Below are positions 1 to 64,000 of a DNA stretch of 64,000 nucleotides, piece by piece. Both the position numbers and the translations under genes were made by a program. Numbering within the stretch: position 1 is the stretch's first letter; every line of letters starts with the position of its first letter. The stretch comes from Cyanobium sp. N.Huapi 1H5 (GTDB lineage Bacteria; Cyanobacteriota; Cyanobacteriia; PCC-6307; Cyanobiaceae): assembly GCF_024345535.1 (NCBI RefSeq), contig NZ_JAGQBH010000002.1, positions 124,001-188,000 of the forward strand, written 5' to 3'. Under the pieces are notes generated by a model. The model saw nothing but the letters and a program-made list of their open reading frames with translations, was not told the origin of the DNA and ran no database searches.

Positions 1-459
1 AACTCCTCCACCAACGTCACCCGCCATCCGACGCTGGCGGACGACAAGCTCTCACCGGCCCGAGTCTTCACCGCCAACAACACCCCCTCCTATCTCAACT
101 CCCTGGCCAACCTGCCCATGCCCACCGAGGACTTCGTGCGAAATTTCGGCCGGCGCATGCATCACATCGCCTATGAGGTCGTCGATGGCGAGAGCAACGG
201 CGAGAAGAACGTGGACGTGGTGGTGCGCACCCTGCGCGAGCTGGGCATCCCCTTCCTCGCCGACATGGTGGGGGAGTGTGGTGACCAGCCCAACCTGCGC
301 CAGATCTTCTCGCGCAGCTCGCCCTATTCCCTTCTGATCACCGAGTACGTGGAGCGCTGCCTGGGCTACGACGGCTTTTTCACCCGCGAGAACGTGGCGG
401 CCCTCACCGAGGCCGCCGGCCATGCGGAGCGCTATGAGCATGGCCACGTCTTCGACTGA
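1..459 (+). CDS. C-terminal fragment of a possible VOC/HPPD-like protein (5' end outside window)
   Basis: The reading frame is open from the first base and stops at 457-459, so only the last 152 residues are visible. A stretch reading RMHHIAYEV, followed by a region of alternating strands and helices and an acidic C-terminus, resembles the vicinal-oxygen-chelate fold of 4-hydroxyphenylpyruvate dioxygenase-like enzymes, where a histidine in an HIA motif binds iron. This assignment is weak. The coding frame itself is convincing: it has strong third-position GC and no stop. The family call needs the missing N-terminal half. Confidence 0.55.
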   Translation, partial: NSSTNVTRHPTLADDKLSPARVFTANNTPSYLNSLANLPMPTEDFVRNFGRRMHHIAYEVVDGESNGEKNVDVVVRTLRELGIPFLADMVGECGDQPNLRQIFSRSSPYSLLITEYVERCLGYDGFFTRENVAALTEAAGHAERYEHGHVFD

Positions 460-517
460 GACGCCCACCCCATGAGAATTTCCGTTAAGGTGACGTCATC
501 TTTCGTTACGCGGCGAC

Positions 518-685
518 ATGGGTGAGCTGATCGAGGTCGCGGGCGCCACCCAGAATCCCTTGATGCTGCCGGCCTTCCTGGGCGTGCTCGGCCTCGGTTT
601 CTTCGCCCTGCTCCAGTCCACCGCCGGCAACAACGACGACGACGATTCCTCCCCCGGTGGCGGACTGATGCAGCCCGTGGCCTGA
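518..685 (+). CDS. small single-TM hypothetical protein (55 aa)
   Basis: ATG at 518 opens a 55-codon frame. It encodes a short polar N-terminus, one hydrophobic helix (about residues 15-33, rich in Leu, Gly and Phe) and a soluble tail with five acidic residues (DDDD preceded by NN) and a Gly-rich end. This is the shape of the many small single-span proteins of cyanobacterial membranes. I do not recognise the family. It lies 58 bases after the preceding gene, and the next gene converges on it. Confidence 0.5.
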   Translation: MGELIEVAGATQNPLMLPAFLGVLGLGFFALLQSTAGNNDDDDSSPGGGLMQPVA

Positions 686-709
686 GCCCCTGGCTTCAGC
701 TGACGCTCC

Positions 710-958
710 TCAGTTGCCGCTCGCTTCGGCCTGCGACCGTTTCCAGGCGGCCGGCATCAGCACCAGGAACAGCAGCCACCAGGCGGCGATCACCACTGAG
801 ACCCCGGCGGTGAGCCACCACAGATGCAGCAGCACCCAGCTGCCGGCGATGACCATCAGACCGGTGAGCAGGATGCTCCACGGCTGACACCACCACGGCT
901 TGAGGTCCCAGACCGAGCCGGGCAGCCAGCCCGGCCCGTGCGGCTCAGGGGTTGGCAA
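710..958 (-). CDS. DUF6737-type small membrane protein
   Basis: An 82-residue protein starting at a TTG codon that overlaps the end of the upstream protease gene by 14 bases, which implies translational coupling. A conserved LKPWWCQPWSI segment precedes two hydrophobic helices (about residues 28-47 and 51-70), followed by a short charged tail. This matches a cyanobacterial/chloroplast family of unknown function (DUF6737). It is probably a membrane protein expressed with the Ctp protease. No catalytic residues are evident. Confidence 0.7.
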   Translation of the reverse strand: MPTPEPHGPGWLPGSVWDLKPWWCQPWSILLTGLMVIAGSWVLLHLWWLTAGVSVVIAAWWLLFLVLMPAAWKRSQAEASGN

Positions 959-2276
959 GGGCCGCCGGGAGGTTGGCGCTGCCCGGCTGGAAGGCCTTCT
1001 GAAGGGCCGCGCCCGCCTGCATCTGCTTGCGCAGGGTGGATTCGGCCACCCGGTACTGGCTGTCCCGGTTGGTGCCGATGTCCTCCAGCCGGAGGCGCTG
1101 CACCTCCTGCTCGGTCATCTTCACCGGCACGTCGGGATTGATGCCGTGCTTGTGGATGTCCCGGTTGCGGGGCGTCAGATACTTGGCGATGGTCACCGTC
1201 ATGCCCGAGCCGTCGGACAGGCCGCGGACGGACTGCACCAGACCCTTGCCGAAGGTCTTCTGACCCACCAGCACGGCGCGGTTGTTGTCCTGCAGGGCGC
1301 CGGAGAGGATTTCGCTGGCGCTGGCCGAACCCTCGTTCACCAGCACCACCATGGGCTTGGTGGTCAGGGCCTGGCCCGTGGCCCGCTTGACGTCCTGGAT
1401 GCCGTCGCGGGTCTTTGTGGAAACGATGATGCCCTCGTTGATCCACTGGCGGGCGATCTCGACGCTCGCCACCAGCAGGCCGCCGGGGTTGCTGCGCAGG
1501 TCGAGCACATAGCCCTGCACCCCCTGGGCCTCAAGGTCGCGGACCGCCGCCCGCATGTCCTTGGTGGCGGTGGCGCTGAACTGCTTCAGGCGGATGTAGC
1601 CGATCCTGCTGCCGTCCGGCGCGGTGTTCACCTGGTGGGTGACGGCGTGGATCTCGATCAGCTCCCGGGTCAGGGGGGTGTCGATGTTCTGGCCCTTGCG
1701 GCGCAGGACCAGGTTCACGGTGGTGCCCGCCTTGCCCCGGATCAGCTTCACCGCGTCCTCGGTGCTCATCCCCTTGGTGCTCTTGCCGTCGATCGAGACG
1801 ATCACGTCCTTGGGCTGCACCCCGGCCCTCGAGGCCGGTGAACCCTCGATCGGGGAGATGACGACCAGCTCCTTGGTCTCCTTGTCGACGCTCAGCTGGA
1901 TGCCCACCCCGGAGAGCTCCCCGGAGGTGTCGATCTGCATCTCCTTGAACTCCCGCGGGTCCAGGAAACGGGTGTAGGGATCGTCGAGGGTGCTGAGCAT
2001 GCCGCGGATGCCCTCGTAGGCATCCTTGGGGGTGCTGTAGCTCTTGGAGAGCACGCTGCGGCGCAGCTTGCGCCACTGCTCAGGCGTGTACTTGCCCGTG
2101 GTGTCCAGGTAGTCGCGGAAGACGATCTGCCACGCCTGGTCCATCACCTCCTTGGGGCTGTCGCTGATCGACACGGTTCCGGTGGGGGTCAGCACCATCT
2201 CCCGGGCCATGACCGCCGTGGCGGCGCAGGCTCCGAGACCAACCAGCACCACGACGGTGGCGCGAGCTCTGCCCAT
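945..2276 (-). CDS. ctp: carboxyl-terminal processing protease (S41, PDZ)
   Basis: A 443-residue periplasmic/lumenal serine protease of the CtpA family, which trims C-terminal extensions (D1 of photosystem II in the case of CtpA). An N-terminal signal-anchor helix (about residues 5-25) is followed by a PDZ domain (about 120-195) and the S41 core. The core contains NEGSASASE, with catalytic Ser about 319, and TFGKG, with catalytic Lys about 344, the usual 25-residue spacing. ATG at 2276 is chosen over the in-frame TTG at 2291 because it leaves a clean signal sequence. Cyanobacteria carry several paralogues (CtpA, CtpB, CtpZ); which one this is cannot be settled by eye. Confidence 0.9.
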   Translation of the reverse strand: MGRARATVVVLVGLGACAATAVMAREMVLTPTGTVSISDSPKEVMDQAWQIVFRDYLDTTGKYTPEQWRKLRRSVLSKSYSTPKDAYEGIRGMLSTLDDPYTRFLDPREFKEMQIDTSGELSGVGIQLSVDKETKELVVISPIEGSPASRAGVQPKDVIVSIDGKSTKGMSTEDAVKLIRGKAGTTVNLVLRRKGQNIDTPLTRELIEIHAVTHQVNTAPDGSRIGYIRLKQFSATATKDMRAAVRDLEAQGVQGYVLDLRSNPGGLLVASVEIARQWINEGIIVSTKTRDGIQDVKRATGQALTTKPMVVLVNEGSASASEILSGALQDNNRAVLVGQKTFGKGLVQSVRGLSDGSGMTVTIAKYLTPRNRDIHKHGINPDVPVKMTEQEVQRLRLEDIGTNRDSQYRVAESTLRKQMQAGAALQKAFQPGSANLPAALANP

Positions 2277-2345
2277 GGTGGGGATCCTCAAGGAGTCTGA
2301 AACGTGGTTCCAACGTAGCGCCGATGCCTGGGGTGGGCTCCCGGT

Positions 2346-3599
2346 TCAGGGGTCGACCCAGCGACCGTCCTCCTTGATCAGGGCGATCAGCGCCGCCACC
2401 CCTTCGGCCTCGGGAACCCGGCGGATCTCTTCCCGCCCCCGGTAGAGGGAAATCGTGCCGGGCGTCTTGCCGACGTAGCCGTAGTCGGCGTCGGCCATCT
2501 CACCCGGGCCGTTGACGATGCAGCCCATCACGGCGATGTCCAGCCCGGTGAGATGGGCGGTGGCGTTGCGCACCGTGTGCAGCACCTCCTCCAGGTTGAA
2601 CAGGGTGCGGCCGCAGCTGGGGCAGGCCACGTACTCCACCATCGTCTTGCGGAGGCCCATGGCCTGCAGGATCGAGTAGCAGACCGGGATCTCCTTTTCC
2701 GGTGCCTCGGTGAGCGACACCCGGATCGTGTCGCCGAGGCCCTCGGCCAGCAGGGTGGCGATGCCGGCGGTGCTCTTGATGCGGCCGTAGTCGCCGTCGC
2801 CGGCTTCGGTGACCCCCAGGTGCAGGGGGTAGTGGAAGCCCTCGGCGTCCATGCGGAAGGCCATCATCCGGTAGGCCGCCAGCATCACCGGGGCCCGCGA
2901 GGCCTTCATCGACACGACGATGTTGTGGAAATCGAGGCGGTCGCAGATGTGGATGAACTCCATGGCGCTCTCCACCATCCCCAGGGGCGTGTCGCCGTAG
3001 GTGAACAGCATCCGTTCCGCCAGGGAGCCGTGGTTCACGCCGATCCGCAGCCCCTTGTCCTGGTCTTTGAGCAGGCTCACCAGCGGTTCGAGGGTGGCCT
3101 GGATGCGCTCGCCGATCGCCGCCACCTCCTCCGGGGTGAACTCGGTGCGGTTGGGGTCTGGCTTGTCGAACACGTAGAGGCCCGGATTGATCCGCACCTT
3201 GTCGACGTGCTGGGCCACCTCCAGGGCGATCTTCATGCCGTTGTGATGGACGTCCGCCACCAGCGGCACCGGCCGGTAGGTGTCCTCCAGCCGCTGGCGG
3301 ATCTCCTTCACCGCCTTGGCATGGGCCAGGCTCGGCACCGTCAGCCGCACGATCTCGCAGCCCGCCTCGTGCAGGCGGCGGATGCCGGCGGTGGCCCCTT
3401 CGATGTCGAGGGTGTCCTCGTTGATCATCGACTGCACCACCACGGGGTGCTCGCTGCCCACCCAGACGTCGCCCACCCGCACGCTGCGCGTCCGGCGGCG
3501 GCGGATCACCGTGTCGAAGCGGGGGTCACTGGCCCAGTCGGCCGGGAGGGGGGAGGTCCCCGCAGCGGTGCTGGAGGGTGTGGCCAGGGTGCCGGTCAT
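2346..3599 (-). CDS. ispG: 4-hydroxy-3-methylbut-2-en-1-yl diphosphate synthase (IspG/GcpE)
   Basis: Catalyses the penultimate step of the MEP isoprenoid pathway, converting MEcPP to HMBPP with electrons from ferredoxin in cyanobacteria. About 417 residues from the ATG at 3599; a TTG 24 bases upstream is an alternative. Visible hallmarks are the N-terminal [13 protein letters not shown] and PVVVQSMIN segments of the TIM barrel and the C-terminal cysteines of the 4Fe-4S site in CPSCGR and GCIVNGPGE. The size suits the bacterial/cyanobacterial form. It feeds carotenoid, phytol and plastoquinone synthesis. Confidence 0.96.
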
Positions 3600-3629
3600 C
3601 TCGCGTGGGCCGGTGGTGGCCAAAGCCTG

Positions 3630-4358
3630 TCACAAAGAGGGTGCCGGCGGTCGGTCCTCCTCCAGGCGCCTCCGCACCTCCTGCAGGTCCTGCCAGGTGA
3701 GCCACTTGGGTGAACCCTTCTCCCGCGAGGGATTGCGCAGCAGGTAGGAGGGATGGAACACCGGCATCACCCAGCGGCCCTGCCAGGGGTGCCAGCGGCC
3801 CCGCAGCCGGGAGATCCCCCCCTTGATGCCCAGCACCCCCTCCAGGGCCGTGGCGCCCGCCAGCAGCACCACGGCCGGATCGACGGCGGCGATCTGGGCG
3901 GCCAGCCAGGGGGCGCAGGCGGCGATCTCCTGGGGCGTGGGCCGGCGGTTGTCCGGCGGACGGCACTTCACCACGTTGCAGACGTAGGCGTCGCGCTCGC
4001 TGTCCAGCCCCACGCTGGCGAGCATCTGGTCGAGCAGCTGGCCGGCCCGGCCCACGAACGGCCGGCCGCTGGCATCCTCCTGGGCGCCGGGCCCCTCGCC
4101 GATCACCATCAGCCGGGCCGCCGGATCGCCGCGGCTCACCACCACCATCTGGCGGCCCTCCGCCAGGCCGCAGCGGCGACACTCCCGGCAGCCCCGCTCC
4201 AGTGCCGCGAGGTCGGGTCGCCCGCCGGGGGCGAAGCCGGCCACCTCGGCAGGCTCCACAGGGCCAGGATCTGCGGTGGCGGGGTCCTCACCCAGAAGGG
4301 ACGGTTGCAGGGGAGACGGAGGCGGAGGATCGGGGGCCATCGCCCCATTCTTCGGCAT
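3630..4358 (-). CDS. family 4 uracil-DNA glycosylase
   Basis: Removes uracil from deaminated DNA. The core shows the Fe-S cluster cysteines (CRECRRC near the N-terminus; CRPPDNR and CAPWL later), the uracil-binding GEGPGAQEDASG motif and the late HPSYLLR motif, all typical of family 4 (thermophile-type) UDGs. The N-terminal 40 residues are Pro-rich and not part of the domain. The frame stays open to 4472, but I favour a start at 4358 (or ATG 4340) because the longer version would run into the divergent aminotransferase gene. Confidence 0.88.
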   Translation of the reverse strand: MPKNGAMAPDPPPPSPLQPSLLGEDPATADPGPVEPAEVAGFAPGGRPDLAALERGCRECRRCGLAEGRQMVVVSRGDPAARLMVIGEGPGAQEDASGRPFVGRAGQLLDQMLASVGLDSERDAYVCNVVKCRPPDNRRPTPQEIAACAPWLAAQIAAVDPAVVLLAGATALEGVLGIKGGISRLRGRWHPWQGRWVMPVFHPSYLLRNPSREKGSPKWLTWQDLQEVRRRLEEDRPPAPSL

Positions 4359-4423
4359 GGCGCAGGGCGTAGGGCAAGATGGCGGGATTGCCGAATCGCG
4401 CCCTCCAGACGGCGCGCGCTGCC

Positions 4424-5602
4424 ATGCCGGCCCCGTTGCCGCTCTCTGCCCGGGCGCAGGCGTTGCAGCCATCGCTCACCCTCGCCATCACCGCCAAGGC
4501 GCGCGAGCTGCGCGCCGAGGGCAAGGACATCTGCAGCCTCAGCGCCGGGGAGCCCGACTTCGACACCCCCGCCTTCATCCGCCAGGCGGCCGCCGAGGCC
4601 CTGGAGGCCGGCCACACCCGCTACGGGCCCGTGGCGGGTGAACCCGAGCTGCGCCAGGCGATCGCCACCAAGCTGAGCCAGGAGAACGGCGTTCCCACCC
4701 GGCCCGACCAGGTGCTGGTGACCAACGGCGGCAAACAGGCCCTCTACAACCTCTTCCAGGTCCTGCTCGACCCCGGCGACGAGGTCCTGCTGCCGGCCCC
4801 GTACTGGCTCAGCTACCCGGAGATGGCCCACCTGGCCGGTGCCAGCGTGCGCTACCTCACCACCGACGCCAGCGGTGGGTTCCGCTTCAGTCCCGAGCAG
4901 CTGGAGGCGGCGATCACCCCGGCCAGCCGGCTGCTGGTGCTCAACAGCCCCTCCAATCCCACCGGCATGGTGCTCAGCCGCTCCGAGCTGGAGGGGATCG
5001 CCGCCGTGCTGCGCCGCCACCCCGCCGTGGCGGTGGTCTGCGATGAGATCTACGAGCTGCTGCTCTCCCCCGGTCACGTGCACCACAGCCTGGCGTCGGT
5101 GGCGCCCGACATTGCCGAGCGGATCTTCATCGTCAACGGCTTCGCCAAGGGCTGGGCGATGACCGGCTGGCGCATCGGCTGGCTGGCGGGGGCCCGCCAT
5201 GTGGTGGCCGCCGCCAGCGCCCTGCAGAGCCAGAGCACCAGCAATGTCTGCAGCTTCGCCCAGTTCGGTGCCCTGGCGGCCGTCAGCGGCTCGCGCGACT
5301 GCGTCCGGGAGATGGCGGCCGAATTCAGCCGTCGCCGCTCCCGGCTCAGCGACGGGCTGATGGCGATCAACGGCCTCAAACTGCTGCCTCCCGAAGGGGC
5401 CTTCTACGCCTTCCCCGACGTCAGCGCCTGGGGCCTGGATTCGATGACCCTCTGCGGCCGGCTCCTGGACGAGGTGGGCCTGGCGGTGGTGCCCGGTGCC
5501 GCCTTCGGCGATGACCGCTGCATCCGCCTCTCCTGCGCAGCGTCCCCGGCCACGATCGACGACGGCCTGGAGCGGCTGCGCCGCTTCGGCGCCAGCCTCT
5601 GA
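4424..5602 (+). CDS. aspC: class I/II pyridoxal-phosphate aminotransferase (aspartate aminotransferase type)
   Basis: Fold-type I aminotransferase that moves amino groups between aspartate (or a related donor) and 2-oxo acids. Seen directly: LSARAQALQPSLTLAI at the N-terminus, SAGEPDFDTP for substrate binding, the NSPSNPTGM motif, CDEIYE and the PLP lysine in NGFAKGWAMTGWRIGW. I chose ATG 4424 because family members begin a few residues before the LSxR motif; ATG 4379 adds 15 residues. Length (about 392) is normal. Substrate preference between aspartate, aromatic and alanine cannot be told from sequence. Confidence 0.92.
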   Translation: MPAPLPLSARAQALQPSLTLAITAKARELRAEGKDICSLSAGEPDFDTPAFIRQAAAEALEAGHTRYGPVAGEPELRQAIATKLSQENGVPTRPDQVLVTNGGKQALYNLFQVLLDPGDEVLLPAPYWLSYPEMAHLAGASVRYLTTDASGGFRFSPEQLEAAITPASRLLVLNSPSNPTGMVLSRSELEGIAAVLRRHPAVAVVCDEIYELLLSPGHVHHSLASVAPDIAERIFIVNGFAKGWAMTGWRIGWLAGARHVVAAASALQSQSTSNVCSFAQFGALAAVSGSRDCVREMAAEFSRRRSRLSDGLMAINGLKLLPPEGAFYAFPDVSAWGLDSMTLCGRLLDEVGLAVVPGAAFGDDRCIRLSCAASPATIDDGLERLRRFGASL

Positions 5603-5613
5603 GCACCCTGCCC

Positions 5614-6285
5614 ATGCAGGTGCCCAAGAAGCTGGTGGTGCTCGGCGACAGCGGCGTCTATGGCTGGGGTGATCCGGAGCAGGGCGGCTGGTGCGAGCGG
5701 CTGCGGCGCCACTGGATGGAGCTGCCCCAGGGGCCGGTGCTCTACGGCCTGGGGGTGCGGGGGGATGGGCTGGAGCGGCTGGCGGCCCGTGCCGAGGCGG
5801 AGGTGGGCCACCGGGGTGAACTGCGGCGCCAGCGGCCCCAGGGGATCCTGCTGTCGATCGGGCTCAACGACACGGCCCGGGTGGGGCGGCCCGACGGGCG
5901 TCACCAGCTGGCTCCCGACGCCTTTCTGTTCGGCCTGCGGCAACTGCTGCCCAGGCTGACCTCCATCGCCCCGGTGTTCGTGCTGGGCCTCACCCCGGTG
6001 GATGAGGTGGTGATGCCCTTCGCCGAGATGCTCTGGTACGACCTGGCCACGGTGCGCTGCTACGAGGGCCTGCTGGAGGAGGCCTGCATGGAGGCCGATG
6101 TGCCCTTCCTGCCGCTGCTCGATGGCCTGCTGGCCGACCCCCACTGGCTGCAGTGGCTGTGCAGCGACGGCCTGCACCTCAACAGCGACGGCCACGGCCA
6201 GCTCTACCGGCGCCTGCGCTCCTGGAGGGCTCTGCTGGACTGGGCCGGGCTCGATCCCCACAGCAGCGTGACGGCCGGCTTCTGA
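5614..6285 (+). CDS. SGNH/GDSL-family hydrolase
   Basis: A 223-residue predicted esterase or lipase. Block I is GDSGVYGWGD, with the nucleophile Ser in GDS about residue 14; block III is the GLND asparagine; block V is the SDGLHLN segment supplying catalytic Asp and His. No signal peptide is evident, so it is probably cytoplasmic. It begins 11 bases after the aminotransferase stop and may be co-transcribed. The natural substrate (acyl ester, carbohydrate ester or thioester) is unknown. Confidence 0.85.
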   Translation: MQVPKKLVVLGDSGVYGWGDPEQGGWCERLRRHWMELPQGPVLYGLGVRGDGLERLAARAEAEVGHRGELRRQRPQGILLSIGLNDTARVGRPDGRHQLAPDAFLFGLRQLLPRLTSIAPVFVLGLTPVDEVVMPFAEMLWYDLATVRCYEGLLEEACMEADVPFLPLLDGLLADPHWLQWLCSDGLHLNSDGHGQLYRRLRSWRALLDWAGLDPHSSVTAGF

Positions 6286-6454
6286 AGCGCTGGCCCGGCA
6301 GCTTTCCTTCCGGGGCCTGACCAGCAGCCATTCTCTCCCGGTCCGCCGCCGCTGGCATCACCCGATCGGATGAGCGGCGCTCCCCCCGTGGGGTGAACCG
6401 GCGCCCGTGGCTGACGGCGACTCTGAAGGGACGGCCCCCGCTGGACCCACCGCC

Positions 6455-7453
6455 ATGGATCGCCCCCCGCCCCCTTCGCCCCCGCCTCCGGCGGCGGTGC
6501 TGCTGAGCACCCGCCGGATGCCGGCGCCGGACCTCTGTCCGGGCTGCCGGGAGATTCCGGAGGCGATCGTCGATCGCCGCACCCGCAACCGCCGCCGGCT
6601 GAAGGCGTTCGCTGAGGCCACCGATCCGGCCATCCGGCTGCGCTGGCGCAACCTGCTGGTGGAGGACAACCTGCCGCTCGTGTACAGCATCGCCGGGCGC
6701 CAAGGTGCCGACGCGGGGCTGGCTTTCGAGGACCTCGCCCAGGTGGGCAGCCTCGGCCTGATCCGCGCCGTCGAGGCCTTTGATCCTGGCCGCAACGTCA
6801 GCCTCAGCAGCTTCGCGGTGCCCTACATCCAGGGGGCGATGCGCCGCGAACGGCGGGATCGCCAGCCCCTGGTGCGTCCGCCCCGGCCCCTGTGGGACCT
6901 GCACCAGCAGGTGCTGGCCCTGCAGGAGGCCCGTCGCCGCCAGGGGCTCGATCCGCTGCCCACCGCCGCCCTCGCCGACCGGCTGGCCTGTGATCCGTCC
7001 CGGCTCGAGGAGGCCCTGGCGATCCGCCGGACCGCCCGGGTGCGCAGCCTGGATGCCCCCCTCGGCCCGGGAGGCGGCGAAGCCGAGGCGGCCAGCTGCC
7101 TGCTGGATCTGCTGGCCGCCCCCGCCGGACCCTGCGGCGATGAGGCGGCGGCGGGCGAGAGCGAGGCCCGCGGCGCCGAGCGCCAGTGGCTGCGCCAGCA
7201 GCTCGCCGATCTCGATCCCCGGGAGCGGGAGCTGCTGGTGGGCCGCCTTGATGGGGGCTGCACCTGGGTGGAGCTGGGCCGGCAGCTGGGCATCCCGGCC
7301 CGCCAGGCCCAGCGCCGCCACGACGCCGCCCTCGACCGCCTCAGGCGCGCCGCCCTCGCCTGGCGCCAGGAGGCCCTCAGCCCAGCGGCGGCGACAGCCA
7401 CGGCACCAGCGCCATCGCCAGCAGAGCCGCCAGCAGGGTCTGGAGCCCGTTGA
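6455..7453 (+). CDS. group 3 sigma-70 family RNA polymerase sigma factor
   Basis: An alternative sigma factor. Region 2 is present (LLVEDNLPLVYSIA, then FEDLAQVGSLGLIRAVEAFD and SSFAVPYIQGAMRR, the core-binding and -10 recognition helices). Region 3 contains LPTAALADRLACD. Region 4 ends in a helix-turn-helix around WVELGRQLGIPARQ. Region 1.1 is absent and the N-terminus is a Pro-rich linker, which points to group 3 (SigF/SigG-like) rather than the primary sigma. Starts at GTG 6407, ATG 6455 or ATG 6518 are all possible. The 3' end overlaps the convergent DUF92 gene by 77 bases. Confidence 0.88.
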   Translation: MDRPPPPSPPPPAAVLLSTRRMPAPDLCPGCREIPEAIVDRRTRNRRRLKAFAEATDPAIRLRWRNLLVEDNLPLVYSIAGRQGADAGLAFEDLAQVGSLGLIRAVEAFDPGRNVSLSSFAVPYIQGAMRRERRDRQPLVRPPRPLWDLHQQVLALQEARRRQGLDPLPTAALADRLACDPSRLEEALAIRRTARVRSLDAPLGPGGGEAEAASCLLDLLAAPAGPCGDEAAAGESEARGAERQWLRQQLADLDPRERELLVGRLDGGCTWVELGRQLGIPARQAQRRHDAALDRLRRAALAWRQEALSPAAATATAPAPSPAEPPAGSGAR

Positions 7454-8138
7454 CCACCTCATTGCTCAGCCAGCGCCAGTGACGCTGCAGGCTGGCGCCC
7501 ACCACGCTCTCGGCCAGGGTGGCCACCAGCCCGACGGCGCCCACCAGGGCCGCCAGCGGCCAGCCGCCGATCACCCCCAGGGCCCCCATGGCCATGGTCA
7601 TCAGGGCGCTGCCCAGGAGGCTGGCGGCGGTGCCCTCCAGGCTGATGGCCCCTTCGGTGCCGGGAGGGACCGGCCGCAGGCTGGTGATCAGCACGGTGTG
7701 CCGGCCCCAGCGCTTGCCGATCTCGCTGCCGAAGGTGTCGGCGAGCTTGGCGGCGAAGCTGGCGGCGAATCCGGCCAGCAGCAGGGGCTGCATGGCCGCC
7801 GGTGCCCGGCAGGCCAGCAAGGCCAGCAGCGTGCCCACCAGGGCGGAGCCCCAGACGTTCTCCGGCCCCCGGCGCCCTTCCCGGCCCTCGGCCAGCCCCA
7901 GCTCCCGCTTGCGCCGGAACCCCAGCTTGGTCACCGCGCTGCCCAGGGCGAGATACACCACCACCCCCAGCCAGCCGCGCCAGCCCAGGCTTCCCCACAG
8001 CAGGGTGCCGAGCACCCCGGCATGGACCCAGCCGGCCCGGGTGAGCAGAGGCAAGCGCTGGGCCAGGCCGATCAGCAGCCCGTTGATCGCCAGGGCCGCC
8101 AGCCAGTGGAGGGGGTCCTGGGGCGGCAGCGGCAGCAT
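7377..8138 (-). CDS. DUF92 membrane protein, VTE6-like phytyl-phosphate kinase
   Basis: About 253 residues from ATG 8138, largely hydrophobic with roughly six or seven membrane helices. The signature KLADTFGSEIGKRWG, RPVPPGTEGAISLEGT and LAESVVGASLQR are hallmarks of the DUF92/TIGR00297 family. The plant and cyanobacterial member VTE6 phosphorylates phytyl phosphate to phytyl diphosphate for tocopherol and phylloquinone synthesis from recycled chlorophyll phytol. That function is family knowledge; the substrate is not proven for this gene. Its tail overlaps the convergent sigma-factor gene. Confidence 0.85.
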   Translation of the reverse strand: MLPLPPQDPLHWLAALAINGLLIGLAQRLPLLTRAGWVHAGVLGTLLWGSLGWRGWLGVVVYLALGSAVTKLGFRRKRELGLAEGREGRRGPENVWGSALVGTLLALLACRAPAAMQPLLLAGFAASFAAKLADTFGSEIGKRWGRHTVLITSLRPVPPGTEGAISLEGTAASLLGSALMTMAMGALGVIGGWPLAALVGAVGLVATLAESVVGASLQRHWRWLSNEVVNGLQTLLAALLAMALVPWLSPPLG

Positions 8139-8229
8139 GGCGGGAGCCCGGTTGTGTTGCACAGATCTAAGCCAGGCGCTGCGGGGCGCCGGCTTCGGCG
8201 GATAATCCCTGCATCCGGCGGTGCTCCGA

Positions 8230-8595
8230 ATGGTCTTCAAACGACCCAAGTTCTTCCTCGATCTGGGTGGCGGCGAAGGCAACCAGCCCCCGGCCGTGGT
8301 GGCCCCCCCCAAGGCCGAAGCCAAGCCCGCTCCCCAGGCGGCCGAGGCCACGCCTGCGGCGGCCGCCGCGCCGGCGGCTGCGGAGGCCGCCCCTCAGCCC
8401 GTTTCGGGTCTCACCACCGCTGAAGCGATCGCCGCCGAACTGGCCGCCGCCGAGGCGCTCCGGCCGGCCCCGTCGCTGGCCACCTTCGCCCCAGAGTGCG
8501 TCACCGCCGGAGGGGCCACCCCGATGAAGCGCCGCACCCCGGGCGCCAATCTGGGCGTGTTCAAGGAGATGGCCGCCGGCATGATGCGCTCCTGA
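8230..8595 (+). CDS. hypothetical protein with Ala/Pro-rich linker
   Basis: A 121-residue protein of three parts: a short N-terminus MVFKRPKFFLDLGGGE, a long low-complexity stretch of Ala, Pro and Glu (about residues 18-75), and a C-terminal part with conserved-looking TPMKRRTPGANLGVFKEMA. The conserved ends with a disordered middle suggest a small adaptor or scaffolding protein, but I do not recognise the function. ATG at 8230 is preferred over 8221 because the basic VFKRPKFF start looks like the true N-terminus. The convergent rsmE gene ends inside its last codons. Confidence 0.6.
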   Translation: MVFKRPKFFLDLGGGEGNQPPAVVAPPKAEAKPAPQAAEATPAAAAAPAAAEAAPQPVSGLTTAEAIAAELAAAEALRPAPSLATFAPECVTAGGATPMKRRTPGANLGVFKEMAAGMMRS

Positions 8596-9370
8596 GCGCC
8601 CGCCAGTCGGCCAGCAGGGCCAGGCCGGCAACGGCGGCCGTGGCCGTGCGCAGGATCGTCGGCCCCAGGCTCACCGGCTGCCAGCCGGCGGCTTCGGCCC
8701 GTTCCTCCTCCCGGGTGCTCCAGCCCCCTTCCGGGCCGATCGCCAGCCGCAGGCCGGCTGCCCGGTCCGTCGCGTCAGCACCCGCCCCCTCCACCAGCTC
8801 CCGCAGCCGCTGGCTGCAGAGGGGCAGACCCTCCCGCCGGGTGGTGGCCAGCAGGGCGATCCCCGGCGACGGCCGGCTCAGCCACTCCCCGGCCGGCCGA
8901 GGGGATTCCAGCACCGGATGCCACAGCCGTTCGCACTGCTCGGTGGCCTCCCGCACGATCCCCTGCCAGCGCTCGATCGGACAGCGCTCCCCCGGGGCGC
9001 CACGCTCGGCCAGCAGGGGCTGAAGACGGTCCGCCCCCAGCTCGGTGGCCATTCGCCAGACCAGATCCGCCTCCCGTCGGGGCACGGCCATGGCGAGCTC
9101 CAGGGGCGGCACGGGCGGCGCCTCCCGCAGCAGGGGCGCACCGGGGTCCTGCTCCAGCCGCAGGATCCGCTCCGGGTCGAGCACCGCCGTCCAGAGGCCG
9201 CCGATGCCGTCGACCAGCGCCAGGCGATCACCGGGGCGGTAGCGCAGCACCCGCTCCAGATAGTGGCGTTCCGGAGGCTCCAGGGCCAGCCGGGCCTGGC
9301 CCGGGTCCCCGGCCGCCAGGGCGGCGATCCGCTCCGGGGTGATCAGCAGCCGGCGCAGCTCCCGCCCCAT
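8561..9370 (-). CDS. rsmE: 16S rRNA (uracil-1498-N3)-methyltransferase
   Basis: Methylates U1498 of 16S rRNA in the assembled 30S subunit. About 269 residues. Visible are the N-terminal PUA-like part (RHYLERVLRYRPGDRLALVDG) and the SPOUT knot with IGPEGGWS and LGPTILRTATA, the SAM-binding signature of RsmE. The ATG at 9370 shares one base with the stop of the upstream DUF3531 gene (TGATG), so the two are translationally coupled. Its stop lies within the 3' end of the convergent 8230 gene. Confidence 0.93.
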   Translation of the reverse strand: MGRELRRLLITPERIAALAAGDPGQARLALEPPERHYLERVLRYRPGDRLALVDGIGGLWTAVLDPERILRLEQDPGAPLLREAPPVPPLELAMAVPRREADLVWRMATELGADRLQPLLAERGAPGERCPIERWQGIVREATEQCERLWHPVLESPRPAGEWLSRPSPGIALLATTRREGLPLCSQRLRELVEGAGADATDRAAGLRLAIGPEGGWSTREEERAEAAGWQPVSLGPTILRTATAAVAGLALLADWRALRSASCRRPSP

Positions 9371-9816
9371 CAGTCTCCGGAGAACGGGCTCTCGGGCTCC
9401 TCGTCGATCGGCCAGTCCTCGTTGAGGCCGCCGATCACCAGCTCGGTGATCTCGAGAACGTCGTTGTCCAGCTGGCGCAGGGCGTTGATCAGCACATCGA
9501 GGGCCAGGGCATCGCTGGTGCCCAGGTCCACCCAGCAGCGGGCCCAGTCGTCCTGGTACTCCATGGGCCCCATGTTGTGCATCAGGGCGGGCAGGCAGCG
9601 TTCGGCGGAGTCGGTGTCGTAGGGGAGCCAGCCCAGGTCCACACCCCCCTCGTGGGTCTGCAGGTTCTCGGCATTGAAGCCGCCCAGCTTGCCGAGGAAG
9701 AACCAGCTGTCGAAGGCCGTTTCGACGTAGCCCCGCTCGGCACCGCCGGGCTGGTCGGCGAAGTGCAGCCAGATCCAGCAATTGAACGGATCCACCTCGC
9801 GAAATCGGACATCCAT
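9370..9816 (-). CDS. DUF3531 family protein
   Basis: A 148-residue soluble acidic protein found throughout cyanobacteria and plastids, function unknown. Typical features are the N-terminal VRFREVDPFNCWIWL segment, GYVETAFDSWFFLGKLGGFN, and an acidic C-terminus (DWPIDEEPESPF). There are no membrane helices or known catalytic motifs. It is the first gene of a coupled pair with rsmE, which hints at a role around ribosomes or translation, though this is only context. Confidence 0.88.
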   Translation of the reverse strand: MDVRFREVDPFNCWIWLHFADQPGGAERGYVETAFDSWFFLGKLGGFNAENLQTHEGGVDLGWLPYDTDSAERCLPALMHNMGPMEYQDDWARCWVDLGTSDALALDVLINALRQLDNDVLEITELVIGGLNEDWPIDEEPESPFSGD

Positions 9817-9902
9817 GGAGAAGAGACAGGCGGTGCGCGTGTCCCCCCATCCAACACGTTCCAGGGCGCCGGCGCCGCAGCACCGGACGGCATGCTGGTG
9901 GG

Positions 9903-10556
9903 ATGCTCGACGTCATCGGTCTGCGCTACCACCCGGCCACGGCGGCCGCGCCGGTGCTGCGTGACGTGTCCCTGCAGCTGTCGGTGGGAGCCCCCGCCCT
10001 GGTGGCCGGCCGCAGCGGCAGCGGCAAGACCACCCTGCTGGAGGTGCTCTGCGGCCTGGCCGAAGCCGATGCCGGCCGCATCCTCTGGCAGGGGGAGGTC
10101 CTCAGCAGCCGCCAGCGCCGCTGGCTGTGCGGGCTGGTGTTCCAGTTCCCGGAACGCCATTTCCTCGGCCTGACGGTGGGCCAGGAGCTGAAGCTGGGCC
10201 AGCGGCGGCTCACCGCCGAGAAGGCCGAGGCGGTGCTGGAGCAGGTGGGTCTTGGCCACCTCTCCCTGCAGCAGGCTCCCGAGCGGCTCAGCGGCGGCCA
10301 GCAGCGGCGCCTGGCGCTGGCGGTGCAGCTGGTGCGGGATGCCCGGGTCCTGCTGCTGGATGAACCCACCGCCGGCCTCGACTGGACCGTGCGGGAGGAG
10401 GTGCTGCAGCTGCTGGCGGATCTGGCCCGGGAGCGGGCCCTGCTGGTGGTGACCCACGAACCGGAACTGTTCCGGGGTGTGATCGATCGGGGTTGGCGGC
10501 TGGAGGGCGGCGCCCTTGGTCCCCTGGAGGCGCCCCGATCCGCCTCCCTACGATGA
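9903..10556 (+). CDS. ABC transporter ATP-binding protein, ECF/CbiO-like
   Basis: A 217-residue nucleotide-binding subunit. Walker A is GRSGSGKT (about residue 38-45), the Q-loop reads [10 protein letters not shown] as in energy-coupling-factor ATPases (CbiO/EcfA), the signature is LSGGQQRR, Walker B is [12 protein letters not shown], and the switch His is in VTHEPE. The closest known relatives are the cyanobacterial/plastid ABCI11-type (NAP14) proteins, possibly linked to metal or lipid homeostasis. No membrane partner is next to it. It is divergent from DUF3531 and directly upstream of hslO. Confidence 0.88.
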
Positions 10557-10611
10557 CCTGCTGATGGTGGGGGACGGCTGGATGGGGGATCGGTTCATGG
10601 GGGCTCAGTTC

Positions 10612-11529
10612 ATGGGGGACAGCCTGCTGAGGGCCACCGGCGCTGGCGGCGGCATCCGCATGGTCGCGGTCACCACCACCGCCGCCAGCCGCGTGGCCCG
10701 GGAACGCCACGGGCTCTCCTTTCTCACCACGGCCCTGCTGGGCCGCGCCATGACGGCGGGCCTGCTGCTGGCCAGCTCCATGAAGGTGGCGCACGGGCGG
10801 GTGAATCTGCGCATCCAGTCCGACGGACCCCTGCGGGGCCTGATGGTGGATGCGGGCCGGGACGGCAGCGTGCGGGGCTACGTGGGCCGTCCCGACCTGG
10901 AGCTTGATCTGCTCCCCGACGCGGCCGGCGGGCACCGCTTCGACTTCCGCCGCGCCACCGGCACCGGCTACCTGCACGTGGTGCGGGACCGGGGCCAGGG
11001 GGAACCCTTCAGCAGCACCGTGGAGCTGGTGAGCGGCGGGATCGGTGAAGACGTGGCCTCCTACCTGCTCCATTCCGAGCAGACCCCCTCGGCCCTGTTC
11101 GTGGGGGAGACGATCGACAGTTCCGGGGTGCGCTGCGCCGGTGGGGTACTGGTGCAGGTGCTGCCGAAGGCGGCACGGGAGCCGGCCCTGGTCGCCCTGC
11201 TGGAGGAGCGCTGCCGGGAGATCACCGGCTTCAGTGAGCGGCTCGCCGCCAATGCCGACCAGCTCCATGCCCTGTTCGAGGACATCTTTCCGGATCTCGA
11301 TCCCCAGCCCCTCGAGGCGGCTCCGGTCGAGCAGCCGGTGCGCTTCCACTGCCCCTGCAGTCGCCACCGCAGCGTCAGCGCCCTGCGGCTCCTGGGCCGC
11401 GAGGAACTGAGCGCCATGCTGAGCGAGGACGGCCAGGCGGAGCTGACCTGCCATTTCTGCAGTGAGGTCTACCGGGTGGGGGCCGAGGAACTGCAGGAGC
11501 TCATCGACGAGCTGGCTGCTGTGGCGTGA
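10612..11529 (+). CDS. hslO: redox-regulated chaperone Hsp33
   Basis: An ATP-independent holdase activated by oxidation of a zinc-bound cysteine tetrad. The C-terminus has both halves of that switch: CPC (about residue 246) and CHFC about 30-35 residues later. The N-terminal domain starts [18 protein letters not shown], as in cyanobacterial Hsp33. Four in-frame ATGs lie close together (10564, 10582, 10597, 10612); the last gives the family-typical N-terminus. It sits a few bases to 55 bases after the ABC gene depending on start, probably in one operon. Confidence 0.93.
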
Positions 11530-11539
11530 GGCGCTGGCC

Positions 11540-12226
11540 TCAGGCGATCAGCAGGGCTCCGAGCAGCAGCAGCAGGATCGCTGGGATGCTCTGCAGCTGC
11601 AGGGTGGAGACCGGCAGGGTCTGACTGAGGGAGGGGCCCAGCCCGCTGGCCAGCAGGCCGCCGAGGACCAGGCCCACGCAGAGCAGGGCAAAGGACCAGC
11701 CCACCGCCGCCAGAAAACGTCCGTTGCGCCGCTGCAGGTTGAGCAGGGTGACGCCCGTGGCCAGGGCCGTGAGCAGCTCAGGCGCGGCGCCGGGCATCAG
11801 CACCAGCAGCACCAGCAGGACCCCGTCGGCCCCGAGGGGAAACCAGAGATCGCGGCCGCTGGCCAGCTGCAGCCGGGGCAGGGAGAAGCTGGGGCGCGGC
11901 AGGCGCGAGGGGGGGAGCTGGGGCAGGCTAGGCAGGGCCGACAGGGCCGGGCGGCTCGGGGGTGGTGAGGCCTGCTCCCGCTGGGAAGCGGAACGGGCGG
12001 CACTGCTGACCCGGCCCTGCTGGCGTTCCTTGAGCCGATCCATCAGCACCGCGTCGTAGGCGGCCTCGATGCGGGAACGCACCATCGGATCATCGCCGGC
12101 CTCCTGAAGCCGGGCCAGCTTGGCCTCCTGGACATTGTCGAATGAGGCATCCGGCGCGACACCCAGCCGCTCGTACGGATCGGAGGCGTCAGGGGCCGGC
12201 TGGGGCTGGTCGGATCCTTGGTTCAT
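11540..12226 (-). CDS. CPP1-like membrane protein (DUF3353, J-like domain)
   Basis: A 228-residue protein of the cyanobacterial/plastid CPP1 (chaperone-like protein of POR1) family. The N-terminal 65 residues form a J-domain-like unit (DPYERLGVAPDASFDNVQEAKLA), followed by a Ser/Pro-rich linker (about 75-110) and three or four hydrophobic helices to the end. The plant homologue stabilises protochlorophyllide oxidoreductase; a similar holdase role at the thylakoid is inferred. Upstream on the same strand is a 93-residue gene, 24 bases away. Confidence 0.88.
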   Translation of the reverse strand: MNQGSDQPQPAPDASDPYERLGVAPDASFDNVQEAKLARLQEAGDDPMVRSRIEAAYDAVLMDRLKERQQGRVSSAARSASQREQASPPPSRPALSALPSLPQLPPSRLPRPSFSLPRLQLASGRDLWFPLGADGVLLVLLVLMPGAAPELLTALATGVTLLNLQRRNGRFLAAVGWSFALLCVGLVLGGLLASGLGPSLSQTLPVSTLQLQSIPAILLLLLGALLIA

Positions 12227-12250
12227 ACCACCGAGCGTATCGAGCCAAGG

Positions 12251-12532
12251 CTAAAAAAGCGGTTCACTGCGGTGATATCCGGCTTCCTGTTGCAGACGGC
12301 GACGGCAGGCCTCGGCCTCCTCGATGGCCAGCGACCGCCGCCGCTTGAGCAGGGGCATCTGGGGGGGCAGGTGGCTGCCTTCACGCATCTCCACGGCCCC
12401 CTGGGAGGGCTGGAAGCTGACGTAATCACTGCCCCCGTCGCTGCGGGGACGCACGAGCCAGAGCGGGAATGGCGTCACGGATCGAGGCATCGCAGTGACC
12501 GTCCGTTGCGGCGTGACGATTTGTTGCTTCAT
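12251..12532 (-). CDS. small hypothetical protein (DUF1651-like)
   Basis: A 93-residue soluble basic protein. The central WLVRPRSDGG segment and the later LLKRRRSLAIEEAEACRRRLQQEAGY helix resemble DUF1651, a family of small proteins expanded in marine picocyanobacteria and often [16 protein letters not shown]. The match is by motif style only. It ends 24 bases before the CPP1-like gene on the same strand. ATG at 12532 is the only good start. Confidence 0.6.
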   Translation of the reverse strand: MKQQIVTPQRTVTAMPRSVTPFPLWLVRPRSDGGSDYVSFQPSQGAVEMREGSHLPPQMPLLKRRRSLAIEEAEACRRRLQQEAGYHRSEPLF

Positions 12533-12601
12533 TCTGCCCCCTCCGCCGGGGTTGCGCGAGGGAGGGGTTTCCCCCGCGCCGCCCCCAACGGCTCCCCGAG
12601 T

Positions 12602-14254
12602 TCAGAGGGCGATCGGCTCCACCCCGCTCACCACCGGTGCCACCCCGTGCAGCTCGAGCTCGGGATGGTCCTCCTGCAGCTGGTGCAGATTCCAGTCGTT
12701 GCGGAACAGCAGCACCGGCCGGTCCCAGGCGTCGCGGACCGTCTTGCAGTTGAACAGGCGGCCGACCCGCTCCAGGGCCGGCCAGCCGCCGCTCACCCAG
12801 CGGGCGACGCTGAATTCCAGCGGTTCGAGCCGGCTGGTGACGCCGTACTCGTTCTCCAGCCGGTACTGCACCACCTCCAGCTGCAGCTGGCCCACCGCCG
12901 CCAGGATCGGGTCCCGTTTGCTGGGGTCGGTGTCATAGAGCACCTGGACGGCGCCCTCCTCCCGCAGCTCGTTGACCCCCTTGCGGAAACTCTTGAACGC
13001 CGAGGGGTTGGGATTGCGCAGCCAGGCGAAGATCTCCGGGCTGAAGCAGGGAATGCCCTCGTACTCCACCCGGGAGCCGGTGTAGAGGGTGTCGCCGATG
13101 GCGAACATGCCGGGGTTGTTGAGGCCGATCACATCGCCGGGGTAGGCGTCCTCCACCACCTCCCGGTCCTGGCCGAACAGCTTCTGCGGCCGGGACAGGC
13201 GGATGGTGCGCCCGCTGCGGGCGTGGCGCACGCTCATGTCCTTCTCGAAGCGGCCGCTGCACACCCGCACGAAGGCGACGCGGTCGCGGTGGCGGGGATC
13301 CATGTTGGCCTGCAGCTTGAACACGAAGCCGCTGAACTCCGGCCGCAGCGGATCCACCGGGCCCTGGTCGCTCTCCCGGGCCACCGGCGGCTGGGCCAGC
13401 TCCAGGAAGGCATCGAGGAAGGGGCGTACCCCGAAATTGGTCATCGCCGAACCGAAGAACACCGGGCTCAGCTCACCGGCGTGCACCCGCTCCAGATCCA
13501 GAGCCGCCCCGGCCCCCTCCACCAGCTCCAGTTCCTCCTGGGCCAGCTCCAGCAGCTCCGTCTCCACCAGATCGGCCCGCTCGGGATCGCCGGGGGCCAG
13601 GCGCCGCTCCAGGCTCTGGCGGCCCCGCTCCGCCCGCTCGAACAGCAGCAGATCCTGGGAGCGCCGGTCGATGACGCCGCGGAAGCGGTCGCCGCTGCCG
13701 ATCGGCCAGTTCACCGGCCAGCAGGCCAGACCCAGCTCCTGCTCGATCTCGTCGATCAGCTCCAGGGGCTCGCGCCCCGGCCGGTCCATCTTGTTGACGA
13801 AGGTGAAGATCGGGATCCGACGCATCCGGCAGACCTCGAACAGCTTGCGGGTCTGGGGCTCCAGACCCTTGGCCGCATCCACCAGCATCACGGCGTTGTC
13901 GGCGGCGGCCAGGGTCCGGTAGGTGTCCTCCGAGAAGTCCTGGTGGCCGGGGGTGTCGAGCAGGTTGATCGTGCTGCCGGCGTAGTCGAACTGGAGCACG
14001 GTGGAGGTGATCGAGATGCCGCGCTGCTTCTCCAGCTCCATCCAGTCGGAGGTCACCTTGCGCTGCTCCCCCTTGGCCTTCACCGCCCCGGCCTGCTGGA
14101 TGGCCCCGCCGTAGAGCAGCAGCTTCTCGGTGAGGGTCGTCTTTCCCGCATCGGGGTGGGAAATGATCGCGAAGTTGCGGCGCCGGCTCACCGCTGCCGC
14201 CAGTGCCGCGGCATCGGTGTCCGGTACGGGGACGGAGGGGGGTCGGCTGGTCAT
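12602..14254 (-). CDS. prfC: peptide chain release factor 3
   Basis: A translational GTPase that recycles RF1/RF2 from the ribosome after peptide release. 550 residues. The G1 motif is HPDAGKTT, switch [15 protein letters not shown]4 NKMD, with the RF3-typical [21 protein letters not shown] region and C-terminal domain III ([16 protein letters not shown]). ATG at 14254 overlaps the TGA of the upstream methyltransferase gene in the arrangement ATGA, indicating coupling. The frame is open further upstream, but that part is a shadow of the methyltransferase gene. Confidence 0.96.
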
Positions 14255-14946
14255 GGGGCCAGCCTGCCAGGCAGGCCGTGGCCCTGGATCTCCAGGTACC
14301 GGTCGTCCACCTCCCGCACCTGAAGCCCCCCCAGCCCGGCGGCCTGCAGCTGCTCGATCACCTCGGCGGGGGTGAAGGCCGCCCGCAGGGAATGGGCGTA
14401 GTCCCGCCGCAGCACCTCCGGGGCCGCGCCCGCATGGCGGGCCACCAGGGCCTCCAGCTCCGCGGTGTTCGCCGGCCGACGCAGATCCCGCACGTAGAGG
14501 CCGGTGTCCGGCCCCGAGAGCTGCTTGACGGCCCCCCAGAACACGCCCGGGTCGTGGAGATGGTGCAACAGGCTGTTGCTGACCACGGCGCTGCAGGGGC
14601 CCGCCAGCTGGGGGCTGGGCAGCACCAGCCGCTGGAAACGCACCCGGCGGTGGGCGGCCGGATCCGCCAGGCGCCGTTGCTCGGCGATGGCCAGCATCGC
14701 GGCCGATCCGTCGATGCCCAGAACCCGGGCCCCGGGCCAACGCTGCGCCACCAGAAAGGTGATGTTCCCCGGTCCGCAGCCCAGATCCACGACGCTCAGC
14801 CCCGTCCCGTCGCCGCTCCCCAGGAGTGCGGGGAGCGCCTCGATCCGCTCCAGCACCGCCCGGTCACCGCTGGAGAAGTCCGCCGCCGCATAGGCCTCGG
14901 CCTGCAGCGGCTCGTCCATCAGCTCCGGTTCGCAGATCCGCTCCAT
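14251..14946 (-). CDS. class I SAM-dependent methyltransferase
   Basis: A 231-residue Rossmann-fold methyltransferase. Motif I is [12 protein letters not shown] (about residues 50-61), the acidic loop is [10 protein letters not shown], and a post-I block reads [13 protein letters not shown], as in UbiE/Methyltransf_25 small-molecule enzymes. The C-terminal part has the [17 protein letters not shown] helix common in the group. The substrate is unknown. It is the first gene of a coupled pair with prfC; a link to release-factor or ribosome modification is possible, but nothing in the sequence proves it. Confidence 0.82.
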
Positions 14947-15000
14947 CGCTCCAGCATCCCCTCCGGCACCACAGGCACCGTGGCTGGGGTGGTCTGGGCG

Positions 15001-15028
15001 TTGCAGACCCTACAGGTGGCGTTATGGT
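15001..15028 (+). promoter_or_regulatory. candidate promoter of nrdJ
   Basis: TTGCAG at 15001-15006 and TATGGT at 15023-15028 are separated by 16 bases and lie 28 bases before the GTG start of nrdJ, so the leader would be about 20 bases. This is a plausible sigma-70 promoter by sequence only. No cobalamin riboswitch fits in the 109-base gap. Confidence 0.35.
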
Positions 15029-15055
15029 GCGCAACACGATCCGGCCGTACCCCCT

Positions 15056-17458
15056 GTGACCCTCTCCGCCGCCCGTCCAGCCACCCCCGCCACGGCGGCG
15101 ACCACTGCTGGGGCAGCGTCTGACGGGGCAACGTCTACCGGAGCAACCTCGGCCGGCAGCGAGGCGATCCCGGCGCCGGCGGCGGATTTCCCGGTCACCG
15201 CTCCGGCGGCCTATCCGGTCTTCTATCGCACCTACAGCCGCAAGACCGCCAGCGGCGGTCGGGAGAGCTGGCACGAGGTGGCCGAGCGCAACCTGGAGGG
15301 CCTGCGGGTGCTGGGCTCGCTCGACGCCTCCGAGGTGGAGCTGATCCGGCGCATGCAGCGCCACCAGATGGCCCTGCCCTCCGGCCGCTGGCTGTGGATC
15401 GGCGGCACCCAATGGATCGAGCAATCCGAGAACTTCTCCGGGGCCTACAACTGCACCTCCACCAACCTGGTGGACTGGGAAGCCTTCGCCCTGATGATGG
15501 ATCTGGCGATGATGGGCTGTGGCACCGGCGCCATCATCGAGCCCCATCTGATCAGCCGGTTGCCGAAGGTGCGCAACACCCTCGTCATCGACGGCGTCAC
15601 CGACATCGGCCTGACCCCGATCGGCTCCCGCCAGCAGCAGACCAGCCACGTGATCGATGGCCATCACGTCAGCGTCCGCGTCGGCGACACCCGGGCCGGC
15701 TGGGTGGAGAGCTACCGGCTGCTGCTCAACCTCTGCAGCGACGAGCGCTTCGACGGTCCGGTCCATGTCTCGGTCGATCTGTCGGATGTGCGGCCGGTGG
15801 GGGAAACCCTCAAGGGCTTCGGTGGCATGGCCAATCCGGTCAAGCTGAAGGACCTCTACGGCCGCGTCGCCCAGATCCTCAACAAGGCACGGGGGCGCCA
15901 GCTCACCTCGGTGGAGTGCTGCCTGCTGATCGATGAGGCGGCGGTCACGATCGTGGCCGGCAACATCCGCCGCAGTGCCGGCATGCGCCAGTTCTGCGCC
16001 GATGACGATTCCGCCCTCGGTGCCAAGGAGAACCTCTGGCAACAGGACGACCAGGGCAACTGGCGCATCGACCCCGAAAGGGACGCCCTGCGCATGGCCA
16101 ACCACACGCGCGTGTTTCACGTGCGCCCCAGCCGCGAGGTGGTGCTGGAAGCGGTCACCAAGCAGTTTCAGTCCGGCGAGGGAGCGATCCAGTTCGCCCC
16201 CGAGGCCATCGCCCGCTCCAACGCCGACCTTCTGACCACGCCGGAGCTGCGCACCGAGTTCATCGGCATCTACTGCGACCAGGGACGGGAGGAAGCCGGC
16301 CGTTGGCTGCAGCTGCACCATCCCGGGATCGGCGCCGACGAGCTCGAACACCGCCTCGGTCGCTACGGCCTCAACCCCTGCGGTGAGATTCTCGGCGCCG
16401 ATTTCCATTGCAACCTGGCGGAGATCCATCTCAACCGGATCGACCCCACCGACCACCAGGCCCAGGAGGATGCCTTCAAGGCCGGTGGTCTAGCGGTGGC
16501 CTGCCTGCTGAACCACCGCTTCGAGGTCGAGCGCTACCGCCGCAGCCGGGCCTGGGACCCGATCGTTGGAGTGAGCTTCACGGGCCTGTTCGACTTCTTC
16601 GTCCACGCCTTCGGCACCACCTGGCTGCAGTGGTGGGAGGCCGGCCGTCCCGACAGCGAGGAGGGCCGGGCGTTCCGCCAGCAGGAGGCGGCCTATCTGT
16701 CCCGCTGGAAGGACTGGGTCCACCAGGCGGTGTGGGACTACTGCGACCGCCATGACATGCGCCGACCCAATCGCTGCACCACCGTCCAGCCGGCCGGCAC
16801 CAAGAGCCTGCTCACCGGCGCCAGCCCCGGCTGGCATCCCCCCAAGGCCCAGCGCTTCATCCGCCGCATCACCTTCCGCAAGAACGATCCGGTGGCCCTG
16901 GCCTGCATGGAGTACGGCTACGCGATCGTTCCGTCCCAGTCCGACAAGGACGAGCAGGGGCGTCTTCTGAATGACCCCTTCGATCCGCGTTGCACCGAAT
17001 GGCTGGTGGAGATCCCCACCGAGGTGAGCTGGGCCAATCTGCCCGGGGCCGACCGGGTGGAGATCAACAACTTCTCGGCCCTGGCCCAGTTCGATTTCTA
17101 CATGCAGGTGCAGCGGCACTACACCACCCACAACACCTCGGCGACGGTGGAATTCCGTGAGCATGAGATCGAGCCCCTGGCCGCCGCCATCCACCACGCC
17201 ATCGAGAACGGGGAGGGCTACATCTCGGCCGCGCTCCTGGCCCGCTTCGATGCCAACGCCACCTTCCCGCGCTTGCCCTTCGAGCCGATCGATCAGGCCA
17301 CCTATGCCCGGATGGTTGTGGAGGTCGAGCAGCGGCGTGTCTGCGGCGACTTCTTTCTCGCCCTGCAGAAATACGACCGCGGCGAATTGATCGAAGCCGG
17401 CCCGGCCGGTTGCGATTCCGACAAGTGCCTGCTGCCGCTCGCCAAACCAGAGGCCTGA
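15056..17458 (+). CDS. nrdJ: adenosylcobalamin-dependent (class II) ribonucleoside-triphosphate reductase
   Basis: Makes deoxynucleotides from ribonucleoside triphosphates with a B12 radical. 800 residues, the size of the monomeric Lactobacillus-type class II enzyme; no intein is present. Key segments: SENFSGAYNCTSTNL for the substrate loop, the active-site NPCGEIL, the TTVQPAGTKSLLTGASPG loop, and the C-terminal CDSDKC thiol pair that re-reduces the site. The start is GTG at 15056; residues 1-45 are an Ala/Thr-rich extension. It stands alone as a transcription unit. It makes DNA synthesis depend on cobalamin, which alpha-cyanobacteria make as pseudocobalamin. Confidence 0.95.
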   Translation: MTLSAARPATPATAATTAGAASDGATSTGATSAGSEAIPAPAADFPVTAPAAYPVFYRTYSRKTASGGRESWHEVAERNLEGLRVLGSLDASEVELIRRMQRHQMALPSGRWLWIGGTQWIEQSENFSGAYNCTSTNLVDWEAFALMMDLAMMGCGTGAIIEPHLISRLPKVRNTLVIDGVTDIGLTPIGSRQQQTSHVIDGHHVSVRVGDTRAGWVESYRLLLNLCSDERFDGPVHVSVDLSDVRPVGETLKGFGGMANPVKLKDLYGRVAQILNKARGRQLTSVECCLLIDEAAVTIVAGNIRRSAGMRQFCADDDSALGAKENLWQQDDQGNWRIDPERDALRMANHTRVFHVRPSREVVLEAVTKQFQSGEGAIQFAPEAIARSNADLLTTPELRTEFIGIYCDQGREEAGRWLQLHHPGIGADELEHRLGRYGLNPCGEILGADFHCNLAEIHLNRIDPTDHQAQEDAFKAGGLAVACLLNHRFEVERYRRSRAWDPIVGVSFTGLFDFFVHAFGTTWLQWWEAGRPDSEEGRAFRQQEAAYLSRWKDWVHQAVWDYCDRHDMRRPNRCTTVQPAGTKSLLTGASPGWHPPKAQRFIRRITFRKNDPVALACMEYGYAIVPSQSDKDEQGRLLNDPFDPRCTEWLVEIPTEVSWANLPGADRVEINNFSALAQFDFYMQVQRHYTTHNTSATVEFREHEIEPLAAAIHHAIENGEGYISAALLARFDANATFPRLPFEPIDQATYARMVVEVEQRRVCGDFFLALQKYDRGELIEAGPAGCDSDKCLLPLAKPEA

Positions 17459-17531
17459 GTCATCGCCGGCGGCCGGGGCTCACCGGCCGCCGGGGGATCG
17501 TATGGGTTGAAGCTGCTTGTGCGGCAGCCCC

Positions 17532-18389
17532 CTACTCGGAGGTCGCCGCCAGGGTGCTGATCTCCCGATGGCCGAGGGGGTCGCCGGGATCAATCACGAC
17601 GAGGCGATCGCGACCACTGTTTTTGGCCATCAGCAGGGCCTTGTCGGCGCGGCGGAAGGTGGCGTCGTAGTTCTCATCGGCCTTGTGCTCGGTCAGGCCC
17701 ATGCTGGCGGTGAGCTTCAGCTCCATGTCGTCGATGGAGACGCGCATGCTGCGGATGTTGGCCAGCATGCGCTTGGCCACACCTTCGGCTGTGGCGAGAT
17801 CGGCATCGATCAGCAGGGCCAGGAACTCCTCCCCACCCCAGCGGGCGATGATGTCGTAATGGCGGAGGCTGCCGGAAAGGGCTTTGACGAAATCCACCAG
17901 CATCAGATCACCGGTGGCATGGCCGTATTCGTCGTTGATCAACTTGAAGTGGTCCACATCGAGGATGATCATCGAATAGGTGGAGCCATGCCTGGTGGCG
18001 CGTTGATCCTCCTCAAGGCATCGCTCCGCCATGAAGCGACGGTTGGAGATGCCGGTGAGGGGATCGTGGGTGGAGGCCTCAAACAGGGTGAGATTCACCT
18101 CCTTCAGTGAGGCCTGATAGAGGTCGGAGATGCGCACCACTCTCTTGATCTGGCGCAGCTGCTTCTCATAGCGATTGGTGAGGCTGCGGTTGCTCTCCAT
18201 CACGTGGGACTGGTAGAGATCGGAAATATCGGCAACCCGCTCCAGGCGGTCGACCTGCTCTTCGATGCGGTGCCACAATCTGGCCAGCAGGTTACGGACC
18301 GGATCGTTGGCGTAACGCTCATCGGCCAGAATGGCCATGACTTCCTGTTCCAGTTGGTCGTCAGATTTGGGACCGGAAGTCTCTGGCAT
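17532..18389 (-). CDS. siaD: diguanylate cyclase, SiaD-like (last gene of siaABCD-type operon)
   Basis: A 285-residue soluble GGDEF enzyme that makes c-di-GMP. The catalytic GGEEF is at residues 185-189 and the inhibitory I-site RHYD at 176-179, exactly five residues upstream. The N-terminal 100 residues are helical and carry the repeat ISDLYQ at about 55-60 and 87-92, probably a signalling helix for partner binding. In Pseudomonas aeruginosa SiaD is switched on by unphosphorylated SiaC through its N-terminal helix; gene order here is the same. The start follows the siaC-like stop by one base (TGACATG). Confidence 0.9.
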   Translation of the reverse strand: MPETSGPKSDDQLEQEVMAILADERYANDPVRNLLARLWHRIEEQVDRLERVADISDLYQSHVMESNRSLTNRYEKQLRQIKRVVRISDLYQASLKEVNLTLFEASTHDPLTGISNRRFMAERCLEEDQRATRHGSTYSMIILDVDHFKLINDEYGHATGDLMLVDFVKALSGSLRHYDIIARWGGEEFLALLIDADLATAEGVAKRMLANIRSMRVSIDDMELKLTASMGLTEHKADENYDATFRRADKALLMAKNSGRDRLVVIDPGDPLGHREISTLAATSE

Positions 18390-18390
18390 G

Positions 18391-18786
18391 TCAGGCGTTG
18401 ATGGAAAGGATCAGAAAGGGAAACGTATAGTCTTCCTTGAATTCGGAACCCAGCTCGGCGGACCGGGGGTTTCTGTCATCGAACATCCACTGCACCAGCA
18501 CCTCTTTGCCCTCATCAAACGCCGTCTGCAGCAGATCAAAGATGTCGATCATGAAGCGAATGCTGCTGGTGTTGAGATAGTTGAGATGCAGCTCGAGGGT
18601 CAGTGAGTGGCTGGCGGTGGAGAGGTAGGACTCAATCCACTGGATCAGCTGGTCGTAAAGCTCAAACGAATTCTCAGGATAGGACTCACCGCTCATCACC
18701 ACGACACCCGCCTTCCAGTCGGCACGGATCGAAGGGCTGGACTGGGAGCCCGGCACCGACAGGTTCAGTTCTTCGCTGCTGGTCAT
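18391..18786 (-). CDS. siaC: DUF1987 protein, SiaC-like phospho-switch
   Basis: A 131-residue protein with the DUF1987 (SiaC) fold. Visible motifs: PENSFELYDQLIQWIESYL, LELHLNYLNTSSIRFMIDIFDLL and a C-terminal WMFDDRN. In P. aeruginosa the threonine of the NTSS motif (here about Thr73) is phosphorylated by SiaB and dephosphorylated by SiaA, and the unphosphorylated form activates SiaD. ATG at 18786 is used; an in-frame upstream ATG (18894) would overlap siaB heavily. It starts four bases after the siaB stop. Confidence 0.88.
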   Translation of the reverse strand: MTSSEELNLSVPGSQSSPSIRADWKAGVVVMSGESYPENSFELYDQLIQWIESYLSTASHSLTLELHLNYLNTSSIRFMIDIFDLLQTAFDEGKEVLVQWMFDDRNPRSAELGSEFKEDYTFPFLILSINA

Positions 18787-18790
18787 GGGG

Positions 18791-19339
18791 TCAGATGATG
18801 GCCCGAAGGCTGAAGAAAGCGCGACCGGGCTCAAGGGGGTCAAGGGAGGCCTCCATGGGTTGGCTCGAGCGCCTGGCAATCTCAATGAGACCAAGGCCGG
18901 CGCCCTGGCCCGGGGTCTGGGAGTGGGGCTGGCGCAACTGCTGTTTGTAGAGCACCTTCAACTGGGGCTTGTCGCAGGCGGCGAGTTCGTGGATCCGCGT
19001 CAGCAGGGCCTTTCCATCCTCCATCTCAACGAGGTTACCTGCACACACGGCGTAATGGCCAGCCTCGGCGGCCGCGATCACGACCGTGGCGGAGGACTCG
19101 GCATCGCTGAAGCCATGGCTGGTGGCATAATTCCTGATATTCTGACTCATTTCGATATACACACTGAACACATCCATCACTTCCAGTTCAGGGGCGTGAT
19201 TGGACTCGATGTGTTCCTTGAGGGCTGATCCGATCTCGCCGATCAGCGTGGTGGAAATGGGCCCATTGAAGCAGATGAGAATCCGATAATCACTGAAGAA
19301 CTCCCTCAGGGACATCAGACTGGTGGTGGTGATTGTCAT
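18791..19339 (-). CDS. siaB: SiaB-like kinase (DUF6272, GHKL-type ATP-binding fold)
   Basis: A 182-residue protein matching SiaB-family kinases. The N-box-like segment YIEMSQNIRNYA (about residue 61-72) and a glycine-rich GQGAGLGLIEIARRSS lid (about 146-161) are the ATP-binding elements of a GHKL/anti-sigma-factor-like domain. SiaB phosphorylates the DUF1987 protein SiaC, antagonising the phosphatase SiaA. It lies between the siaA-like and siaC-like genes as in P. aeruginosa. Its ATG overlaps the TGA of a 27-codon frame upstream (ATGA). Confidence 0.85.
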   Translation of the reverse strand: MTITTTSLMSLREFFSDYRILICFNGPISTTLIGEIGSALKEHIESNHAPELEVMDVFSVYIEMSQNIRNYATSHGFSDAESSATVVIAAAEAGHYAVCAGNLVEMEDGKALLTRIHELAACDKPQLKVLYKQQLRQPHSQTPGQGAGLGLIEIARRSSQPMEASLDPLEPGRAFFSLRAII

Positions 19340-19419
19340 CGCTTCAATTCCGAGATGCGCTCTTGGACGGCGTTAACGCGCCTGGAGAAGGATTCGTTGA
19401 TCATGGTCGCCTGGGACAT
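19336..19419 (-). CDS. candidate 27-residue small protein between siaA and siaB
   Basis: ATG at 19419-19417 opens 27 codons ending in a TGA that overlaps the siaB start codon as ATGA. The product begins MSQATMINESFSRRVNAVQE and ends RISELKR. From residue 6 on it would be one amphipathic helix with alternating charged and hydrophobic positions. It fills nearly the whole siaA-siaB gap. It could be a real small partner, a leader that couples siaB translation, or chance. I do not know a homologue. Confidence 0.35.
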   Translation of the reverse strand: MSQATMINESFSRRVNAVQERISELKR

Positions 19420-19431
19420 TCGGTCGGGCCT

Positions 19432-20751
19432 CTAGGAGAAACGGAAGGAAAGAATCGTGATGTCGTCCCGCTGTGGGTGACTGCCGCGGAACTGCTCAAG
19501 GGCATCGGCAAGGGCCTGGCGCTGCTGCTCCAGCGGCTGGCGGGCCAGGCCGATCAGCCATTGCTTGAATTGGTGGCTGCCGAGGGAAAAGCCGTTGTCA
19601 CCGCCGGACTGGTCCAGGAGGCCGTCGGTGGTGAGGTAGTAGGTGCAGTCCGGCTGCAATGGAATGTCGTGGTCCGTGTAGGAGCCGACCCGTTGGTCGC
19701 AGATGGCCCGATGGTCTCCCCTGAGCATGTGCATGGTTTGCCCATCACTCCAATAGAGACTGATCTTTGCACCTGAGAATCTAAGTGTCCTGGCTTCGAA
19801 GTCAAGGCGAACCAGCCCGATGTCCATGCTGGTGGCGATGGACTTGCTCATCCTTGCGCCATGCAGCAAGGTGCGCATCGCGGTGTCGGTGCAGCTCAGG
19901 ATGGCCGCCGGAGAGGTGATGCCCACCTCCATGATCGAGCGATCGATTCCCGCCCTCGCCAGCATGGTCATCATCGCCCCGGAAACCCCGTGGCCGGCGC
20001 AGTCGGCCACACCGGCCAGGCAGTGCCCGCCTTCCGAGTGGAAGATGTAGTAGTCGCCACCAACCGTGTCCCGCGGCAGCCAGAGGATGAAATAGTCCTT
20101 GCCGAAGGTTTCCTGCAGCTGACGGTCCGGCAGGATCGAGCGCTGCAGCAGTCCCGCATAGTTGATCGAGGATTCGATCTGGCGGTTCGCCTCCAGCAGT
20201 TGCTGGTTGCTGGCCTCACCGGCGATCAGGGCCTGCCGCATCTTGGTGAGCACCATGTTGAAGGCCTGCGCCAGCCGGGAGATCTCGTCGTTGCTCCGGA
20301 TCGTCAGCAGACTGCTCATGTCGTCGCTCTCGATCGCACTGGCTTCCCTGACCAGTCGGGCGATCGGCAGGATGATGCGTCTGGCGATGATCTGATACGA
20401 GATGATCGCCAGGATGACCAGCAGCAGGGTCAGAATCAACGAGACATAGATCTCCGCGGACCGGCTGCCGGGAACCATCAGCAGCTGGACGGCGGCGATG
20501 ACCAGATACAGCAGAACAAGGCCGTTGACAATGGCGATCAGCGTGAAGACCTGCTGAATCGAAGCAACCGGTGGTCGAGCAGAGGCATGCTGTCCACCTC
20601 GTGGTTTCCTGGGCCCGAAGCGCTGACCGAAGCGCCGTGAGGGCCCGCCGCCTTCGGACCGCTGGGCAGGGATGGTCATCGCCTCAGGGTTCTTTGGACC
20701 CATGCTGGCCTGCAGGGTGTCGGGCAATCCGGAGAACGCTTCTGTGGCCAT
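19432..20751 (-). CDS. siaA: SiaA-like membrane PP2C phosphatase (HAMP + SpoIIE domain)
   Basis: A 439-residue protein. A cytoplasmic N-terminal tail of about 62 residues is followed by two membrane helices (about 66-92 and 100-122) with a very short connecting loop, a HAMP-like linker (124-172) and a SpoIIE-type PP2C phosphatase domain. Metal-binding residues are visible in RDTVGGDYY (Asp228, Asp233), VADCAGHGVSG (Asp250), TTDGLLDQSG and QRDDITIL. In the model system SiaA dephosphorylates SiaC. Unlike P. aeruginosa SiaA (about 660 residues) there is no periplasmic sensor domain between the helices, so the input must come from the membrane, the HAMP or the N-terminal tail. Confidence 0.9.
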   Translation of the reverse strand: MATEAFSGLPDTLQASMGPKNPEAMTIPAQRSEGGGPSRRFGQRFGPRKPRGGQHASARPPVASIQQVFTLIAIVNGLVLLYLVIAAVQLLMVPGSRSAEIYVSLILTLLLVILAIISYQIIARRIILPIARLVREASAIESDDMSSLLTIRSNDEISRLAQAFNMVLTKMRQALIAGEASNQQLLEANRQIESSINYAGLLQRSILPDRQLQETFGKDYFILWLPRDTVGGDYYIFHSEGGHCLAGVADCAGHGVSGAMMTMLARAGIDRSIMEVGITSPAAILSCTDTAMRTLLHGARMSKSIATSMDIGLVRLDFEARTLRFSGAKISLYWSDGQTMHMLRGDHRAICDQRVGSYTDHDIPLQPDCTYYLTTDGLLDQSGGDNGFSLGSHQFKQWLIGLARQPLEQQRQALADALEQFRGSHPQRDDITILSFRFS

Positions 20752-20879
20752 TCTGAGCCGAACATCCCGGTCGCGCCGCCTTCATCACAACCCGGGTCGT
20801 CGTGGGTTCCGGACCGCCCCGATGCCATGCCGATTTCACCACGTCCGGCCGTGGCCCCGGCGATCAACAGTCGGTCACA

Positions 20880-22016
20880 ATGGATCACCGTCTTTTCCCC
20901 TTCATGCCCCCTCGCCTGCGCATCGCCACCGGCCTGCTGGCGATGCTGCCGGTGGCAGCGGCGGCGGACCGGCTCCACTGGGGGGATGGGATCGTCTTTG
21001 TCACCTCGATCCTCTCGATCATTCCGCTGGCGATCCTGCTCAGCACCGCCACCGAAGAGCTCTCCCTCACCCTCGGGCCTTCGATCGGGGCCCTGCTGAA
21101 TGCCCTGTTCGGCAACGCCACCGAACTGATCATCGCCCTGGCGGCCCTGCGGGCCGGCCTGGTGGACATCGTCAAGGCGAGCATCACGGGCACGGTCATG
21201 GCCAATCTGCTGCTGGCCCTCGGCCTGTCGATGCTGGTCGGTGGGATCGGCCGCAGCGAGCAGCGTTTCCAGCCGGTGGTGGCCCGGGTGAACGGCTCGG
21301 CCATGACCCTGGCCGTCCTGGCGATCCTGATCCCGAGCCTGCGGGGCATGGTGGGTGACGGCGCCGGTGGCCTTGACGCGGGCGCCGCCGAATCCTTCTC
21401 CCTGTTCGTGGCCTGGGTGCTGCTGGCCGTCTACGCCCTCACCCTGCTGTTCTCCCTGAAAACCCACCGCACCCTCTACGCCGTGGCCGAGGCTGACCTG
21501 GGCGTGGAGGGAGAGGAGGCCCACGGCGAAGCCGGCGTCACCAGGCCGCCCCTGCTCCCCTGGGTCGCCGTGCTTCTGGCGGCGACCGTCGGCCTGGCCT
21601 ATGCCTCCGAGCTGTTCGTCGGCGTGGTGGAGACCGTCACCGAATCCCTCGGCCTCTCGGCCCTGTTCACCGGCGTGGTTCTGCTTCCACTGCTGGGCGG
21701 CGCCGCGGAATACCTCACCGCGGTGACCATGGCCCGCAAGGACAAGATGGATCTGGCAGTGTCGGTGGCCCTGGGCTCCACCCTGCTGGTGGGGCTGCTG
21801 GTGGTGCCGGTGCTGCTGCTGGTGGCTCCCCTGCTGGGCCATCCCCTCGACCTCAGCTTCAACGTCTACGAGGTGGTGGCGGTGGCGACGGCGGTGCTGG
21901 TGAGCAACCTGGTCAGCCTCGACGGACGCTCGGACTGGCTGGAGGGGGTGCTGCTGCTGGCGGCCTACGCCATCCTGGCGGCCGGGTTCTTCTTCCAGGG
22001 CAGCCCCGTCCCATGA
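20880..22016 (+). CDS. cax: Ca2+/H+ antiporter (CaCA family, CAX type)
   Basis: A 378-residue protein with about eleven hydrophobic helices, the CAX length. The two alpha-repeats are clear: GNATELIIALAALRAG in the first half and GGAAEYLTAVTMARKDKMDL in the second, whose glutamates carry the ion. An acidic loop (VEGEEAHGEAG) divides the halves. It exports Ca2+ in exchange for protons, with a role in salt or alkaline tolerance known from cyanobacterial CAX. ATG 20880 was chosen. The stop overlaps the start of the next gene as ATGA, so the two are coupled. Confidence 0.94.
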   Translation: MDHRLFPFMPPRLRIATGLLAMLPVAAAADRLHWGDGIVFVTSILSIIPLAILLSTATEELSLTLGPSIGALLNALFGNATELIIALAALRAGLVDIVKASITGTVMANLLLALGLSMLVGGIGRSEQRFQPVVARVNGSAMTLAVLAILIPSLRGMVGDGAGGLDAGAAESFSLFVAWVLLAVYALTLLFSLKTHRTLYAVAEADLGVEGEEAHGEAGVTRPPLLPWVAVLLAATVGLAYASELFVGVVETVTESLGLSALFTGVVLLPLLGGAAEYLTAVTMARKDKMDLAVSVALGSTLLVGLLVVPVLLLVAPLLGHPLDLSFNVYEVVAVATAVLVSNLVSLDGRSDWLEGVLLLAAYAILAAGFFFQGSPVP

Positions 22017-23197
22017 GCACGAAGCCGGACGACCGTCCGCTGACCGCCCCCGCCTCCGCTCCGCCCCCCGCCCTGCGCTCGGGTGGGGCCTGGACCCGAC
22101 TGCGCCATGGAGCCGGCCTGCAGCTGCTGCTCACGCTCCTGGTGCTCCAGGCGGCCCTCCTCCTGGGTGTGGCCTGGCTGGCCCTGCCGGCGGCCCTGCT
22201 GGCCGTGGTGCTGGCCCTGCGCCAGCTGCTGCCGCCCCTCTGGCAGCTCCTGGCCCGCCAGCTGGAGGAACCCCCCACGGTCCGCCTGCTGGCACTGGTG
22301 TCCCTGGTGCTGGCCCTGCTGTCGATTCCCCTGGCCCTGGGCTGGCTCGACCCGCTGCTGGCGATCTACCGCAACGGCGACTGGGAGGCGATCGGCGCCT
22401 TCGGCGAAGGGGTGATCGGGGCGATCGGCCAGATCCTCGTGGCCCTGGTGGCCCTGATGATCGCCTGGCGCCAGGTGATGGTGGATCAGCGGCTCACCAC
22501 CCAGCAGAACCGCATCACCCAGGCCCAGACCATCGACAGCTTCATCCACGGCATCTCCGAGCTGATCAGCGACGAGGAGGGATTGCTGGAGGACTGGCCC
22601 CTGGAGCGGATGCTGGCGGAGGGGCGCCTGGCCGCCGTGCTGAGCAGCATCGATGGCGACGGCAAGGCCCGGATCCTGCGCTTTCTTTCCCACGCCCGTC
22701 TTCTGACCCCCCTGCGCCGGGACCAGCGGCTGGGGCGCGCCATCCTCGACGGCGAGGGCAGCTACGAGGAGGACCGGCCGAGGGGCGTCCCGGTGATCCG
22801 CCTGCAGAGCATGCTGCGGGGGGCCGACCTCGCCGGCACCGACCTGCGGGCCATTGATTTCAACGGGGCCGACCTCTCCGGCGCCGATCTCTCGGGCGCC
22901 GACCTGGCCGAAGCGAACCTCTCCGGCGTCAATCTGGCCGGGGCCAACCTGCAGGGGGCCTGCCTGCAGGGCACTCGCTTCTTCTACGGCGACGCTCTCG
23001 AGGCCACCCCGCCCCAGCCCCAGCAGCCGCCGGACCACGCCGGCGGTGCCGGCACCGGCGCCCTGGTGGAGAACGTCAACTTCTCCGGAGTGCGCCAGCT
23101 GGATCCGGCCAGCCGGGCCTACCTGGCGGCCTGGAGCGGTGCCCGCTCCCGGCAGACCATCCCCGGGGGCTGCAAAGGGCTGCCCAGCCGGCTTTAG
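22013..23197 (+). CDS. membrane protein with C-terminal pentapeptide repeats
   Basis: A 394-residue protein. Two or three hydrophobic helices occupy about residues 35-130 and another about 140-160, followed by a soluble helical region. A run of pentapeptide repeats of the A(D/N)LxG type (GADLAGTDLRAIDFNGADLS and onward, about 270-325) forms a right-handed quadrilateral beta-helix. After a Pro-rich insert one more NFSG unit appears. Fusions of membrane helices with pentapeptide repeats are common in cyanobacteria, mostly of unknown function. Overlap with the Ca2+/H+ antiporter suggests a shared role in ion transport or its control, which is inference. Confidence 0.85.
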   Translation: MSTKPDDRPLTAPASAPPPALRSGGAWTRLRHGAGLQLLLTLLVLQAALLLGVAWLALPAALLAVVLALRQLLPPLWQLLARQLEEPPTVRLLALVSLVLALLSIPLALGWLDPLLAIYRNGDWEAIGAFGEGVIGAIGQILVALVALMIAWRQVMVDQRLTTQQNRITQAQTIDSFIHGISELISDEEGLLEDWPLERMLAEGRLAAVLSSIDGDGKARILRFLSHARLLTPLRRDQRLGRAILDGEGSYEEDRPRGVPVIRLQSMLRGADLAGTDLRAIDFNGADLSGADLSGADLAEANLSGVNLAGANLQGACLQGTRFFYGDALEATPPQPQQPPDHAGGAGTGALVENVNFSGVRQLDPASRAYLAAWSGARSRQTIPGGCKGLPSRL

Positions 23198-23258
23198 GCG
23201 TCGACCCTCCATGGGAGCATGGCGGGGCTCCCGACAGGATCGTCGGGCCGTCCAGCCT

Positions 23259-23343
23259 GGAGGGGTGGTCGAGTGGTTGATGGCTCCGGTCTTGAAAACC
23301 GGCGAATCGCAAGATTCCGTGGGTTCGAATCCCACCCCCTCCG
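23259..23343 (+). tRNA. tRNA-Ser (anticodon UGA)
   Basis: The 5' acceptor GGAGGGG pairs with CCCCTCC before discriminator G at 23343. The anticodon arm CCGGT-CTTGAAA-ACCGG holds anticodon TGA. A long class II variable arm follows, and the T-arm reads GTGGG-TTCGAAT-CCCAC. Length of 85 bases suits tRNA-Ser. The CCA end is not encoded. Confidence 0.97.
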
Positions 23344-23378
23344 TCTTTCCCTCCCAGCCCAGGCCCGCATTCGTAGCC

Positions 23379-25889
23379 TCAGAGCCCCTCGGCCCGGCAG
23401 GCCTGCTGGCGCAGCCGCTCCAGGCGCTCCAGCAGCGATTCGTTGCTCATCCGGTTGTTGAGCCGCTCCGCCAGCAGCGGGAAGGCCATGGGCCCGGGCC
23501 GGGGCGGGTGGCGCTCCAGCCACTCGCTCCCCTGCAGCCGCTGCAGGGTGCCGATCAGCCGGCCGAGATCGAGCTGCTCCTCCAGCACCTCGCCGCGGGC
23601 CTGGGCCAGCAGCAGGTTGTCGGGCTCATGGCGCTGGAAGACATCGAAGAGCAGGGCGGCGCTGATCTGCAGCTGGCCGCCGGAGCGGGCCTGGCCGGGG
23701 TAGCCGTTCAGCACCAGGCCGCTCACCTGGGCGATGGAGCGGAAGCGGCGGCGGCACAGCTCCGAGAGGTTCACGGCCCGCTCCAGGTCCTCCAGCAGCC
23801 CGGTGGGATCCAGCAGGCTCTCGGCGTGCTGCGCCAGCAGCTCCTCGAACGGGTAGCCGCGGGGGGCGAGCAGCTCGAAGCCGTAGTCGTTCACCGACAC
23901 CGTGAAGGTGCCGGGGTGGTGCCGGGCCAGCCGCCATGACCACAGAAAACCGAGACCCTCGTGCACGAAGCGGCCCTCGAAGGGATAGGCGTAGAGATGG
24001 CTGCCCTCCCGGGTGTGACACAGCTCCACCAGGAACTGGTGCGTCCGCGGCAGGGCGGAGAGCTGCACCTGGCGCTCCAGCAGGGGCTCAAGGGCCCGCA
24101 GCTCGGCGGTGTCGAGGCTGAAACCCGCCTCGCCGTCGAGGGCGCGGGCGCAGCGGTCGACCTCCCGGCGCAGATGGGCGCTGAGCAGGTCGGAGAGGGC
24201 CATCTGGCCGCCGCCCCAGGCGGGCACGGTGGCGCTGCGGCGCGTGGTGGCCTTCACCATCGCCGTCATCTCCCGCAGCCGCACGAACTCCAGCTGGCGG
24301 CCGGCGAAGAAGAAGACGTCCCCCGGCTTGAGCCGGCCGATGAAGGCTTCCTCCACATGGCCCAGCACGGCGCCGCGCACGAAGCGCACGGTCACGGCGC
24401 GGTCGGCGCTGATCGTGCCGATGTTGAGGCGGTGCAGGCGGGCGATGGCCGGCTCCCGCACCACATAGCGCCCGGTGCCGGTCTCGCCCGCCCCGGCCGG
24501 CTCCCTCTCCAGCTTGCGGTAGCGCGGGTAGGCCCCCAGGCAGTCGCCGCCGTTCTCGAGAAACCGCAGACACCAGTCCCAGCGGCTGCGCTCCAGCTGG
24601 CGGTAGCTCCAGGTGCGACGCACGGCTGCAAGGGTGGCCTCGGGTTCGAAACCCGGGCCGCAGGCCAGGCTCACCAGGTGCTGGAGCAGCACATCGAGCG
24701 GCTCCTGGGGCGGACGGCGGTGCTCCACCAGCCCCTCCCCCAGCCCCCGGCGCATCGCCGACACCTCCAGCAGCTCCAGGGCGTTGGTGGGCATGAACAG
24801 CACCTGGGCCGTGCCCCCGGGCTGGTGGGCCGAGCGGCCCGCCCGCTGCAGCAGCCGGGCCAGGTTCTTGGCGCTGCCGATCTGCACCACCCGCTCCACC
24901 GGCTGGAAGTCGACCCCCAGATCCAGGGAGCTGGTGCACACCACCCAGCGGATCTCGGCGGCCTTCACCCCCGCTTCGATCGCCTCGCGCTGGGCCCGAT
25001 CAATGGCGCTGTGGTGCAGGGCCAGGGCGCCGTCCATCTCCGGGCAGGCGAAGCGCAGGCACTGGTGCCAGCGCTCGGCCTGGTTGCGGGTGTTGGTGAA
25101 CAGCAGGGTGGAGATGGCCGGGTCCAGGGCGCCCACCAGCTCCTCGTACATGCGCAGCCCCAGGTGGCCGGCCCATGGGAAGCCGTCGATCGTGTCGGGC
25201 AGCAGGCTGCGGATCTGGGTGTCCCGCCGGATCCGGGCGGTGATGATCCGCGGCTCGCCGTCCACCCCCACCGCGGCCCGGGCCGCCTCCTCCAGGTTGC
25301 CGATGGTGGCGCTGATCGCCCAGGTGCGCAGGGCGGGCCGCCGGCCCCGCAGCCAGCTGAGGCAGAGCTCGGTCTGGGAGCCGCGCTTGCTGCCCATCAG
25401 CTCGTGCCACTCGTCGATCACCACCGCCTCCAGGTCGGCGAACAGGGCCTCGGCCCGGGGCCCGGCCAGCAGCAGGGAAAGGGATTCGGGGGTGGTGATC
25501 AGGATCTGGGGCGGGGCCTTGAGCTGCTTGCCCCGCTCATGGCTGCTGGTGTCGCCGTTGCGCAGTCCCACCCGCAGGGGCCAGCCCATGGCCTCGATCG
25601 GCTCCCGGATTGCCAGCAGCAGATCCCGGCTCAGGGCCCGCAGGGGCGTCAGCACCAGCAGGCGCAGCCCGCCCTCCGGCCCCGCGCCCCCGTTCTCGCT
25701 GAGCATCGCCGCGATCGGCCCCATCACGGCGGCGTAGGTCTTCCCCGAGCCGGTGGGCACCTGGATCAGGCCGCTGGCCCCCTCCAGGTAGGCGCGCCAG
25801 CACTGGCGCTGGAACGGCATCGGCCGCCAGCCGCGGGCTGTGAACCAGGCCTCGATGGGCCGCAGCGCCGCCGCGGTGGAAGGGTTCAA
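23379..25889 (-). CDS. ligase-associated DNA damage response DEXH helicase (Lhr-like)
   Basis: A large SF2 helicase of 836 residues. Walker A is VPTGSGKT (about 44-51), motif II is VVIDEWHEL (DEWH, about 133), motif III is WAISATIG, and motif VI is LQRAGRSAHQPG. After the core come the winged-helix and Lhr-specific domains. The family (TIGR04121) is named for its usual linkage to an ATP-dependent DNA ligase and an MBL-fold exonuclease, both of which occur on the same strand in this window at 29667 and 35056. It likely unwinds damaged DNA. The start is TTG at 25889. A DUF350 gene lies 22 bases upstream. Confidence 0.9.
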   Translation of the reverse strand: MNPSTAAALRPIEAWFTARGWRPMPFQRQCWRAYLEGASGLIQVPTGSGKTYAAVMGPIAAMLSENGGAGPEGGLRLLVLTPLRALSRDLLLAIREPIEAMGWPLRVGLRNGDTSSHERGKQLKAPPQILITTPESLSLLLAGPRAEALFADLEAVVIDEWHELMGSKRGSQTELCLSWLRGRRPALRTWAISATIGNLEEAARAAVGVDGEPRIITARIRRDTQIRSLLPDTIDGFPWAGHLGLRMYEELVGALDPAISTLLFTNTRNQAERWHQCLRFACPEMDGALALHHSAIDRAQREAIEAGVKAAEIRWVVCTSSLDLGVDFQPVERVVQIGSAKNLARLLQRAGRSAHQPGGTAQVLFMPTNALELLEVSAMRRGLGEGLVEHRRPPQEPLDVLLQHLVSLACGPGFEPEATLAAVRRTWSYRQLERSRWDWCLRFLENGGDCLGAYPRYRKLEREPAGAGETGTGRYVVREPAIARLHRLNIGTISADRAVTVRFVRGAVLGHVEEAFIGRLKPGDVFFFAGRQLEFVRLREMTAMVKATTRRSATVPAWGGGQMALSDLLSAHLRREVDRCARALDGEAGFSLDTAELRALEPLLERQVQLSALPRTHQFLVELCHTREGSHLYAYPFEGRFVHEGLGFLWSWRLARHHPGTFTVSVNDYGFELLAPRGYPFEELLAQHAESLLDPTGLLEDLERAVNLSELCRRRFRSIAQVSGLVLNGYPGQARSGGQLQISAALLFDVFQRHEPDNLLLAQARGEVLEEQLDLGRLIGTLQRLQGSEWLERHPPRPGPMAFPLLAERLNNRMSNESLLERLERLRQQACRAEGL

Positions 25890-25911
25890 GGGTTGGCGGG
25901 GCGGAGACGGC

Positions 25912-26121
25912 TCAGGTGGAGAGCACCGCCACCACCACGGCGGCGATGGCCAGGATCACGGCCCCCAGCACCACCCCGGCGGCGATGTTGCCCCGGCGGA
26001 TCTCGGCCCGGTAATCGATCGGGGAGAGGCGATCGAAGAGCAGGAGCCCGACATAGATGAGGATGATGCCCAGAAAGGTCCAGCCGACCATCAGCAGCAT
26101 CTGGAGCAGTGGTTTGACCAT
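25912..26121 (-). CDS. DUF350 small membrane protein
   Basis: A 69-residue protein of two hydrophobic helices (about 8-29 and 46-67) joined by a loop LSPIDYRAEIRRGNIAAG, the DUF350 (YjfL) signature. One DUF350 unit is present, half the size of many two-unit members. DUF350 genes usually accompany membrane spermidine-synthase-like and DUF4178 genes; both lie divergently just to the right here (27442, 29083). Function is unknown and thought to be in the cell envelope. Confidence 0.85.
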   Translation of the reverse strand: MVKPLLQMLLMVGWTFLGIILIYVGLLLFDRLSPIDYRAEIRRGNIAAGVVLGAVILAIAAVVVAVLST

Positions 26122-26175
26122 CCCCGCGTCTCGAAGCCGGCCCCACCGTAGGGACATCCCGGAGGCCGCCCGCTG

Positions 26176-27210
26176 ATGGGGCCGTCTTCCCCGGACCGAC
26201 GGCGGGATCCGGCGCTGCTGCTCTGGCCGCTGGCCAGCCTGCTGCTGCCGCTGCTCCCCCTGCTGGTGCTGGCGGTCTCGGCGCTGGAGTGGCCCCGGCG
26301 GCTGGTGATGGTGGTGCCGGAGGGGCAGCGGGTGCTCAGTGCCCCCTTCGAGCTGCGGGACGGCTGGCTGGGCAGCCCCCGGCTGACGTTGACGGCCGAG
26401 ATCCCGCCCAACAGCAGTGTCAAGCTGGATGTGGCCCTCCTCGATGGCAGCGGCAACACCGTGCTGAGCCTCACCAAGGACGGCTGGCGGGCCAGCGGCA
26501 CCTGGGCGGAGGAGGGGGAGAGCGGCACCTGGGAGGAGGGCGACGCCGGCCTGGCGCTGGCCATGCGTCCGGGCCGCACCGGACGCTTCCAGCTGGCGGT
26601 GCAGCTGCAGGATCTGCTCGATGAAGCGGGCCGCCCCCTGCCGAATCCGGTCGTGGTGCGCGGCAGCATCCGCAACCACAGCGTCGACGCCCCCCTGCTC
26701 CTGTTCACCGCCGTGGTGACGCAGGCGACGGCGCTGGTGCTGCTGATGGCCTGCTACGGCATCGCCCGGGGCCGCTGGGTCCGCCGCAGCGATGAAGGCG
26801 TCGCCGCGATCCGCTGTGACGCCGGTGGCCCGGGCCTGGTGCGGGTGGGGGTGGTGGCGCGCTGGGAGCTGCCCCATGACGATCCCCCCCTGGGCCAGCC
26901 CCCGCCGACCGCCGCCCTGGAGCTGCGGGTCTGCGATGCCCTCGGGCGCCCCCTCCTCCGGCACCGGCAGACGGTGGCGGTGGCCCACCGCTCCAGCGAT
27001 GGCGACCACTGGCTCTCGGCACGCCAGGTGATCCATCTGCGGCTGCCGGAGACGGGCAGCCATCGCTTCCGCGTGCAGTTGCCCGACACCTTCCGATCCG
27101 ATGGCGACCTCTGGGAGATCGAATGGCTGCGGCTCACCGTGGAGGACGGGCTCAGGACGCCCCGCCCCGTCCCGGTGCTGTCCCTGGACGCGGTGACGGA
27201 GGCTCGCTGA
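26176..27210 (+). CDS. hypothetical membrane-anchored protein in DUF350/spermidine-synthase cluster
   Basis: A 344-residue protein I do not recognise. A helix at about 15-37 enters the membrane. An extracytoplasmic region of mostly beta-strand character follows (about 40-170, VMVVPEGQRVLSAPFELRDG), then a second helix (about 175-197). A cytoplasmic part with repeated strand-turn patterns ends the protein (DALGRPLLRHRQTVAVAHRS, about 205-335). It is the first gene of a four-gene run toward the aminopropyltransferase-like gene, so it probably works with it at the membrane. Confidence 0.75.
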   Translation: MGPSSPDRRRDPALLLWPLASLLLPLLPLLVLAVSALEWPRRLVMVVPEGQRVLSAPFELRDGWLGSPRLTLTAEIPPNSSVKLDVALLDGSGNTVLSLTKDGWRASGTWAEEGESGTWEEGDAGLALAMRPGRTGRFQLAVQLQDLLDEAGRPLPNPVVVRGSIRNHSVDAPLLLFTAVVTQATALVLLMACYGIARGRWVRRSDEGVAAIRCDAGGPGLVRVGVVARWELPHDDPPLGQPPPTAALELRVCDALGRPLLRHRQTVAVAHRSSDGDHWLSARQVIHLRLPETGSHRFRVQLPDTFRSDGDLWEIEWLRLTVEDGLRTPRPVPVLSLDAVTEAR

Positions 27211-27211
27211 G

Positions 27212-27441
27212 ATGGTCGACGAGCGCGCGGTGGTGATGGTGCTGGCCGTGACGGTGGTCACCGCCGGCACCCTGGCGGCCATCACCCGCCCCGGCCTCTG
27301 GCGCCTCGGCCAGGAGGGCACCCCCGCCGCCTCCAGCGGCGTCCGCTACGGCGGCAGCTACCGCTCCGGCCGCTGGGTGACGGCGGCGCCCCGCCGGCAG
27401 GACTGGTCGGGTTTCCAGGGGCGCGGACCGGGCGCGGCAAA

Positions 27442-27445
<4 letters not shown>
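27212..27445 (+). CDS. small membrane protein in the same cluster (77 aa)
   Basis: 77 residues: one hydrophobic helix at about 7-24, then a soluble Gly/Arg-rich tail with a repeated aromatic-basic look (YGGSYRSGRW). Its ATG follows the preceding stop by one base, and its TGA overlaps the GTG start of the next gene (GTGA), so it is embedded in a coupled operon. No family recognised. The tight packing on both sides is the best evidence that it is real. Confidence 0.65.
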
Positions 27446-28989
<1,544 letters not shown>

Positions 28990-29082
28990 TCGGCGCCACC
29001 ACCCGGACCGGCAACGGCGCCCGGCGACGGCGTCCATAAGCTGGGCCCGCCGGTCGGGTTGCTCCGGCCCCTGAGCGCCTCG

Positions 29083-29676
29083 ATGGCTGTCTGGCTTCTC
29101 CTGCTCCTGCTGCTGCTGGCCGCCGTCGCCCTGCTGCTCTTGCGGCGGGCCCGCCTGCGCCGCCGTGCCCCGAAGCTGCAGGCCCGCACCCTGTTCAACC
29201 TCACCACCGGCGACATCGTCCAGCACGACGGCCGCGACTGGGTGGTGGAGGACCGGCTGCTCTACGACGACGACGGCTTCCAGTGGCTGGAGTACCTGCT
29301 CCGGGACGGGACCGAGGGCCGCTGGCTGAGCGTCTGCGAGGACGACTGGCTGGAGGTGAGCTGGCTGGAGGACGTCCCGGCCGCCGAGCTGGAGGGTCTG
29401 ACGGCCGACTTCCCCGAGCACGTGCGCTGCCGCGGCCAGCTGTATCACCTCAAGGAGACGGGCCGGGCTTCGGTGACCGCCGCCGCCCGGGTGATGAACC
29501 GGCGCCTGACGGGCTGCCGCTACGGCGATTACGAGGGGGCCGATGGCCGGGTGCTGTCCCTGGAGCGCTGGGAGGGGGACGATGATCCCGGGCCGCCGGA
29601 GCTGAGCCTGGGCCGGCGCATCGACCCGGCGGCGCCGCTGCTGCTGCCCGGGGATGGCCGATCGGTCTACCGCTGA
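29083..29676 (+). CDS. DUF4178 protein with N-terminal membrane anchor
   Basis: About 197 residues from ATG 29083 (a TTG at 29059 is possible). An N-terminal helix of almost pure Leu/Val/Ala (about 3-21) and a basic stretch RRARLRRRAPK precede the DUF4178 beta-rich domain: FNLTTGDIVQHDGRDWVVEDRL, WLEYLLRDG, and the C-terminal GCRYGDYEGADGRVLSLERWEG. DUF4178 proteins accompany DUF350 and spermidine-synthase-like genes. The stop overlaps the convergent DNA ligase gene by ten bases. Confidence 0.85.
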   Translation: MAVWLLLLLLLLAAVALLLLRRARLRRRAPKLQARTLFNLTTGDIVQHDGRDWVVEDRLLYDDDGFQWLEYLLRDGTEGRWLSVCEDDWLEVSWLEDVPAAELEGLTADFPEHVRCRGQLYHLKETGRASVTAAARVMNRRLTGCRYGDYEGADGRVLSLERWEGDDDPGPPELSLGRRIDPAAPLLLPGDGRSVYR

Positions 29677-31343
29677 GGGGTTGATCGCGGTGCGCCTGAT
29701 GGCAGAGCCGGCTCCTCCAGCAGGGCCAGGGCGCTGGTCAGGCTGTCGGCGGATTCGGGGGTGCGGTCGCGGCGCCAGCGCAGGATGCGGGGAAAACGCA
29801 CGGCCAGGCCGCTGCGGTGGCGGGAGGAGCGCTGCAGGCCCTCGAAGCCCAGGGTGAAGACCTGCAGCGGTTCGACCGCCCGCACCGGACCGAAGCGCTC
29901 GGTGGTGTGGCGGCGGATCCAGCGGTCCAGCTCGTTGATCTCGCCGTCGTCGAGTCCCGAATAGGCCTTGGCGAAGGTCACCAGGCGGCCTTCGCCGTCC
30001 CAGAGGCCGAAGCTGTAGTCGGTGTAGAGGTTGGCGCGGCGGCCGCTGCCGGCCTGGGCGTAGAGCAGCACCGCATCCAGCTCCATCGGCTCCAGCTTGT
30101 GCTTCCACCACAGCCCGCGGCGCCGGCCGACGCCGTAGGCCGAATCCAGCGCCTTCAGCATCAGCCCCTCGGCGCCCACCGAGCGGGCCTGCTGCCGCAG
30201 GGTTTCCAGCTCGTCCCAGCTCCCCAGCGGCAGCACCGGGGAGAGGCGCAGGAGCCCGGCGGCGGGGGTGGAGGCCGCCTCCGGCAGCCCCCGCACCAGG
30301 TCCTCCAGGGCGGCGCGGCGCCGGCCCAGGGGCTCGGGGCGCAGGTCCCGGCCCCCCCGTTCCAGCAGGTCGTAAGCCACGAAGGCCGCGGGACACTCCC
30401 GCAGCAGGGCGGCTCCGGGCTTCTGCCGCCCCAGCCGCCGCTGCAGGGGGCCGAAGCCGGCGGGCTGGCTCGCCCCGGCCGGCCAGACGGTCAGCTCCCC
30501 ATCCAGCACCGTGCCCTGCCCCAGCAACGCGGCGACCCCCTCCAGTTCGGGGAAGCTGCCGTTGATCAGCTCCTCCCCCCGGCTCCAGAGAAAGGTCTGG
30601 CTGTCGCGGCGGATCAGCTGGGCCCGGATCCCGTCCCACTTCCACTCCACCTGCCAGCCGCCGGGGTCGGTGGCGGCGAGGCGCTCCGCCTCCAGGGGTG
30701 AGGCCAGGCAGAAGGGATAGGGCCGGCTGATCGGTGCGGTTGCACCGGCCTCCGGGGGCGCCAGCAGGGCCTCCATCGCCTCCAGGGAGGGTTCGAAGCC
30801 GCCCATCAGCCGGTGGGCCAGCTCCGCCTCCTCCAGCCCGGCCACCTCCGCCAGGGCCCGGGTGACCAGGCCGGCCGCCACCCCCACCCGGAAGCCGCCG
30901 GTGAGCAGCTTGTTGAACAGGAAGACCTGCCCCTCGGGCAGCGCCGCCCAGACCGCCAGGACCGCCTCGGCCTGGGCCTCGCCCTCCAGGGCGGCCAGGG
31001 CCGGCAGCCGGCTGCCCATCCATTCGGCCAGGGAGAGCTCCAGGGGCGGAGTCGGCGGCAGGGCCAGCCGGGGGAGCAGCAGGGCGATGGTCTCGGCCGA
31101 ATCCCCCACCTGGGCATGGCAGGCGTCAAACAGCCATTCCGGCAGATCGGAGCGCTCCAGGCAGATCTGACGCAGCCGCCGGCCTGTGATCAACCGCCGG
31201 CGCCGCTTGCCCAGCAGCAGGGCCAGGGCCCAGGCGCCATCGGCCGGATCGGCGGCCCGGAAGAAGGCCACCAGGGCGGCCACCCGGGCCCGGGTGCCGC
31301 TGCTGCGCTCCAGGGTCTCGATCAGTTCCGCGAACAGCTGCAT
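29667..31343 (-). CDS. ATP-dependent DNA ligase (ligase-associated repair type)
   Basis: A 558-residue DNA ligase. The adenylation lysine lies in EWKWDGIR (about residue 214-221); motif III reads LDGELTVW, motif IIIa FVAYDLLE, and motifs IV/V contain EGLMLKALDSAYG and WWKHKLEP. An N-terminal DNA-binding domain (about 1-190) and a C-terminal OB domain are present. This matches the cisplatin-resistance-type ligase (TIGR04120) that partners an Lhr-like helicase and an MBL exonuclease. It lies 14 bases downstream of the GGDEF/EAL gene and is likely co-transcribed with it. Confidence 0.92.
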   Translation of the reverse strand: MQLFAELIETLERSSGTRARVAALVAFFRAADPADGAWALALLLGKRRRRLITGRRLRQICLERSDLPEWLFDACHAQVGDSAETIALLLPRLALPPTPPLELSLAEWMGSRLPALAALEGEAQAEAVLAVWAALPEGQVFLFNKLLTGGFRVGVAAGLVTRALAEVAGLEEAELAHRLMGGFEPSLEAMEALLAPPEAGATAPISRPYPFCLASPLEAERLAATDPGGWQVEWKWDGIRAQLIRRDSQTFLWSRGEELINGSFPELEGVAALLGQGTVLDGELTVWPAGASQPAGFGPLQRRLGRQKPGAALLRECPAAFVAYDLLERGGRDLRPEPLGRRRAALEDLVRGLPEAASTPAAGLLRLSPVLPLGSWDELETLRQQARSVGAEGLMLKALDSAYGVGRRRGLWWKHKLEPMELDAVLLYAQAGSGRRANLYTDYSFGLWDGEGRLVTFAKAYSGLDDGEINELDRWIRRHTTERFGPVRAVEPLQVFTLGFEGLQRSSRHRSGLAVRFPRILRWRRDRTPESADSLTSALALLEEPALPSGAPRSTPQR

Positions 31344-31357
31344 GGCCTCCGCCAGGT

Positions 31358-34300
31358 TCAGAGGGCCACCACCCGATGGCGACCGGCGGCCTTGGCTGTG
31401 TACATGTTGCGGTCGGCACGGCGCAGAAACAGATCCGCGTCCTCCCCGGCCCCGTGCAGGGCGATGCCGATGGAGAAGGAGGGCTCGATGGTGGCGTCAC
31501 TCCAGCTGATCGGCTCGCTGATGCTGGTCTGGAGGTCTTCGGCGAAGGCGATCGCCTCCTCGAGATGCTCGATCCCCTCCAGCAGCAGCAGAAACTCATC
31601 GCCGCCGATCCGGCCGGCATGGTCACCACGGCGGGTCCGGGCCTGAATCCTGCGGGCCACGGTTCTCAGCACCGCATCACCGCAGGCGTGGCCGTGGCGG
31701 TCGTTGATGCCCTTGAAGCCGTCGCAGTCGCAGAAGAGCAGGGCGAGGGGCTGGGCGCTGTGGGCACGCTCATCGAGAAGCAGCCGCTCCAGCCGCTCAA
31801 GGATGGCGGCGCGGCTGCAGAGGCCCGTGAGGGGATCGGTGTTGGCGCGCTGCAGCAGCAGGCGCTCCTCCAGGACCTGCTCATCCACGGGCTGGAGTGT
31901 GATCACGTAGCCATGGGCCAGGCTCAGGGGGGCCCCGACCGGATCCACCTCGCCGCTGGTGTCGAACCCCTGGGTCTCGAGGCTGCGCAGCTGGTCGCTG
32001 TCGAGCCTGCGGACGCTCAGCTGCACCCAGCTCCAGCCCCCGTCAGGGTCGGCCAGTCGCAGACGGCCCTGGCGGATCGGCCCTGACTCCGCCAGCCACT
32101 GGTCGAGATCCACCGGCCCGGGAGACTCCTCGGCGGAGGCGAACAGATCCCGGAACCCCCGGCCGTGCCATTGCTTCTGTTGCCAGCCCGTCATCGGCTG
32201 CAGCGACGGCGACACCCACACCACCTGCTGGTGGTGGTTCAGCAGCAGCATCACATCGACGATGTTGTCGGCCAGCAGCCGGTACAGGGCCGCCACATCC
32301 GCCAGGCTGCGGGCGGCCCGGTCCTGCTCGGTCACATCCCGCCAGGTGACCGCAAGGATCCCGCGCTCCGGAGTGATCTCGATGTCGAACAGGCGACGAC
32401 CCGTGGCCTGGGGGCCATCGGCGGCGGCGAAGCCGCTGACCGCGGTCGGGACGTTGCGCATGGCGGCATCGACATACAGAGCGATCAGGCCCTTCTGGCC
32501 CATCGACGGGCTGATCGCCAACAGCGTCTGGCCCAGGATCGCCTCGCGGTCCTGCTGCAGAAAGGTGCAGACGGCTTTGTTCACATCCAGAACCCGGAAG
32601 TCTTCGATGCCGCCGTCATGGCGGTGGACCGACTGCAGCAGCAGAAAGAAATCGTGGCTGGCATCCACGGCCGTTCGCAGCAGCCTGAGTTGCTCGAAGG
32701 TGCCGGGCAGATGGGCCCCATCCGCCGGCAGGGTGGATGGCACGGCGCCCCCCTGCGGCGACTTCGCCCAGCGCGCCGGGGGCGAAATCACAGCAGCCTC
32801 CGGATTCAGCAGCAGGGCCTCGAACGCATCAGGTTCCAGGGGAGGCCCGCAGAGAAAGCCCTGAAAGCCGTCGCAGCCGAGATCCTGCAGCATCCGGCGC
32901 TGTTCCTCGGTCTCCACCCCCTCGGCGGTGCATTCCATCCCCAGGCCATGGGCCAGGGCGATGGTGGTGGCCACGATGGTCTGATCGACGGGGGAGCTCG
33001 TCAGTGCCTGCACGAAGGTGCGATCGATCTTGAGGCGATGGACCGGCAGGGTCCGCAGCAGTTCCAGGGAGGAATAGCCGGTTCCGAAGTTGTCGATCGC
33101 GATCCGGAATCCCTGCTCGGCCAGCACCCGCAGCTGTTCACGGGCCAGCAGGGGATTGCGGATCAACGCCGTTTCGGTGATCTCCAGTTCCAGCTGCTCG
33201 GGCCGCAGCTGGAACTCCGCCAGGGTCTCCAGCATGGCGCCGATGAAGCGCCCGTCCGGCAGCTCCAGCTCCCGCGGGGAGACGTTCAGGGCCAGCCGCG
33301 GGGGCCTGAGGCCCGCCGCCTGCCAGTCGCTGATCCGCTGGGCGGTCTGACGCAGGACCCAGGGGGAGAGCTGCAGGATCAGACCACTCTCCTCGGCAAG
33401 CGGCAGGAAATGGCTGGGCGGTACCGAGAGGCTCAGATGGTTGGTCCAGCGCAGCAGGATCTCTCCGCCGGCGAGCTCGTTGGATGAGGTTCGCTGCGGT
33501 TGAATCAGCAGCCGGAACTGGTCGCGATCCAGCGCCTGGGACAGCTGATAGCTCAGCTCCATGCGCTCCTGAATCTGGCGGCTGATCGTGCTGGAGTATG
33601 CGCACACCTGGATGCTTCCCTGGGCCTTCGCCTTCATCAGGGCCGTGTTGGCGCACTGGATCAGGGTCCGGCTCTCCTGGGCGTGTTCGGGATAGGTGGC
33701 GATGCCCACGGAAAAGGTCGGTTCGAGGGGCAGGTTCTTCAGTAAGGGCTGCTGCTGCCGGCCCCACGCCTGCTGCAGGCGCCGGGCGGCACCCATGGCA
33801 TCACCGATGGAGCGGACTCCCTCCTCCATGAGGATCAGAAACTGGTCGCTGCCCAGTCGCGCCAGCCAGTCGCCCGGGTCGATCAGATCCCGCAGCCGGC
33901 GGGCCATGGAGCAGAGCACCCGATCGCCGACATCGGATCCGAAATGGTCGTTGATGTCCCCGAAGCCATCCACATCCAGGCTCAGGAGAGCCATCGAAGC
34001 GTTGTAACGGCGACCGCTCAGGCGTCGGTTCAGCTCCTCCAGGGTGGCGAGCTTGTTGGGAAGTCCGGTGAGGGGGTCTAAGGAGCGCTCACCCGCCACG
34101 GCCTGCATCAGGGCCTGTTCGCCGGTGACATCCCTCAGGGTCCCCACCATGCGCGCTGGGGCACCGCTGTGGTCGTAGCTGAGGTGACCCACGGCCTCCA
34201 CCATCACCTCCGTGCCGTCCTCGAAGCCGAGCCGATGGCAGCTGCGGAACACATCCCCCCGGGTCACGGCCCGCCGCACATCCATGTGCCAGCGGAGGCG

Positions 34301-34900
34301 GTCGTCGGGATGCACCAGGGCGCCGTAGTCCTGGAGCGATGGGTGGGCAGCGCCGCGCTGGCCTCTGCAGAGGCGCCGGGTCTGCTCCGACCAGCGCATG
34401 CGGCCATCGCTGAAGCGCAGATCCCAGACGCCGATGCCGCTGATCGCCGCGCCCTCCTCCAGCAGGGAGAGGGTGTCGGCGAGCTGGAGTTCCCGATGGC
34501 GCTGCTGGGTTTCATCGCTGACGCAGCTCACGATCAGTTGCCGCCCGTCGATCTCCAGGACACGGCTGCGGACGATGACGTCGCGGATGGAGTCATCGCT
34601 GCAGCGATGGCGGGTGTGAAAGGTTCCGCCACCGGAAGCGATCAGCTCGCGGCGACGCTCGGCCACCCAGGCAGCGTCGTGATCGGGATCGGCCTGGATC
34701 GCTTCCGGGGACAGGGCCAGCAGTTCCGTGGTGCTGTAACCCAGATGGGCATGGGCCGAATGATTGCAGGCAAGGAACTGGCCGCTCAGCGCATCTGAGG
34801 CGAGCAGGTCGGTGTCGGTGAGGTCGGCGATCAGGCAGAAATCGGCCAGCCGATCGTGGAGGGTCGCGACGTGGTCTGCCGATCCGCCACGTTCACCCAT
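31358..34900 (-). CDS. multidomain PAS-GGDEF-EAL-PAS-GGDEF c-di-GMP signalling protein
   Basis: 1180 residues, no membrane helices. Order: two PAS-like sensor modules (about 20-140 and 150-265), a degenerate GGDEF (GSDQF instead of GGDEF, about 355), an EAL-like domain (about 445-690), two more PAS-like modules (about 730-1000) and a canonical GGDEF (RIGGDEF near the end) with an RRGD I-site five residues upstream. In the EAL domain most metal ligands persist (ELEITET, KIDRTFV, AEGVET), but EAL reads EIL and the DDFGTG motif reads DNFGTG. So it may make c-di-GMP at the C-terminus while the middle domain degrades or only senses it. It is upstream of the DNA ligase. Confidence 0.9.
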   Translation of the reverse strand: MGERGGSADHVATLHDRLADFCLIADLTDTDLLASDALSGQFLACNHSAHAHLGYSTTELLALSPEAIQADPDHDAAWVAERRRELIASGGGTFHTRHRCSDDSIRDVIVRSRVLEIDGRQLIVSCVSDETQQRHRELQLADTLSLLEEGAAISGIGVWDLRFSDGRMRWSEQTRRLCRGQRGAAHPSLQDYGALVHPDDRLRWHMDVRRAVTRGDVFRSCHRLGFEDGTEVMVEAVGHLSYDHSGAPARMVGTLRDVTGEQALMQAVAGERSLDPLTGLPNKLATLEELNRRLSGRRYNASMALLSLDVDGFGDINDHFGSDVGDRVLCSMARRLRDLIDPGDWLARLGSDQFLILMEEGVRSIGDAMGAARRLQQAWGRQQQPLLKNLPLEPTFSVGIATYPEHAQESRTLIQCANTALMKAKAQGSIQVCAYSSTISRQIQERMELSYQLSQALDRDQFRLLIQPQRTSSNELAGGEILLRWTNHLSLSVPPSHFLPLAEESGLILQLSPWVLRQTAQRISDWQAAGLRPPRLALNVSPRELELPDGRFIGAMLETLAEFQLRPEQLELEITETALIRNPLLAREQLRVLAEQGFRIAIDNFGTGYSSLELLRTLPVHRLKIDRTFVQALTSSPVDQTIVATTIALAHGLGMECTAEGVETEEQRRMLQDLGCDGFQGFLCGPPLEPDAFEALLLNPEAAVISPPARWAKSPQGGAVPSTLPADGAHLPGTFEQLRLLRTAVDASHDFFLLLQSVHRHDGGIEDFRVLDVNKAVCTFLQQDREAILGQTLLAISPSMGQKGLIALYVDAAMRNVPTAVSGFAAADGPQATGRRLFDIEITPERGILAVTWRDVTEQDRAARSLADVAALYRLLADNIVDVMLLLNHHQQVVWVSPSLQPMTGWQQKQWHGRGFRDLFASAEESPGPVDLDQWLAESGPIRQGRLRLADPDGGWSWVQLSVRRLDSDQLRSLETQGFDTSGEVDPVGAPLSLAHGYVITLQPVDEQVLEERLLLQRANTDPLTGLCSRAAILERLERLLLDERAHSAQPLALLFCDCDGFKGINDRHGHACGDAVLRTVARRIQARTRRGDHAGRIGGDEFLLLLEGIEHLEEAIAFAEDLQTSISEPISWSDATIEPSFSIGIALHGAGEDADLFLRRADRNMYTAKAAGRHRVVAL

Positions 34901-35055
34901 GTCGACACCGTCCCTTCCTGATGAACGCTAGGGGCGAGTCGGCCCCGTCATCCTGGACCATCAACAGTTATTGATTCCCTGGCTGCCCATACTGCGCTTC
35001 CATCGCGAACACTCAGCGGGGCTTTATCTGTTCAAGGTGTCAGGTCGGCAAGGCT

Positions 35056-36096
35056 TCATCCAGGCAAGGCTGGGGCCACTTCCCCCTCCTCGTTGCGCTG
35101 CCCCTCGAAGGCCCGCCCCAGGGGGTCCGCCGCCAGCCCCAGCTCCTCGCGCAGGTAGCGGGCGAGCCCGTCGCTGTTGCCGTGGGTGACGTAGATCTGC
35201 CGGGCGCCGCAGTCGCGCACCGTGCGCAGCAGCCCGTCCCAGTCGGCGTGGTCGCTGAGGGCGAAACCCCGCTCGAAGCCCCGCCGCCGCCGCGCCCCCC
35301 GCACCGCCATCCAGCCGCTGACGAAGGCGGTCTGGGGGCTGGTGAACCGCCGCATCCACGGCGAGCGGTGGGCCGAAGGCGGCGCCAGCACCAGACGCCC
35401 GGCCAGTGAGGCGTGGCGCGGGAGTTCGCTCAGCGGCCGCGTCGGCGGCAGCACCACGCCCTGGCTCCGGTAGGGCTCCATCAGCGCCTGCACCGCCCCG
35501 TGCAGGAGCACCTCCTCCTCCACCCCCAGCGCCGCCAGCTCCGCCAGCAGCCGCTGGGCCTTGCCGAAGGCGTAGGCGAACAGCAGCGAGGGCCGCTGGG
35601 GTGCCCCGCGCCACCAGGCCAGGATCTCGGCGGCCACCTGGTGGCCGGGCCGCCAGCGGTAGATCGGCAGGCCGAAGGTGGCCTCGGTGATCAGCACGTC
35701 GGCGCTCACCGGCTCGAACGGCGCGCAGCTGGGGTCGGCATCGCGCTTGTAGTCCCCGCTGATCAGCCAGGTTTCGCCGCCGGCCGTGATCCGGATCTGG
35801 GCCGAGCCGAGCACATGGCCGGCCGGATGGAACGACACCCGCGCCTCGCCGATGCGGTGCTCCTGGCCGTAGGGCACCCCAGTCAGTGCGATGCCGGCTC
35901 CGAGCCGCTGACGCAGCACGCCCTCGCCCGGGCTCGCCGCCCAGTACGCGGCGCTGCCGGGCCGGGCGTGGTCGGCGTGGCCATGGGTGATCAGGGCCCG
36001 GCTCACCGGTCGCCAGGGGTCGATCCAGGCCTCGGCCGCCGGGCAATAGAGCCCCTGGGGGGTGAGCTGGAGCAGGCCGTCGACCGGCAGGGCCAT
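35056..36096 (-). CDS. ligase-associated DNA damage response exonuclease (MBL fold)
   Basis: A 346-residue metallo-beta-lactamase-fold nuclease of the beta-CASP/SNM1-like type. The metal-binding motif is ITHGHADHARPG (about 36-47), with HPAGHVLGSAQI and ISGDYKRD next, and late conserved ALSDHADWDGLL and YVTHGN. This matches the exonuclease (TIGR04122) that accompanies the Lhr-type helicase and ATP-dependent ligase; all three are in this window though not adjacent. It probably processes DNA ends before ligation. It is separated from the downstream signalling gene by 155 bases. Confidence 0.88.
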   Translation of the reverse strand: MALPVDGLLQLTPQGLYCPAAEAWIDPWRPVSRALITHGHADHARPGSAAYWAASPGEGVLRQRLGAGIALTGVPYGQEHRIGEARVSFHPAGHVLGSAQIRITAGGETWLISGDYKRDADPSCAPFEPVSADVLITEATFGLPIYRWRPGHQVAAEILAWWRGAPQRPSLLFAYAFGKAQRLLAELAALGVEEEVLLHGAVQALMEPYRSQGVVLPPTRPLSELPRHASLAGRLVLAPPSAHRSPWMRRFTSPQTAFVSGWMAVRGARRRRGFERGFALSDHADWDGLLRTVRDCGARQIYVTHGNSDGLARYLREELGLAADPLGRAFEGQRNEEGEVAPALPG

Positions 36097-36177
36097 GGCG
36101 CGCTGGTGCCGCCGCAGGTGGATGGCGGCATCCTGGCGGCCCCGGCCCGTTGACGGCGTGCGGGCTCACCACTAGCC

Positions 36178-37290
36178 ATGGGGACAGCCGTCGCCCCTGG
36201 CCCGATGTCACTCGACACCCATCGCGAGGAGCTGGAGGCCACCGCGGCCGCCCTGGCGCGGCCGGGCACCGGCCTGCTGGCGGCGGACGAATCCACCGGC
36301 ACGATCGGCAAGCGATTTGCGGCGATCGGTGTCGAGAACAGCGAGGAGAACCGCCGCGCCTACCGCACCCTGCTGGCCACCACCCCCGGACTCGGCGAGA
36401 CGATCAGCGGCGTGATCCTCTACGAGGAAACCCTTTACCAGGACGCAGCCCCGATCGCGGGCCGGCCGGCCGGATCGATCGTCGATCTGTTCAAGGAGCA
36501 GGGGCTGGTGGTGGGGATCAAGCTGGATCTCGGCGTCGAGCCCCTGGCGGGCGGCCTGGGCGGCGAGACCTGGTGCACGGGCCTGCGGGGGCTGCAGGAG
36601 CGGGCGGCCCGGGCCTATGCCCGCGGTGCCCGCTTCGCCAAATGGCGGGCCGTGCTGCGCATCAGCGCCGACGGCTGCCCCTCGGAGCTGTGCGTGCGCG
36701 AGAACGCCTGGGGGCTGGCCCGCTACGCCCGCACGGCCCAGGAGGAGGGCCTGGTGCCGATCGTGGAGCCGGAGATCCTGATGGACGGCGACCACGACAT
36801 CCTCACCACCGCGGCGGTGCAGGAGTGGGTGCTGCGCAGCGTCTACGAGGCCCTCGGCCGGAACGGGGTGTTTCTGGAGGGCACCCTGCTCAAACCCTCG
36901 ATGACCCTGCCCGGCGCGGAGGGCCCCGACCGTCCCGGCGCCGCCCAGGTGGCGGCCTACACCGTGCGCACCCTGCGCCGCAGCGTGCCCCCGGCCGTGC
37001 CGGCGATCCTGTTCCTCTCGGGGGGGCTGGGGGAGGAGGAGGCCAGTGTCCTGCTCTCGGCCATCCATGCCGCCGACCCCGACGCTCCCTGGCACCTGGG
37101 GTTCTCCTACGGCAGGGCCCTGCAGCACTCCTGCCTCAGTGAATGGAAGGGGAACGACACGGCGGCGGGCCAGGCGGCCCTGCTGGCCCGCGCCCGGGCC
37201 AACGGCGCTGCGGCCCGCGGGGCCTATGTGGCCGGCTCCGAACCCTCCGGCGATGCCGGCTCGCTGTTCGTGGCCAACTACAGCTACTGA
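36178..37290 (+). CDS. fda: class I fructose-bisphosphate aldolase
   Basis: Cleaves or forms fructose 1,6-bisphosphate (and sedoheptulose bisphosphate) in glycolysis and the Calvin cycle. 370 residues, the size of the animal/plant-type class I enzyme. Seen: LLAADESTGTIGKRF, ILYEETLYQ, GIKLDLG, KWRAVLRI, the Schiff-base lysine in LEGTLLKPSM, and ILFLSGG. ATG 36178 or ATG 36205 (MSLDTHREEL) may start it. It is Schiff-base dependent rather than metal dependent, so it supplements any class II enzyme in the genome. Confidence 0.95.
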   Translation: MGTAVAPGPMSLDTHREELEATAAALARPGTGLLAADESTGTIGKRFAAIGVENSEENRRAYRTLLATTPGLGETISGVILYEETLYQDAAPIAGRPAGSIVDLFKEQGLVVGIKLDLGVEPLAGGLGGETWCTGLRGLQERAARAYARGARFAKWRAVLRISADGCPSELCVRENAWGLARYARTAQEEGLVPIVEPEILMDGDHDILTTAAVQEWVLRSVYEALGRNGVFLEGTLLKPSMTLPGAEGPDRPGAAQVAAYTVRTLRRSVPPAVPAILFLSGGLGEEEASVLLSAIHAADPDAPWHLGFSYGRALQHSCLSEWKGNDTAAGQAALLARARANGAAARGAYVAGSEPSGDAGSLFVANYSY

Positions 37291-37324
37291 AAAGGTGCCG
37301 AACCCCTGGCTCCCGGCCGGCCCC

Positions 37325-38317
37325 TCAGGCGCTCATCGCCAGCATGCGTTCAATCGGCACCAGGGCCCTCTGGCGGATCTCCTCGTCGAGCTCGATCGCC
37401 GGCGCCATGGTGTGCAGACACTGCCACAGCTTCTCGAGCGTGTTCAGGCGCATATAGGGGCAGGCGTTGCAGCTGCAGCCATCGGCCCCGGGCACCTCAT
37501 GGAAGGTCTTCTCCGGAGCCCGCCGCCGCATCTGATGGAGGATGCCCGGCTCGGTGAGCACGATGAAGGAGGGCGCCGCGCTGGTCTGGGTGCGCTGCAG
37601 CAGCTTGCTGGTGGAGCCGATGAAGTCGGCCAGATCGAGCAGGTGCTGCTGACACTCCGGATGGGCGATCACCTCGGCCTCGGGGTGTTCCTGGCGCAGG
37701 CGCAGCAGGGCCTGCTCGCTGAAGGTCTCGTGGACGATGCAGCTGCCGGGCCAGAGGGTGAGCTCCCGGCCGCTCTGGCGGGCCACCCAGCGCCCCAGGT
37801 TCTGGTCGGGGGCGAACAGGATCGGGCGATCGGCAGGCAGCTGCTGCACCAGGTGGACCGCATTGCTGCTGGTGCAGATCAGGTCGCTCTGGGCCTTCAC
37901 CGCCGCCGAGCAGTTGATGTAGCTCACCACGAGGTGGTCGGGGTGGCGCTGGCGGAAGTCGGCGAAGGCGTCGGCGGGGCAGGCGTCGGCCAGGCTGCAG
38001 CCGGCCTCCAGGTCGGGCAGCAGCACCGTGCGGCCGGGGTTGAGAATTTTGGCGGTCTCCGCCATGAAGTGGACGCCGCAGAAGACGATCACCTCGGCGT
38101 CGGTGCTGGCGGCGCGGCGGGAGAGCTCGAGGGAATCGCCGATGAAATCGGCGCAGTCCTGGATGGTGTCGTCCTGGTAGTAGTGGGCCAGGATGATGGC
38201 GTTGCGCTCGGTCTTGAGGCTTTCGATCGCAGCCGCCAGCTCCCCCTGGGGCGGAACCGGGGGCGATGGGTGGGTCAGCGTCTGCGTGAAGACCAACCGA
38301 TGCCCCTTCTCATGCAC
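37325..38317 (-). CDS. nadA: quinolinate synthase A
   Basis: Condenses iminoaspartate with dihydroxyacetone phosphate to quinolinate in NAD synthesis. 330 residues. Conserved elements: [13 protein letters not shown], the Fe-S cysteine in [32 protein letters not shown], and [10 protein letters not shown] with the last cluster cysteine. Start is GTG at 38317. The gene converges on the aldolase and is divergent from a frameshifted phosphoesterase frame 30 bases away. Without nadB nearby, regulation cannot be read. Confidence 0.95.
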
Positions 38318-38346
38318 GATGATCCCACTCTAGGAAGCGGTCGGTA

Positions 38347-39224
38347 TTGGCTGAGCTGAACATCGCCATCGCGGGGGATCTGCACGACCAGTGGGATCGC
38401 AGTGACCACGACGTGCTGGATCGGATCCGTCCGGATGCCCCCTGCTGCTGGTGGGCGACCTCAGCGACGGCAAGTGCCGCATTCCCGAACTGCTTGCCAC
38501 CCTGGAGCTGCCGATCGCCTGCGTGCTCGGCAACCACGATGCCGGCAAGGACGGCAGCGGCCGCACCCTGCGCCGCCAGCTGGAACTGCTCGGCGAGCGG
38601 CACTGCGGCTGGGGTCTGAGGGAATTGCGGCCCCCGGGGCTGGCGGTGGTGGGCGCCCGTCCCGGCACCGCCGGCGGCGGCTTCCACCTCTCGAAGGCGG
38701 TGCGATCGGTCTACGGACCGGTGGGCCTTCAGGAGTCGGCCGAGCGCATCAGCCGGGCGGCCCTGGCCGCCGATCCCCAGCTGCCGCTGATCCTGCTGGC
38801 CCATTCCGGCCCCAGCGGCCTGGGCACCCAGGTGGATGATCTCTGCGGCCGGGACTGGAAAGCGCCCGCCTGCGACTGGGGGGACCAGGATCTGGCCCTG
38901 GCGGTGGATCAGATCCGCCGCCGCCGCCGCCTGCCCCTGGTGGTGTTCGGCCACATGCACCACGCCCTCTGCCATCACCAGGGGGAACGGCTCAGCTTCC
39001 GCCGCGACGCCCAGGGCACCGCTTTCCTCAACACCGCCTGCGTGCCCCGCCACGGTGTGGACCAGCAGGGCCGGGCCCTGCGCCACTTCAGCTGGGTGGT
39101 GTTCGCCGATGGCGACCTGCGCCACATCAGCCACCGCTGGTATGGCATCGATGGTGCCCTCCACTACGAGCAGACCCTCTGGACGGCGGCCCTGCCGGCG
39201 GCCGGGGTGCTGAGTCCTTGCTGA
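38347..39224 (+). pseudogene. metallophosphoesterase (TIGR04168-like) with a single-base frameshift
   Basis: The N-terminal part (TTG at 38347, LNIAIAGDLHDQWD) and the rest (from about 38440, VGDLSDGKCRIPELL, VLGNHDAGKDG, FGHMHHA, to TGA 39224) are in different frames of one calcineurin-type phosphoesterase. Adding one C to the run at 38438-38442 joins them as ...RPDAPLLLVGDLSD. All metal motifs (GDLHD, GD-x, GNHD, GHMHH) are then present over about 292 residues. It may be a sequencing slip in a homopolymer, a real pseudogene or phase-variable. TIGR04168 is a cyanobacterial family of unknown substrate. The stop overlaps the next start. Confidence 0.8.
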
Positions 39225-40318
39225 TCCACGCCTGCGTCAGCAGCCATGGCTTCGGCCACGGATCCCGCACGGCGTCGGTGCTCTGCGAACTGGCCGCCCT
39301 GAGGCCCGACTGGCGGCTGGTGCTCTCCACCGGGTTGCCGCCGGCTTTTCTGGAGCTCTCCTTCGGACCGGTGCCCTTCGAGCTGCGCCCTTGCCACTGG
39401 GACGTGGGGGTGATCCAGGCCGATGCCCTCGGTGCCGATGCCGGCGCCACCCTGACGGCCCTCGAGCGGCTGGAGGAGGAGCTGCCGGCGCTGGTGGAGC
39501 GCGAGGCCCGCTGGCTGGAGGACCAGGGCGAGCCGGTGCTGGTGCTGGGGGACGTGCCTCCGGCGGCGGCCCTGCTGGCGCGGCGGCTGCGGGTGCCGCT
39601 CGTCTGGCTGGCCAGCTTCGGCTGGGACGCGATCCATGCCCCCATGGGCCCGGCCTTCCGTCCCTGGGCCGATCGGCACCGGCAGCTCTACAGCCAGGGG
39701 GATCTGCTGCTCCATTGCCCCCTGTCCCTGCCGATGGACTGGGGGGTGCCCCAGGTGCGGCTGGGCCTGACCAGCTCCCGGCCCCGGCTCGACGGCGAGC
39801 GGCTGGCCCGGGAGCTGGCCCTGCCGGCGGACCGGGAGCGGGTGGTGCTGGTCAGCTTCGGGGGCCTGGGCATGGCGATTGACCCGGCGCTGCTGGCAGG
39901 CTGGCCGGATCACGTCTTCATCGGACCGGAGCCTCTGCTGGCCACGGTGCCCAATGGCCGTTGTCTGCCGCCGGGGGTGCGCCCCCTCGACCTGATGCCC
40001 CTGGCCGGACGGTTGATCACCAAGCCTGGCTACAGCAGCTTCTGCGAGGCCTTCAGCCAGGGGCTGGGCATCCACCTGGTGCACCGGAGCGGTTTCGCGG
40101 AAGCGCCGGTGCTGGAGGAGGACCTGCGCAACCACGGCTGGCACCGGCTGCTGAGCCAGGAGGCCTTCCGCCGGGGCGACTGGGAGCTGGACCAGCCCCT
40201 GATGCCACCCCGGTGCGGCCCCCTGGCGGACGACGGGGTCTCCACTGCCGCAAGAACGCTTGTCTCCTGGCTGGAGGGACGATCAGCACTGCCTATGGGG
40301 CAGGCCTTCAGGATTTGA
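39218..40318 (+). CDS. glycosyltransferase-like protein (GT28/UDP-GlcNAc transferase fold)
   Basis: A 366-residue protein starting at TTG 39218, overlapping the phosphoesterase tail by seven bases. The N-terminus HACVSSHGFGHGSRTASVL is the glycine-rich phosphate loop of GT-B enzymes. The C-terminal half has VVLVSFGGLG, VFIGPEP and TKPGYSSFCEAFSQGLG, the nucleotide-sugar-binding half of MurG-like transferases. Similar domains also occur in L-arabinokinase N-termini. Donor and acceptor are unknown. It probably shares a transcript with the upstream gene. Confidence 0.82.
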   Translation: MLIHACVSSHGFGHGSRTASVLCELAALRPDWRLVLSTGLPPAFLELSFGPVPFELRPCHWDVGVIQADALGADAGATLTALERLEEELPALVEREARWLEDQGEPVLVLGDVPPAAALLARRLRVPLVWLASFGWDAIHAPMGPAFRPWADRHRQLYSQGDLLLHCPLSLPMDWGVPQVRLGLTSSRPRLDGERLARELALPADRERVVLVSFGGLGMAIDPALLAGWPDHVFIGPEPLLATVPNGRCLPPGVRPLDLMPLAGRLITKPGYSSFCEAFSQGLGIHLVHRSGFAEAPVLEEDLRNHGWHRLLSQEAFRRGDWELDQPLMPPRCGPLADDGVSTAARTLVSWLEGRSALPMGQAFRI

Positions 40319-40618
40319 TCATCTGTTCAACGAATCCGGGAGAAATCAGTCCCTCGCTGTAACCGGAATGCAAAACGTCATTCTTGATACAAGTAGACAG
40401 TTGTTCGACCGTCACAAATAAGGAATCGATTCTGCTGATTCATCGGCAAATTACCGCCAAGTCTCGGCGGCATGAATTCAATTTCTCTGTCACGGGATCA
40501 CTGGTTCTTCCTGTTGCCGTTCTCCAGAAGACCTGGTCACACCAAGCGCATCAAGCCGGATTGACTCTGTTGTTACTGCAACGGGTCTTCCCCCACTTGT
40601 CCTTCACGACCTCTCCTC
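40319..40618. other. 300-base AT-richer intergenic region
   Basis: No convincing gene. The stretch about 40320-40510 is visibly richer in A and T than the coding DNA on both sides. A short inverted repeat CCGCC-aagtctc-GGCGG lies at about 40458-40474 without a T-run. A TTGACT at 40561 could be a -35 element for the lysozyme gene, but no clear -10 follows at the right spacing. Open frames that cross this region (for example 40384-40869) read the downstream gene in a wrong frame. Confidence 0.5.
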
Positions 40619-41374
40619 TTGCCGAACCTTCAGCGCACCCCCCTGCTTCTCGCCCTCGCCGGACTGGGTCTGAGCCTGGCCGGGCCTGCCAGGGCTGCCG
40701 AGGGCTCCCAGAACTGGGGGGCCAGCACCCCCGTCACCGCCGGTCCAGCGCGGGTCGCGATGCTCACCCCCCTGCCGGCCGCGCCCCGGGTCTTCGCCAT
40801 CACCCCCGAGCGTCGCGCCCTGCTCAACACGATCCGCTACGCCGAGGGCACCTGGGCCAACGGCCATGAGATCGGCTACCGGATCCTCTTCGGCGGCAGC
40901 CTGTTCGACTCCCTGGAGCGCCACCCCAACCGCGTCATGCGCACGGCCCGCTACGCCAGTGCCGCCGCCGGGGCCTACCAGTTCATGCCGTTCACCTGGG
41001 ACATGGTCACCCGGGCCCTCGGCGTCGCCGACTTCGGTCCCGAGTCCCAGGACCAGGCGGCCCTGTTCCTGGTCCAACGTCGCGGTGCCCTGCACCTCGC
41101 CGACCGCGGTGAGCTGACTCCCGACCTGGCGGCCCGTCTGGCCCCGGAGTGGGCCTCCTTCCCCACCCTGGCCGGCCGCAGCTTCTATGGGCAGCCCGTG
41201 AAGCGCCTGAACGACCTGCGCCGCTTCTACGAGCAGAACCTGGCCCAGCTCCGCCGCGAAGCCGCCGCCGTCTGGGAGGACGTGGCCATCCGTCAGGTGC
41301 CCCCCGCCTGCAACGACGCCAGCCTCTCCTGCCAGCTGGAGCGCGTCAGCACCCCGGCCAGCCCAGCCCCCTGA
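40619..41374 (+). CDS. secreted GH104 lambda-endolysin-like muramidase / lytic transglycosylase
   Basis: 251 residues from TTG 40619. An N-terminal signal peptide (about 1-26, ending GPARA-A) exports it. The mature domain matches phage lambda R endolysin in order: IRYAEGTW with the catalytic Glu, a central YASAAAGAYQFMPFTWD block, then FGPESQDQAALFLVQRRGAL and FYGQPVKRLNDL. It would cut peptidoglycan between MurNAc and GlcNAc. GH104-type enzymes with signal peptides occur in cyanobacteria as housekeeping wall enzymes, but a phage origin is possible. Confidence 0.85.
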   Translation: MPNLQRTPLLLALAGLGLSLAGPARAAEGSQNWGASTPVTAGPARVAMLTPLPAAPRVFAITPERRALLNTIRYAEGTWANGHEIGYRILFGGSLFDSLERHPNRVMRTARYASAAAGAYQFMPFTWDMVTRALGVADFGPESQDQAALFLVQRRGALHLADRGELTPDLAARLAPEWASFPTLAGRSFYGQPVKRLNDLRRFYEQNLAQLRREAAAVWEDVAIRQVPPACNDASLSCQLERVSTPASPAP

Positions 41375-41378
41375 ACGC

Positions 41379-42308
41379 TCAGCTTTCCCCCTTGCCCTCC
41401 AGCCGCACCCCACCGAGGGTCTTCTGGGCGATCAGATAGGCCAGCACCGCCGCTCCGAGGAAGCCCAGCACGTTCCGCAGCAGTGGCAGCACGTCGTGGG
41501 TGCGGGTGATGATCGGCCCCATGCCCAGGGCGACGAACAGGATCACCCACAGGGGCGAGAGCAGCAGCACCCAGGTCCATTCCACCCGGCGGCCCTCCTG
41601 GCGAGGGAAAGCGGCGAACCCCACGATCAGCCCGCCCAGGATCGAGGTGCACAGCGTCAGGATCCACTGCTCCTGGGGCAGGCCGGGCACCACCTGGCAG
41701 CCGCCGATCGCCAGGCACCCCTTCACGGCGTGGATGGCGGAGAGGATCGAACCGTCCTCACCGTGGTCCCGCACGTAGAACTGGTTGCCGTAGCGGGTCT
41801 GGAGCTCCACCCAGAAGGTGCGGGGCATCAGGGCGAACAGGGCTTCGCCGACGTTGAAGTTGAGCAGGTTGCCGCCGCGGGGATCGGCCACCAGCAGCAG
41901 GCTGCGCTCGTCGAGGTCCCAGAAGCCCTTGACCGCCAGGCCGGGCGTGCGCTCGTACTGGGTCAGCACCCGCAGCTTCCAGCCGCTGGTGGCTTCGAAA
42001 TCCTCCAGTTCACTCTCCAGGGCCCCCCGCTCGCCATCGGTGAGGGCCTTGGCCAGGTCGATCACCGGGGTGGGGTGATCGGGCAGCAGCTGGGGGTTGT
42101 CCGTCGCCAGGGCAGGGCCACCGCCCGGCAGCAGCCAGGTGGCGAGCACCAGGCAGATCGCGGCCAGGGCAGCTCGGAGTCGCCGCCCCAGGGTGCCGCT
42201 CCGGTCGGCCCAGCGACGTTGCGGTGGCTGAACGGCCGCCGCAGGCCCCCTTGTCGTCCTTGATCCGGTTGCCCCATCTGCCGCCATCCGCATCGTTCCG
42301 TCGTCCAT
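41379..42308 (-). CDS. psb32: TPM-domain thylakoid membrane protein, Psb32-like
   Basis: 309 residues. After a polar N-terminal tail and a signal-anchor (about 45-66) comes a TPM domain (about 80-195) with VIDLAKALTDGERGALESEL, GWKLRVLTQYERTPG and LLVADPRGGNLLNFNVG. Three hydrophobic helices close the protein (about 215-295). Psb32 proteins protect or repair photosystem II; the long C-terminal membrane part is larger than the classic 230-residue Psb32, so it may be a paralogue. It converges on the GH104 gene. Confidence 0.78.
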   Translation of the reverse strand: MDDGTMRMAADGATGSRTTRGPAAAVQPPQRRWADRSGTLGRRLRAALAAICLVLATWLLPGGGPALATDNPQLLPDHPTPVIDLAKALTDGERGALESELEDFEATSGWKLRVLTQYERTPGLAVKGFWDLDERSLLLVADPRGGNLLNFNVGEALFALMPRTFWVELQTRYGNQFYVRDHGEDGSILSAIHAVKGCLAIGGCQVVPGLPQEQWILTLCTSILGGLIVGFAAFPRQEGRRVEWTWVLLLSPLWVILFVALGMGPIITRTHDVLPLLRNVLGFLGAAVLAYLIAQKTLGGVRLEGKGES

Positions 42309-42342
42309 CGGTCAGCATTCTCACCGAGTCCCCCCACGCCGC

Positions 42343-43521
42343 GTGACCACCCCCGACCCCGCCTCCCCGGCGGTTCCCGACTGGCTGGCCCGGCGACTGC
42401 GGGCGGCGGGTGGTTCGGTGCCGTTCCTCGACTACATGGACTGGGTCCTGCACGACCCGGACCATGGCGCCTATGGCAGCGGCCGGCTCCAGATTGGCCC
42501 CGGGGGTGACTTCGCCACCTCCCCCTCCCTGGGGGAGGAGTTCGCCCGCCTGCTGGCCCCCCAGGTGGCCCACTGGCTGGCCCTGCTGCCCGCTGACGAA
42601 CCCCTGGCCCTGGTGGAAACCGGACCGGGGGAAGGGCAGCTGGCCCTGCAGCTGGCCGAAGCGCTTCATGCCGGCTGGCCTTCCCTGGCCGGGCGCATCG
42701 AGCTGGTGCTCGTGGAGCCGAACGCCGGCCTGGCCGAGCGGCAACGCCGGCACCTCGCCGCCTGCCCCCTCCCCGTTCGCTGGGCCGACCTCCGGACCCT
42801 GGCGGCCGCCCCGCTGCGCGGGGTGGCGCTGGCCCATGAGGTGCTGGATGCCCTGGCCGTGGAGCGGATCGAGCGCCGGGGTGGGCACTGGTGCCGGCAG
42901 CGGGTCGTCCTGGAGGGCGATGCCCTGCGCCTGGAGGCCGGCGAGCCCCTCTCAGGGGCCCTGCTCGAGCCCCTGGCCGACCTGGGACTGCTGCCCCTCG
43001 ATGAACGCCGCCCGGAGGGCTGGTGCAGTGAGCTCCATCCCGGCCTGGCCCCCTGGCTGGCCGCCTGCGGTGAAGCGCTCGCCCAGGGTTGGCTGCTGGT
43101 GATCGACTACGCCCATGAGGCCCGCCGCTACTACGCGCCCCAGCGCAGCAACGGCACGCTGATGGCCTACCGCCGCCAGCGGGCCAGCGACGACCCGCTG
43201 CGGGAGCCGGGCCACTGGGACCTGACCGCCCACCTCTGCCTGGAGAGCCTGGAGGCGGCCTCCCGGGCCGGAGGCTGGCAGACCCTGGGGGTCTGCCGTC
43301 AGGGGGAGGCCCTGCTCGCCCTCGGGCTGGCCCAGCGTCTGCACGGCCTCCAGCAGGAGAGCGGCACGCCGCTGGCGGAGCTGCTGCAACGCAGGGAGAC
43401 CCTGCTGCGGCTGGTGGATCCCGCCGGCCTCGGCGAGTTCCGCTGGATTGCCCTGCGCCGCGATGGGCAGCCTCCAACCCCGATGACGGAGCCCCTGTTC
43501 CTGAGACCACCCTCGGCTTGA
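42343..43521 (+). CDS. class I SAM methyltransferase, MidA/NDUFAF7 family
   Basis: 392 residues from GTG 42343. Hallmarks: SVPFLDYMDWVLHDPDHGAYG, IGPGGDFATSPSLGEEFARLLAPQV and the SAM site VETGPGEGQLALQLAEAL. Mitochondrial NDUFAF7 dimethylates an arginine of the 49-kDa subunit of complex I; the cyanobacterial homologue may act on NdhH of NDH-1. That target is inference. It is divergent from the psb32-like gene with 34 bases between. Confidence 0.88.
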   Translation: MTTPDPASPAVPDWLARRLRAAGGSVPFLDYMDWVLHDPDHGAYGSGRLQIGPGGDFATSPSLGEEFARLLAPQVAHWLALLPADEPLALVETGPGEGQLALQLAEALHAGWPSLAGRIELVLVEPNAGLAERQRRHLAACPLPVRWADLRTLAAAPLRGVALAHEVLDALAVERIERRGGHWCRQRVVLEGDALRLEAGEPLSGALLEPLADLGLLPLDERRPEGWCSELHPGLAPWLAACGEALAQGWLLVIDYAHEARRYYAPQRSNGTLMAYRRQRASDDPLREPGHWDLTAHLCLESLEAASRAGGWQTLGVCRQGEALLALGLAQRLHGLQQESGTPLAELLQRRETLLRLVDPAGLGEFRWIALRRDGQPPTPMTEPLFLRPPSA

Positions 43522-43643
43522 ACGAAGGGATCTCCGCTGCAAGTCAGCGAGCCTTTACGTCACAACTTCGGGTCCCATCGCAACGCAGCGTTACATCTCC
43601 AGCCATCAACACCTCCCCAGCCGTCGTTACATCCCCTCACAAA

Positions 43644-43667
43644 GGATTGAGCATTCCTGCTCAATCC
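43644..43667. repeat. perfect 10-bp inverted repeat with 4-base loop
   Basis: GGATTGAGCA (43644-43653), loop TTCC, TGCTCAATCC (43658-43667). No T-run follows on either strand within a few bases, which argues against a simple intrinsic terminator. It lies 55 bases upstream of the small four-cysteine gene and 122 bases after the MidA-like gene. It may be a regulatory hairpin or operator. Confidence 0.6.
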
Positions 43668-43722
43668 ATCAGGCGCCATCAGGCGATGAGGTTAGGTTGA
43701 AAAGACTTCCAGAGGAGCGGCC

Positions 43723-43908
43723 ATGGACAGGGTTCTGGGTGATCGCGTGGCTGATCGGGCTGCCGATCGGTCGGGGGATCAGCTCGCTGTCGATGGGGTC
43801 TGGAACGATGACCCGGTCGAGCGTTACTTCGCCTGCATCACCACCTGCTCCCTGGACGACGGTGAGTGCATCACCATCTGCACCGAGCAGTTGCGGGAAA
43901 GCCACTGA
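43723..43908 (+). CDS. small four-cysteine hypothetical protein
   Basis: 61 residues from ATG 43723 with a strong Shine-Dalgarno (GAGGAG at 43712-43717). The C-terminal half reads ERYFACITTCSLDDGECITI followed by C, giving a CX3C-X6-CX3C pattern around an acidic turn. Small proteins with this CxxxCSLDDGxC motif occur in picocyanobacteria; function unknown. The spacing suits a metal site or two disulfides in a helical hairpin. It converges on the DUF4912 gene six bases away. Confidence 0.75.
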   Translation: MDRVLGDRVADRAADRSGDQLAVDGVWNDDPVERYFACITTCSLDDGECITICTEQLRESH

Positions 43909-43914
43909 AGGGGC

Positions 43915-45009
43915 TCAGAACCACTCCGACTGGGCCTCTTCGCGGGGATTGACGTTGGCGTGGGGAGTGGTGCGGCGGAATTCCATGGTGATGCTGCGCA
44001 TCTGCTCGCCATCGGCCGCCAGGGCCTCGATCGGGTAGAGCTGCTGGCCGTCGCGGAAGGGAACCTGAAGGCGGAAGGTGCCGTCGGCGGAGAGGGGAAC
44101 CACCTCGCCGCCGATGCTGAGGCGGGCGGAGGGGTCCGTGGCCCCGTAGACGATCAGCTCGGCATCGGCCACCAGCCAGAAGGAGCGTTGGCGGGGAGTC
44201 ACCCCACCGATGCCCGAGCCGCTGCGGCCGGAGGCCCAGGGGCCCGCACCGGAGGCGGAAAACTCCCCGGCTCCGGCGAGACCAGCGGCGGAATCCATCT
44301 CGTGGAAGGCCTCCGAGCCACGGCCGAGGCGGCGCCAGGGGCTGGTGGCGCTCTGGTAGAGCCGCTCGTGCAGATCGTTGACGATCTCCCGCGCCGGCAT
44401 GGCCCCCGGCGCCGGCTCGGCGGCGGGCGGCATCGAGAAGGCGACGAAGGGATCGGGGGTGGTCAGGGCGGGTCCGTCCAGGTCCGGCACATGGGCGGTG
44501 GCGGAAAAGGCCATCGAGATCCAGCCGCCGCTGCCTCCCTTGCGGAAGCCCAGCTCCACCCGGTAATCGCGTCCGGAGAGGGGAACCGGCAGGTACCACT
44601 CGCTGGCCTGGCTGTCGACCACCACTTCCTGCAGGGTGTGGGGATGGGTGGATCCCCCATCGAGGCCCGTCACGTCGGCGACGCGCAGGCACAGCTGGGC
44701 GGCCCCTTCGGCCTGGGCCCGCTGGCGGTCGGCCGGCTCGATGAACCAGCGCACCTGGGACCACTGGGGATCGCGGGGGACGAAGGCCACCCAGCTGGCA
44801 CCGCCGCCGCTCTCCTGGGGCGCGGGCTCAGGGGTCGAGGAGGCCTGTGCCGGCGCCGCCGATGACGGGGGCTCCTCCGCAGGGGCGGGGGATGGATCGG
44901 GCTCGCCGGTCTCTTCCTGGCCGCCGAGCCCGATGGTTCTCGCCAGGGCACCGAGTCGTCGCAGGGGCTGGCTCAGGAAGTTGTTGAACCGGCTGGGACG
45001 ACTGCTCAT
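43915..45009 (-). CDS. DUF4912 domain protein
   Basis: 364 residues. A Pro/Ser/Glu-rich N-terminal linker (about 28-70) leads to the DUF4912 domain (about 72-180) with SWVAFVPRDPQWSQVRWFI, LCLRVADVTG, EWYLPVPLSGRDYRVELGF. A second beta-rich part (about 270-345) contains YGATDPSARLSIGGEVVPLSADGTF, resembling a carbohydrate-like or bacterial Ig-like fold. There is no signal peptide or membrane span. The family is widespread in cyanobacteria and of unknown function. Confidence 0.85.
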   Translation of the reverse strand: MSSRPSRFNNFLSQPLRRLGALARTIGLGGQEETGEPDPSPAPAEEPPSSAAPAQASSTPEPAPQESGGGASWVAFVPRDPQWSQVRWFIEPADRQRAQAEGAAQLCLRVADVTGLDGGSTHPHTLQEVVVDSQASEWYLPVPLSGRDYRVELGFRKGGSGGWISMAFSATAHVPDLDGPALTTPDPFVAFSMPPAAEPAPGAMPAREIVNDLHERLYQSATSPWRRLGRGSEAFHEMDSAAGLAGAGEFSASGAGPWASGRSGSGIGGVTPRQRSFWLVADAELIVYGATDPSARLSIGGEVVPLSADGTFRLQVPFRDGQQLYPIEALAADGEQMRSITMEFRRTTPHANVNPREEAQSEWF

Positions 45010-45147
45010 GGGCCGTGGTGAATAAAACCTTCCGGTGATGGTCTCCGATCCGGGGGGATCGCGCCTTCCCTGTCAGCGAAAGACCACGATTGGAGGCCGT
45101 TCCTGGGGGGCATGGCCGGGGGGAGCCCCCCGGATCCCGCCGCCATG

Positions 45148-46287
45148 TCAGGGGGCGCCGATGGAAGTGGCGACCGCCAGGGCGGCCCTGATCGTGGCGG
45201 GTTCGACGTCGTCGCGGATCGTGACCGAGCCCACACCGGTGGGCAGCACGAACCGCACCTTTCCCTGGCGCACCTTCTTGTCCGCCTGAAGGGAGGCCAG
45301 CACCGCCTCCGGATCGAGGGCCGGCCAGTCCATGGGCAGACCGGCGGCGGCGATCAGGCGTCGCTGGCCCTCCTGATCCTCCTGGCTCCAGAGCCCCATG
45401 GCCACGGCGATGTCGCCGGCCGCCAGCATGCCCAGACCCACGGCCTCGCCGTGCAGCCAGGTGCCGTAGCCGCTGAGGTTCTCCACCGCGTGGCCCAGGG
45501 TGTGTCCGTAATTGAGGATCGCCCGCAACCCACCTTCCCGTTCGTCGGCGGCCACCACGCGGGCCTTGGCGGCGGCCGAGCGCTCCAGCAGCCGCTGCAG
45601 GAGCACGGGCCCGACGGCTTCCCGGCTGGCCAGGCCACCGCGGGGGTCCCGTTCGGCGGCTGTCTCCAGATCCCGGAAGAGAATCGCGTCGCCGATGACG
45701 GCGTACTTGATCACCTCCGCCATCCCGGCCCGGAACTCCCGTTCCGGCAGGGTCGCCAGCACCAGCGGATCGATCAGCACCAGCTTCGGCTGGTGGAAGG
45801 CGCCGATCAGGTTCTTGCCGCCGGGATGGTTCACCCCGGTCTTGCCGCCGATGGCCGCATCCACCATCGCCAGCAGGGTGGTGGGCACCTGCACCACGGC
45901 GATGCCCCGCAGCCAGGTGGCGGCGGCGTAGCCGGCCATGTCCCCCACCACACCGCCACCGAGGGCGACGATCAGGGAACTCCGCTCCAGGCGGTGGGCG
46001 AAGGCGGCGTCGTGGATGGCCGCCACCGTGGCGGGGGTCTTCTGTTCCTCCCCGGCCTCGATCACCAGGGTCCGCACGTCAAAGCCCCTGGCCTCCAGGC
46101 TCTGCCGCGCCCGGGCGCCATGGAAGCCCTCCACGTCGGGGTTGGTCACCATCAGCACCCGGGTGCCGCTCGGGATACCCCGTTCGAGCAGGAAGGACCC
46201 GAGGCCCGCCAGCAGGCCCTCTCCGATGAGCACCGGGTAGGGATCGGCAGCGAGGGACACCGTGATGGTGCGGTACTCCTGCGGCAC
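45148..46287 (-). CDS. aroB: 3-dehydroquinate synthase
   Basis: Second step of the shikimate pathway: converts DAHP to 3-dehydroquinate using NAD and a divalent metal. 379 residues from GTG 46287. NAD-binding [19 protein letters not shown], the substrate segment [20 protein letters not shown], and zinc ligands in [15 protein letters not shown] are clear. Length is typical. It is followed by 138 bases to the DUF4912 gene and lies just after recQ on the same strand (27 bases), so the two may share a transcript. Confidence 0.96.
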
Positions 46288-46314
46288 GGAGGAAGGGGCG
46301 AGGGCGACCCGAGG

Positions 46315-48147
<1,833 letters not shown>

Positions 48148-48229
48148 GGGGAAAGGGGTGGGGCGGCACCAAGGGGGCTCCTGCCTCGGTTCCGATTGTG
48201 CATCGCCCCGGCTCCGGCAGGATGCACCC

Positions 48230-49126
48230 ATGGCCCCACCAACCCCCGCCGCACCGGCTGCCACCCGCTCCGCCTGGGCGTTCCTGACCCCCGCCCTCGT
48301 GCTGCTCGCCGTGTCGGTGCTGATCCCGGCGGCGATGGCCCTGGTGATCAGCTTCACCCGCACCGGGCTGGATGTGGGCGAGCCCCTCACCTTCGTGGGC
48401 CTGGCCAACTTCCGCCGCCTGCTGGCCGACCCGATGCTGCTGCGGGTCACGGGCACCACCTTTCTCTATCTGGTGGGGGTGGTGCCGCCGATCGTGCTCG
48501 GATCCCTGGGCCTGGCCGTGCTGGTCAACCGCCAGCTGCCGGGCATCCACTGGTTCCGCGGCGCCTTCTACACCCCGGTGCTGGTGTCGCTGGTGGTGGC
48601 GGCGATCGCCTTCCGCTGGCTCTACGCCGAGAACGGCCTGGTCAACGGCTGGCTCGGCGCCCTGCTGGGGGATCGCTTCTCACCGATCGGCTTCCTCACC
48701 TCCACCGGCCTGGCCCTGCCCTCGGTGATGCTCGTGACCCTCTGGAAGGGCCTCGGCTATTACATGGTCATCTTCGTGGCCGGCCTGCAGGGGATCTCCG
48801 CCGATCTCTACGAGGCGGCGGCATTGGATGGCAGCGAGGGATGGCGCCGCCATCTGGACATCACCCTGCCCCTGCTGAGGCCCTACATCACCCTGGTGGC
48901 GGTGATCTCGGCGATCGGGGCCACCAAGGTGTTCGAAGAGGTCTACCTGATGACCCAGGGGGGGCCGGCCGACAGCACCCGCACGATCGTCTATTACGTG
49001 TACGACCAGGCCTTTTCCGAGCTGGAGATCAGCTACGCCTGCACCGTCGGGCTGGCCCTGTTCCTGATCGTGCTGCTGCTCAGCCTGCTCCGTTACGCCT
49101 TCGCCGCCGAGAATCCGCTCCAGTGA
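48230..49126 (+). CDS. sugar ABC transporter permease (MalF/UgpA type)
   Basis: 298 residues, six membrane helices, with the EAA loop EAAALDGSEGWRRHLDITLPLLRP that docks the ATPase. It is closest in style to carbohydrate permeases such as GgtC (glucosylglycerol/sucrose uptake). No binding protein, second permease or ATPase gene is adjacent, so it must combine with subunits encoded elsewhere. ATG 48230 was chosen; the longer open frame lacks a hydrophobic or conserved N-terminus. Confidence 0.9.
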   Translation: MAPPTPAAPAATRSAWAFLTPALVLLAVSVLIPAAMALVISFTRTGLDVGEPLTFVGLANFRRLLADPMLLRVTGTTFLYLVGVVPPIVLGSLGLAVLVNRQLPGIHWFRGAFYTPVLVSLVVAAIAFRWLYAENGLVNGWLGALLGDRFSPIGFLTSTGLALPSVMLVTLWKGLGYYMVIFVAGLQGISADLYEAAALDGSEGWRRHLDITLPLLRPYITLVAVISAIGATKVFEEVYLMTQGGPADSTRTIVYYVYDQAFSELEISYACTVGLALFLIVLLLSLLRYAFAAENPLQ

Positions 49127-49154
49127 TTCCAGGCGAGGGTGCAGCGACGCCCTG

Positions 49155-50477
49155 ATGGCAGGCTGGTTTCCGCTCCGAGCCACCAACCCCAGGGTGCAGA
49201 CCATCGCGGACCCCCTCTCCCAGGCCACGCCGGCACCGCTCGATGCCATCGGCATCGTCGGCGGTGGCCAGCTGGCCTGGATGCTCGCCGAGGCCGCCCG
49301 GGATCTCGGGGTCGCCGTGCATGTGCAGACGCCCGGCGCCGAGGATCCGGCCACCCGTGCCGCCGCCAGCGTGGTCCTGGCGCCCGTCGATGATGTGAAC
49401 GCCACCCGGGAGCTGGCCGGCCGCTGCGGCGCGATCAGTTTCGAGAACGAGTGGATTCCGCTCGAGGATCTGCGGGCCCTGGAGGGGCCCGCCCTGCGGT
49501 TCCTGCCGGGTCTCGACGCCCTCCAGCCCCTGGTCAGCAAGGCGGGCCAGCGGCGGTTGCTCGGCGACCTGCACTTGCCAGCCCCCCGCTGGTGCCCCCT
49601 GGCCGATGTGCTCCAGCCGGAGCCTCCCCTCCCCCAGGCTCGCGACGCGGATGGCCTGCCCCCGGTGGCCCCCCTGCCTCCCCTGCAGGCGCCGGCGCTG
49701 CCGCGCCTCCCCGAGGGCTTCGCCTTTCCCCTGATGGCCAAGGCCAGCCGTGGCGGCTACGACGGCCGGGGCACGGTGCCGGTGGCCGACCTGGGGGCCC
49801 TCGAGCAGTTGCTCGAGCGCGTCGAGCCGGAGGACTGGATCCTCGAGGAACTGGTGGGCTTCGAGCAGGAACTGGCGCTCGTGGCCTGCCGCGACCGGCA
49901 GGGGCAGGTGGCCTGCTACCCCCTGGTGCAGACCCACCAGCACAGCCGCGTCTGCGACTGGGTGCTCTTCCCGGCACCGGTGGACCACCGGGTCGAGGTG
50001 TTTGCCCGCAACGTGGCCGCCTCCCTGCTCACGGCCCTCGACTACGTGGGGGTGCTGTCGATCGAGTTCTTCTACGGGCCTTCGGGGCTGCAGGTCAACG
50101 AGCTGGCCCCCCGCACCCACAACTCCGGCCATCTGACGATCGAGGCCTGCCGCACCAGCCAGTTCGCCCAGCAGGTGCGGATCGTCGCCGGACTGCCGAT
50201 GGGCTCCACCGAGGCTGTGGTACCCGGGGCGCTGATGGTGAATCTGCTGGCGCCGGAGGCGGGCGATGACGAGCAGCTGGCGCGCCGCCGGGCGCTGGAG
50301 GCGCTTCCGGGAGCCCATCTGCACTGGTACGGCAAGCGGGGCGGTGGGGTGGGCCGCAAGCTGGGCCATCTCACCCTGCTCCTGGATGGCACCACCGTGG
50401 AGCAGCGGGAACTGCAGCGCCAGCGCCTGCTGGCCGAGGTGCGGGCCATCTGGCCGCTCCCCCACCAACCCGCCTAG
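49155..50477 (+). CDS. purK: 5-(carboxyamino)imidazole ribonucleotide synthase
   Basis: ATP-grasp enzyme of purine synthesis that carboxylates AIR to N5-CAIR. About 440 residues, longer than usual because of a 30-residue N-terminal extension and a Pro-rich insert (about 155-180). Seen: AIGIVGGGQLAWMLAEAA, FPLMAKASRGGYDGRGT for the ATP lid, and VNELAPRTHNSGHLTIEAC. The stop TAG lies inside the -10 element of the following 6S RNA. In cyanobacteria purK is commonly followed by the 6S RNA gene. Confidence 0.95.
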   Translation: MAGWFPLRATNPRVQTIADPLSQATPAPLDAIGIVGGGQLAWMLAEAARDLGVAVHVQTPGAEDPATRAAASVVLAPVDDVNATRELAGRCGAISFENEWIPLEDLRALEGPALRFLPGLDALQPLVSKAGQRRLLGDLHLPAPRWCPLADVLQPEPPLPQARDADGLPPVAPLPPLQAPALPRLPEGFAFPLMAKASRGGYDGRGTVPVADLGALEQLLERVEPEDWILEELVGFEQELALVACRDRQGQVACYPLVQTHQHSRVCDWVLFPAPVDHRVEVFARNVAASLLTALDYVGVLSIEFFYGPSGLQVNELAPRTHNSGHLTIEACRTSQFAQQVRIVAGLPMGSTEAVVPGALMVNLLAPEAGDDEQLARRRALEALPGAHLHWYGKRGGGVGRKLGHLTLLLDGTTVEQRELQRQRLLAEVRAIWPLPHQPA

Positions 50478-50480
50478 GAT
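50475..50480 (+). promoter_or_regulatory. -10 element of the 6S RNA promoter, overlapping the purK stop
   Basis: TAGGAT at 50475-50480 begins with the TAG stop codon of purK and lies seven bases before the G at 50487 where the 6S closing helix starts. The same TAGGAT is found upstream of clpP (54109-54114). No good -35 is visible. This would allow 6S RNA to be made both from purK read-through and from its own start. Confidence 0.5.
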
Positions 50481-50486
50481 GGGTTC

Positions 50487-50671
50487 GGACTGCTGTGTTG
50501 GTGACTGCCTTTCACAGTTTTCTGATCTGACTCCCTTTCGACATGGGGAGTCTTCAGCGACGGCAACGTAGACCGGCTTCATTGCCGGAAACGAAGCCCC
50601 GCCCCTGACTCCCCTTCTGGTTCATCCAGGTCGAACACTGGGGCAAGACGGCACGGCGGTCCACCCCTTTT
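50487..50671 (+). ncRNA. ssrS: 6S RNA (SsrS/SsaA)
   Basis: A 185-base RNA is inferred directly behind purK, the location known for 6S RNA in cyanobacteria. The closing helix is GGACTGCTGTG (50487-50497) with CACGGCGGTCC (50652-50662), 11 pairs including two G-U. The upper arm is a perfect 8-pair helix GGGGAGTC (50545-50552) with GACTCCCC (50607-50614), capped by smaller hairpins, leaving a large bubble between the helices as in 6S RNA. A TTTT run at 50668-50671 may end it. It would bind the housekeeping RNA polymerase holoenzyme. Confidence 0.8.
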
Positions 50672-50700
50672 CTGCCCATTCCGATCACGCCCGGCCCGGC

Positions 50701-51168
50701 ATGCTGGGGACAGGTCCCCCCGCCGCCGTGAACAGCGAGCCTTCCAGCTTCCAGCAGGCCTTCGAGCGCCTGCTCGCCCGCGCTCCGGGTCCGGTGTTTC
50801 CCCGGGCCCGGGCGCTCTACCTGCAGAAATACCCCCTGGAAGGGGAGAGCGAAGGCGAGTTCCGCACCTTCCTGCTGGAGGAGGAGATCCAGGAAAGTCC
50901 CGCCGGCGCCCTGCGGATCCGGGCCCTGGCCCTGGCGATCGTGGCCTGGGGTCAGCCCCGTTTCGATGCAGCCGCAGCATCGGCCTACCTCGAGCGGCGC
51001 TGGGGACTGCACCCCGGCGATCTGCAGCTGGTGGAAGGGGCGAGCTGGTTCCGCGACAGCGGGGCCTACGGCCGCTTCGGCACCCCGGCTGTCTACGAAC
51101 GGGTGGCCCCCACCAGCCTGCTCAGCTCGTCAGCCGATCCAGCTCCTCCTGCAGCTGATCCCGGCTGA
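50701..51168 (+). CDS. hypothetical cyanobacterial protein (155 aa)
   Basis: A soluble, helix-rich protein that I do not recognise. Regions that look conserved are FQQAFERLLARAPGPVFPRA, RALYLQKYPLEGESEGEFRT, LRIRALALAIVAWG and the C-terminal SGAYGRFGTPAVYERV. The start may be ATG 50701 or GTG 50728. The last 47 bases overlap the convergent DUF2103 gene. Its place behind the 6S RNA could put it in the purK transcript. Confidence 0.65.
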   Translation: MLGTGPPAAVNSEPSSFQQAFERLLARAPGPVFPRARALYLQKYPLEGESEGEFRTFLLEEEIQESPAGALRIRALALAIVAWGQPRFDAAAASAYLERRWGLHPGDLQLVEGASWFRDSGAYGRFGTPAVYERVAPTSLLSSSADPAPPAADPG

Positions 51169-51397
51169 GCCGGGTGACCACGAACACCTCCTGGGCCGTG
51201 CTGCCCCGGCGGGCCAGCAGCTTGTGACCTCCGGTGATCGGGCTCGACACCCGCAGCCGCAGGCCGACGCTGCGGCCCCTGACCCGGGTGATCACCGCCG
51301 GCGTGATCGTGTCGATCTCCGGCAGGGTCGCCAGGCGCCGCAGCAACGGGATCAGGCCCTCCACGTAGGTGCTGTGGGTGATCACCAGCCGGGCCAT
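51122..51397 (-). CDS. DUF2103 family protein
   Basis: 91 residues: an N-terminal LVITHSTYVEGLIPLLRRLA and a basic centre TRVRGRSVGLRLRVSSP followed by GGHKLLARRGSTAQEVFVV. This matches DUF2103, a small family annotated as predicted metal-binding. It lies nine bases downstream of clpS on the same strand and is probably in its operon. Function unknown. Confidence 0.8.
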   Translation of the reverse strand: MARLVITHSTYVEGLIPLLRRLATLPEIDTITPAVITRVRGRSVGLRLRVSSPITGGHKLLARRGSTAQEVFVVTRLSRDQLQEELDRLTS

Positions 51398-51406
51398 GGG
51401 TGCTGC

Positions 51407-51700
51407 TCAGCCGTGGCCCAGGGGGGCCATCGTCAGCCCTTCGGCGGAGAGCAGCTGGTGGTACAGCTCCCCCTGTTCGAGCGGTCCGCTCCAGACCACC
51501 GCCGAACCCTCGCCATCGATCCGGTGGGCCAGCTCCCAGGCCCGGTCGGGCTGCATGCCGGGCAGATGGCGCACGAGCACCTCGACCACGTGCTGGAAGG
51601 TGTTGACGTCGTCGTCGAGCACGATCACGTTGACGCTGGGGTAGTGCTCGGACCGGCGCTGGGCGATCGGTGCGGTACTTCTCGAAGGAGCGACGACCAT
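51407..51700 (-). CDS. clpS: ATP-dependent Clp protease adaptor ClpS
   Basis: 97 residues. The core VNVIVLDDDVNTFQHVVEVL carries the substrate-binding DDxNT loop, followed by HRIDGEGSAVVWSGPLEQGE. ClpS delivers N-end-rule substrates to the ClpC/ClpP protease, whose ClpP-type subunit is encoded at 54140. ATG 51700 is used; in-frame codons further up lie in the petN promoter region. It is divergent from petN with 63 bases between them. Confidence 0.92.
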   Translation of the reverse strand: MVVAPSRSTAPIAQRRSEHYPSVNVIVLDDDVNTFQHVVEVLVRHLPGMQPDRAWELAHRIDGEGSAVVWSGPLEQGELYHQLLSAEGLTMAPLGHG

Positions 51701-51763
51701 GGCCCTGCAGCGGCTGCCGGTCACCAGCGTAGGTAACATGCGCGCAGTCTTGAACCGGGCCCG

Positions 51764-51865
51764 ATGTTGATCACCCTTGGTTGGTCCGCCCTGGCGGCCA
51801 TCTTCACCTTCTCGATCGCCATGGTGGTGTGGGGCCGCAACGGTGACAACAGCATCGGTTTCTGA
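51764..51865 (+). CDS. petN: cytochrome b6-f complex subunit PetN
   Basis: 33 residues ([20 protein letters not shown] and on to [13 protein letters not shown]). One membrane helix with the invariant GW at the N-terminal side and the VVWGRNGD end identify PetN, the smallest subunit of the cytochrome b6f complex in thylakoids, needed for stability of the dimer. ATG 51764 is followed by TTG. A TAACAT at 51734-51739 may be the -10. A second small gene starts inside its last codons. Confidence 0.93.
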
Positions 51866-52007
51866 CCTGGCCTTCCCCACCACCACCCTCCTGGCTGGCC
51901 TGGCCTCCGCCCTGCTCCTCTTCGTGAGCGTGGGCGTGATCTATCTCTCCACCGTCGAATGGCGGGACAAGCGTCGGCGCCGCTCCAGTGAGGGCCGCAA
52001 CCGCTGA
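51843..52007 (+). CDS. small single-TM protein overlapping petN
   Basis: 54 residues from GTG 51843, seven codons before the petN stop and in another frame. A hydrophobic helix (about 15-37, [20 protein letters not shown]) is followed by a basic tail ([15 protein letters not shown]). Its TGA overlaps the next ATG (TGATG). Coupling on both sides supports it as real. A one-span protein next to petN could be a thylakoid component; no family recognised. Confidence 0.65.
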
Positions 52008-53386
52008 TGGGTTCCCCCACGGCGGCTCCGGCCCTGCCGCGCCTCCCCCGCAGGCTGCCGCTGCCGCCCCTGCCGCTCACCACGGTCACGCTGCTGCTCC
52101 TGCTGCTGCTGCCGGGCCTCGCCCTGTGGCGATGGCCCCGGCCCCGGGCCCAGGGTCTCGAGCAGCTGATGGCGGTGAGCAGCCTGCTGCAGAGCTTCCC
52201 CGCCAGCCCCGAGCGCCCCGTCCCGGCCCTGTGGCGCGAACGCCTCGGTGAGGTCCCGGCCACCCGGCTGTGGCGCGAGCAGCGTCGCACCTGGTGGCAG
52301 TTCTGGGGACCCCACACCGACGGCGGAGCCTACCTGGTGGTGCAGGAGAACGCCGGTGCCGGTGCCCGGCGGCCCCTGCCTGCCGATGGCCTGCGGGTGG
52401 GGAACCTGCTGGTGCTGGCACCCGATCCCCTCTCCCGGCGCCTGCTGCAGGACCAGCTGCGACCGGACCAGCGGGCCGGCCGCGGGCTGTTCAGCGCCTG
52501 CCTGCCCCGCCTGGAAACCGGTCAGGGGGTGTTCTGGAACGCCTCCGGCCTCGGGGCGCTGGTGGGGCCCCTCGCCCCCCTGCTGGAGGCCTATCAGGAG
52601 GGCTGCCTGTCCCTGTCGCTGGAGTCCTCCGAGGTGCGCTGGCGCGGCGAGGCCTCCGACAGACCGGCCTCCGTCGGCCCGGCGGGCAGCCTGGGGACCC
52701 CGGATCTGCCGCCCTCCTCACGGCCGCCCCTGCCGACTGACCTGCTGCTGGAACTCCAGGGCTCCTCCCTCGAGCAATTGTTCCGCGGGTTGCTGGCCCG
52801 CCAGTTGATCCGCGACCCGCTGGCGGCCCGCTACGGCATCGACACCAAGGGGCTCGCCCTGCTGCGGCGTTCCCCGTTCCGTCTGCGGCTCCAGCCCCAG
52901 GCGGCCGGTCCCTTCCAGGCCTCGCTCGAGCTTCAGGTGGCGGTGGGGCCCGACCGCCAGGGCTGGCGTCAGCTGCTGCTGGGCCTGGCCAAGGCCCTGC
53001 AGGCCCAGGGGCTGGAGGATGGCCCCGGCAGCACCACGAGCTCCCAGGCCCTGGCCGCCACCTGGAGCCGGCAGGACGGCGTCGTGCTGGGGGGGTGGCG
53101 CTGGATCGGCGAGAGCGGGCCCTCGCCCCAGCTGCTGCTGTTCCTCGGACCGGTGCCCGGTCGCTGGCAACCCATGCCAACCGCGACGGTGAGCTCCCCG
53201 GCCAGCGGAGAGCTCTGGTTACGGGTCAGGCCCCGGGGCCTCGACCAGCTGGGCCTGCTGCCCGAGCCCATGCCGGAACTGGTCCGCCGTGCCGACCAGC
53301 TGTGGATGGAGGCCGTTCCCGGTGAATCCGCCAGCGGCGGTGCTGGCCTCAGCTGGCTGAAGGGACGCCTTCAGGTGAGCCGCTGA
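52007..53386 (+). CDS. hypothetical membrane-anchored protein (459 aa)
   Basis: One N-terminal membrane helix (about 25-43) anchors a large soluble region with repeated blocks such as LLVLAPDPLSRRLLQDQL, GVFWNASGLGALVGPLAP, and DLLLELQGSSLEQLFRGLL. The size and the anchor-plus-large-domain layout resemble DUF3352-type cyanobacterial proteins, but I cannot confirm that. Translationally coupled to the preceding small gene. The 3' end overlaps the convergent thf1 by 38 bases. Confidence 0.7.
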   Translation: MGSPTAAPALPRLPRRLPLPPLPLTTVTLLLLLLLPGLALWRWPRPRAQGLEQLMAVSSLLQSFPASPERPVPALWRERLGEVPATRLWREQRRTWWQFWGPHTDGGAYLVVQENAGAGARRPLPADGLRVGNLLVLAPDPLSRRLLQDQLRPDQRAGRGLFSACLPRLETGQGVFWNASGLGALVGPLAPLLEAYQEGCLSLSLESSEVRWRGEASDRPASVGPAGSLGTPDLPPSSRPPLPTDLLLELQGSSLEQLFRGLLARQLIRDPLAARYGIDTKGLALLRRSPFRLRLQPQAAGPFQASLELQVAVGPDRQGWRQLLLGLAKALQAQGLEDGPGSTTSSQALAATWSRQDGVVLGGWRWIGESGPSPQLLLFLGPVPGRWQPMPTATVSSPASGELWLRVRPRGLDQLGLLPEPMPELVRRADQLWMEAVPGESASGGAGLSWLKGRLQVSR

Positions 53387-54044
53387 CGGCCTGACGCTCA
53401 CGCCGCCGCCGCTCGGCGGCCACGGTCTCCTCCATCAGTTCGACGGCCATGGACATCTTCTCGAGGTTGCTGGCGTAGAGGGCCAGGTCCTTGTCGAGGC
53501 GGTCGCGCAGCAGGCCCATCGACTCGCCGATCTCGTGGGCCAGCTGTCGCAGGGCCTGGGGCTCCATGGCGTCGTCGGCCAGGGCCTGCTCCAGCAGGGC
53601 CAGCAGGCCGACGGCCATCAGGCGGGAATAGTGGAAGTCGGGCCGGCGGATGCCGGCAAGGGCGGTGGCCACGGGCGGCGGCGCCCCCTCCCCCTGGCTC
53701 TCGATCCACTGGCGCACCTCGGCCTGGCTGTGGCGCCCCATGGCGGCCAGGGCGTCGTTGCACTGGCGGCGCAGGTCGGGGCCGTCGAAGCCGGAGGAGG
53801 CGCACAGGGCGTCAAAGAGGGGGCCCTTCTGGGCCTCGGGGCGGTACCCCCGGGCAAAGCCATCGAAGACCTGCACGACCCCGACGGCGAACAGGGGATC
53901 ACTCTGGAAACCCTTCTGACGGCTCAGCAGGTGGAGCTCCACCAGCAATTCGTCGACCATGCGTCGGTAGAGGGGACCGATGACATGGGGGAAGGCGCCA
54001 TGGAAGGCGCGTTTGCTGTCGGCGACGGTGAGAGCAGCGCTCAC
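53349..54044 (-). CDS. thf1: photosystem II biogenesis protein Psp29 / Thylakoid formation 1
   Basis: 231 residues from GTG 54044. The family pattern is present throughout: [70 protein letters not shown], and a C-terminal helix [20 protein letters not shown]. Thf1/Psb29 associates with photosystem II and stabilises FtsH complexes during repair of photodamaged D1. An ftsH gene lies 0.8 kb away. It is divergent from clpP. Confidence 0.94.
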
Positions 54045-54108
54045 GCGGTTGGATTCTTCGTTGCTGCGACCTTAGCGCTGCAGGCACTCGACCCGATCGG
54101 CGGCTGGG

Positions 54109-54114
54109 TAGGAT
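54109..54114 (+). promoter_or_regulatory. candidate -10 of the clpP promoter
   Basis: TAGGAT at 54109-54114 lies 25 bases before the clpP ATG and is identical to the -10 proposed for the 6S RNA. No clear -35 is seen. Offered as a candidate only. Confidence 0.35.
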
Positions 54115-54139
54115 CGTTTCAATCGCCTGTCTGGAGCCC

Positions 54140-54730
54140 ATGATCCCGATCGTCATCGAGGAGTCGGGTCGCGGTGAAAGAGCCTTCGACATCTATTCCC
54201 GCCTGCTGCGCGAGAGGATCATCTTCCTCGGCGAGCCGGTGACGGCGGAGTCCGCCAACCGCGTGGTGGCCCAGCTGCTGTTTCTGGAGGCCGAAGATCC
54301 TGAGAAGGATATCTTCCTCTATGTCAATTCCCCGGGGGGTTCCGTTTACGACGGCCTCGGCATCTTTGACACGATGCAGCACATCAAACCTGACGTCCAG
54401 ACCGTCTGCGTCGGGCTGGCGGCCAGCATGGGTGCCTTCCTGCTCTGCGCCGGCGCCAAGGGCAAGCGCAGCAGCCTCAGCCACTCCCGGATCATGATTC
54501 ACCAGCCCCTCGGCGGCGCCCGGGGCCAGGCCAGTGATATCCGCATTCAGGCGGATGAAATTCTCTATCTCAAGGACAAGCTCAACCGGGAACTGGCCGG
54601 CCGCACCGGTCAGGATCTGGAGCGGATCCAGATCGACACCGACCGGGACTTCTTCATGTCTCCGGCCGAAGCGATGGCCTACGGCCTGATCGACAAGGTG
54701 ATCGAGAAGCGGCCCGTTCGACCCGTCTGA
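54140..54730 (+). CDS. clpP: ATP-dependent Clp protease proteolytic subunit ClpP
   Basis: 196 residues. Catalytic Ser96 in GLAASMGAF, His121 in IMIHQPLGG and Asp170 in DTDRDFF are all present, so this is an active ClpP rather than a ClpR. N-terminus [20 protein letters not shown] is typical of cyanobacterial ClpP paralogues. It forms the proteolytic chamber that works with ClpC/ClpX and receives substrates from ClpS (encoded at 51407). A strong terminator follows. Confidence 0.96.
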
Positions 54731-54752
54731 GCCGAGGCCAGAGACAAAAAAA

Positions 54753-54777
54753 GGGCCTGCCGAAGCAGGCCTTTTTT
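54753..54777. terminator. bidirectional intrinsic terminator between clpP and ftsH
   Basis: GGCCTGC (54754-54760), loop CGAA, GCAGGCC (54765-54771), then six T's to 54777; a run of seven A's precedes the stem (54746-54752). The hairpin with flanking A and T runs can end both clpP (plus) and ftsH (minus), which converge here. Confidence 0.93.
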
Positions 54778-54797
54778 CATGGCCAACTCCCCGGGTC

Positions 54798-56777
54798 TCA
54801 GGAGGCCTCGCTGGTCTCGGCGACGGCGGCACCCTCATGGGAGGCGGCAGCCAGGTCGGCGGCCGTGAGCAGGGGGGAGAAACGATCCTTGTCGGGAATC
54901 GAGGCGAACTCGGAGACGATCAGCCGGAACTCATCGCCATCGAGGCTTTCCTTCTCGATCAGCAGTTCCACCAGACGGTCCATGCAGGCGCGGTGCTCGG
55001 CCACCAGCTTGACGGTGTCGGTGTAGCAGCTCTGGACGATCTGCCGGACGGCCTCGTCGATCTTGTGGGCGATGGCATCGGAGACATCGCTGCGGGTCAT
55101 CAGATCGCGGCCCAGGAACACCTCCTGATTGCCGGCCTCCAGCGACATCGGGCCCAGATCGCTCATGCCGAAGCGGGTCACCATCTGGCGGGCCATCGAG
55201 GCCACCTGCTGGATGTCGCCGCCGGCACCGGTGGTCACCTCGGCGTGGCCGAAGACCACATCCTCGGCGGCACGGCCCCCGAGGGCACCCATGATCCGGG
55301 CCCGCAGCTGGGCACGGCTGACGAGCATCTGCTCCTCGTCGGGGGCGAACCAGGTGAGACCCTGGGCCTGACCCCGGGGGATCAGGGTGACTTTCTGCAC
55401 GGGATCGTGCTGCTTCACCAGGGTGCCCACCAGGGCATGGCCCACTTCGTGGTAGGCAATCAGGCGCTTGCTGCGGCCGTCGGTGAGGGGCTTGCCCTCC
55501 ATGCCGGCGATGATCCGGTCGACGGCGTCGTCGATCTCGGCCAGGCCGGTGGCCTCCTTGCGACGGCGGGCGGTGAGGATCGCCGCCTCATTGAGCAGGT
55601 TGGCGAGGTCGGCGCCGGTGAAGCCGGGGGTGCGGCGGGCGATCATCTCGAGGGAGACGTCGTCGGCCAGCTTCTTGTTGCGGCTGTGCACCTTGAGGAT
55701 CGAGAGCCGTCCCTTGATGTCGGGGGCGTCGACCTGCACCTGGCGATCGAAGCGGCCCGGGCGCATCAGGGCCGAATCCAGGACATCGGGGCGGTTGGTG
55801 GCGGCGATGATGATGATGCCGCTGTTTCCCTCGAAGCCGTCCATCTCGGTGAGCAGCTGGTTGAGGGTCTGCTCCCGCTCGTCGTTGCCGCCGCCGATGC
55901 CGGCGCCGCGCTGACGGCCGACGGCGTCGATCTCATCGATGAAAATCAGGCAGGGGCTGTTCTCCTTGGCCCGCTTGAACAGGTCACGGACCCGGCTGGC
56001 GCCGACACCGACGAACATCTCCACGAACTCCGAACCGGACAGGGAGAAGAACGGCACGCCGGCCTCGCCGGCGATCGCCTTGGCCAGCAGGGTCTTGCCG
56101 GTGCCGGGGGGGCCCACCAGCAGCACGCCGCGGGGAATCTTGGCCCCCACCGAGGTGAAGCGCTCCGGAGTCTTGAGGAAGGTGACCACCTCCTGCAGAT
56201 CCTGCTTGGCCTCCTCCACCCCGGCCACGTCATCGAACTTGACGCCGGTTTCGGCCTCCATGGCGAACCGTGCCTTGGATTTACCGAACTGCATCGCCTG
56301 GCCGGGACCTCCCGGCATGCCGGAGGAGCGCCGGGCCAGGAAGATCAGCGAGCCGATCAGCAGCAGCGGGAACAGCAGGTTGCCCAGCAGGCCGAGGGCC
56401 GGAGGGGTGGACTTGGGTGGATGGACATCGAAGCTGATGCCCTGATCCTTGAGCTTGTTGATCAGTTCCGGTGCCACGCCGGGAAGATCGACGCGCAGGC
56501 GCTGGACGCGGTTGTCGAGATCGGGATCCACCGCTTCGATCACGGCGGTGCGGCCACCGTCAAAGATGTCAACGGCGGTGACGCGTCCGGCTTCCACGTA
56601 ATCGAGGAAGCGGCCGTAGCTCATGCGGGCCACCGCGGCGTTGCGCGGCGCCGTGGTGTCGCCGCCGCTGCCGGCGGGGGCCAGACGCCCCCCGGAACTC
56701 AGCAGCTGCCAGCCCAGGAACAGGGCCACGGCGACCGGCAACAGCCACAGGGCAAGGACACGCCAGCGCTGATTCAT
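54798..56777 (-). CDS. ftsH: ATP-dependent zinc metalloprotease FtsH
   Basis: 659 residues from ATG 56777. Two membrane helices (about 7-25 and 129-148) flank a lumenal/periplasmic domain, followed by the AAA module with Walker A GPPGTGKT (222-229), Walker B IFIDEID (278-284) and SRH, and the protease with zinc site HEVGHA at 443-448. In cyanobacteria, FtsH hexamers degrade photodamaged D1 and quality-control membrane proteins; which of the four paralogues this is cannot be told. An upstream frame (20 residues) is unlikely. It ends at the shared terminator. Confidence 0.95.
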
Positions 56778-56851
56778 GGTTGTGAAGCTTTCGGACAACC
56801 TTAAGAGCGCGGGGCCCGGAACCGGGAGCCCGGGCACCCGGTGCGGGGGGC

Positions 56852-57160
56852 TCAGCTGGCCTGAAGCCAGGGATTGAGCTCAACGCCGCCGGCGGCAGCC
56901 TCGGGCACCGGGGCCGATTCCATGATCAGTTCGCGGGCCTCGATCGATTCGAGCAGCTCAGGACCGCCCAGGCCGTGTGTCCAGATCTCCACCTCGCTCC
57001 TGTCGGGACACTGAAAGGTCAGGAGTTCGAAAGGAAAGACAACCCGTTCAAGGAAGAACTGCTCCGGCCCGATGCAGCGCAGGATGACCATGCGGTCGGA
57101 GCCGTTCCGGTAACCGCAATCCACCTGTTCCGTCCGGGCCAGTTGATCCAACACCTTCAT
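56852..57160 (-). CDS. DUF1830 family protein
   Basis: 102 residues. The family core is [18 protein letters not shown], followed by [20 protein letters not shown] and [13 protein letters not shown], a small beta-rich fold of about 70 residues. Cyanobacteria-specific, function unknown. There is no membrane helix. ATG 57160. It lies 74 bases upstream of the ftsH start on the same strand. Confidence 0.88.
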
Positions 57161-57349
57161 GCGGCGACGTCCATACCATCAAGCCATTGCGGCTGTGGGG
57201 ATTCGGTGACGAAGGCGACGGATTGCCAGTCTTAATCTTTTCTTCTGTTCTCCCCGGGCCTAGGCAAGGCTAAGGCCCGCATCCGGCCAGGCCGCCGTGG
57301 CCCGCAGGGTCGTCTCCTGGATCCGGATGGTCCGCGAGCCCGAACGCCT

Positions 57350-58579
57350 TCAGAGACTCCTGAGGGCGGCGATCGGATCCAGCCGGGCGGCCCGGCGCGC
57401 CGGCACGACGCCGAAGAACAGGCCGATCGAGCCGGACAGCCCCACCGTCAGCAGCACGGTGCCGGCCTCGATGGTGGCCGGCAGCGGGGTGAAGGCCGCC
57501 ACCAGGGCCACGGTGCCCAGGCCCAGGGCACTGCCGATCACCCCGCCGAGGCTGGCCAGCACCAGGGACTCCACCAGGAACTGCAGCAGGACGTCGCTGC
57601 TGCGGGCGCCGAGGGCCTTGCGCAGGCCGATCTCCTCGGTGCGTTCACTCACCGACACCAGCATGATGTTCATGATGCCGATCCCGCCCACCAGCAGGGA
57701 CACGGCGCCGATGGCGCCGAGCATCAGGGTGAGACCGCCCGTGATCGTGCCGACGATCGTGAGGGCATCCTTCTGGGAGCGCACGGCGAAGTCGTCCTCC
57801 CGCAGGATCCGGTGGCGCTGGCGCAGCAGGTTGGTGATCTGGAAGGCGGCCGCCCCGGTGCTGGCCTCATCCTTCGCCTCGACGCTGATGAAGGTGAGGC
57901 TGATCCCGAAGGTGGGATCTCGCCCGCTCAGCTGGCTCACCATCGTGGTGAGGGGGATGTAAGCGTTCTCGTCCTGGTTGGAGCCGAACACCGCCCCCTT
58001 CGGCTCGAGGATGCCGATCACCTCGAAGGACTTGTCCCGGATGCGCAGCTGACGGCCCAGGGCCTCCCCGGTGGGCATCAGCTTCTCCTGCAGGTCAGGC
58101 CCGATCACCACCACATTGCGGGCGCCCTGAACGTCGCGCTGGTCGATGAAGCGGCCCCGGGCCACCTCGAAGCTGCGCACCGGCAGGAATTCGGGTGTCA
58201 CCCCAGAGACCGAGACCGAAGAGCTGAAACCACCGGCCTGGGCCACCTCGTTGAGGGTGATCTGGGGCGCGACGCGGCTGACGCTCGGCACCTGCTCGGC
58301 GATCGCCTTGGCGTCCTCCAGCACCAGCGTCCGTGGCATCTCGATCCCCTGGCGGCGGGTGTCGTTGTTGCCGGGCACCACGAACAGCACGTTGGCGCCG
58401 AGGGTGCTGAGCTGGCTCTCGGCCAGGTTCTGGGCCCCACGCCCGACCCCCACCAGGGTGATGACCGAGGCGTTGCCGATCACGATGCCGAGCATGGTGA
58501 GCAGACTGCGCAGGCGGTTGGAGCGCAGCGTCAGCAGCGCCATGGACACCGTCTCGCTCAGGGGCAGCTTGGAGGCCAT
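57350..58579 (-). CDS. ABC transporter permease, MacB/FtsX type
   Basis: 409 residues. An N-terminal cytoplasmic segment TLRSNRLRSLLTMLGIVIGNASVI enters the first helix; a large periplasmic MacB-like domain follows (about 45-265); three helices close the protein, containing VGGIGIMNIMLVSVSERTEEIGLRKALGA, the FtsX signature. Such permeases drive mechanotransmission for export of proteins, lipids or drugs with an ATPase and a membrane-fusion protein. Neither partner is adjacent. In cyanobacteria the DevBCA-like exporters are related. Confidence 0.92.
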   Translation of the reverse strand: MASKLPLSETVSMALLTLRSNRLRSLLTMLGIVIGNASVITLVGVGRGAQNLAESQLSTLGANVLFVVPGNNDTRRQGIEMPRTLVLEDAKAIAEQVPSVSRVAPQITLNEVAQAGGFSSSVSVSGVTPEFLPVRSFEVARGRFIDQRDVQGARNVVVIGPDLQEKLMPTGEALGRQLRIRDKSFEVIGILEPKGAVFGSNQDENAYIPLTTMVSQLSGRDPTFGISLTFISVEAKDEASTGAAAFQITNLLRQRHRILREDDFAVRSQKDALTIVGTITGGLTLMLGAIGAVSLLVGGIGIMNIMLVSVSERTEEIGLRKALGARSSDVLLQFLVESLVLASLGGVIGSALGLGTVALVAAFTPLPATIEAGTVLLTVGLSGSIGLFFGVVPARRAARLDPIAALRSL

Positions 58580-58606
58580 GGCGGCGCAGCCGGAGGGGCT
58601 TCGGTT

Positions 58607-60391
58607 CTAGAGGAACGAGGGCACCGCCGAAGAGTGGGAACTTCGGGGACCCCGGTGCACCACCCCCTCCTGGATCTCGAGGGTGACCACCTCGCCCATG
58701 CGCAGTTCGAGGGTGGCATTGGCCACACCGACGATCACGGGAACACCCAGCCGCTCGGCGATCACGGCGGCATGGCTCTGGCGGCCCTCCTCCTCGGCGA
58801 TCACCCCGCGGGCCTTGCGGATCGCCTCCAGGTAGGCGGCGCTGGTCTCGCGGACCACCAGGATCTCGCCGGCCTCCAGACGGGCAGCGTCCTCGGGGGA
58901 GCTGGCCAGTCGCACCTTGCCGCTCACGGTGCCGCTGCCGATGCCGACACCACGACCCATGACGGCGGAGACGATGCCCACCTTGACCAGATCGGTGGAG
59001 CCGCTCACCCCCTCCAGGGTCCCGGCGGTCTGGACCACCAGGTCACCGGCCCCCAGGAGCCCCAGCTGCTGGGCCGTGGCCATGGCGACACTGAAGGTGC
59101 GGCTGCTGCTGGACTCGTCCTGGATCAGCAGCGGATTGACCCCCCACACCAGCTGCAGCTGGCGGGCCACCGTGACATCGGAGGTGATGGCCAGGATCGG
59201 GGTGCTGGGGCGGAACTTGCTGACGTTGCGGGCCGTGGAGCCGGTCTTGGTGAGGGGCAGGATCGCCGCGGCGTTGAGCTGGCGGGCGATGCTGCTGACC
59301 GCCTGGCAGATGGCGTTGGGGATGGTGGTGGCCATGTGGCTGTCCAGCACCCGCTGGGGATAGTCGCGCTCGATGCGGCGGGCGATCTGGTCCATGGTGG
59401 CCACCGCCTCCACGGGGTAGTCGCCGACGGCCGTCTCGTTGGAGAGCATCACCGCGTCGGTGCCGTCCAGGATGGCGTTGGCCACATCGCTCACCTCGGC
59501 CCGGGTGGGCCTGGGGCAGGAGGCCATCGAATCCAGCATTTGGGTGGCCGTGATGATCGGGATGCCGAGGCTGTTGGCCTTGCGGATCAGCTCCTTCTGC
59601 AGCAGCGGCACCTCCTCGGCGGGCATCTCCACCCCGAGGTCGCCGCGGGCCACCATCACCCCGTCGCAGAGGGGCAGGATCGCGTCGATGGCATCGATGG
59701 CCTCGAACTTCTCGATCTTGGCCACCACGGGGGTGTCGTGGCCCTGGCTGCGGATCAGCTCCCGGATCTCCAGCATGTCGGAGGGGTTGCGCACGAAACT
59801 GAGGGCGACCCAGTCGACCCCCTGCTGCAGGCCGAAGGCCAGGTCGCGGCGGTCCTTGGGGGTCAGGGCCCGGATCGAGAGCTGGACGTCCGGGAAGTTG
59901 ACGCCCTTGTTGTTGGAGAGCACCCCGCCAACCGTGACCCGGCACTTGAGGGTCTGCCCGGGGCCGTCCACCTCCACCACCACCATCTCGACGCGCCCGT
60001 CGTCCAGCAGGATGCGGCTGCCGCTGGTCACCTCATCCGCCAGCCGGTCGTAGGTGACGGTGGCGATGGTGTTGTCGCAGTTGACGGCCCGGGAGGTGAG
60101 CGAGAAGGGGTCGCCCTTGGCCAGGGTGATGGGACCGGCCTGGAAGCGGCCCAGGCGGATCTTGGGACCCTGCAGGTCCTGGAGGATGCCGATGTGGACG
60201 CCCAGTTCGTGGGCGACCTGGCGGATGGTGGCGATCCGATCGGCGTGATCGCTGTGATCGCCGTGGGAAAAGTTGAGACGGAAGGTGGTGGCGCCGGCGG
60301 CGATCAGCTGCCGCAGCACCTCGGGAGACTCCGTGGCGGGCCCGATCGTGGCCACGATCTTTGTGCGACGCATGAGATCGTGAGGGGCCAT
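58607..60391 (-). CDS. pyk: pyruvate kinase
   Basis: Converts PEP and ADP to pyruvate and ATP. 594 residues, with the TIM-barrel N-terminus RRTKIVATIGPATESPE, the substrate motif MVARGDLGVEMPAEEVPLLQKELI and TATQMLDSM. After the allosteric C-domain comes an extra PEP-utiliser-like domain of about 110 residues (GGSGTVSGKVRLASS-like, ending RQSHAAVIAERLGVP), the long form usual in cyanobacteria and Bacillus. ATG 60391 or 60373. The ATG is close to the divergent MazG-like gene at 60451. Confidence 0.95.
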   Translation of the reverse strand: MAPHDLMRRTKIVATIGPATESPEVLRQLIAAGATTFRLNFSHGDHSDHADRIATIRQVAHELGVHIGILQDLQGPKIRLGRFQAGPITLAKGDPFSLTSRAVNCDNTIATVTYDRLADEVTSGSRILLDDGRVEMVVVEVDGPGQTLKCRVTVGGVLSNNKGVNFPDVQLSIRALTPKDRRDLAFGLQQGVDWVALSFVRNPSDMLEIRELIRSQGHDTPVVAKIEKFEAIDAIDAILPLCDGVMVARGDLGVEMPAEEVPLLQKELIRKANSLGIPIITATQMLDSMASCPRPTRAEVSDVANAILDGTDAVMLSNETAVGDYPVEAVATMDQIARRIERDYPQRVLDSHMATTIPNAICQAVSSIARQLNAAAILPLTKTGSTARNVSKFRPSTPILAITSDVTVARQLQLVWGVNPLLIQDESSSSRTFSVAMATAQQLGLLGAGDLVVQTAGTLEGVSGSTDLVKVGIVSAVMGRGVGIGSGTVSGKVRLASSPEDAARLEAGEILVVRETSAAYLEAIRKARGVIAEEEGRQSHAAVIAERLGVPVIVGVANATLELRMGEVVTLEIQEGVVHRGPRSSHSSAVPSFL

Positions 60392-60450
60392 TGGACGACC
60401 TTGTACAAGGGCGGAAACTACCATCCGGGCTTGCCAGGAGCGCGCTTGAA

Positions 60451-60780
60451 ATGGACTTTCAGGACTACCAGCAACGCTCCCGTGAGACGGCGCGCTACCC
60501 GGACGCGGGCGCCAACATCCTCTACCCGACCCTGGGCCTCTGCGGCGAGGCCGGCGAGGTGGCCGACAAGGTGAAGAAGGTGCTGCGCGACCGGGGCGGC
60601 GTGTTCGGCCCCGAGGTCCGCGACGACCTGCGCCTGGAACTGGGCGATGTGCTCTGGTACGTGGCCCAGCTGGCCACGGAGCTGGGGCTCGACCTCGGCG
60701 ATGTGGCCGCCGCCAACCTGGCCAAGCTGGCCGACCGTGCGAACCGTAACGTGATCGCAGGCAGCGGCGACCGGCGGTGA
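60451..60780 (+). CDS. MazG-like nucleoside triphosphate pyrophosphohydrolase
   Basis: 109 residues from ATG 60451. The all-alpha NTP-PPase fold shows the metal site E-x-x-E and E-x-x-D: LCGEAGEVADKVKK (GEAGE) and LELGDVLWYVAQLA. It hydrolyses non-canonical or damaged NTPs to NMP and PPi. A TTG at 60391 in the same frame is less likely because the domain begins at FQDYQQRSRETARYP. Its stop overlaps the next GTG start (GTGA). Confidence 0.9.
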   Translation: MDFQDYQQRSRETARYPDAGANILYPTLGLCGEAGEVADKVKKVLRDRGGVFGPEVRDDLRLELGDVLWYVAQLATELGLDLGDVAAANLAKLADRANRNVIAGSGDRR

Positions 60781-61352
60781 CTCAGCAAAGGATCGTCGTT
60801 GCAGGGCCAGGTATCTCGTCCAGGGCCTGGGGCGGGATCGGGCCAGCCAGCCTGGCCGTGGCGGGAGCGCGGCTGCTGGTGCGGCTGTCCCTGGTGCTGC
60901 TGGTGCTGGTCGGCGCCCCCGCCCTGGCCGGCGCCACCGACCTGAAGGTGTCGGAGGTGGTGCTGGAGCCCTGCCCCGCCGATGACCTGGGCACCCAGCC
61001 GACCCTGGCCCGCCCCAGCGGAGCCACCTGCTGGGCCCTGCGCGGCGTGGTGGTCAACCCGGGATCGAAGCCCGTGGTGGACACCGATGTGTTCGGCCTG
61101 ATCCTCGATGCGAGCGGTGAACCGGTGCTGCCCAACCGCACCCGGGTGGGATCGATCGGCGACGTGCCCCCCGGCCGGTCCAGCTTCGCCCTGAGGCTGG
61201 CGGTGCCCGCCGGCACCCCCGGCCCCCTGGGCACCCGCAGTGTCAAGGCCCGGGGCTTCAGTGCCCCGGTGCGCACCCGCGCAGGTGTCGACGACGAGCT
61301 GCTGCCCCTGGAGGAGGCCCTGGCGGCGTCCCCCGCCTCCGACCCTCAGTAG
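60777..61352 (+). CDS. hypothetical exported protein
   Basis: 191 residues from GTG 60777. A hydrophobic segment (about 31-50, RLSLVLLVLVGAPALAG) is a probable signal peptide with an AxA-like site. The mature part is beta-rich, with two cysteines (CPADD, CWALRG) and VNPGSKPVVDTDVFGLILDASGEPVLPNR, resembling an FxLYD/Ig-like periplasmic domain. Family unknown. Coupled to the MazG-like gene; overlaps the convergent YggT gene by seven bases. Confidence 0.7.
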   Translation: MTQQRIVVAGPGISSRAWGGIGPASLAVAGARLLVRLSLVLLVLVGAPALAGATDLKVSEVVLEPCPADDLGTQPTLARPSGATCWALRGVVVNPGSKPVVDTDVFGLILDASGEPVLPNRTRVGSIGDVPPGRSSFALRLAVPAGTPGPLGTRSVKARGFSAPVRTRAGVDDELLPLEEALAASPASDPQ

Positions 61353-61633
61353 AGGCCGCCGGAGAGGCTGGCGATGGAGGCACCCAGCAGGCTCTGGGCC
61401 AGTTGCAGGGCGATGAAGGCCACCAGGGCCGAGAGGTCGATGCCGCCGAGGGGCGGAATCAGTCCCCGGAAGGCGTTGAGGTAGGGGTCGGTGATGGCGC
61501 TGACGCTGGAGAGCAACGGGTTGCTCCAGTCGAGGTTGGGGAACCAGCTGAGCAGCACCCGGACCAGCAGCACCAGCAGGTAGATGCTCAGGGTCTGGGC
61601 CAGCACCTGGAGCAGGAAGACGAGGATGCTCAT
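61346..61633 (-). CDS. YggT family membrane protein
   Basis: 95 residues with two hydrophobic helices (about 3-27 and 68-90) around a segment LLVRVLLSWFPNLDWSNP and ITDPYLNAFRGLIPPLGGIDLSALVAF that is the YggT/YlmG signature. YlmG proteins in plastids and cyanobacteria affect nucleoid or thylakoid organisation and cell division. scpB, a chromosome-segregation gene, lies 52 bases upstream on the same strand. Confidence 0.92.
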   Translation of the reverse strand: MSILVFLLQVLAQTLSIYLLVLLVRVLLSWFPNLDWSNPLLSSVSAITDPYLNAFRGLIPPLGGIDLSALVAFIALQLAQSLLGASIASLSGGLY

Positions 61634-61685
61634 GGAAGGGGTCGGGGGATGGGGCTGCAGGCTTGCGCCGACGCTTGGTCCAACT

Positions 61686-62315
61686 CTATGGATCCGCCTC
61701 TTCGACGGGTGGTGGCGGGGTTCCTGCCGTCTCGGCGGCCGCCAGGCGTGAGCCCAGGGCGGCCAGATCGTCGGCCTTGAGGGAGAAGGTGCGGTGGAAC
61801 TTCTCGCTCAGGCTCAGCCAGTAGGAGCGGCCGTCGCTCTGGCGGCGGCGTTCGATGAAGTCCTGGGCCAGGAGCTCCCGGATGTGGTCGTAGGCCCCCG
61901 AGCCGCGCAGCTCCACCAGCTCCGACTGCAGCAGGCGCTTCTTGAGGGCGATGGTGGCCAGGGTCCGCAGGGCGGCGACCGAGAGGTCCACCGGCAGCAG
62001 GTTCTGGACCAGATCCCCGAGGCCGGCGCGCAGCTGCAGGGCGTAGTGCTGGCCCTCCTGGTGGATCTCCAGGGCGGTGTCCCGGTGGGCGTAGTCGGCC
62101 ATCAGGGTGATCAGGGCCAGCTCGGTCTCGTCGCGGTCGATGCCGGCGATGGCGGCCAGCTCCCCCAGCTCCAGGGGCCGACCCTTCAGATAGAGAATCG
62201 CCTCGAGCCGGGCCGGGAGGGACAGGCCCGGGGTGGCCGCCGCGGAGGGGGCGCCGAGGGGGTGCTCGCCGATGGAGGGCTCGCCGTCGGGGGGCAGGGG
62301 GTCGGGTTCAGCCAT
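61686..62315 (-). CDS. scpB: segregation and condensation protein B
   Basis: About 209 residues from ATG 62315 (ATG 62330 is possible). Two winged-helix domains are visible: LPARLEAILYLKGRPLELGELA with the following helix-turn-helix, and LRTLATIALKKRLLQSELVELRGSGAYDHIRELL. ScpB dimers bind ScpA and the SMC ATPase to condense and segregate the chromosome. A Pro/Gly-rich tail precedes the domain. The downstream YggT gene may be co-expressed. Confidence 0.92.
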   Translation of the reverse strand: MAEPDPLPPDGEPSIGEHPLGAPSAAATPGLSLPARLEAILYLKGRPLELGELAAIAGIDRDETELALITLMADYAHRDTALEIHQEGQHYALQLRAGLGDLVQNLLPVDLSVAALRTLATIALKKRLLQSELVELRGSGAYDHIRELLAQDFIERRRQSDGRSYWLSLSEKFHRTFSLKADDLAALGSRLAAAETAGTPPPPVEEADP

Positions 62316-62356
62316 GGGGACGTCCGGCACGGCGTGGCGGCAACGTATCGCAGGCC

Positions 62357-63964
62357 TCAGACCCCCACCAGCCCGCCCGGACTGGGCAGGGCCCGTCCAA
62401 CCTCACCCAGGAACAGCCGGTAGGCCGGATTGGACGTTTCCTCCCAGTGCTGGTAGGGGAGGTCGGCGAGGAAGGCCTGCCAGGCCTCCAGTTCCGCCGG
62501 AGGCACCTGCACCCCGACCACGATGCGGCCCACGTCGGCGCCGTGGTTGCGGTAGTGAAAGATGCTGATGTTCCAGTTGGGATGCAGGGCGTTCACGAAG
62601 GCCATCAGGGCCCCGGGCCGCTCCGGGAACACGAAGCGATACAGCCGCTCCTCCCCCTGGTTCAGGGCCGCCCCCGCACTGGCCGGCAGCCGGCCGCCCA
62701 CCATGTGGCAGAGGTGGAGCTTGGCCAGCTCGTCACCGCTCAGGTCGAGGCAGGGAAATCCCTGGGACTCAAGCGCTTCCATCAGCTGGCGGGTGTCCTG
62801 GTGGCCGCTGATCTGCACCCCCACGAAGATGTGGGCCAGCTGGGGGTCGGCGAGGCGGTAGCTGAACTCGGTGAGGCTGCGCTGGCCGAGGACGGCGCAG
62901 AAGCGGGCCAGGCTGCCGGGCTTCTCCGGGATCTCCACCGCCAGCAGGGCTTCGCGTTCCTCCCCCAGTTCGGCCCGCTCGGCCACGAAGGCGAGCCGGT
63001 CGAAGTTCATGTTGGCGCCGCAGGCCACCGCCACCAGGGTGCGGTCCCGCAGCTGCCGCTGGGCCACGTCCTTCTTCATCCCGGCCACCGAGAGGGCGCC
63101 GGCCGGCTCCAGGATCGAGCGGGTGTCCTCGAAGACGTCCTTGATGGCGGCGCAGATCTCGTCGGTGTCCACCGTGACCATCCGGTCGACGCAGCGCTGG
63201 GCCAGGGCGAAGGTGTGCGCGCCCACCTGCCGCACGGCCACCCCGTCGGCGAACAGGCCCACCTGCTCCAGCCGCACCCGCTCCCCCGCCGCCAGCGAGC
63301 GGGTCATGGCGTCGGCATCGCTCGGCTCGACCCCGATCACCTCCACCCGGGGCCAGAGACTCTTGACGTAGGCGCCGATCCCCGCGATCAGGCCGCCGCC
63401 CCCCACCGCCACGTAGATGGCATCGGGGGGATCGGAGCACTGGCGCAGGATCTCCAGGGCGATCGTGCCCTGGCCGGCGATCACGTCGGGGTCGTCGAAG
63501 GGATGGATGAAGGTGAGGCCCCGCTGGCGCTGGAGGCGGTGGGCTTCTTCACAGGCCTCGTCGTAGGTGTCGCCGTGGAGCACCACCTCGGCCCCCCGGG
63601 CCGCCACCGACCGCACCTTCATCTCCGGGGTCGTGACCGGCATGACGATCACGGCGGTGCAGCCCAGCCGCTGGGCCGCCAGGGCCACCCCCTGGGCATG
63701 GTTGCCAGCGCTGGCGGCGATCACCCCCCGGTCGAGCTCGGTGCGCTCCAGGCCGGCCATCTTGTTGTAGGCGCCCCGCAACTTGAAGCTGAACACGGGC
63801 TGGAGATCCTCCCGTTTGAGCAGCACCTGGTTGTGGAGCCGTCGGGAGAGGTTGGGGGCGGGATCGAGGGGGGACTCGATCGCCACGTCGTACACCCGGG
63901 CCCGCAGGATCCGCTGCAGGTAGGCGGTCGCCCCGGGGAAAGCGTCGTCGTCGGCCATGGTCAT
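62357..63964 (-). CDS. ilvA: biosynthetic threonine ammonia-lyase (threonine deaminase)
   Basis: First step of isoleucine synthesis: threonine to 2-oxobutanoate. 535 residues. The PLP lysine lies in VFSFKLRGAYNKM (about 56), with the AGNHAQGVALAA and GGGGLIAGIGAYVK loops. Two ACT-like domains occupy the C-terminal 200 residues (LAVEIPEKPGSLARF and FVFPERPGALMAFV), the sites of feedback inhibition by isoleucine and valine. ATG 63964; alternative ATG 63958. The start is 36 bases before the window end. Confidence 0.96.
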   Translation of the reverse strand: MTMADDDAFPGATAYLQRILRARVYDVAIESPLDPAPNLSRRLHNQVLLKREDLQPVFSFKLRGAYNKMAGLERTELDRGVIAASAGNHAQGVALAAQRLGCTAVIVMPVTTPEMKVRSVAARGAEVVLHGDTYDEACEEAHRLQRQRGLTFIHPFDDPDVIAGQGTIALEILRQCSDPPDAIYVAVGGGGLIAGIGAYVKSLWPRVEVIGVEPSDADAMTRSLAAGERVRLEQVGLFADGVAVRQVGAHTFALAQRCVDRMVTVDTDEICAAIKDVFEDTRSILEPAGALSVAGMKKDVAQRQLRDRTLVAVACGANMNFDRLAFVAERAELGEEREALLAVEIPEKPGSLARFCAVLGQRSLTEFSYRLADPQLAHIFVGVQISGHQDTRQLMEALESQGFPCLDLSGDELAKLHLCHMVGGRLPASAGAALNQGEERLYRFVFPERPGALMAFVNALHPNWNISIFHYRNHGADVGRIVVGVQVPPAELEAWQAFLADLPYQHWEETSNPAYRLFLGEVGRALPSPGGLVGV

Positions 63965-64000
63965 CGCTCCAGTGTCGCAACCCGACCCCGGAACGGTGGC

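What the first reader, a model, noticed from the sequence alone, without database searches (positions are those of the whole stretch)
17532..20751. Complete siaABCD-type phospho-signalling operon in a cyanobacterium
Four minus-strand genes in the order PP2C phosphatase (HAMP + SpoIIE), DUF6272-type kinase, DUF1987 protein and GGDEF cyclase match Pseudomonas aeruginosa siaA-siaB-siaC-siaD in order and domain content. The DUF1987 protein keeps the phospho-acceptor motif NTSS, the cyclase keeps GGEEF and an RxxD I-site, and the genes are spaced by one to four bases from siaB on. In Pseudomonas this circuit controls c-di-GMP and surface aggregation. Its presence here implies a c-di-GMP switch run by threonine phosphorylation in a cyanobacterium usually regarded as planktonic.
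Basis: partly seen in the sequence, partly recalled or inferred. Interest (0 to 1): 0.75.

Follow-up and report, generated by a model that had tools for sequence, protein, structure and literature searches.

The report
Sensor-stripped siaABCD switch in picocyanobacteria
Some picocyanobacteria carry, nearly always at one fixed chromosomal place, the four-gene switch that Pseudomonas uses to clump, with its key working residues kept but with the outside-facing sensor of the first protein missing, which makes it a testable candidate control for colony formation.

Summary
Window 17532-20679 (minus strand) is a complete siaABCD operon. SiaB, SiaC and SiaD pass NCBIfam's equivalog cut-offs, and all four genes match solved P. 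aeruginosa proteins. PP2C metal residues, NTSS, both SiaC-binding stalk S/Q pairs, GGEEF and the I-site core are kept. One claim needs mending: SiaA does not match in domain content. It has no periplasmic sensor: hydropathy puts 12-24 residues between its membrane segments in 29 of 32 cyanobacterial loci, against 194-306 in 55 of 59 proteobacterial ones. The operon was found in one cyanobacterial family only (32 of 400 genomes, 6 of 59 genera). It lies beside nrdJ in 28 of 32 loci. The 29 sets put into trees form one clade for each gene (weak for siaD), so recent transfer or contamination is unlikely. The genome has 19 GGDEF, 12 EAL and 8 PilZ matches, one PilZ in a cellulose-synthase cluster. 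Most likely it is a working SiaC partner switch driving c-di-GMP and aggregation. Phosphorylation, signal and phenotype remain inference.

The parts
19432..20679 (-). siaA: cytoplasmic tail, two-helix membrane hairpin, HAMP, PP2C (SpoIIE) phosphatase; open frame extends to 20751 but that start is not conserved
20323..20559 (-). SiaA residues 41-119 of 415: membrane hairpin in the model (helix 41-68, five-residue turn, helix 74-119 running into HAMP); stands where other SiaA proteins have the periplasmic sensor
19336..19419 (-). 27-codon small frame between siaA and siaB whose stop overlaps the siaB start (ATGA); likely translational coupling (inference), peptide not conserved
18791..19339 (-). 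siaB: DUF6272 kinase of SiaC (function by orthology), 182 aa
18391..18786 (-). siaC: regulatory phosphoprotein (function by orthology), 131 aa
18568..18570 (-). codon of SiaC Thr73, equivalent of phospho-acceptor Thr68 of P. aeruginosa
17532..18389 (-). siaD: diguanylate cyclase with SiaC-binding stalk, 285 aa
17823..17837 (-). GGEEF active-site codons of siaD
15056..17458 (+). nrdJ-like B12 ribonucleotide reductase, convergent neighbour that marks the conserved site
20802..22016 (+). Na/Ca exchanger-family gene (called cax here), divergent neighbour at the other side of the site

Best explanation
This is a functional SiaABCD partner switch. SiaB phosphorylates SiaC on the threonine of NTSS (Thr73), SiaA removes the phosphate, and unphosphorylated SiaC binds two motifs on the SiaD stalk and holds SiaD as an active dimer that makes c-di-GMP, with feedback at the I-site. 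In this lineage SiaA has no periplasmic domain, so it most likely responds to the state of the membrane through its helical hairpin and HAMP domain, or to a cytoplasmic signal. The c-di-GMP probably favours aggregation or matrix production, one plausible receptor being the PilZ-bearing cellulose synthase in the same genome. Shown: orthology, operon order, residue conservation, synteny, absence of the sensor. Inferred: phosphorylation, SiaD activation, signal, receptor, phenotype.
For: SiaB, SiaC, SiaD over equivalog cut-offs. Matches to P. aeruginosa crystal sequences: SiaA-PP2C E 1.7e-88, SiaB 4.6e-57, SiaC 5.5e-39, SiaD 2.9e-71. Kept in 29 of 29 cyanobacterial operons aligned (PAO1 numbering): SiaA D457, D474, G477, D600, G601, D653; SiaC Y65, N67, T68, S69, R103, E110, D114; SiaD D138, D155, R170, D173, E181, E182, R201, K250, R254; stalk S50 in 25, Q54 in 26, S82 in 28, Q86 in 28 of 29. 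Sixty SiaB columns are at least 95% identical over all 87 sequences. Roles of the SiaC and SiaD residues: PMC8457831, sections 7 and 8; of SiaA: PMC7647112, passages and Discussion. Gene order the same in all 32 cyanobacterial loci. Single SiaC and single DUF6272 match in the genome. 19 GGDEF, 12 EAL, 8 PilZ. GH10, HlyD and cellulose synthase with PilZ side by side, like the clusters reported for S. elongatus and Nostoc (PMC12430437, passages). SiaA of P. aeruginosa is reported to sense membrane perturbation (PMC12834913, section 8).
Against: No biochemistry or expression data. SiaB kinase residues were not checked against published mutants. Some SiaC-SiaD contacts differ: in the window SiaD R74 is Gln, R84 Leu, M88 Ser and D194 (I-site) Thr; in 29 of 29 cyanobacterial sequences SiaC D29 is Glu and M75 Ile; SiaC Q10, D79 and L107 are kept in 24, 27 and 26 of 29. 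The paper on membrane sensing replaced the first 336 residues of SiaA as a whole and the chimera did not sustain biofilm, so a SiaA without that region might be insensitive. The operon is dispensable: 21 of 36 other same-genus genomes gave no SiaC match (some are incomplete), G251 has a stop in siaC and a broken siaA, G002 keeps a siaD relic only. The link to cellulose synthase is a correlation among related genomes.
Confidence: 0.8

Rival explanations
1. The switch is unsensed: without a periplasmic domain SiaA is constitutively active, SiaC stays unphosphorylated and SiaD is set by gene expression and I-site feedback; regulation, if any, enters through SiaB (for example ATP level).
For: None of the 29 cyanobacterial SiaA with two membrane segments has a spacing over 24 residues (model); the paper on P. 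aeruginosa places sensing in the N-terminal part.
Against: The hairpin region holds invariant positions across all 15 aligned sequences, which are as little as 53% identical overall; a constitutive phosphatase would not obviously need it. siaB is kept in all 32 loci.
Confidence: 0.3
2. The operon works biochemically but its c-di-GMP serves another output, such as type IV pili, phototaxis or transcription, rather than aggregation.
For: Eight PilZ matches and many other GGDEF/EAL matches offer other receptors and pools. Four of 18 sia-positive genomes of the genus have no full-length match to the cellulose synthase (counted).
Against: Full-length matches to the cellulose synthase are commoner with sia (14 of 18) than without (4 of 23), Fisher p 1.5e-4, though related genomes are not independent and some are incomplete.
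Confidence: 0.35
3. Recent transfer from a proteobacterium, or assembly contamination.
For: Operon GC is 60.0% against 67.5% (nrdJ), 69.1% (cax) and 70.1% for the window; patchy presence.
Against: Same site beside nrdJ in 28 of 32 loci; one cyanobacterial clade of 29 sets with SH-like support 1.0, 1.0, 0.987 for siaA, siaB, siaC and 0.575 for siaD; identities to the window inside the clade fall to 44% (siaD) and 50% (siaB), showing age.
Confidence: 0.03
4. A decaying operon without function in this genome.
For: Relics exist in relatives: siaD fragment in G002 and broken genes in G251.
Against: All four frames are open and the catalytic residues checked are kept in the window.
Confidence: 0.04

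Closest known systems
SiaABCD of Pseudomonas aeruginosa
   Same: Families, catalytic residues, most interface residues, duplicated SiaC-binding motif on the SiaD stalk, I-site core; gene order as stated by the literature (PMC7278518 and PMC7647112, search listing and Discussion)
   Different: SiaA lacks the periplasmic sensor; SiaC Asp29 is Glu and Met75 is Ile in 29 of 29 cyanobacterial sequences. A small frame lies between siaA and siaB in the window; that gap was not compared in Pseudomonas
siaABCD of Halomonas, Stutzerimonas, Telmatospirillum, Caballeronia and other proteobacteria (59 loci in L076-L136)
   Same: Same order; SiaC 50-61% identical to the window's
   Different: SiaA of 599 residues or more in 57 of 59; the other two (L115, L122) are shorter and were not examined further
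HsbR-HsbA-HsbD (P. aeruginosa) and BgrU/V/W-BgrR (Sinorhizobium)
   Same: Partner switches that gate a diguanylate cyclase (PMC7647112 Discussion; PMC8457831 passages)
   Different: Their switch protein is a STAS-domain protein; SiaC is DUF1987, structurally related to STAS
slr1658/slr1659 superfamilies (NCBIfam names, after Synechocystis genes)
   Same: Weak similarity to SiaB and SiaC (E 0.0061 and 0.0023)
   Different: Far below their cut-offs (16 and 18.2 bits against 100)

Membership tests
SiaABCD partner-switch operon | Four genes in order phosphatase, kinase, phosphoprotein, diguanylate cyclase | tested here: met
SiaABCD partner-switch operon | SiaB, SiaC, SiaD over equivalog cut-offs | tested here: met
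   248.8/225, 186.4/150, 304.9/290
SiaABCD partner-switch operon | SiaA over the equivalog cut-off, including the sensor half | tested here: not met
   412.4 against 700 bits, profile 289-657 of 658 only; no periplasmic domain. For this reason SiaA is filed as a variant, not as the SiaA equivalog
SiaABCD partner-switch operon | PP2C metal-binding residues of SiaA | tested here: met
   29 of 29 cyanobacterial sequences; equivalents of G611 F612 invariant in 15 of 15 (mapped by eye through)
SiaABCD partner-switch operon | SiaC phospho-acceptor threonine in NTSS | tested here: met
   29 of 29
SiaABCD partner-switch operon | Other SiaC-SiaD contact residues identical to PAO1 | tested here: inconclusive
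   Most kept; in the window SiaC D29E, M75I and SiaD R74Q, R84L, M88S, R90K, D91E differ
SiaABCD partner-switch operon | Two SiaC-binding motifs on the SiaD stalk (S/Q pairs) | tested here: met
   S56/Q60 and S88/Q92 in the window
SiaABCD partner-switch operon | Active site and I-site of the diguanylate cyclase | tested here: met
   D144, D161, E187, E188, K256, R260; R176-x-x-D179, R207 kept; the equivalent of D194 is T200
SiaABCD partner-switch operon | SiaB phosphorylates and SiaA dephosphorylates SiaC | not testable with these tools
   needs protein assays
SiaABCD partner-switch operon | Controls aggregation or biofilm through c-di-GMP | not testable with these tools
   receptor candidate only

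The most novel reading that the evidence does not exclude
A lineage of picocyanobacteria runs single-cell/colony switching with a sensor-stripped SiaA that reads the membrane itself through a two-helix hairpin, feeding c-di-GMP to a PilZ-bearing cellulose synthase; it would be a natural minimal version showing that the periplasmic domain of SiaA is not needed to sense membrane stress.
Probability: 0.25. Interest if true: 0.65.

Novelty: new variant of a known kind. Interest (0 to 1): 0.45.

Why it matters
It places a threonine-phosphorylation switch for c-di-GMP in picocyanobacteria, whose microcolony formation is described in the literature but whose control was not explained in the passages I read (not an exhaustive search). 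It also offers natural SiaA proteins without the sensor, which could separate sensing by the membrane segment from sensing by the periplasmic domain. In the open-licence library searched, DUF1987 occurs in one paper, and in none together with 'cyanobacteri'; three main SiaABCD papers hold neither 'cyanobact' nor 'synechoc'. That one paper calls DUF1987 widespread among bacteria, and NCBIfam already has equivalog models that name these genes, so presence alone is a modest surprise.

Tried and rejected
Recent transfer or contamination was considered and judged unlikely. Viral carriage: 34 pattern matches among viral contigs, none encoding a relative of SiaC. Extra SiaC or SiaB paralogues: none at E 0.001. 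The small frame between siaA and siaB as a conserved peptide was rejected: length and overlap are kept, residues are not. An IQ-TREE run failed on its thread setting and, repeated, was cut at its time limit without support values, so support values come from FastTree. A SiaC-SiaD complex prediction was not possible, as only single chains can be folded. No fold search of the SiaA model was run. The SiaA model is of middling confidence (mean pLDDT 69.8, pTM 0.55, residues 1-37 under 50).

Sampling limits and dropped rows: the named scan kept the best 80 of 199 relatives. Of the 32 cyanobacterial loci (window, L018-L032, L163-L178), L172 (short contig), L173 (broken genes) and L178 (short siaC) were left out of trees and residue counts. 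Of proteobacterial loci L115 and L122 (short SiaA) were left out; L081 and L109 are copies of L173 and L172. Hydropathy found fewer than two membrane segments in L172, L173 and L178 and in proteobacterial L077, L105, L115, L122; L178 shows a hairpin-like stretch by eye. The phylum sample was 386 genomes with 5 matches, all in the window's genus; it misses the other genera found, so it under-samples the family. The small-frame script stopped at L174, leaving L175-L178 unexamined.
Full report
What is there. The stretch 17532-20751 on the minus strand holds four genes. Pfam gives HAMP plus SpoIIE, DUF6272, SiaC and GGDEF, all over cut-off. NCBIfam names SiaB, SiaC and SiaD as equivalogs over their cut-offs, and gives SiaA as best match at 412.4 bits against a cut-off of 700, with only the second part of the profile aligned. 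The closest solved proteins are the P. aeruginosa SiaA phosphatase domain (6k4e), SiaB (6kko), SiaC (6k4f, 6kko, 6kkp, 7e6g) and SiaD (7e6g).

Corrections to the gene starts. siaC most likely begins at ATG 18786 and has 131 residues. The siaA frame opens at 20751, but at codon 8 of that frame 8 of 14 anchored relatives carry TGA, so ATG 20679 is the likelier start; 13 of 16 rows have ATG there (by eye). The 92-base gap before siaB is not empty: a 27-codon frame ends on the siaB start as ATGA. The script found such a frame of 26-35 codons in 15 of 16 loci of the near group; in the sixteenth (L028) I read a similar one by eye, ending as TGATG. Among the distant loci reached by the script the gap is 0-60 bases and no such frame exceeds 14 codons. 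Its residues vary, so coupling of translation is likelier than a working peptide.

Working residues. On alignments of 29 cyanobacterial and 57 proteobacterial operons plus P. aeruginosa, the PP2C metal residues, the SiaC NTSS loop, the GGEEF site and the I-site core are kept in all cyanobacterial rows. The S/Q pairs of the two stalk motifs are kept in 25 to 28 of 29 rows and in the window. Other contacts differ: SiaC D29 is Glu and M75 is Ile in every cyanobacterial row; in the window SiaD R74 is Gln, R84 Leu, M88 Ser and D194 Thr. Several of these positions also vary among proteobacteria. The roles of these positions are from PMC8457831 (sections 7 and 8) and PMC7647112 (passages and Discussion).

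What differs. Proteobacterial SiaA is 599 residues or longer in 57 of 59 loci, and the first and last membrane segments are 194-306 residues apart (median 288) in the 55 where two were found. In cyanobacteria 30 of 32 are 385-465 residues long, and the spacing is 12-24 (median 18) in the 29 where two were found. The two shorter ones are a short contig and a broken gene; the third without two segments, L178, has a hairpin-like stretch by eye. The predicted structure of the window's SiaA has helix 41-68, a turn of five residues and helix 74-119 running into HAMP, at middling confidence. The periplasmic sensor is therefore absent as a lineage trait.

Where it occurs. In the window's genus 16 of 37 genomes including its own have SiaC, and none of 23 genomes of other families does. 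In the family 32 of 400 genomes do, in 6 of 59 genera. In a phylum sample SiaB matches in 5 of 386, all in the window's genus. Named cyanobacterial hits are Cyanobium, Synechococcus and Aphanothece records and uncultured cyanobacterial genome bins; the others among the best 80 of 199 are proteobacteria. In 28 of 32 cyanobacterial loci siaD and nrdJ are convergent neighbours; the four others show no nrdJ in the stretch held. Nine sia-less genomes of the genus had their nrdJ flank read: in two (G026, G290) nrdJ and cax lie side by side; G002 keeps a siaD fragment in two frames beside nrdJ, which shows loss; the other six show neither sia nor cax in the stretch held.

History. The 29 cyanobacterial sets form one clade against proteobacteria in the joined tree (1.0) and in the siaA, siaB, siaC and siaD trees (1.0, 1.0, 0.987, 0.575). 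Operon GC is 60.0% against 70.1% for the window. An old single acquisition within this family, followed by descent and repeated loss, fits best. The direction is inferred: the trees are unrooted and other bacteria are sampled only through the best hits.

Mechanism. By orthology SiaC should be phosphorylated by SiaB, dephosphorylated by SiaA, and activate SiaD when unphosphorylated. The genome has 19 GGDEF, 12 EAL and 8 PilZ matches. One PilZ sits in a cellulose synthase next to HlyD and GH10 genes, like clusters described for other cyanobacteria (PMC12430437, passages). A match reaching the end of this synthase query is found in 14 of 18 sia-positive and 4 of 23 sia-negative genomes of the genus (my count; Fisher p 1.5e-4); the 18 matches range from 38 to 100% identity, so not all need be orthologues. 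Shared ancestry and incomplete genomes can produce part of this. The input is open. In P. aeruginosa SiaA was tied to membrane perturbation, and replacing its first 336 residues abolished the effect on biofilm (PMC12834913, section 8). The cyanobacterial form keeps only a membrane hairpin.

Verdict. The finding is real, and its core interpretation holds at the level of orthology. It is a known circuit in a little-described lineage with a consistent change at the sensing end, so I file it as a new variant of a known kind.

Noticed in passing
19336-19419 (-): Small frame of 27 codons between siaA and siaB, stop overlapping the siaB start; such a frame found by script in 15 of 16 near-group loci, residues not conserved.
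   Followed up: partly
20728-20751 (-): In 8 of 14 anchored relatives a 7-codon (in L025 2-codon) frame stands just upstream of siaA and ends in TGA at the place where the window reads GGA; possibly a short leader, or an unused ATG.
   Followed up: partly
31358-34900 (-): 1180-residue frame holding GGDEF, EAL and a second, C-terminal GGDEF match (positions).
   Followed up: no
L191:10543-11246 (genome G002): siaD remnant in two frames beside nrdJ, with no siaA, siaB or siaC match in the stretch and no SiaC in the genome: loss.
   Followed up: partly
L173 (genome G251): siaC with an in-frame TAA and a shortened siaA frame: a decaying copy.
   Followed up: no
L137:2574-7312: GH10, HlyD and cellulose synthase with PilZ side by side in the window's genome.
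   Followed up: partly
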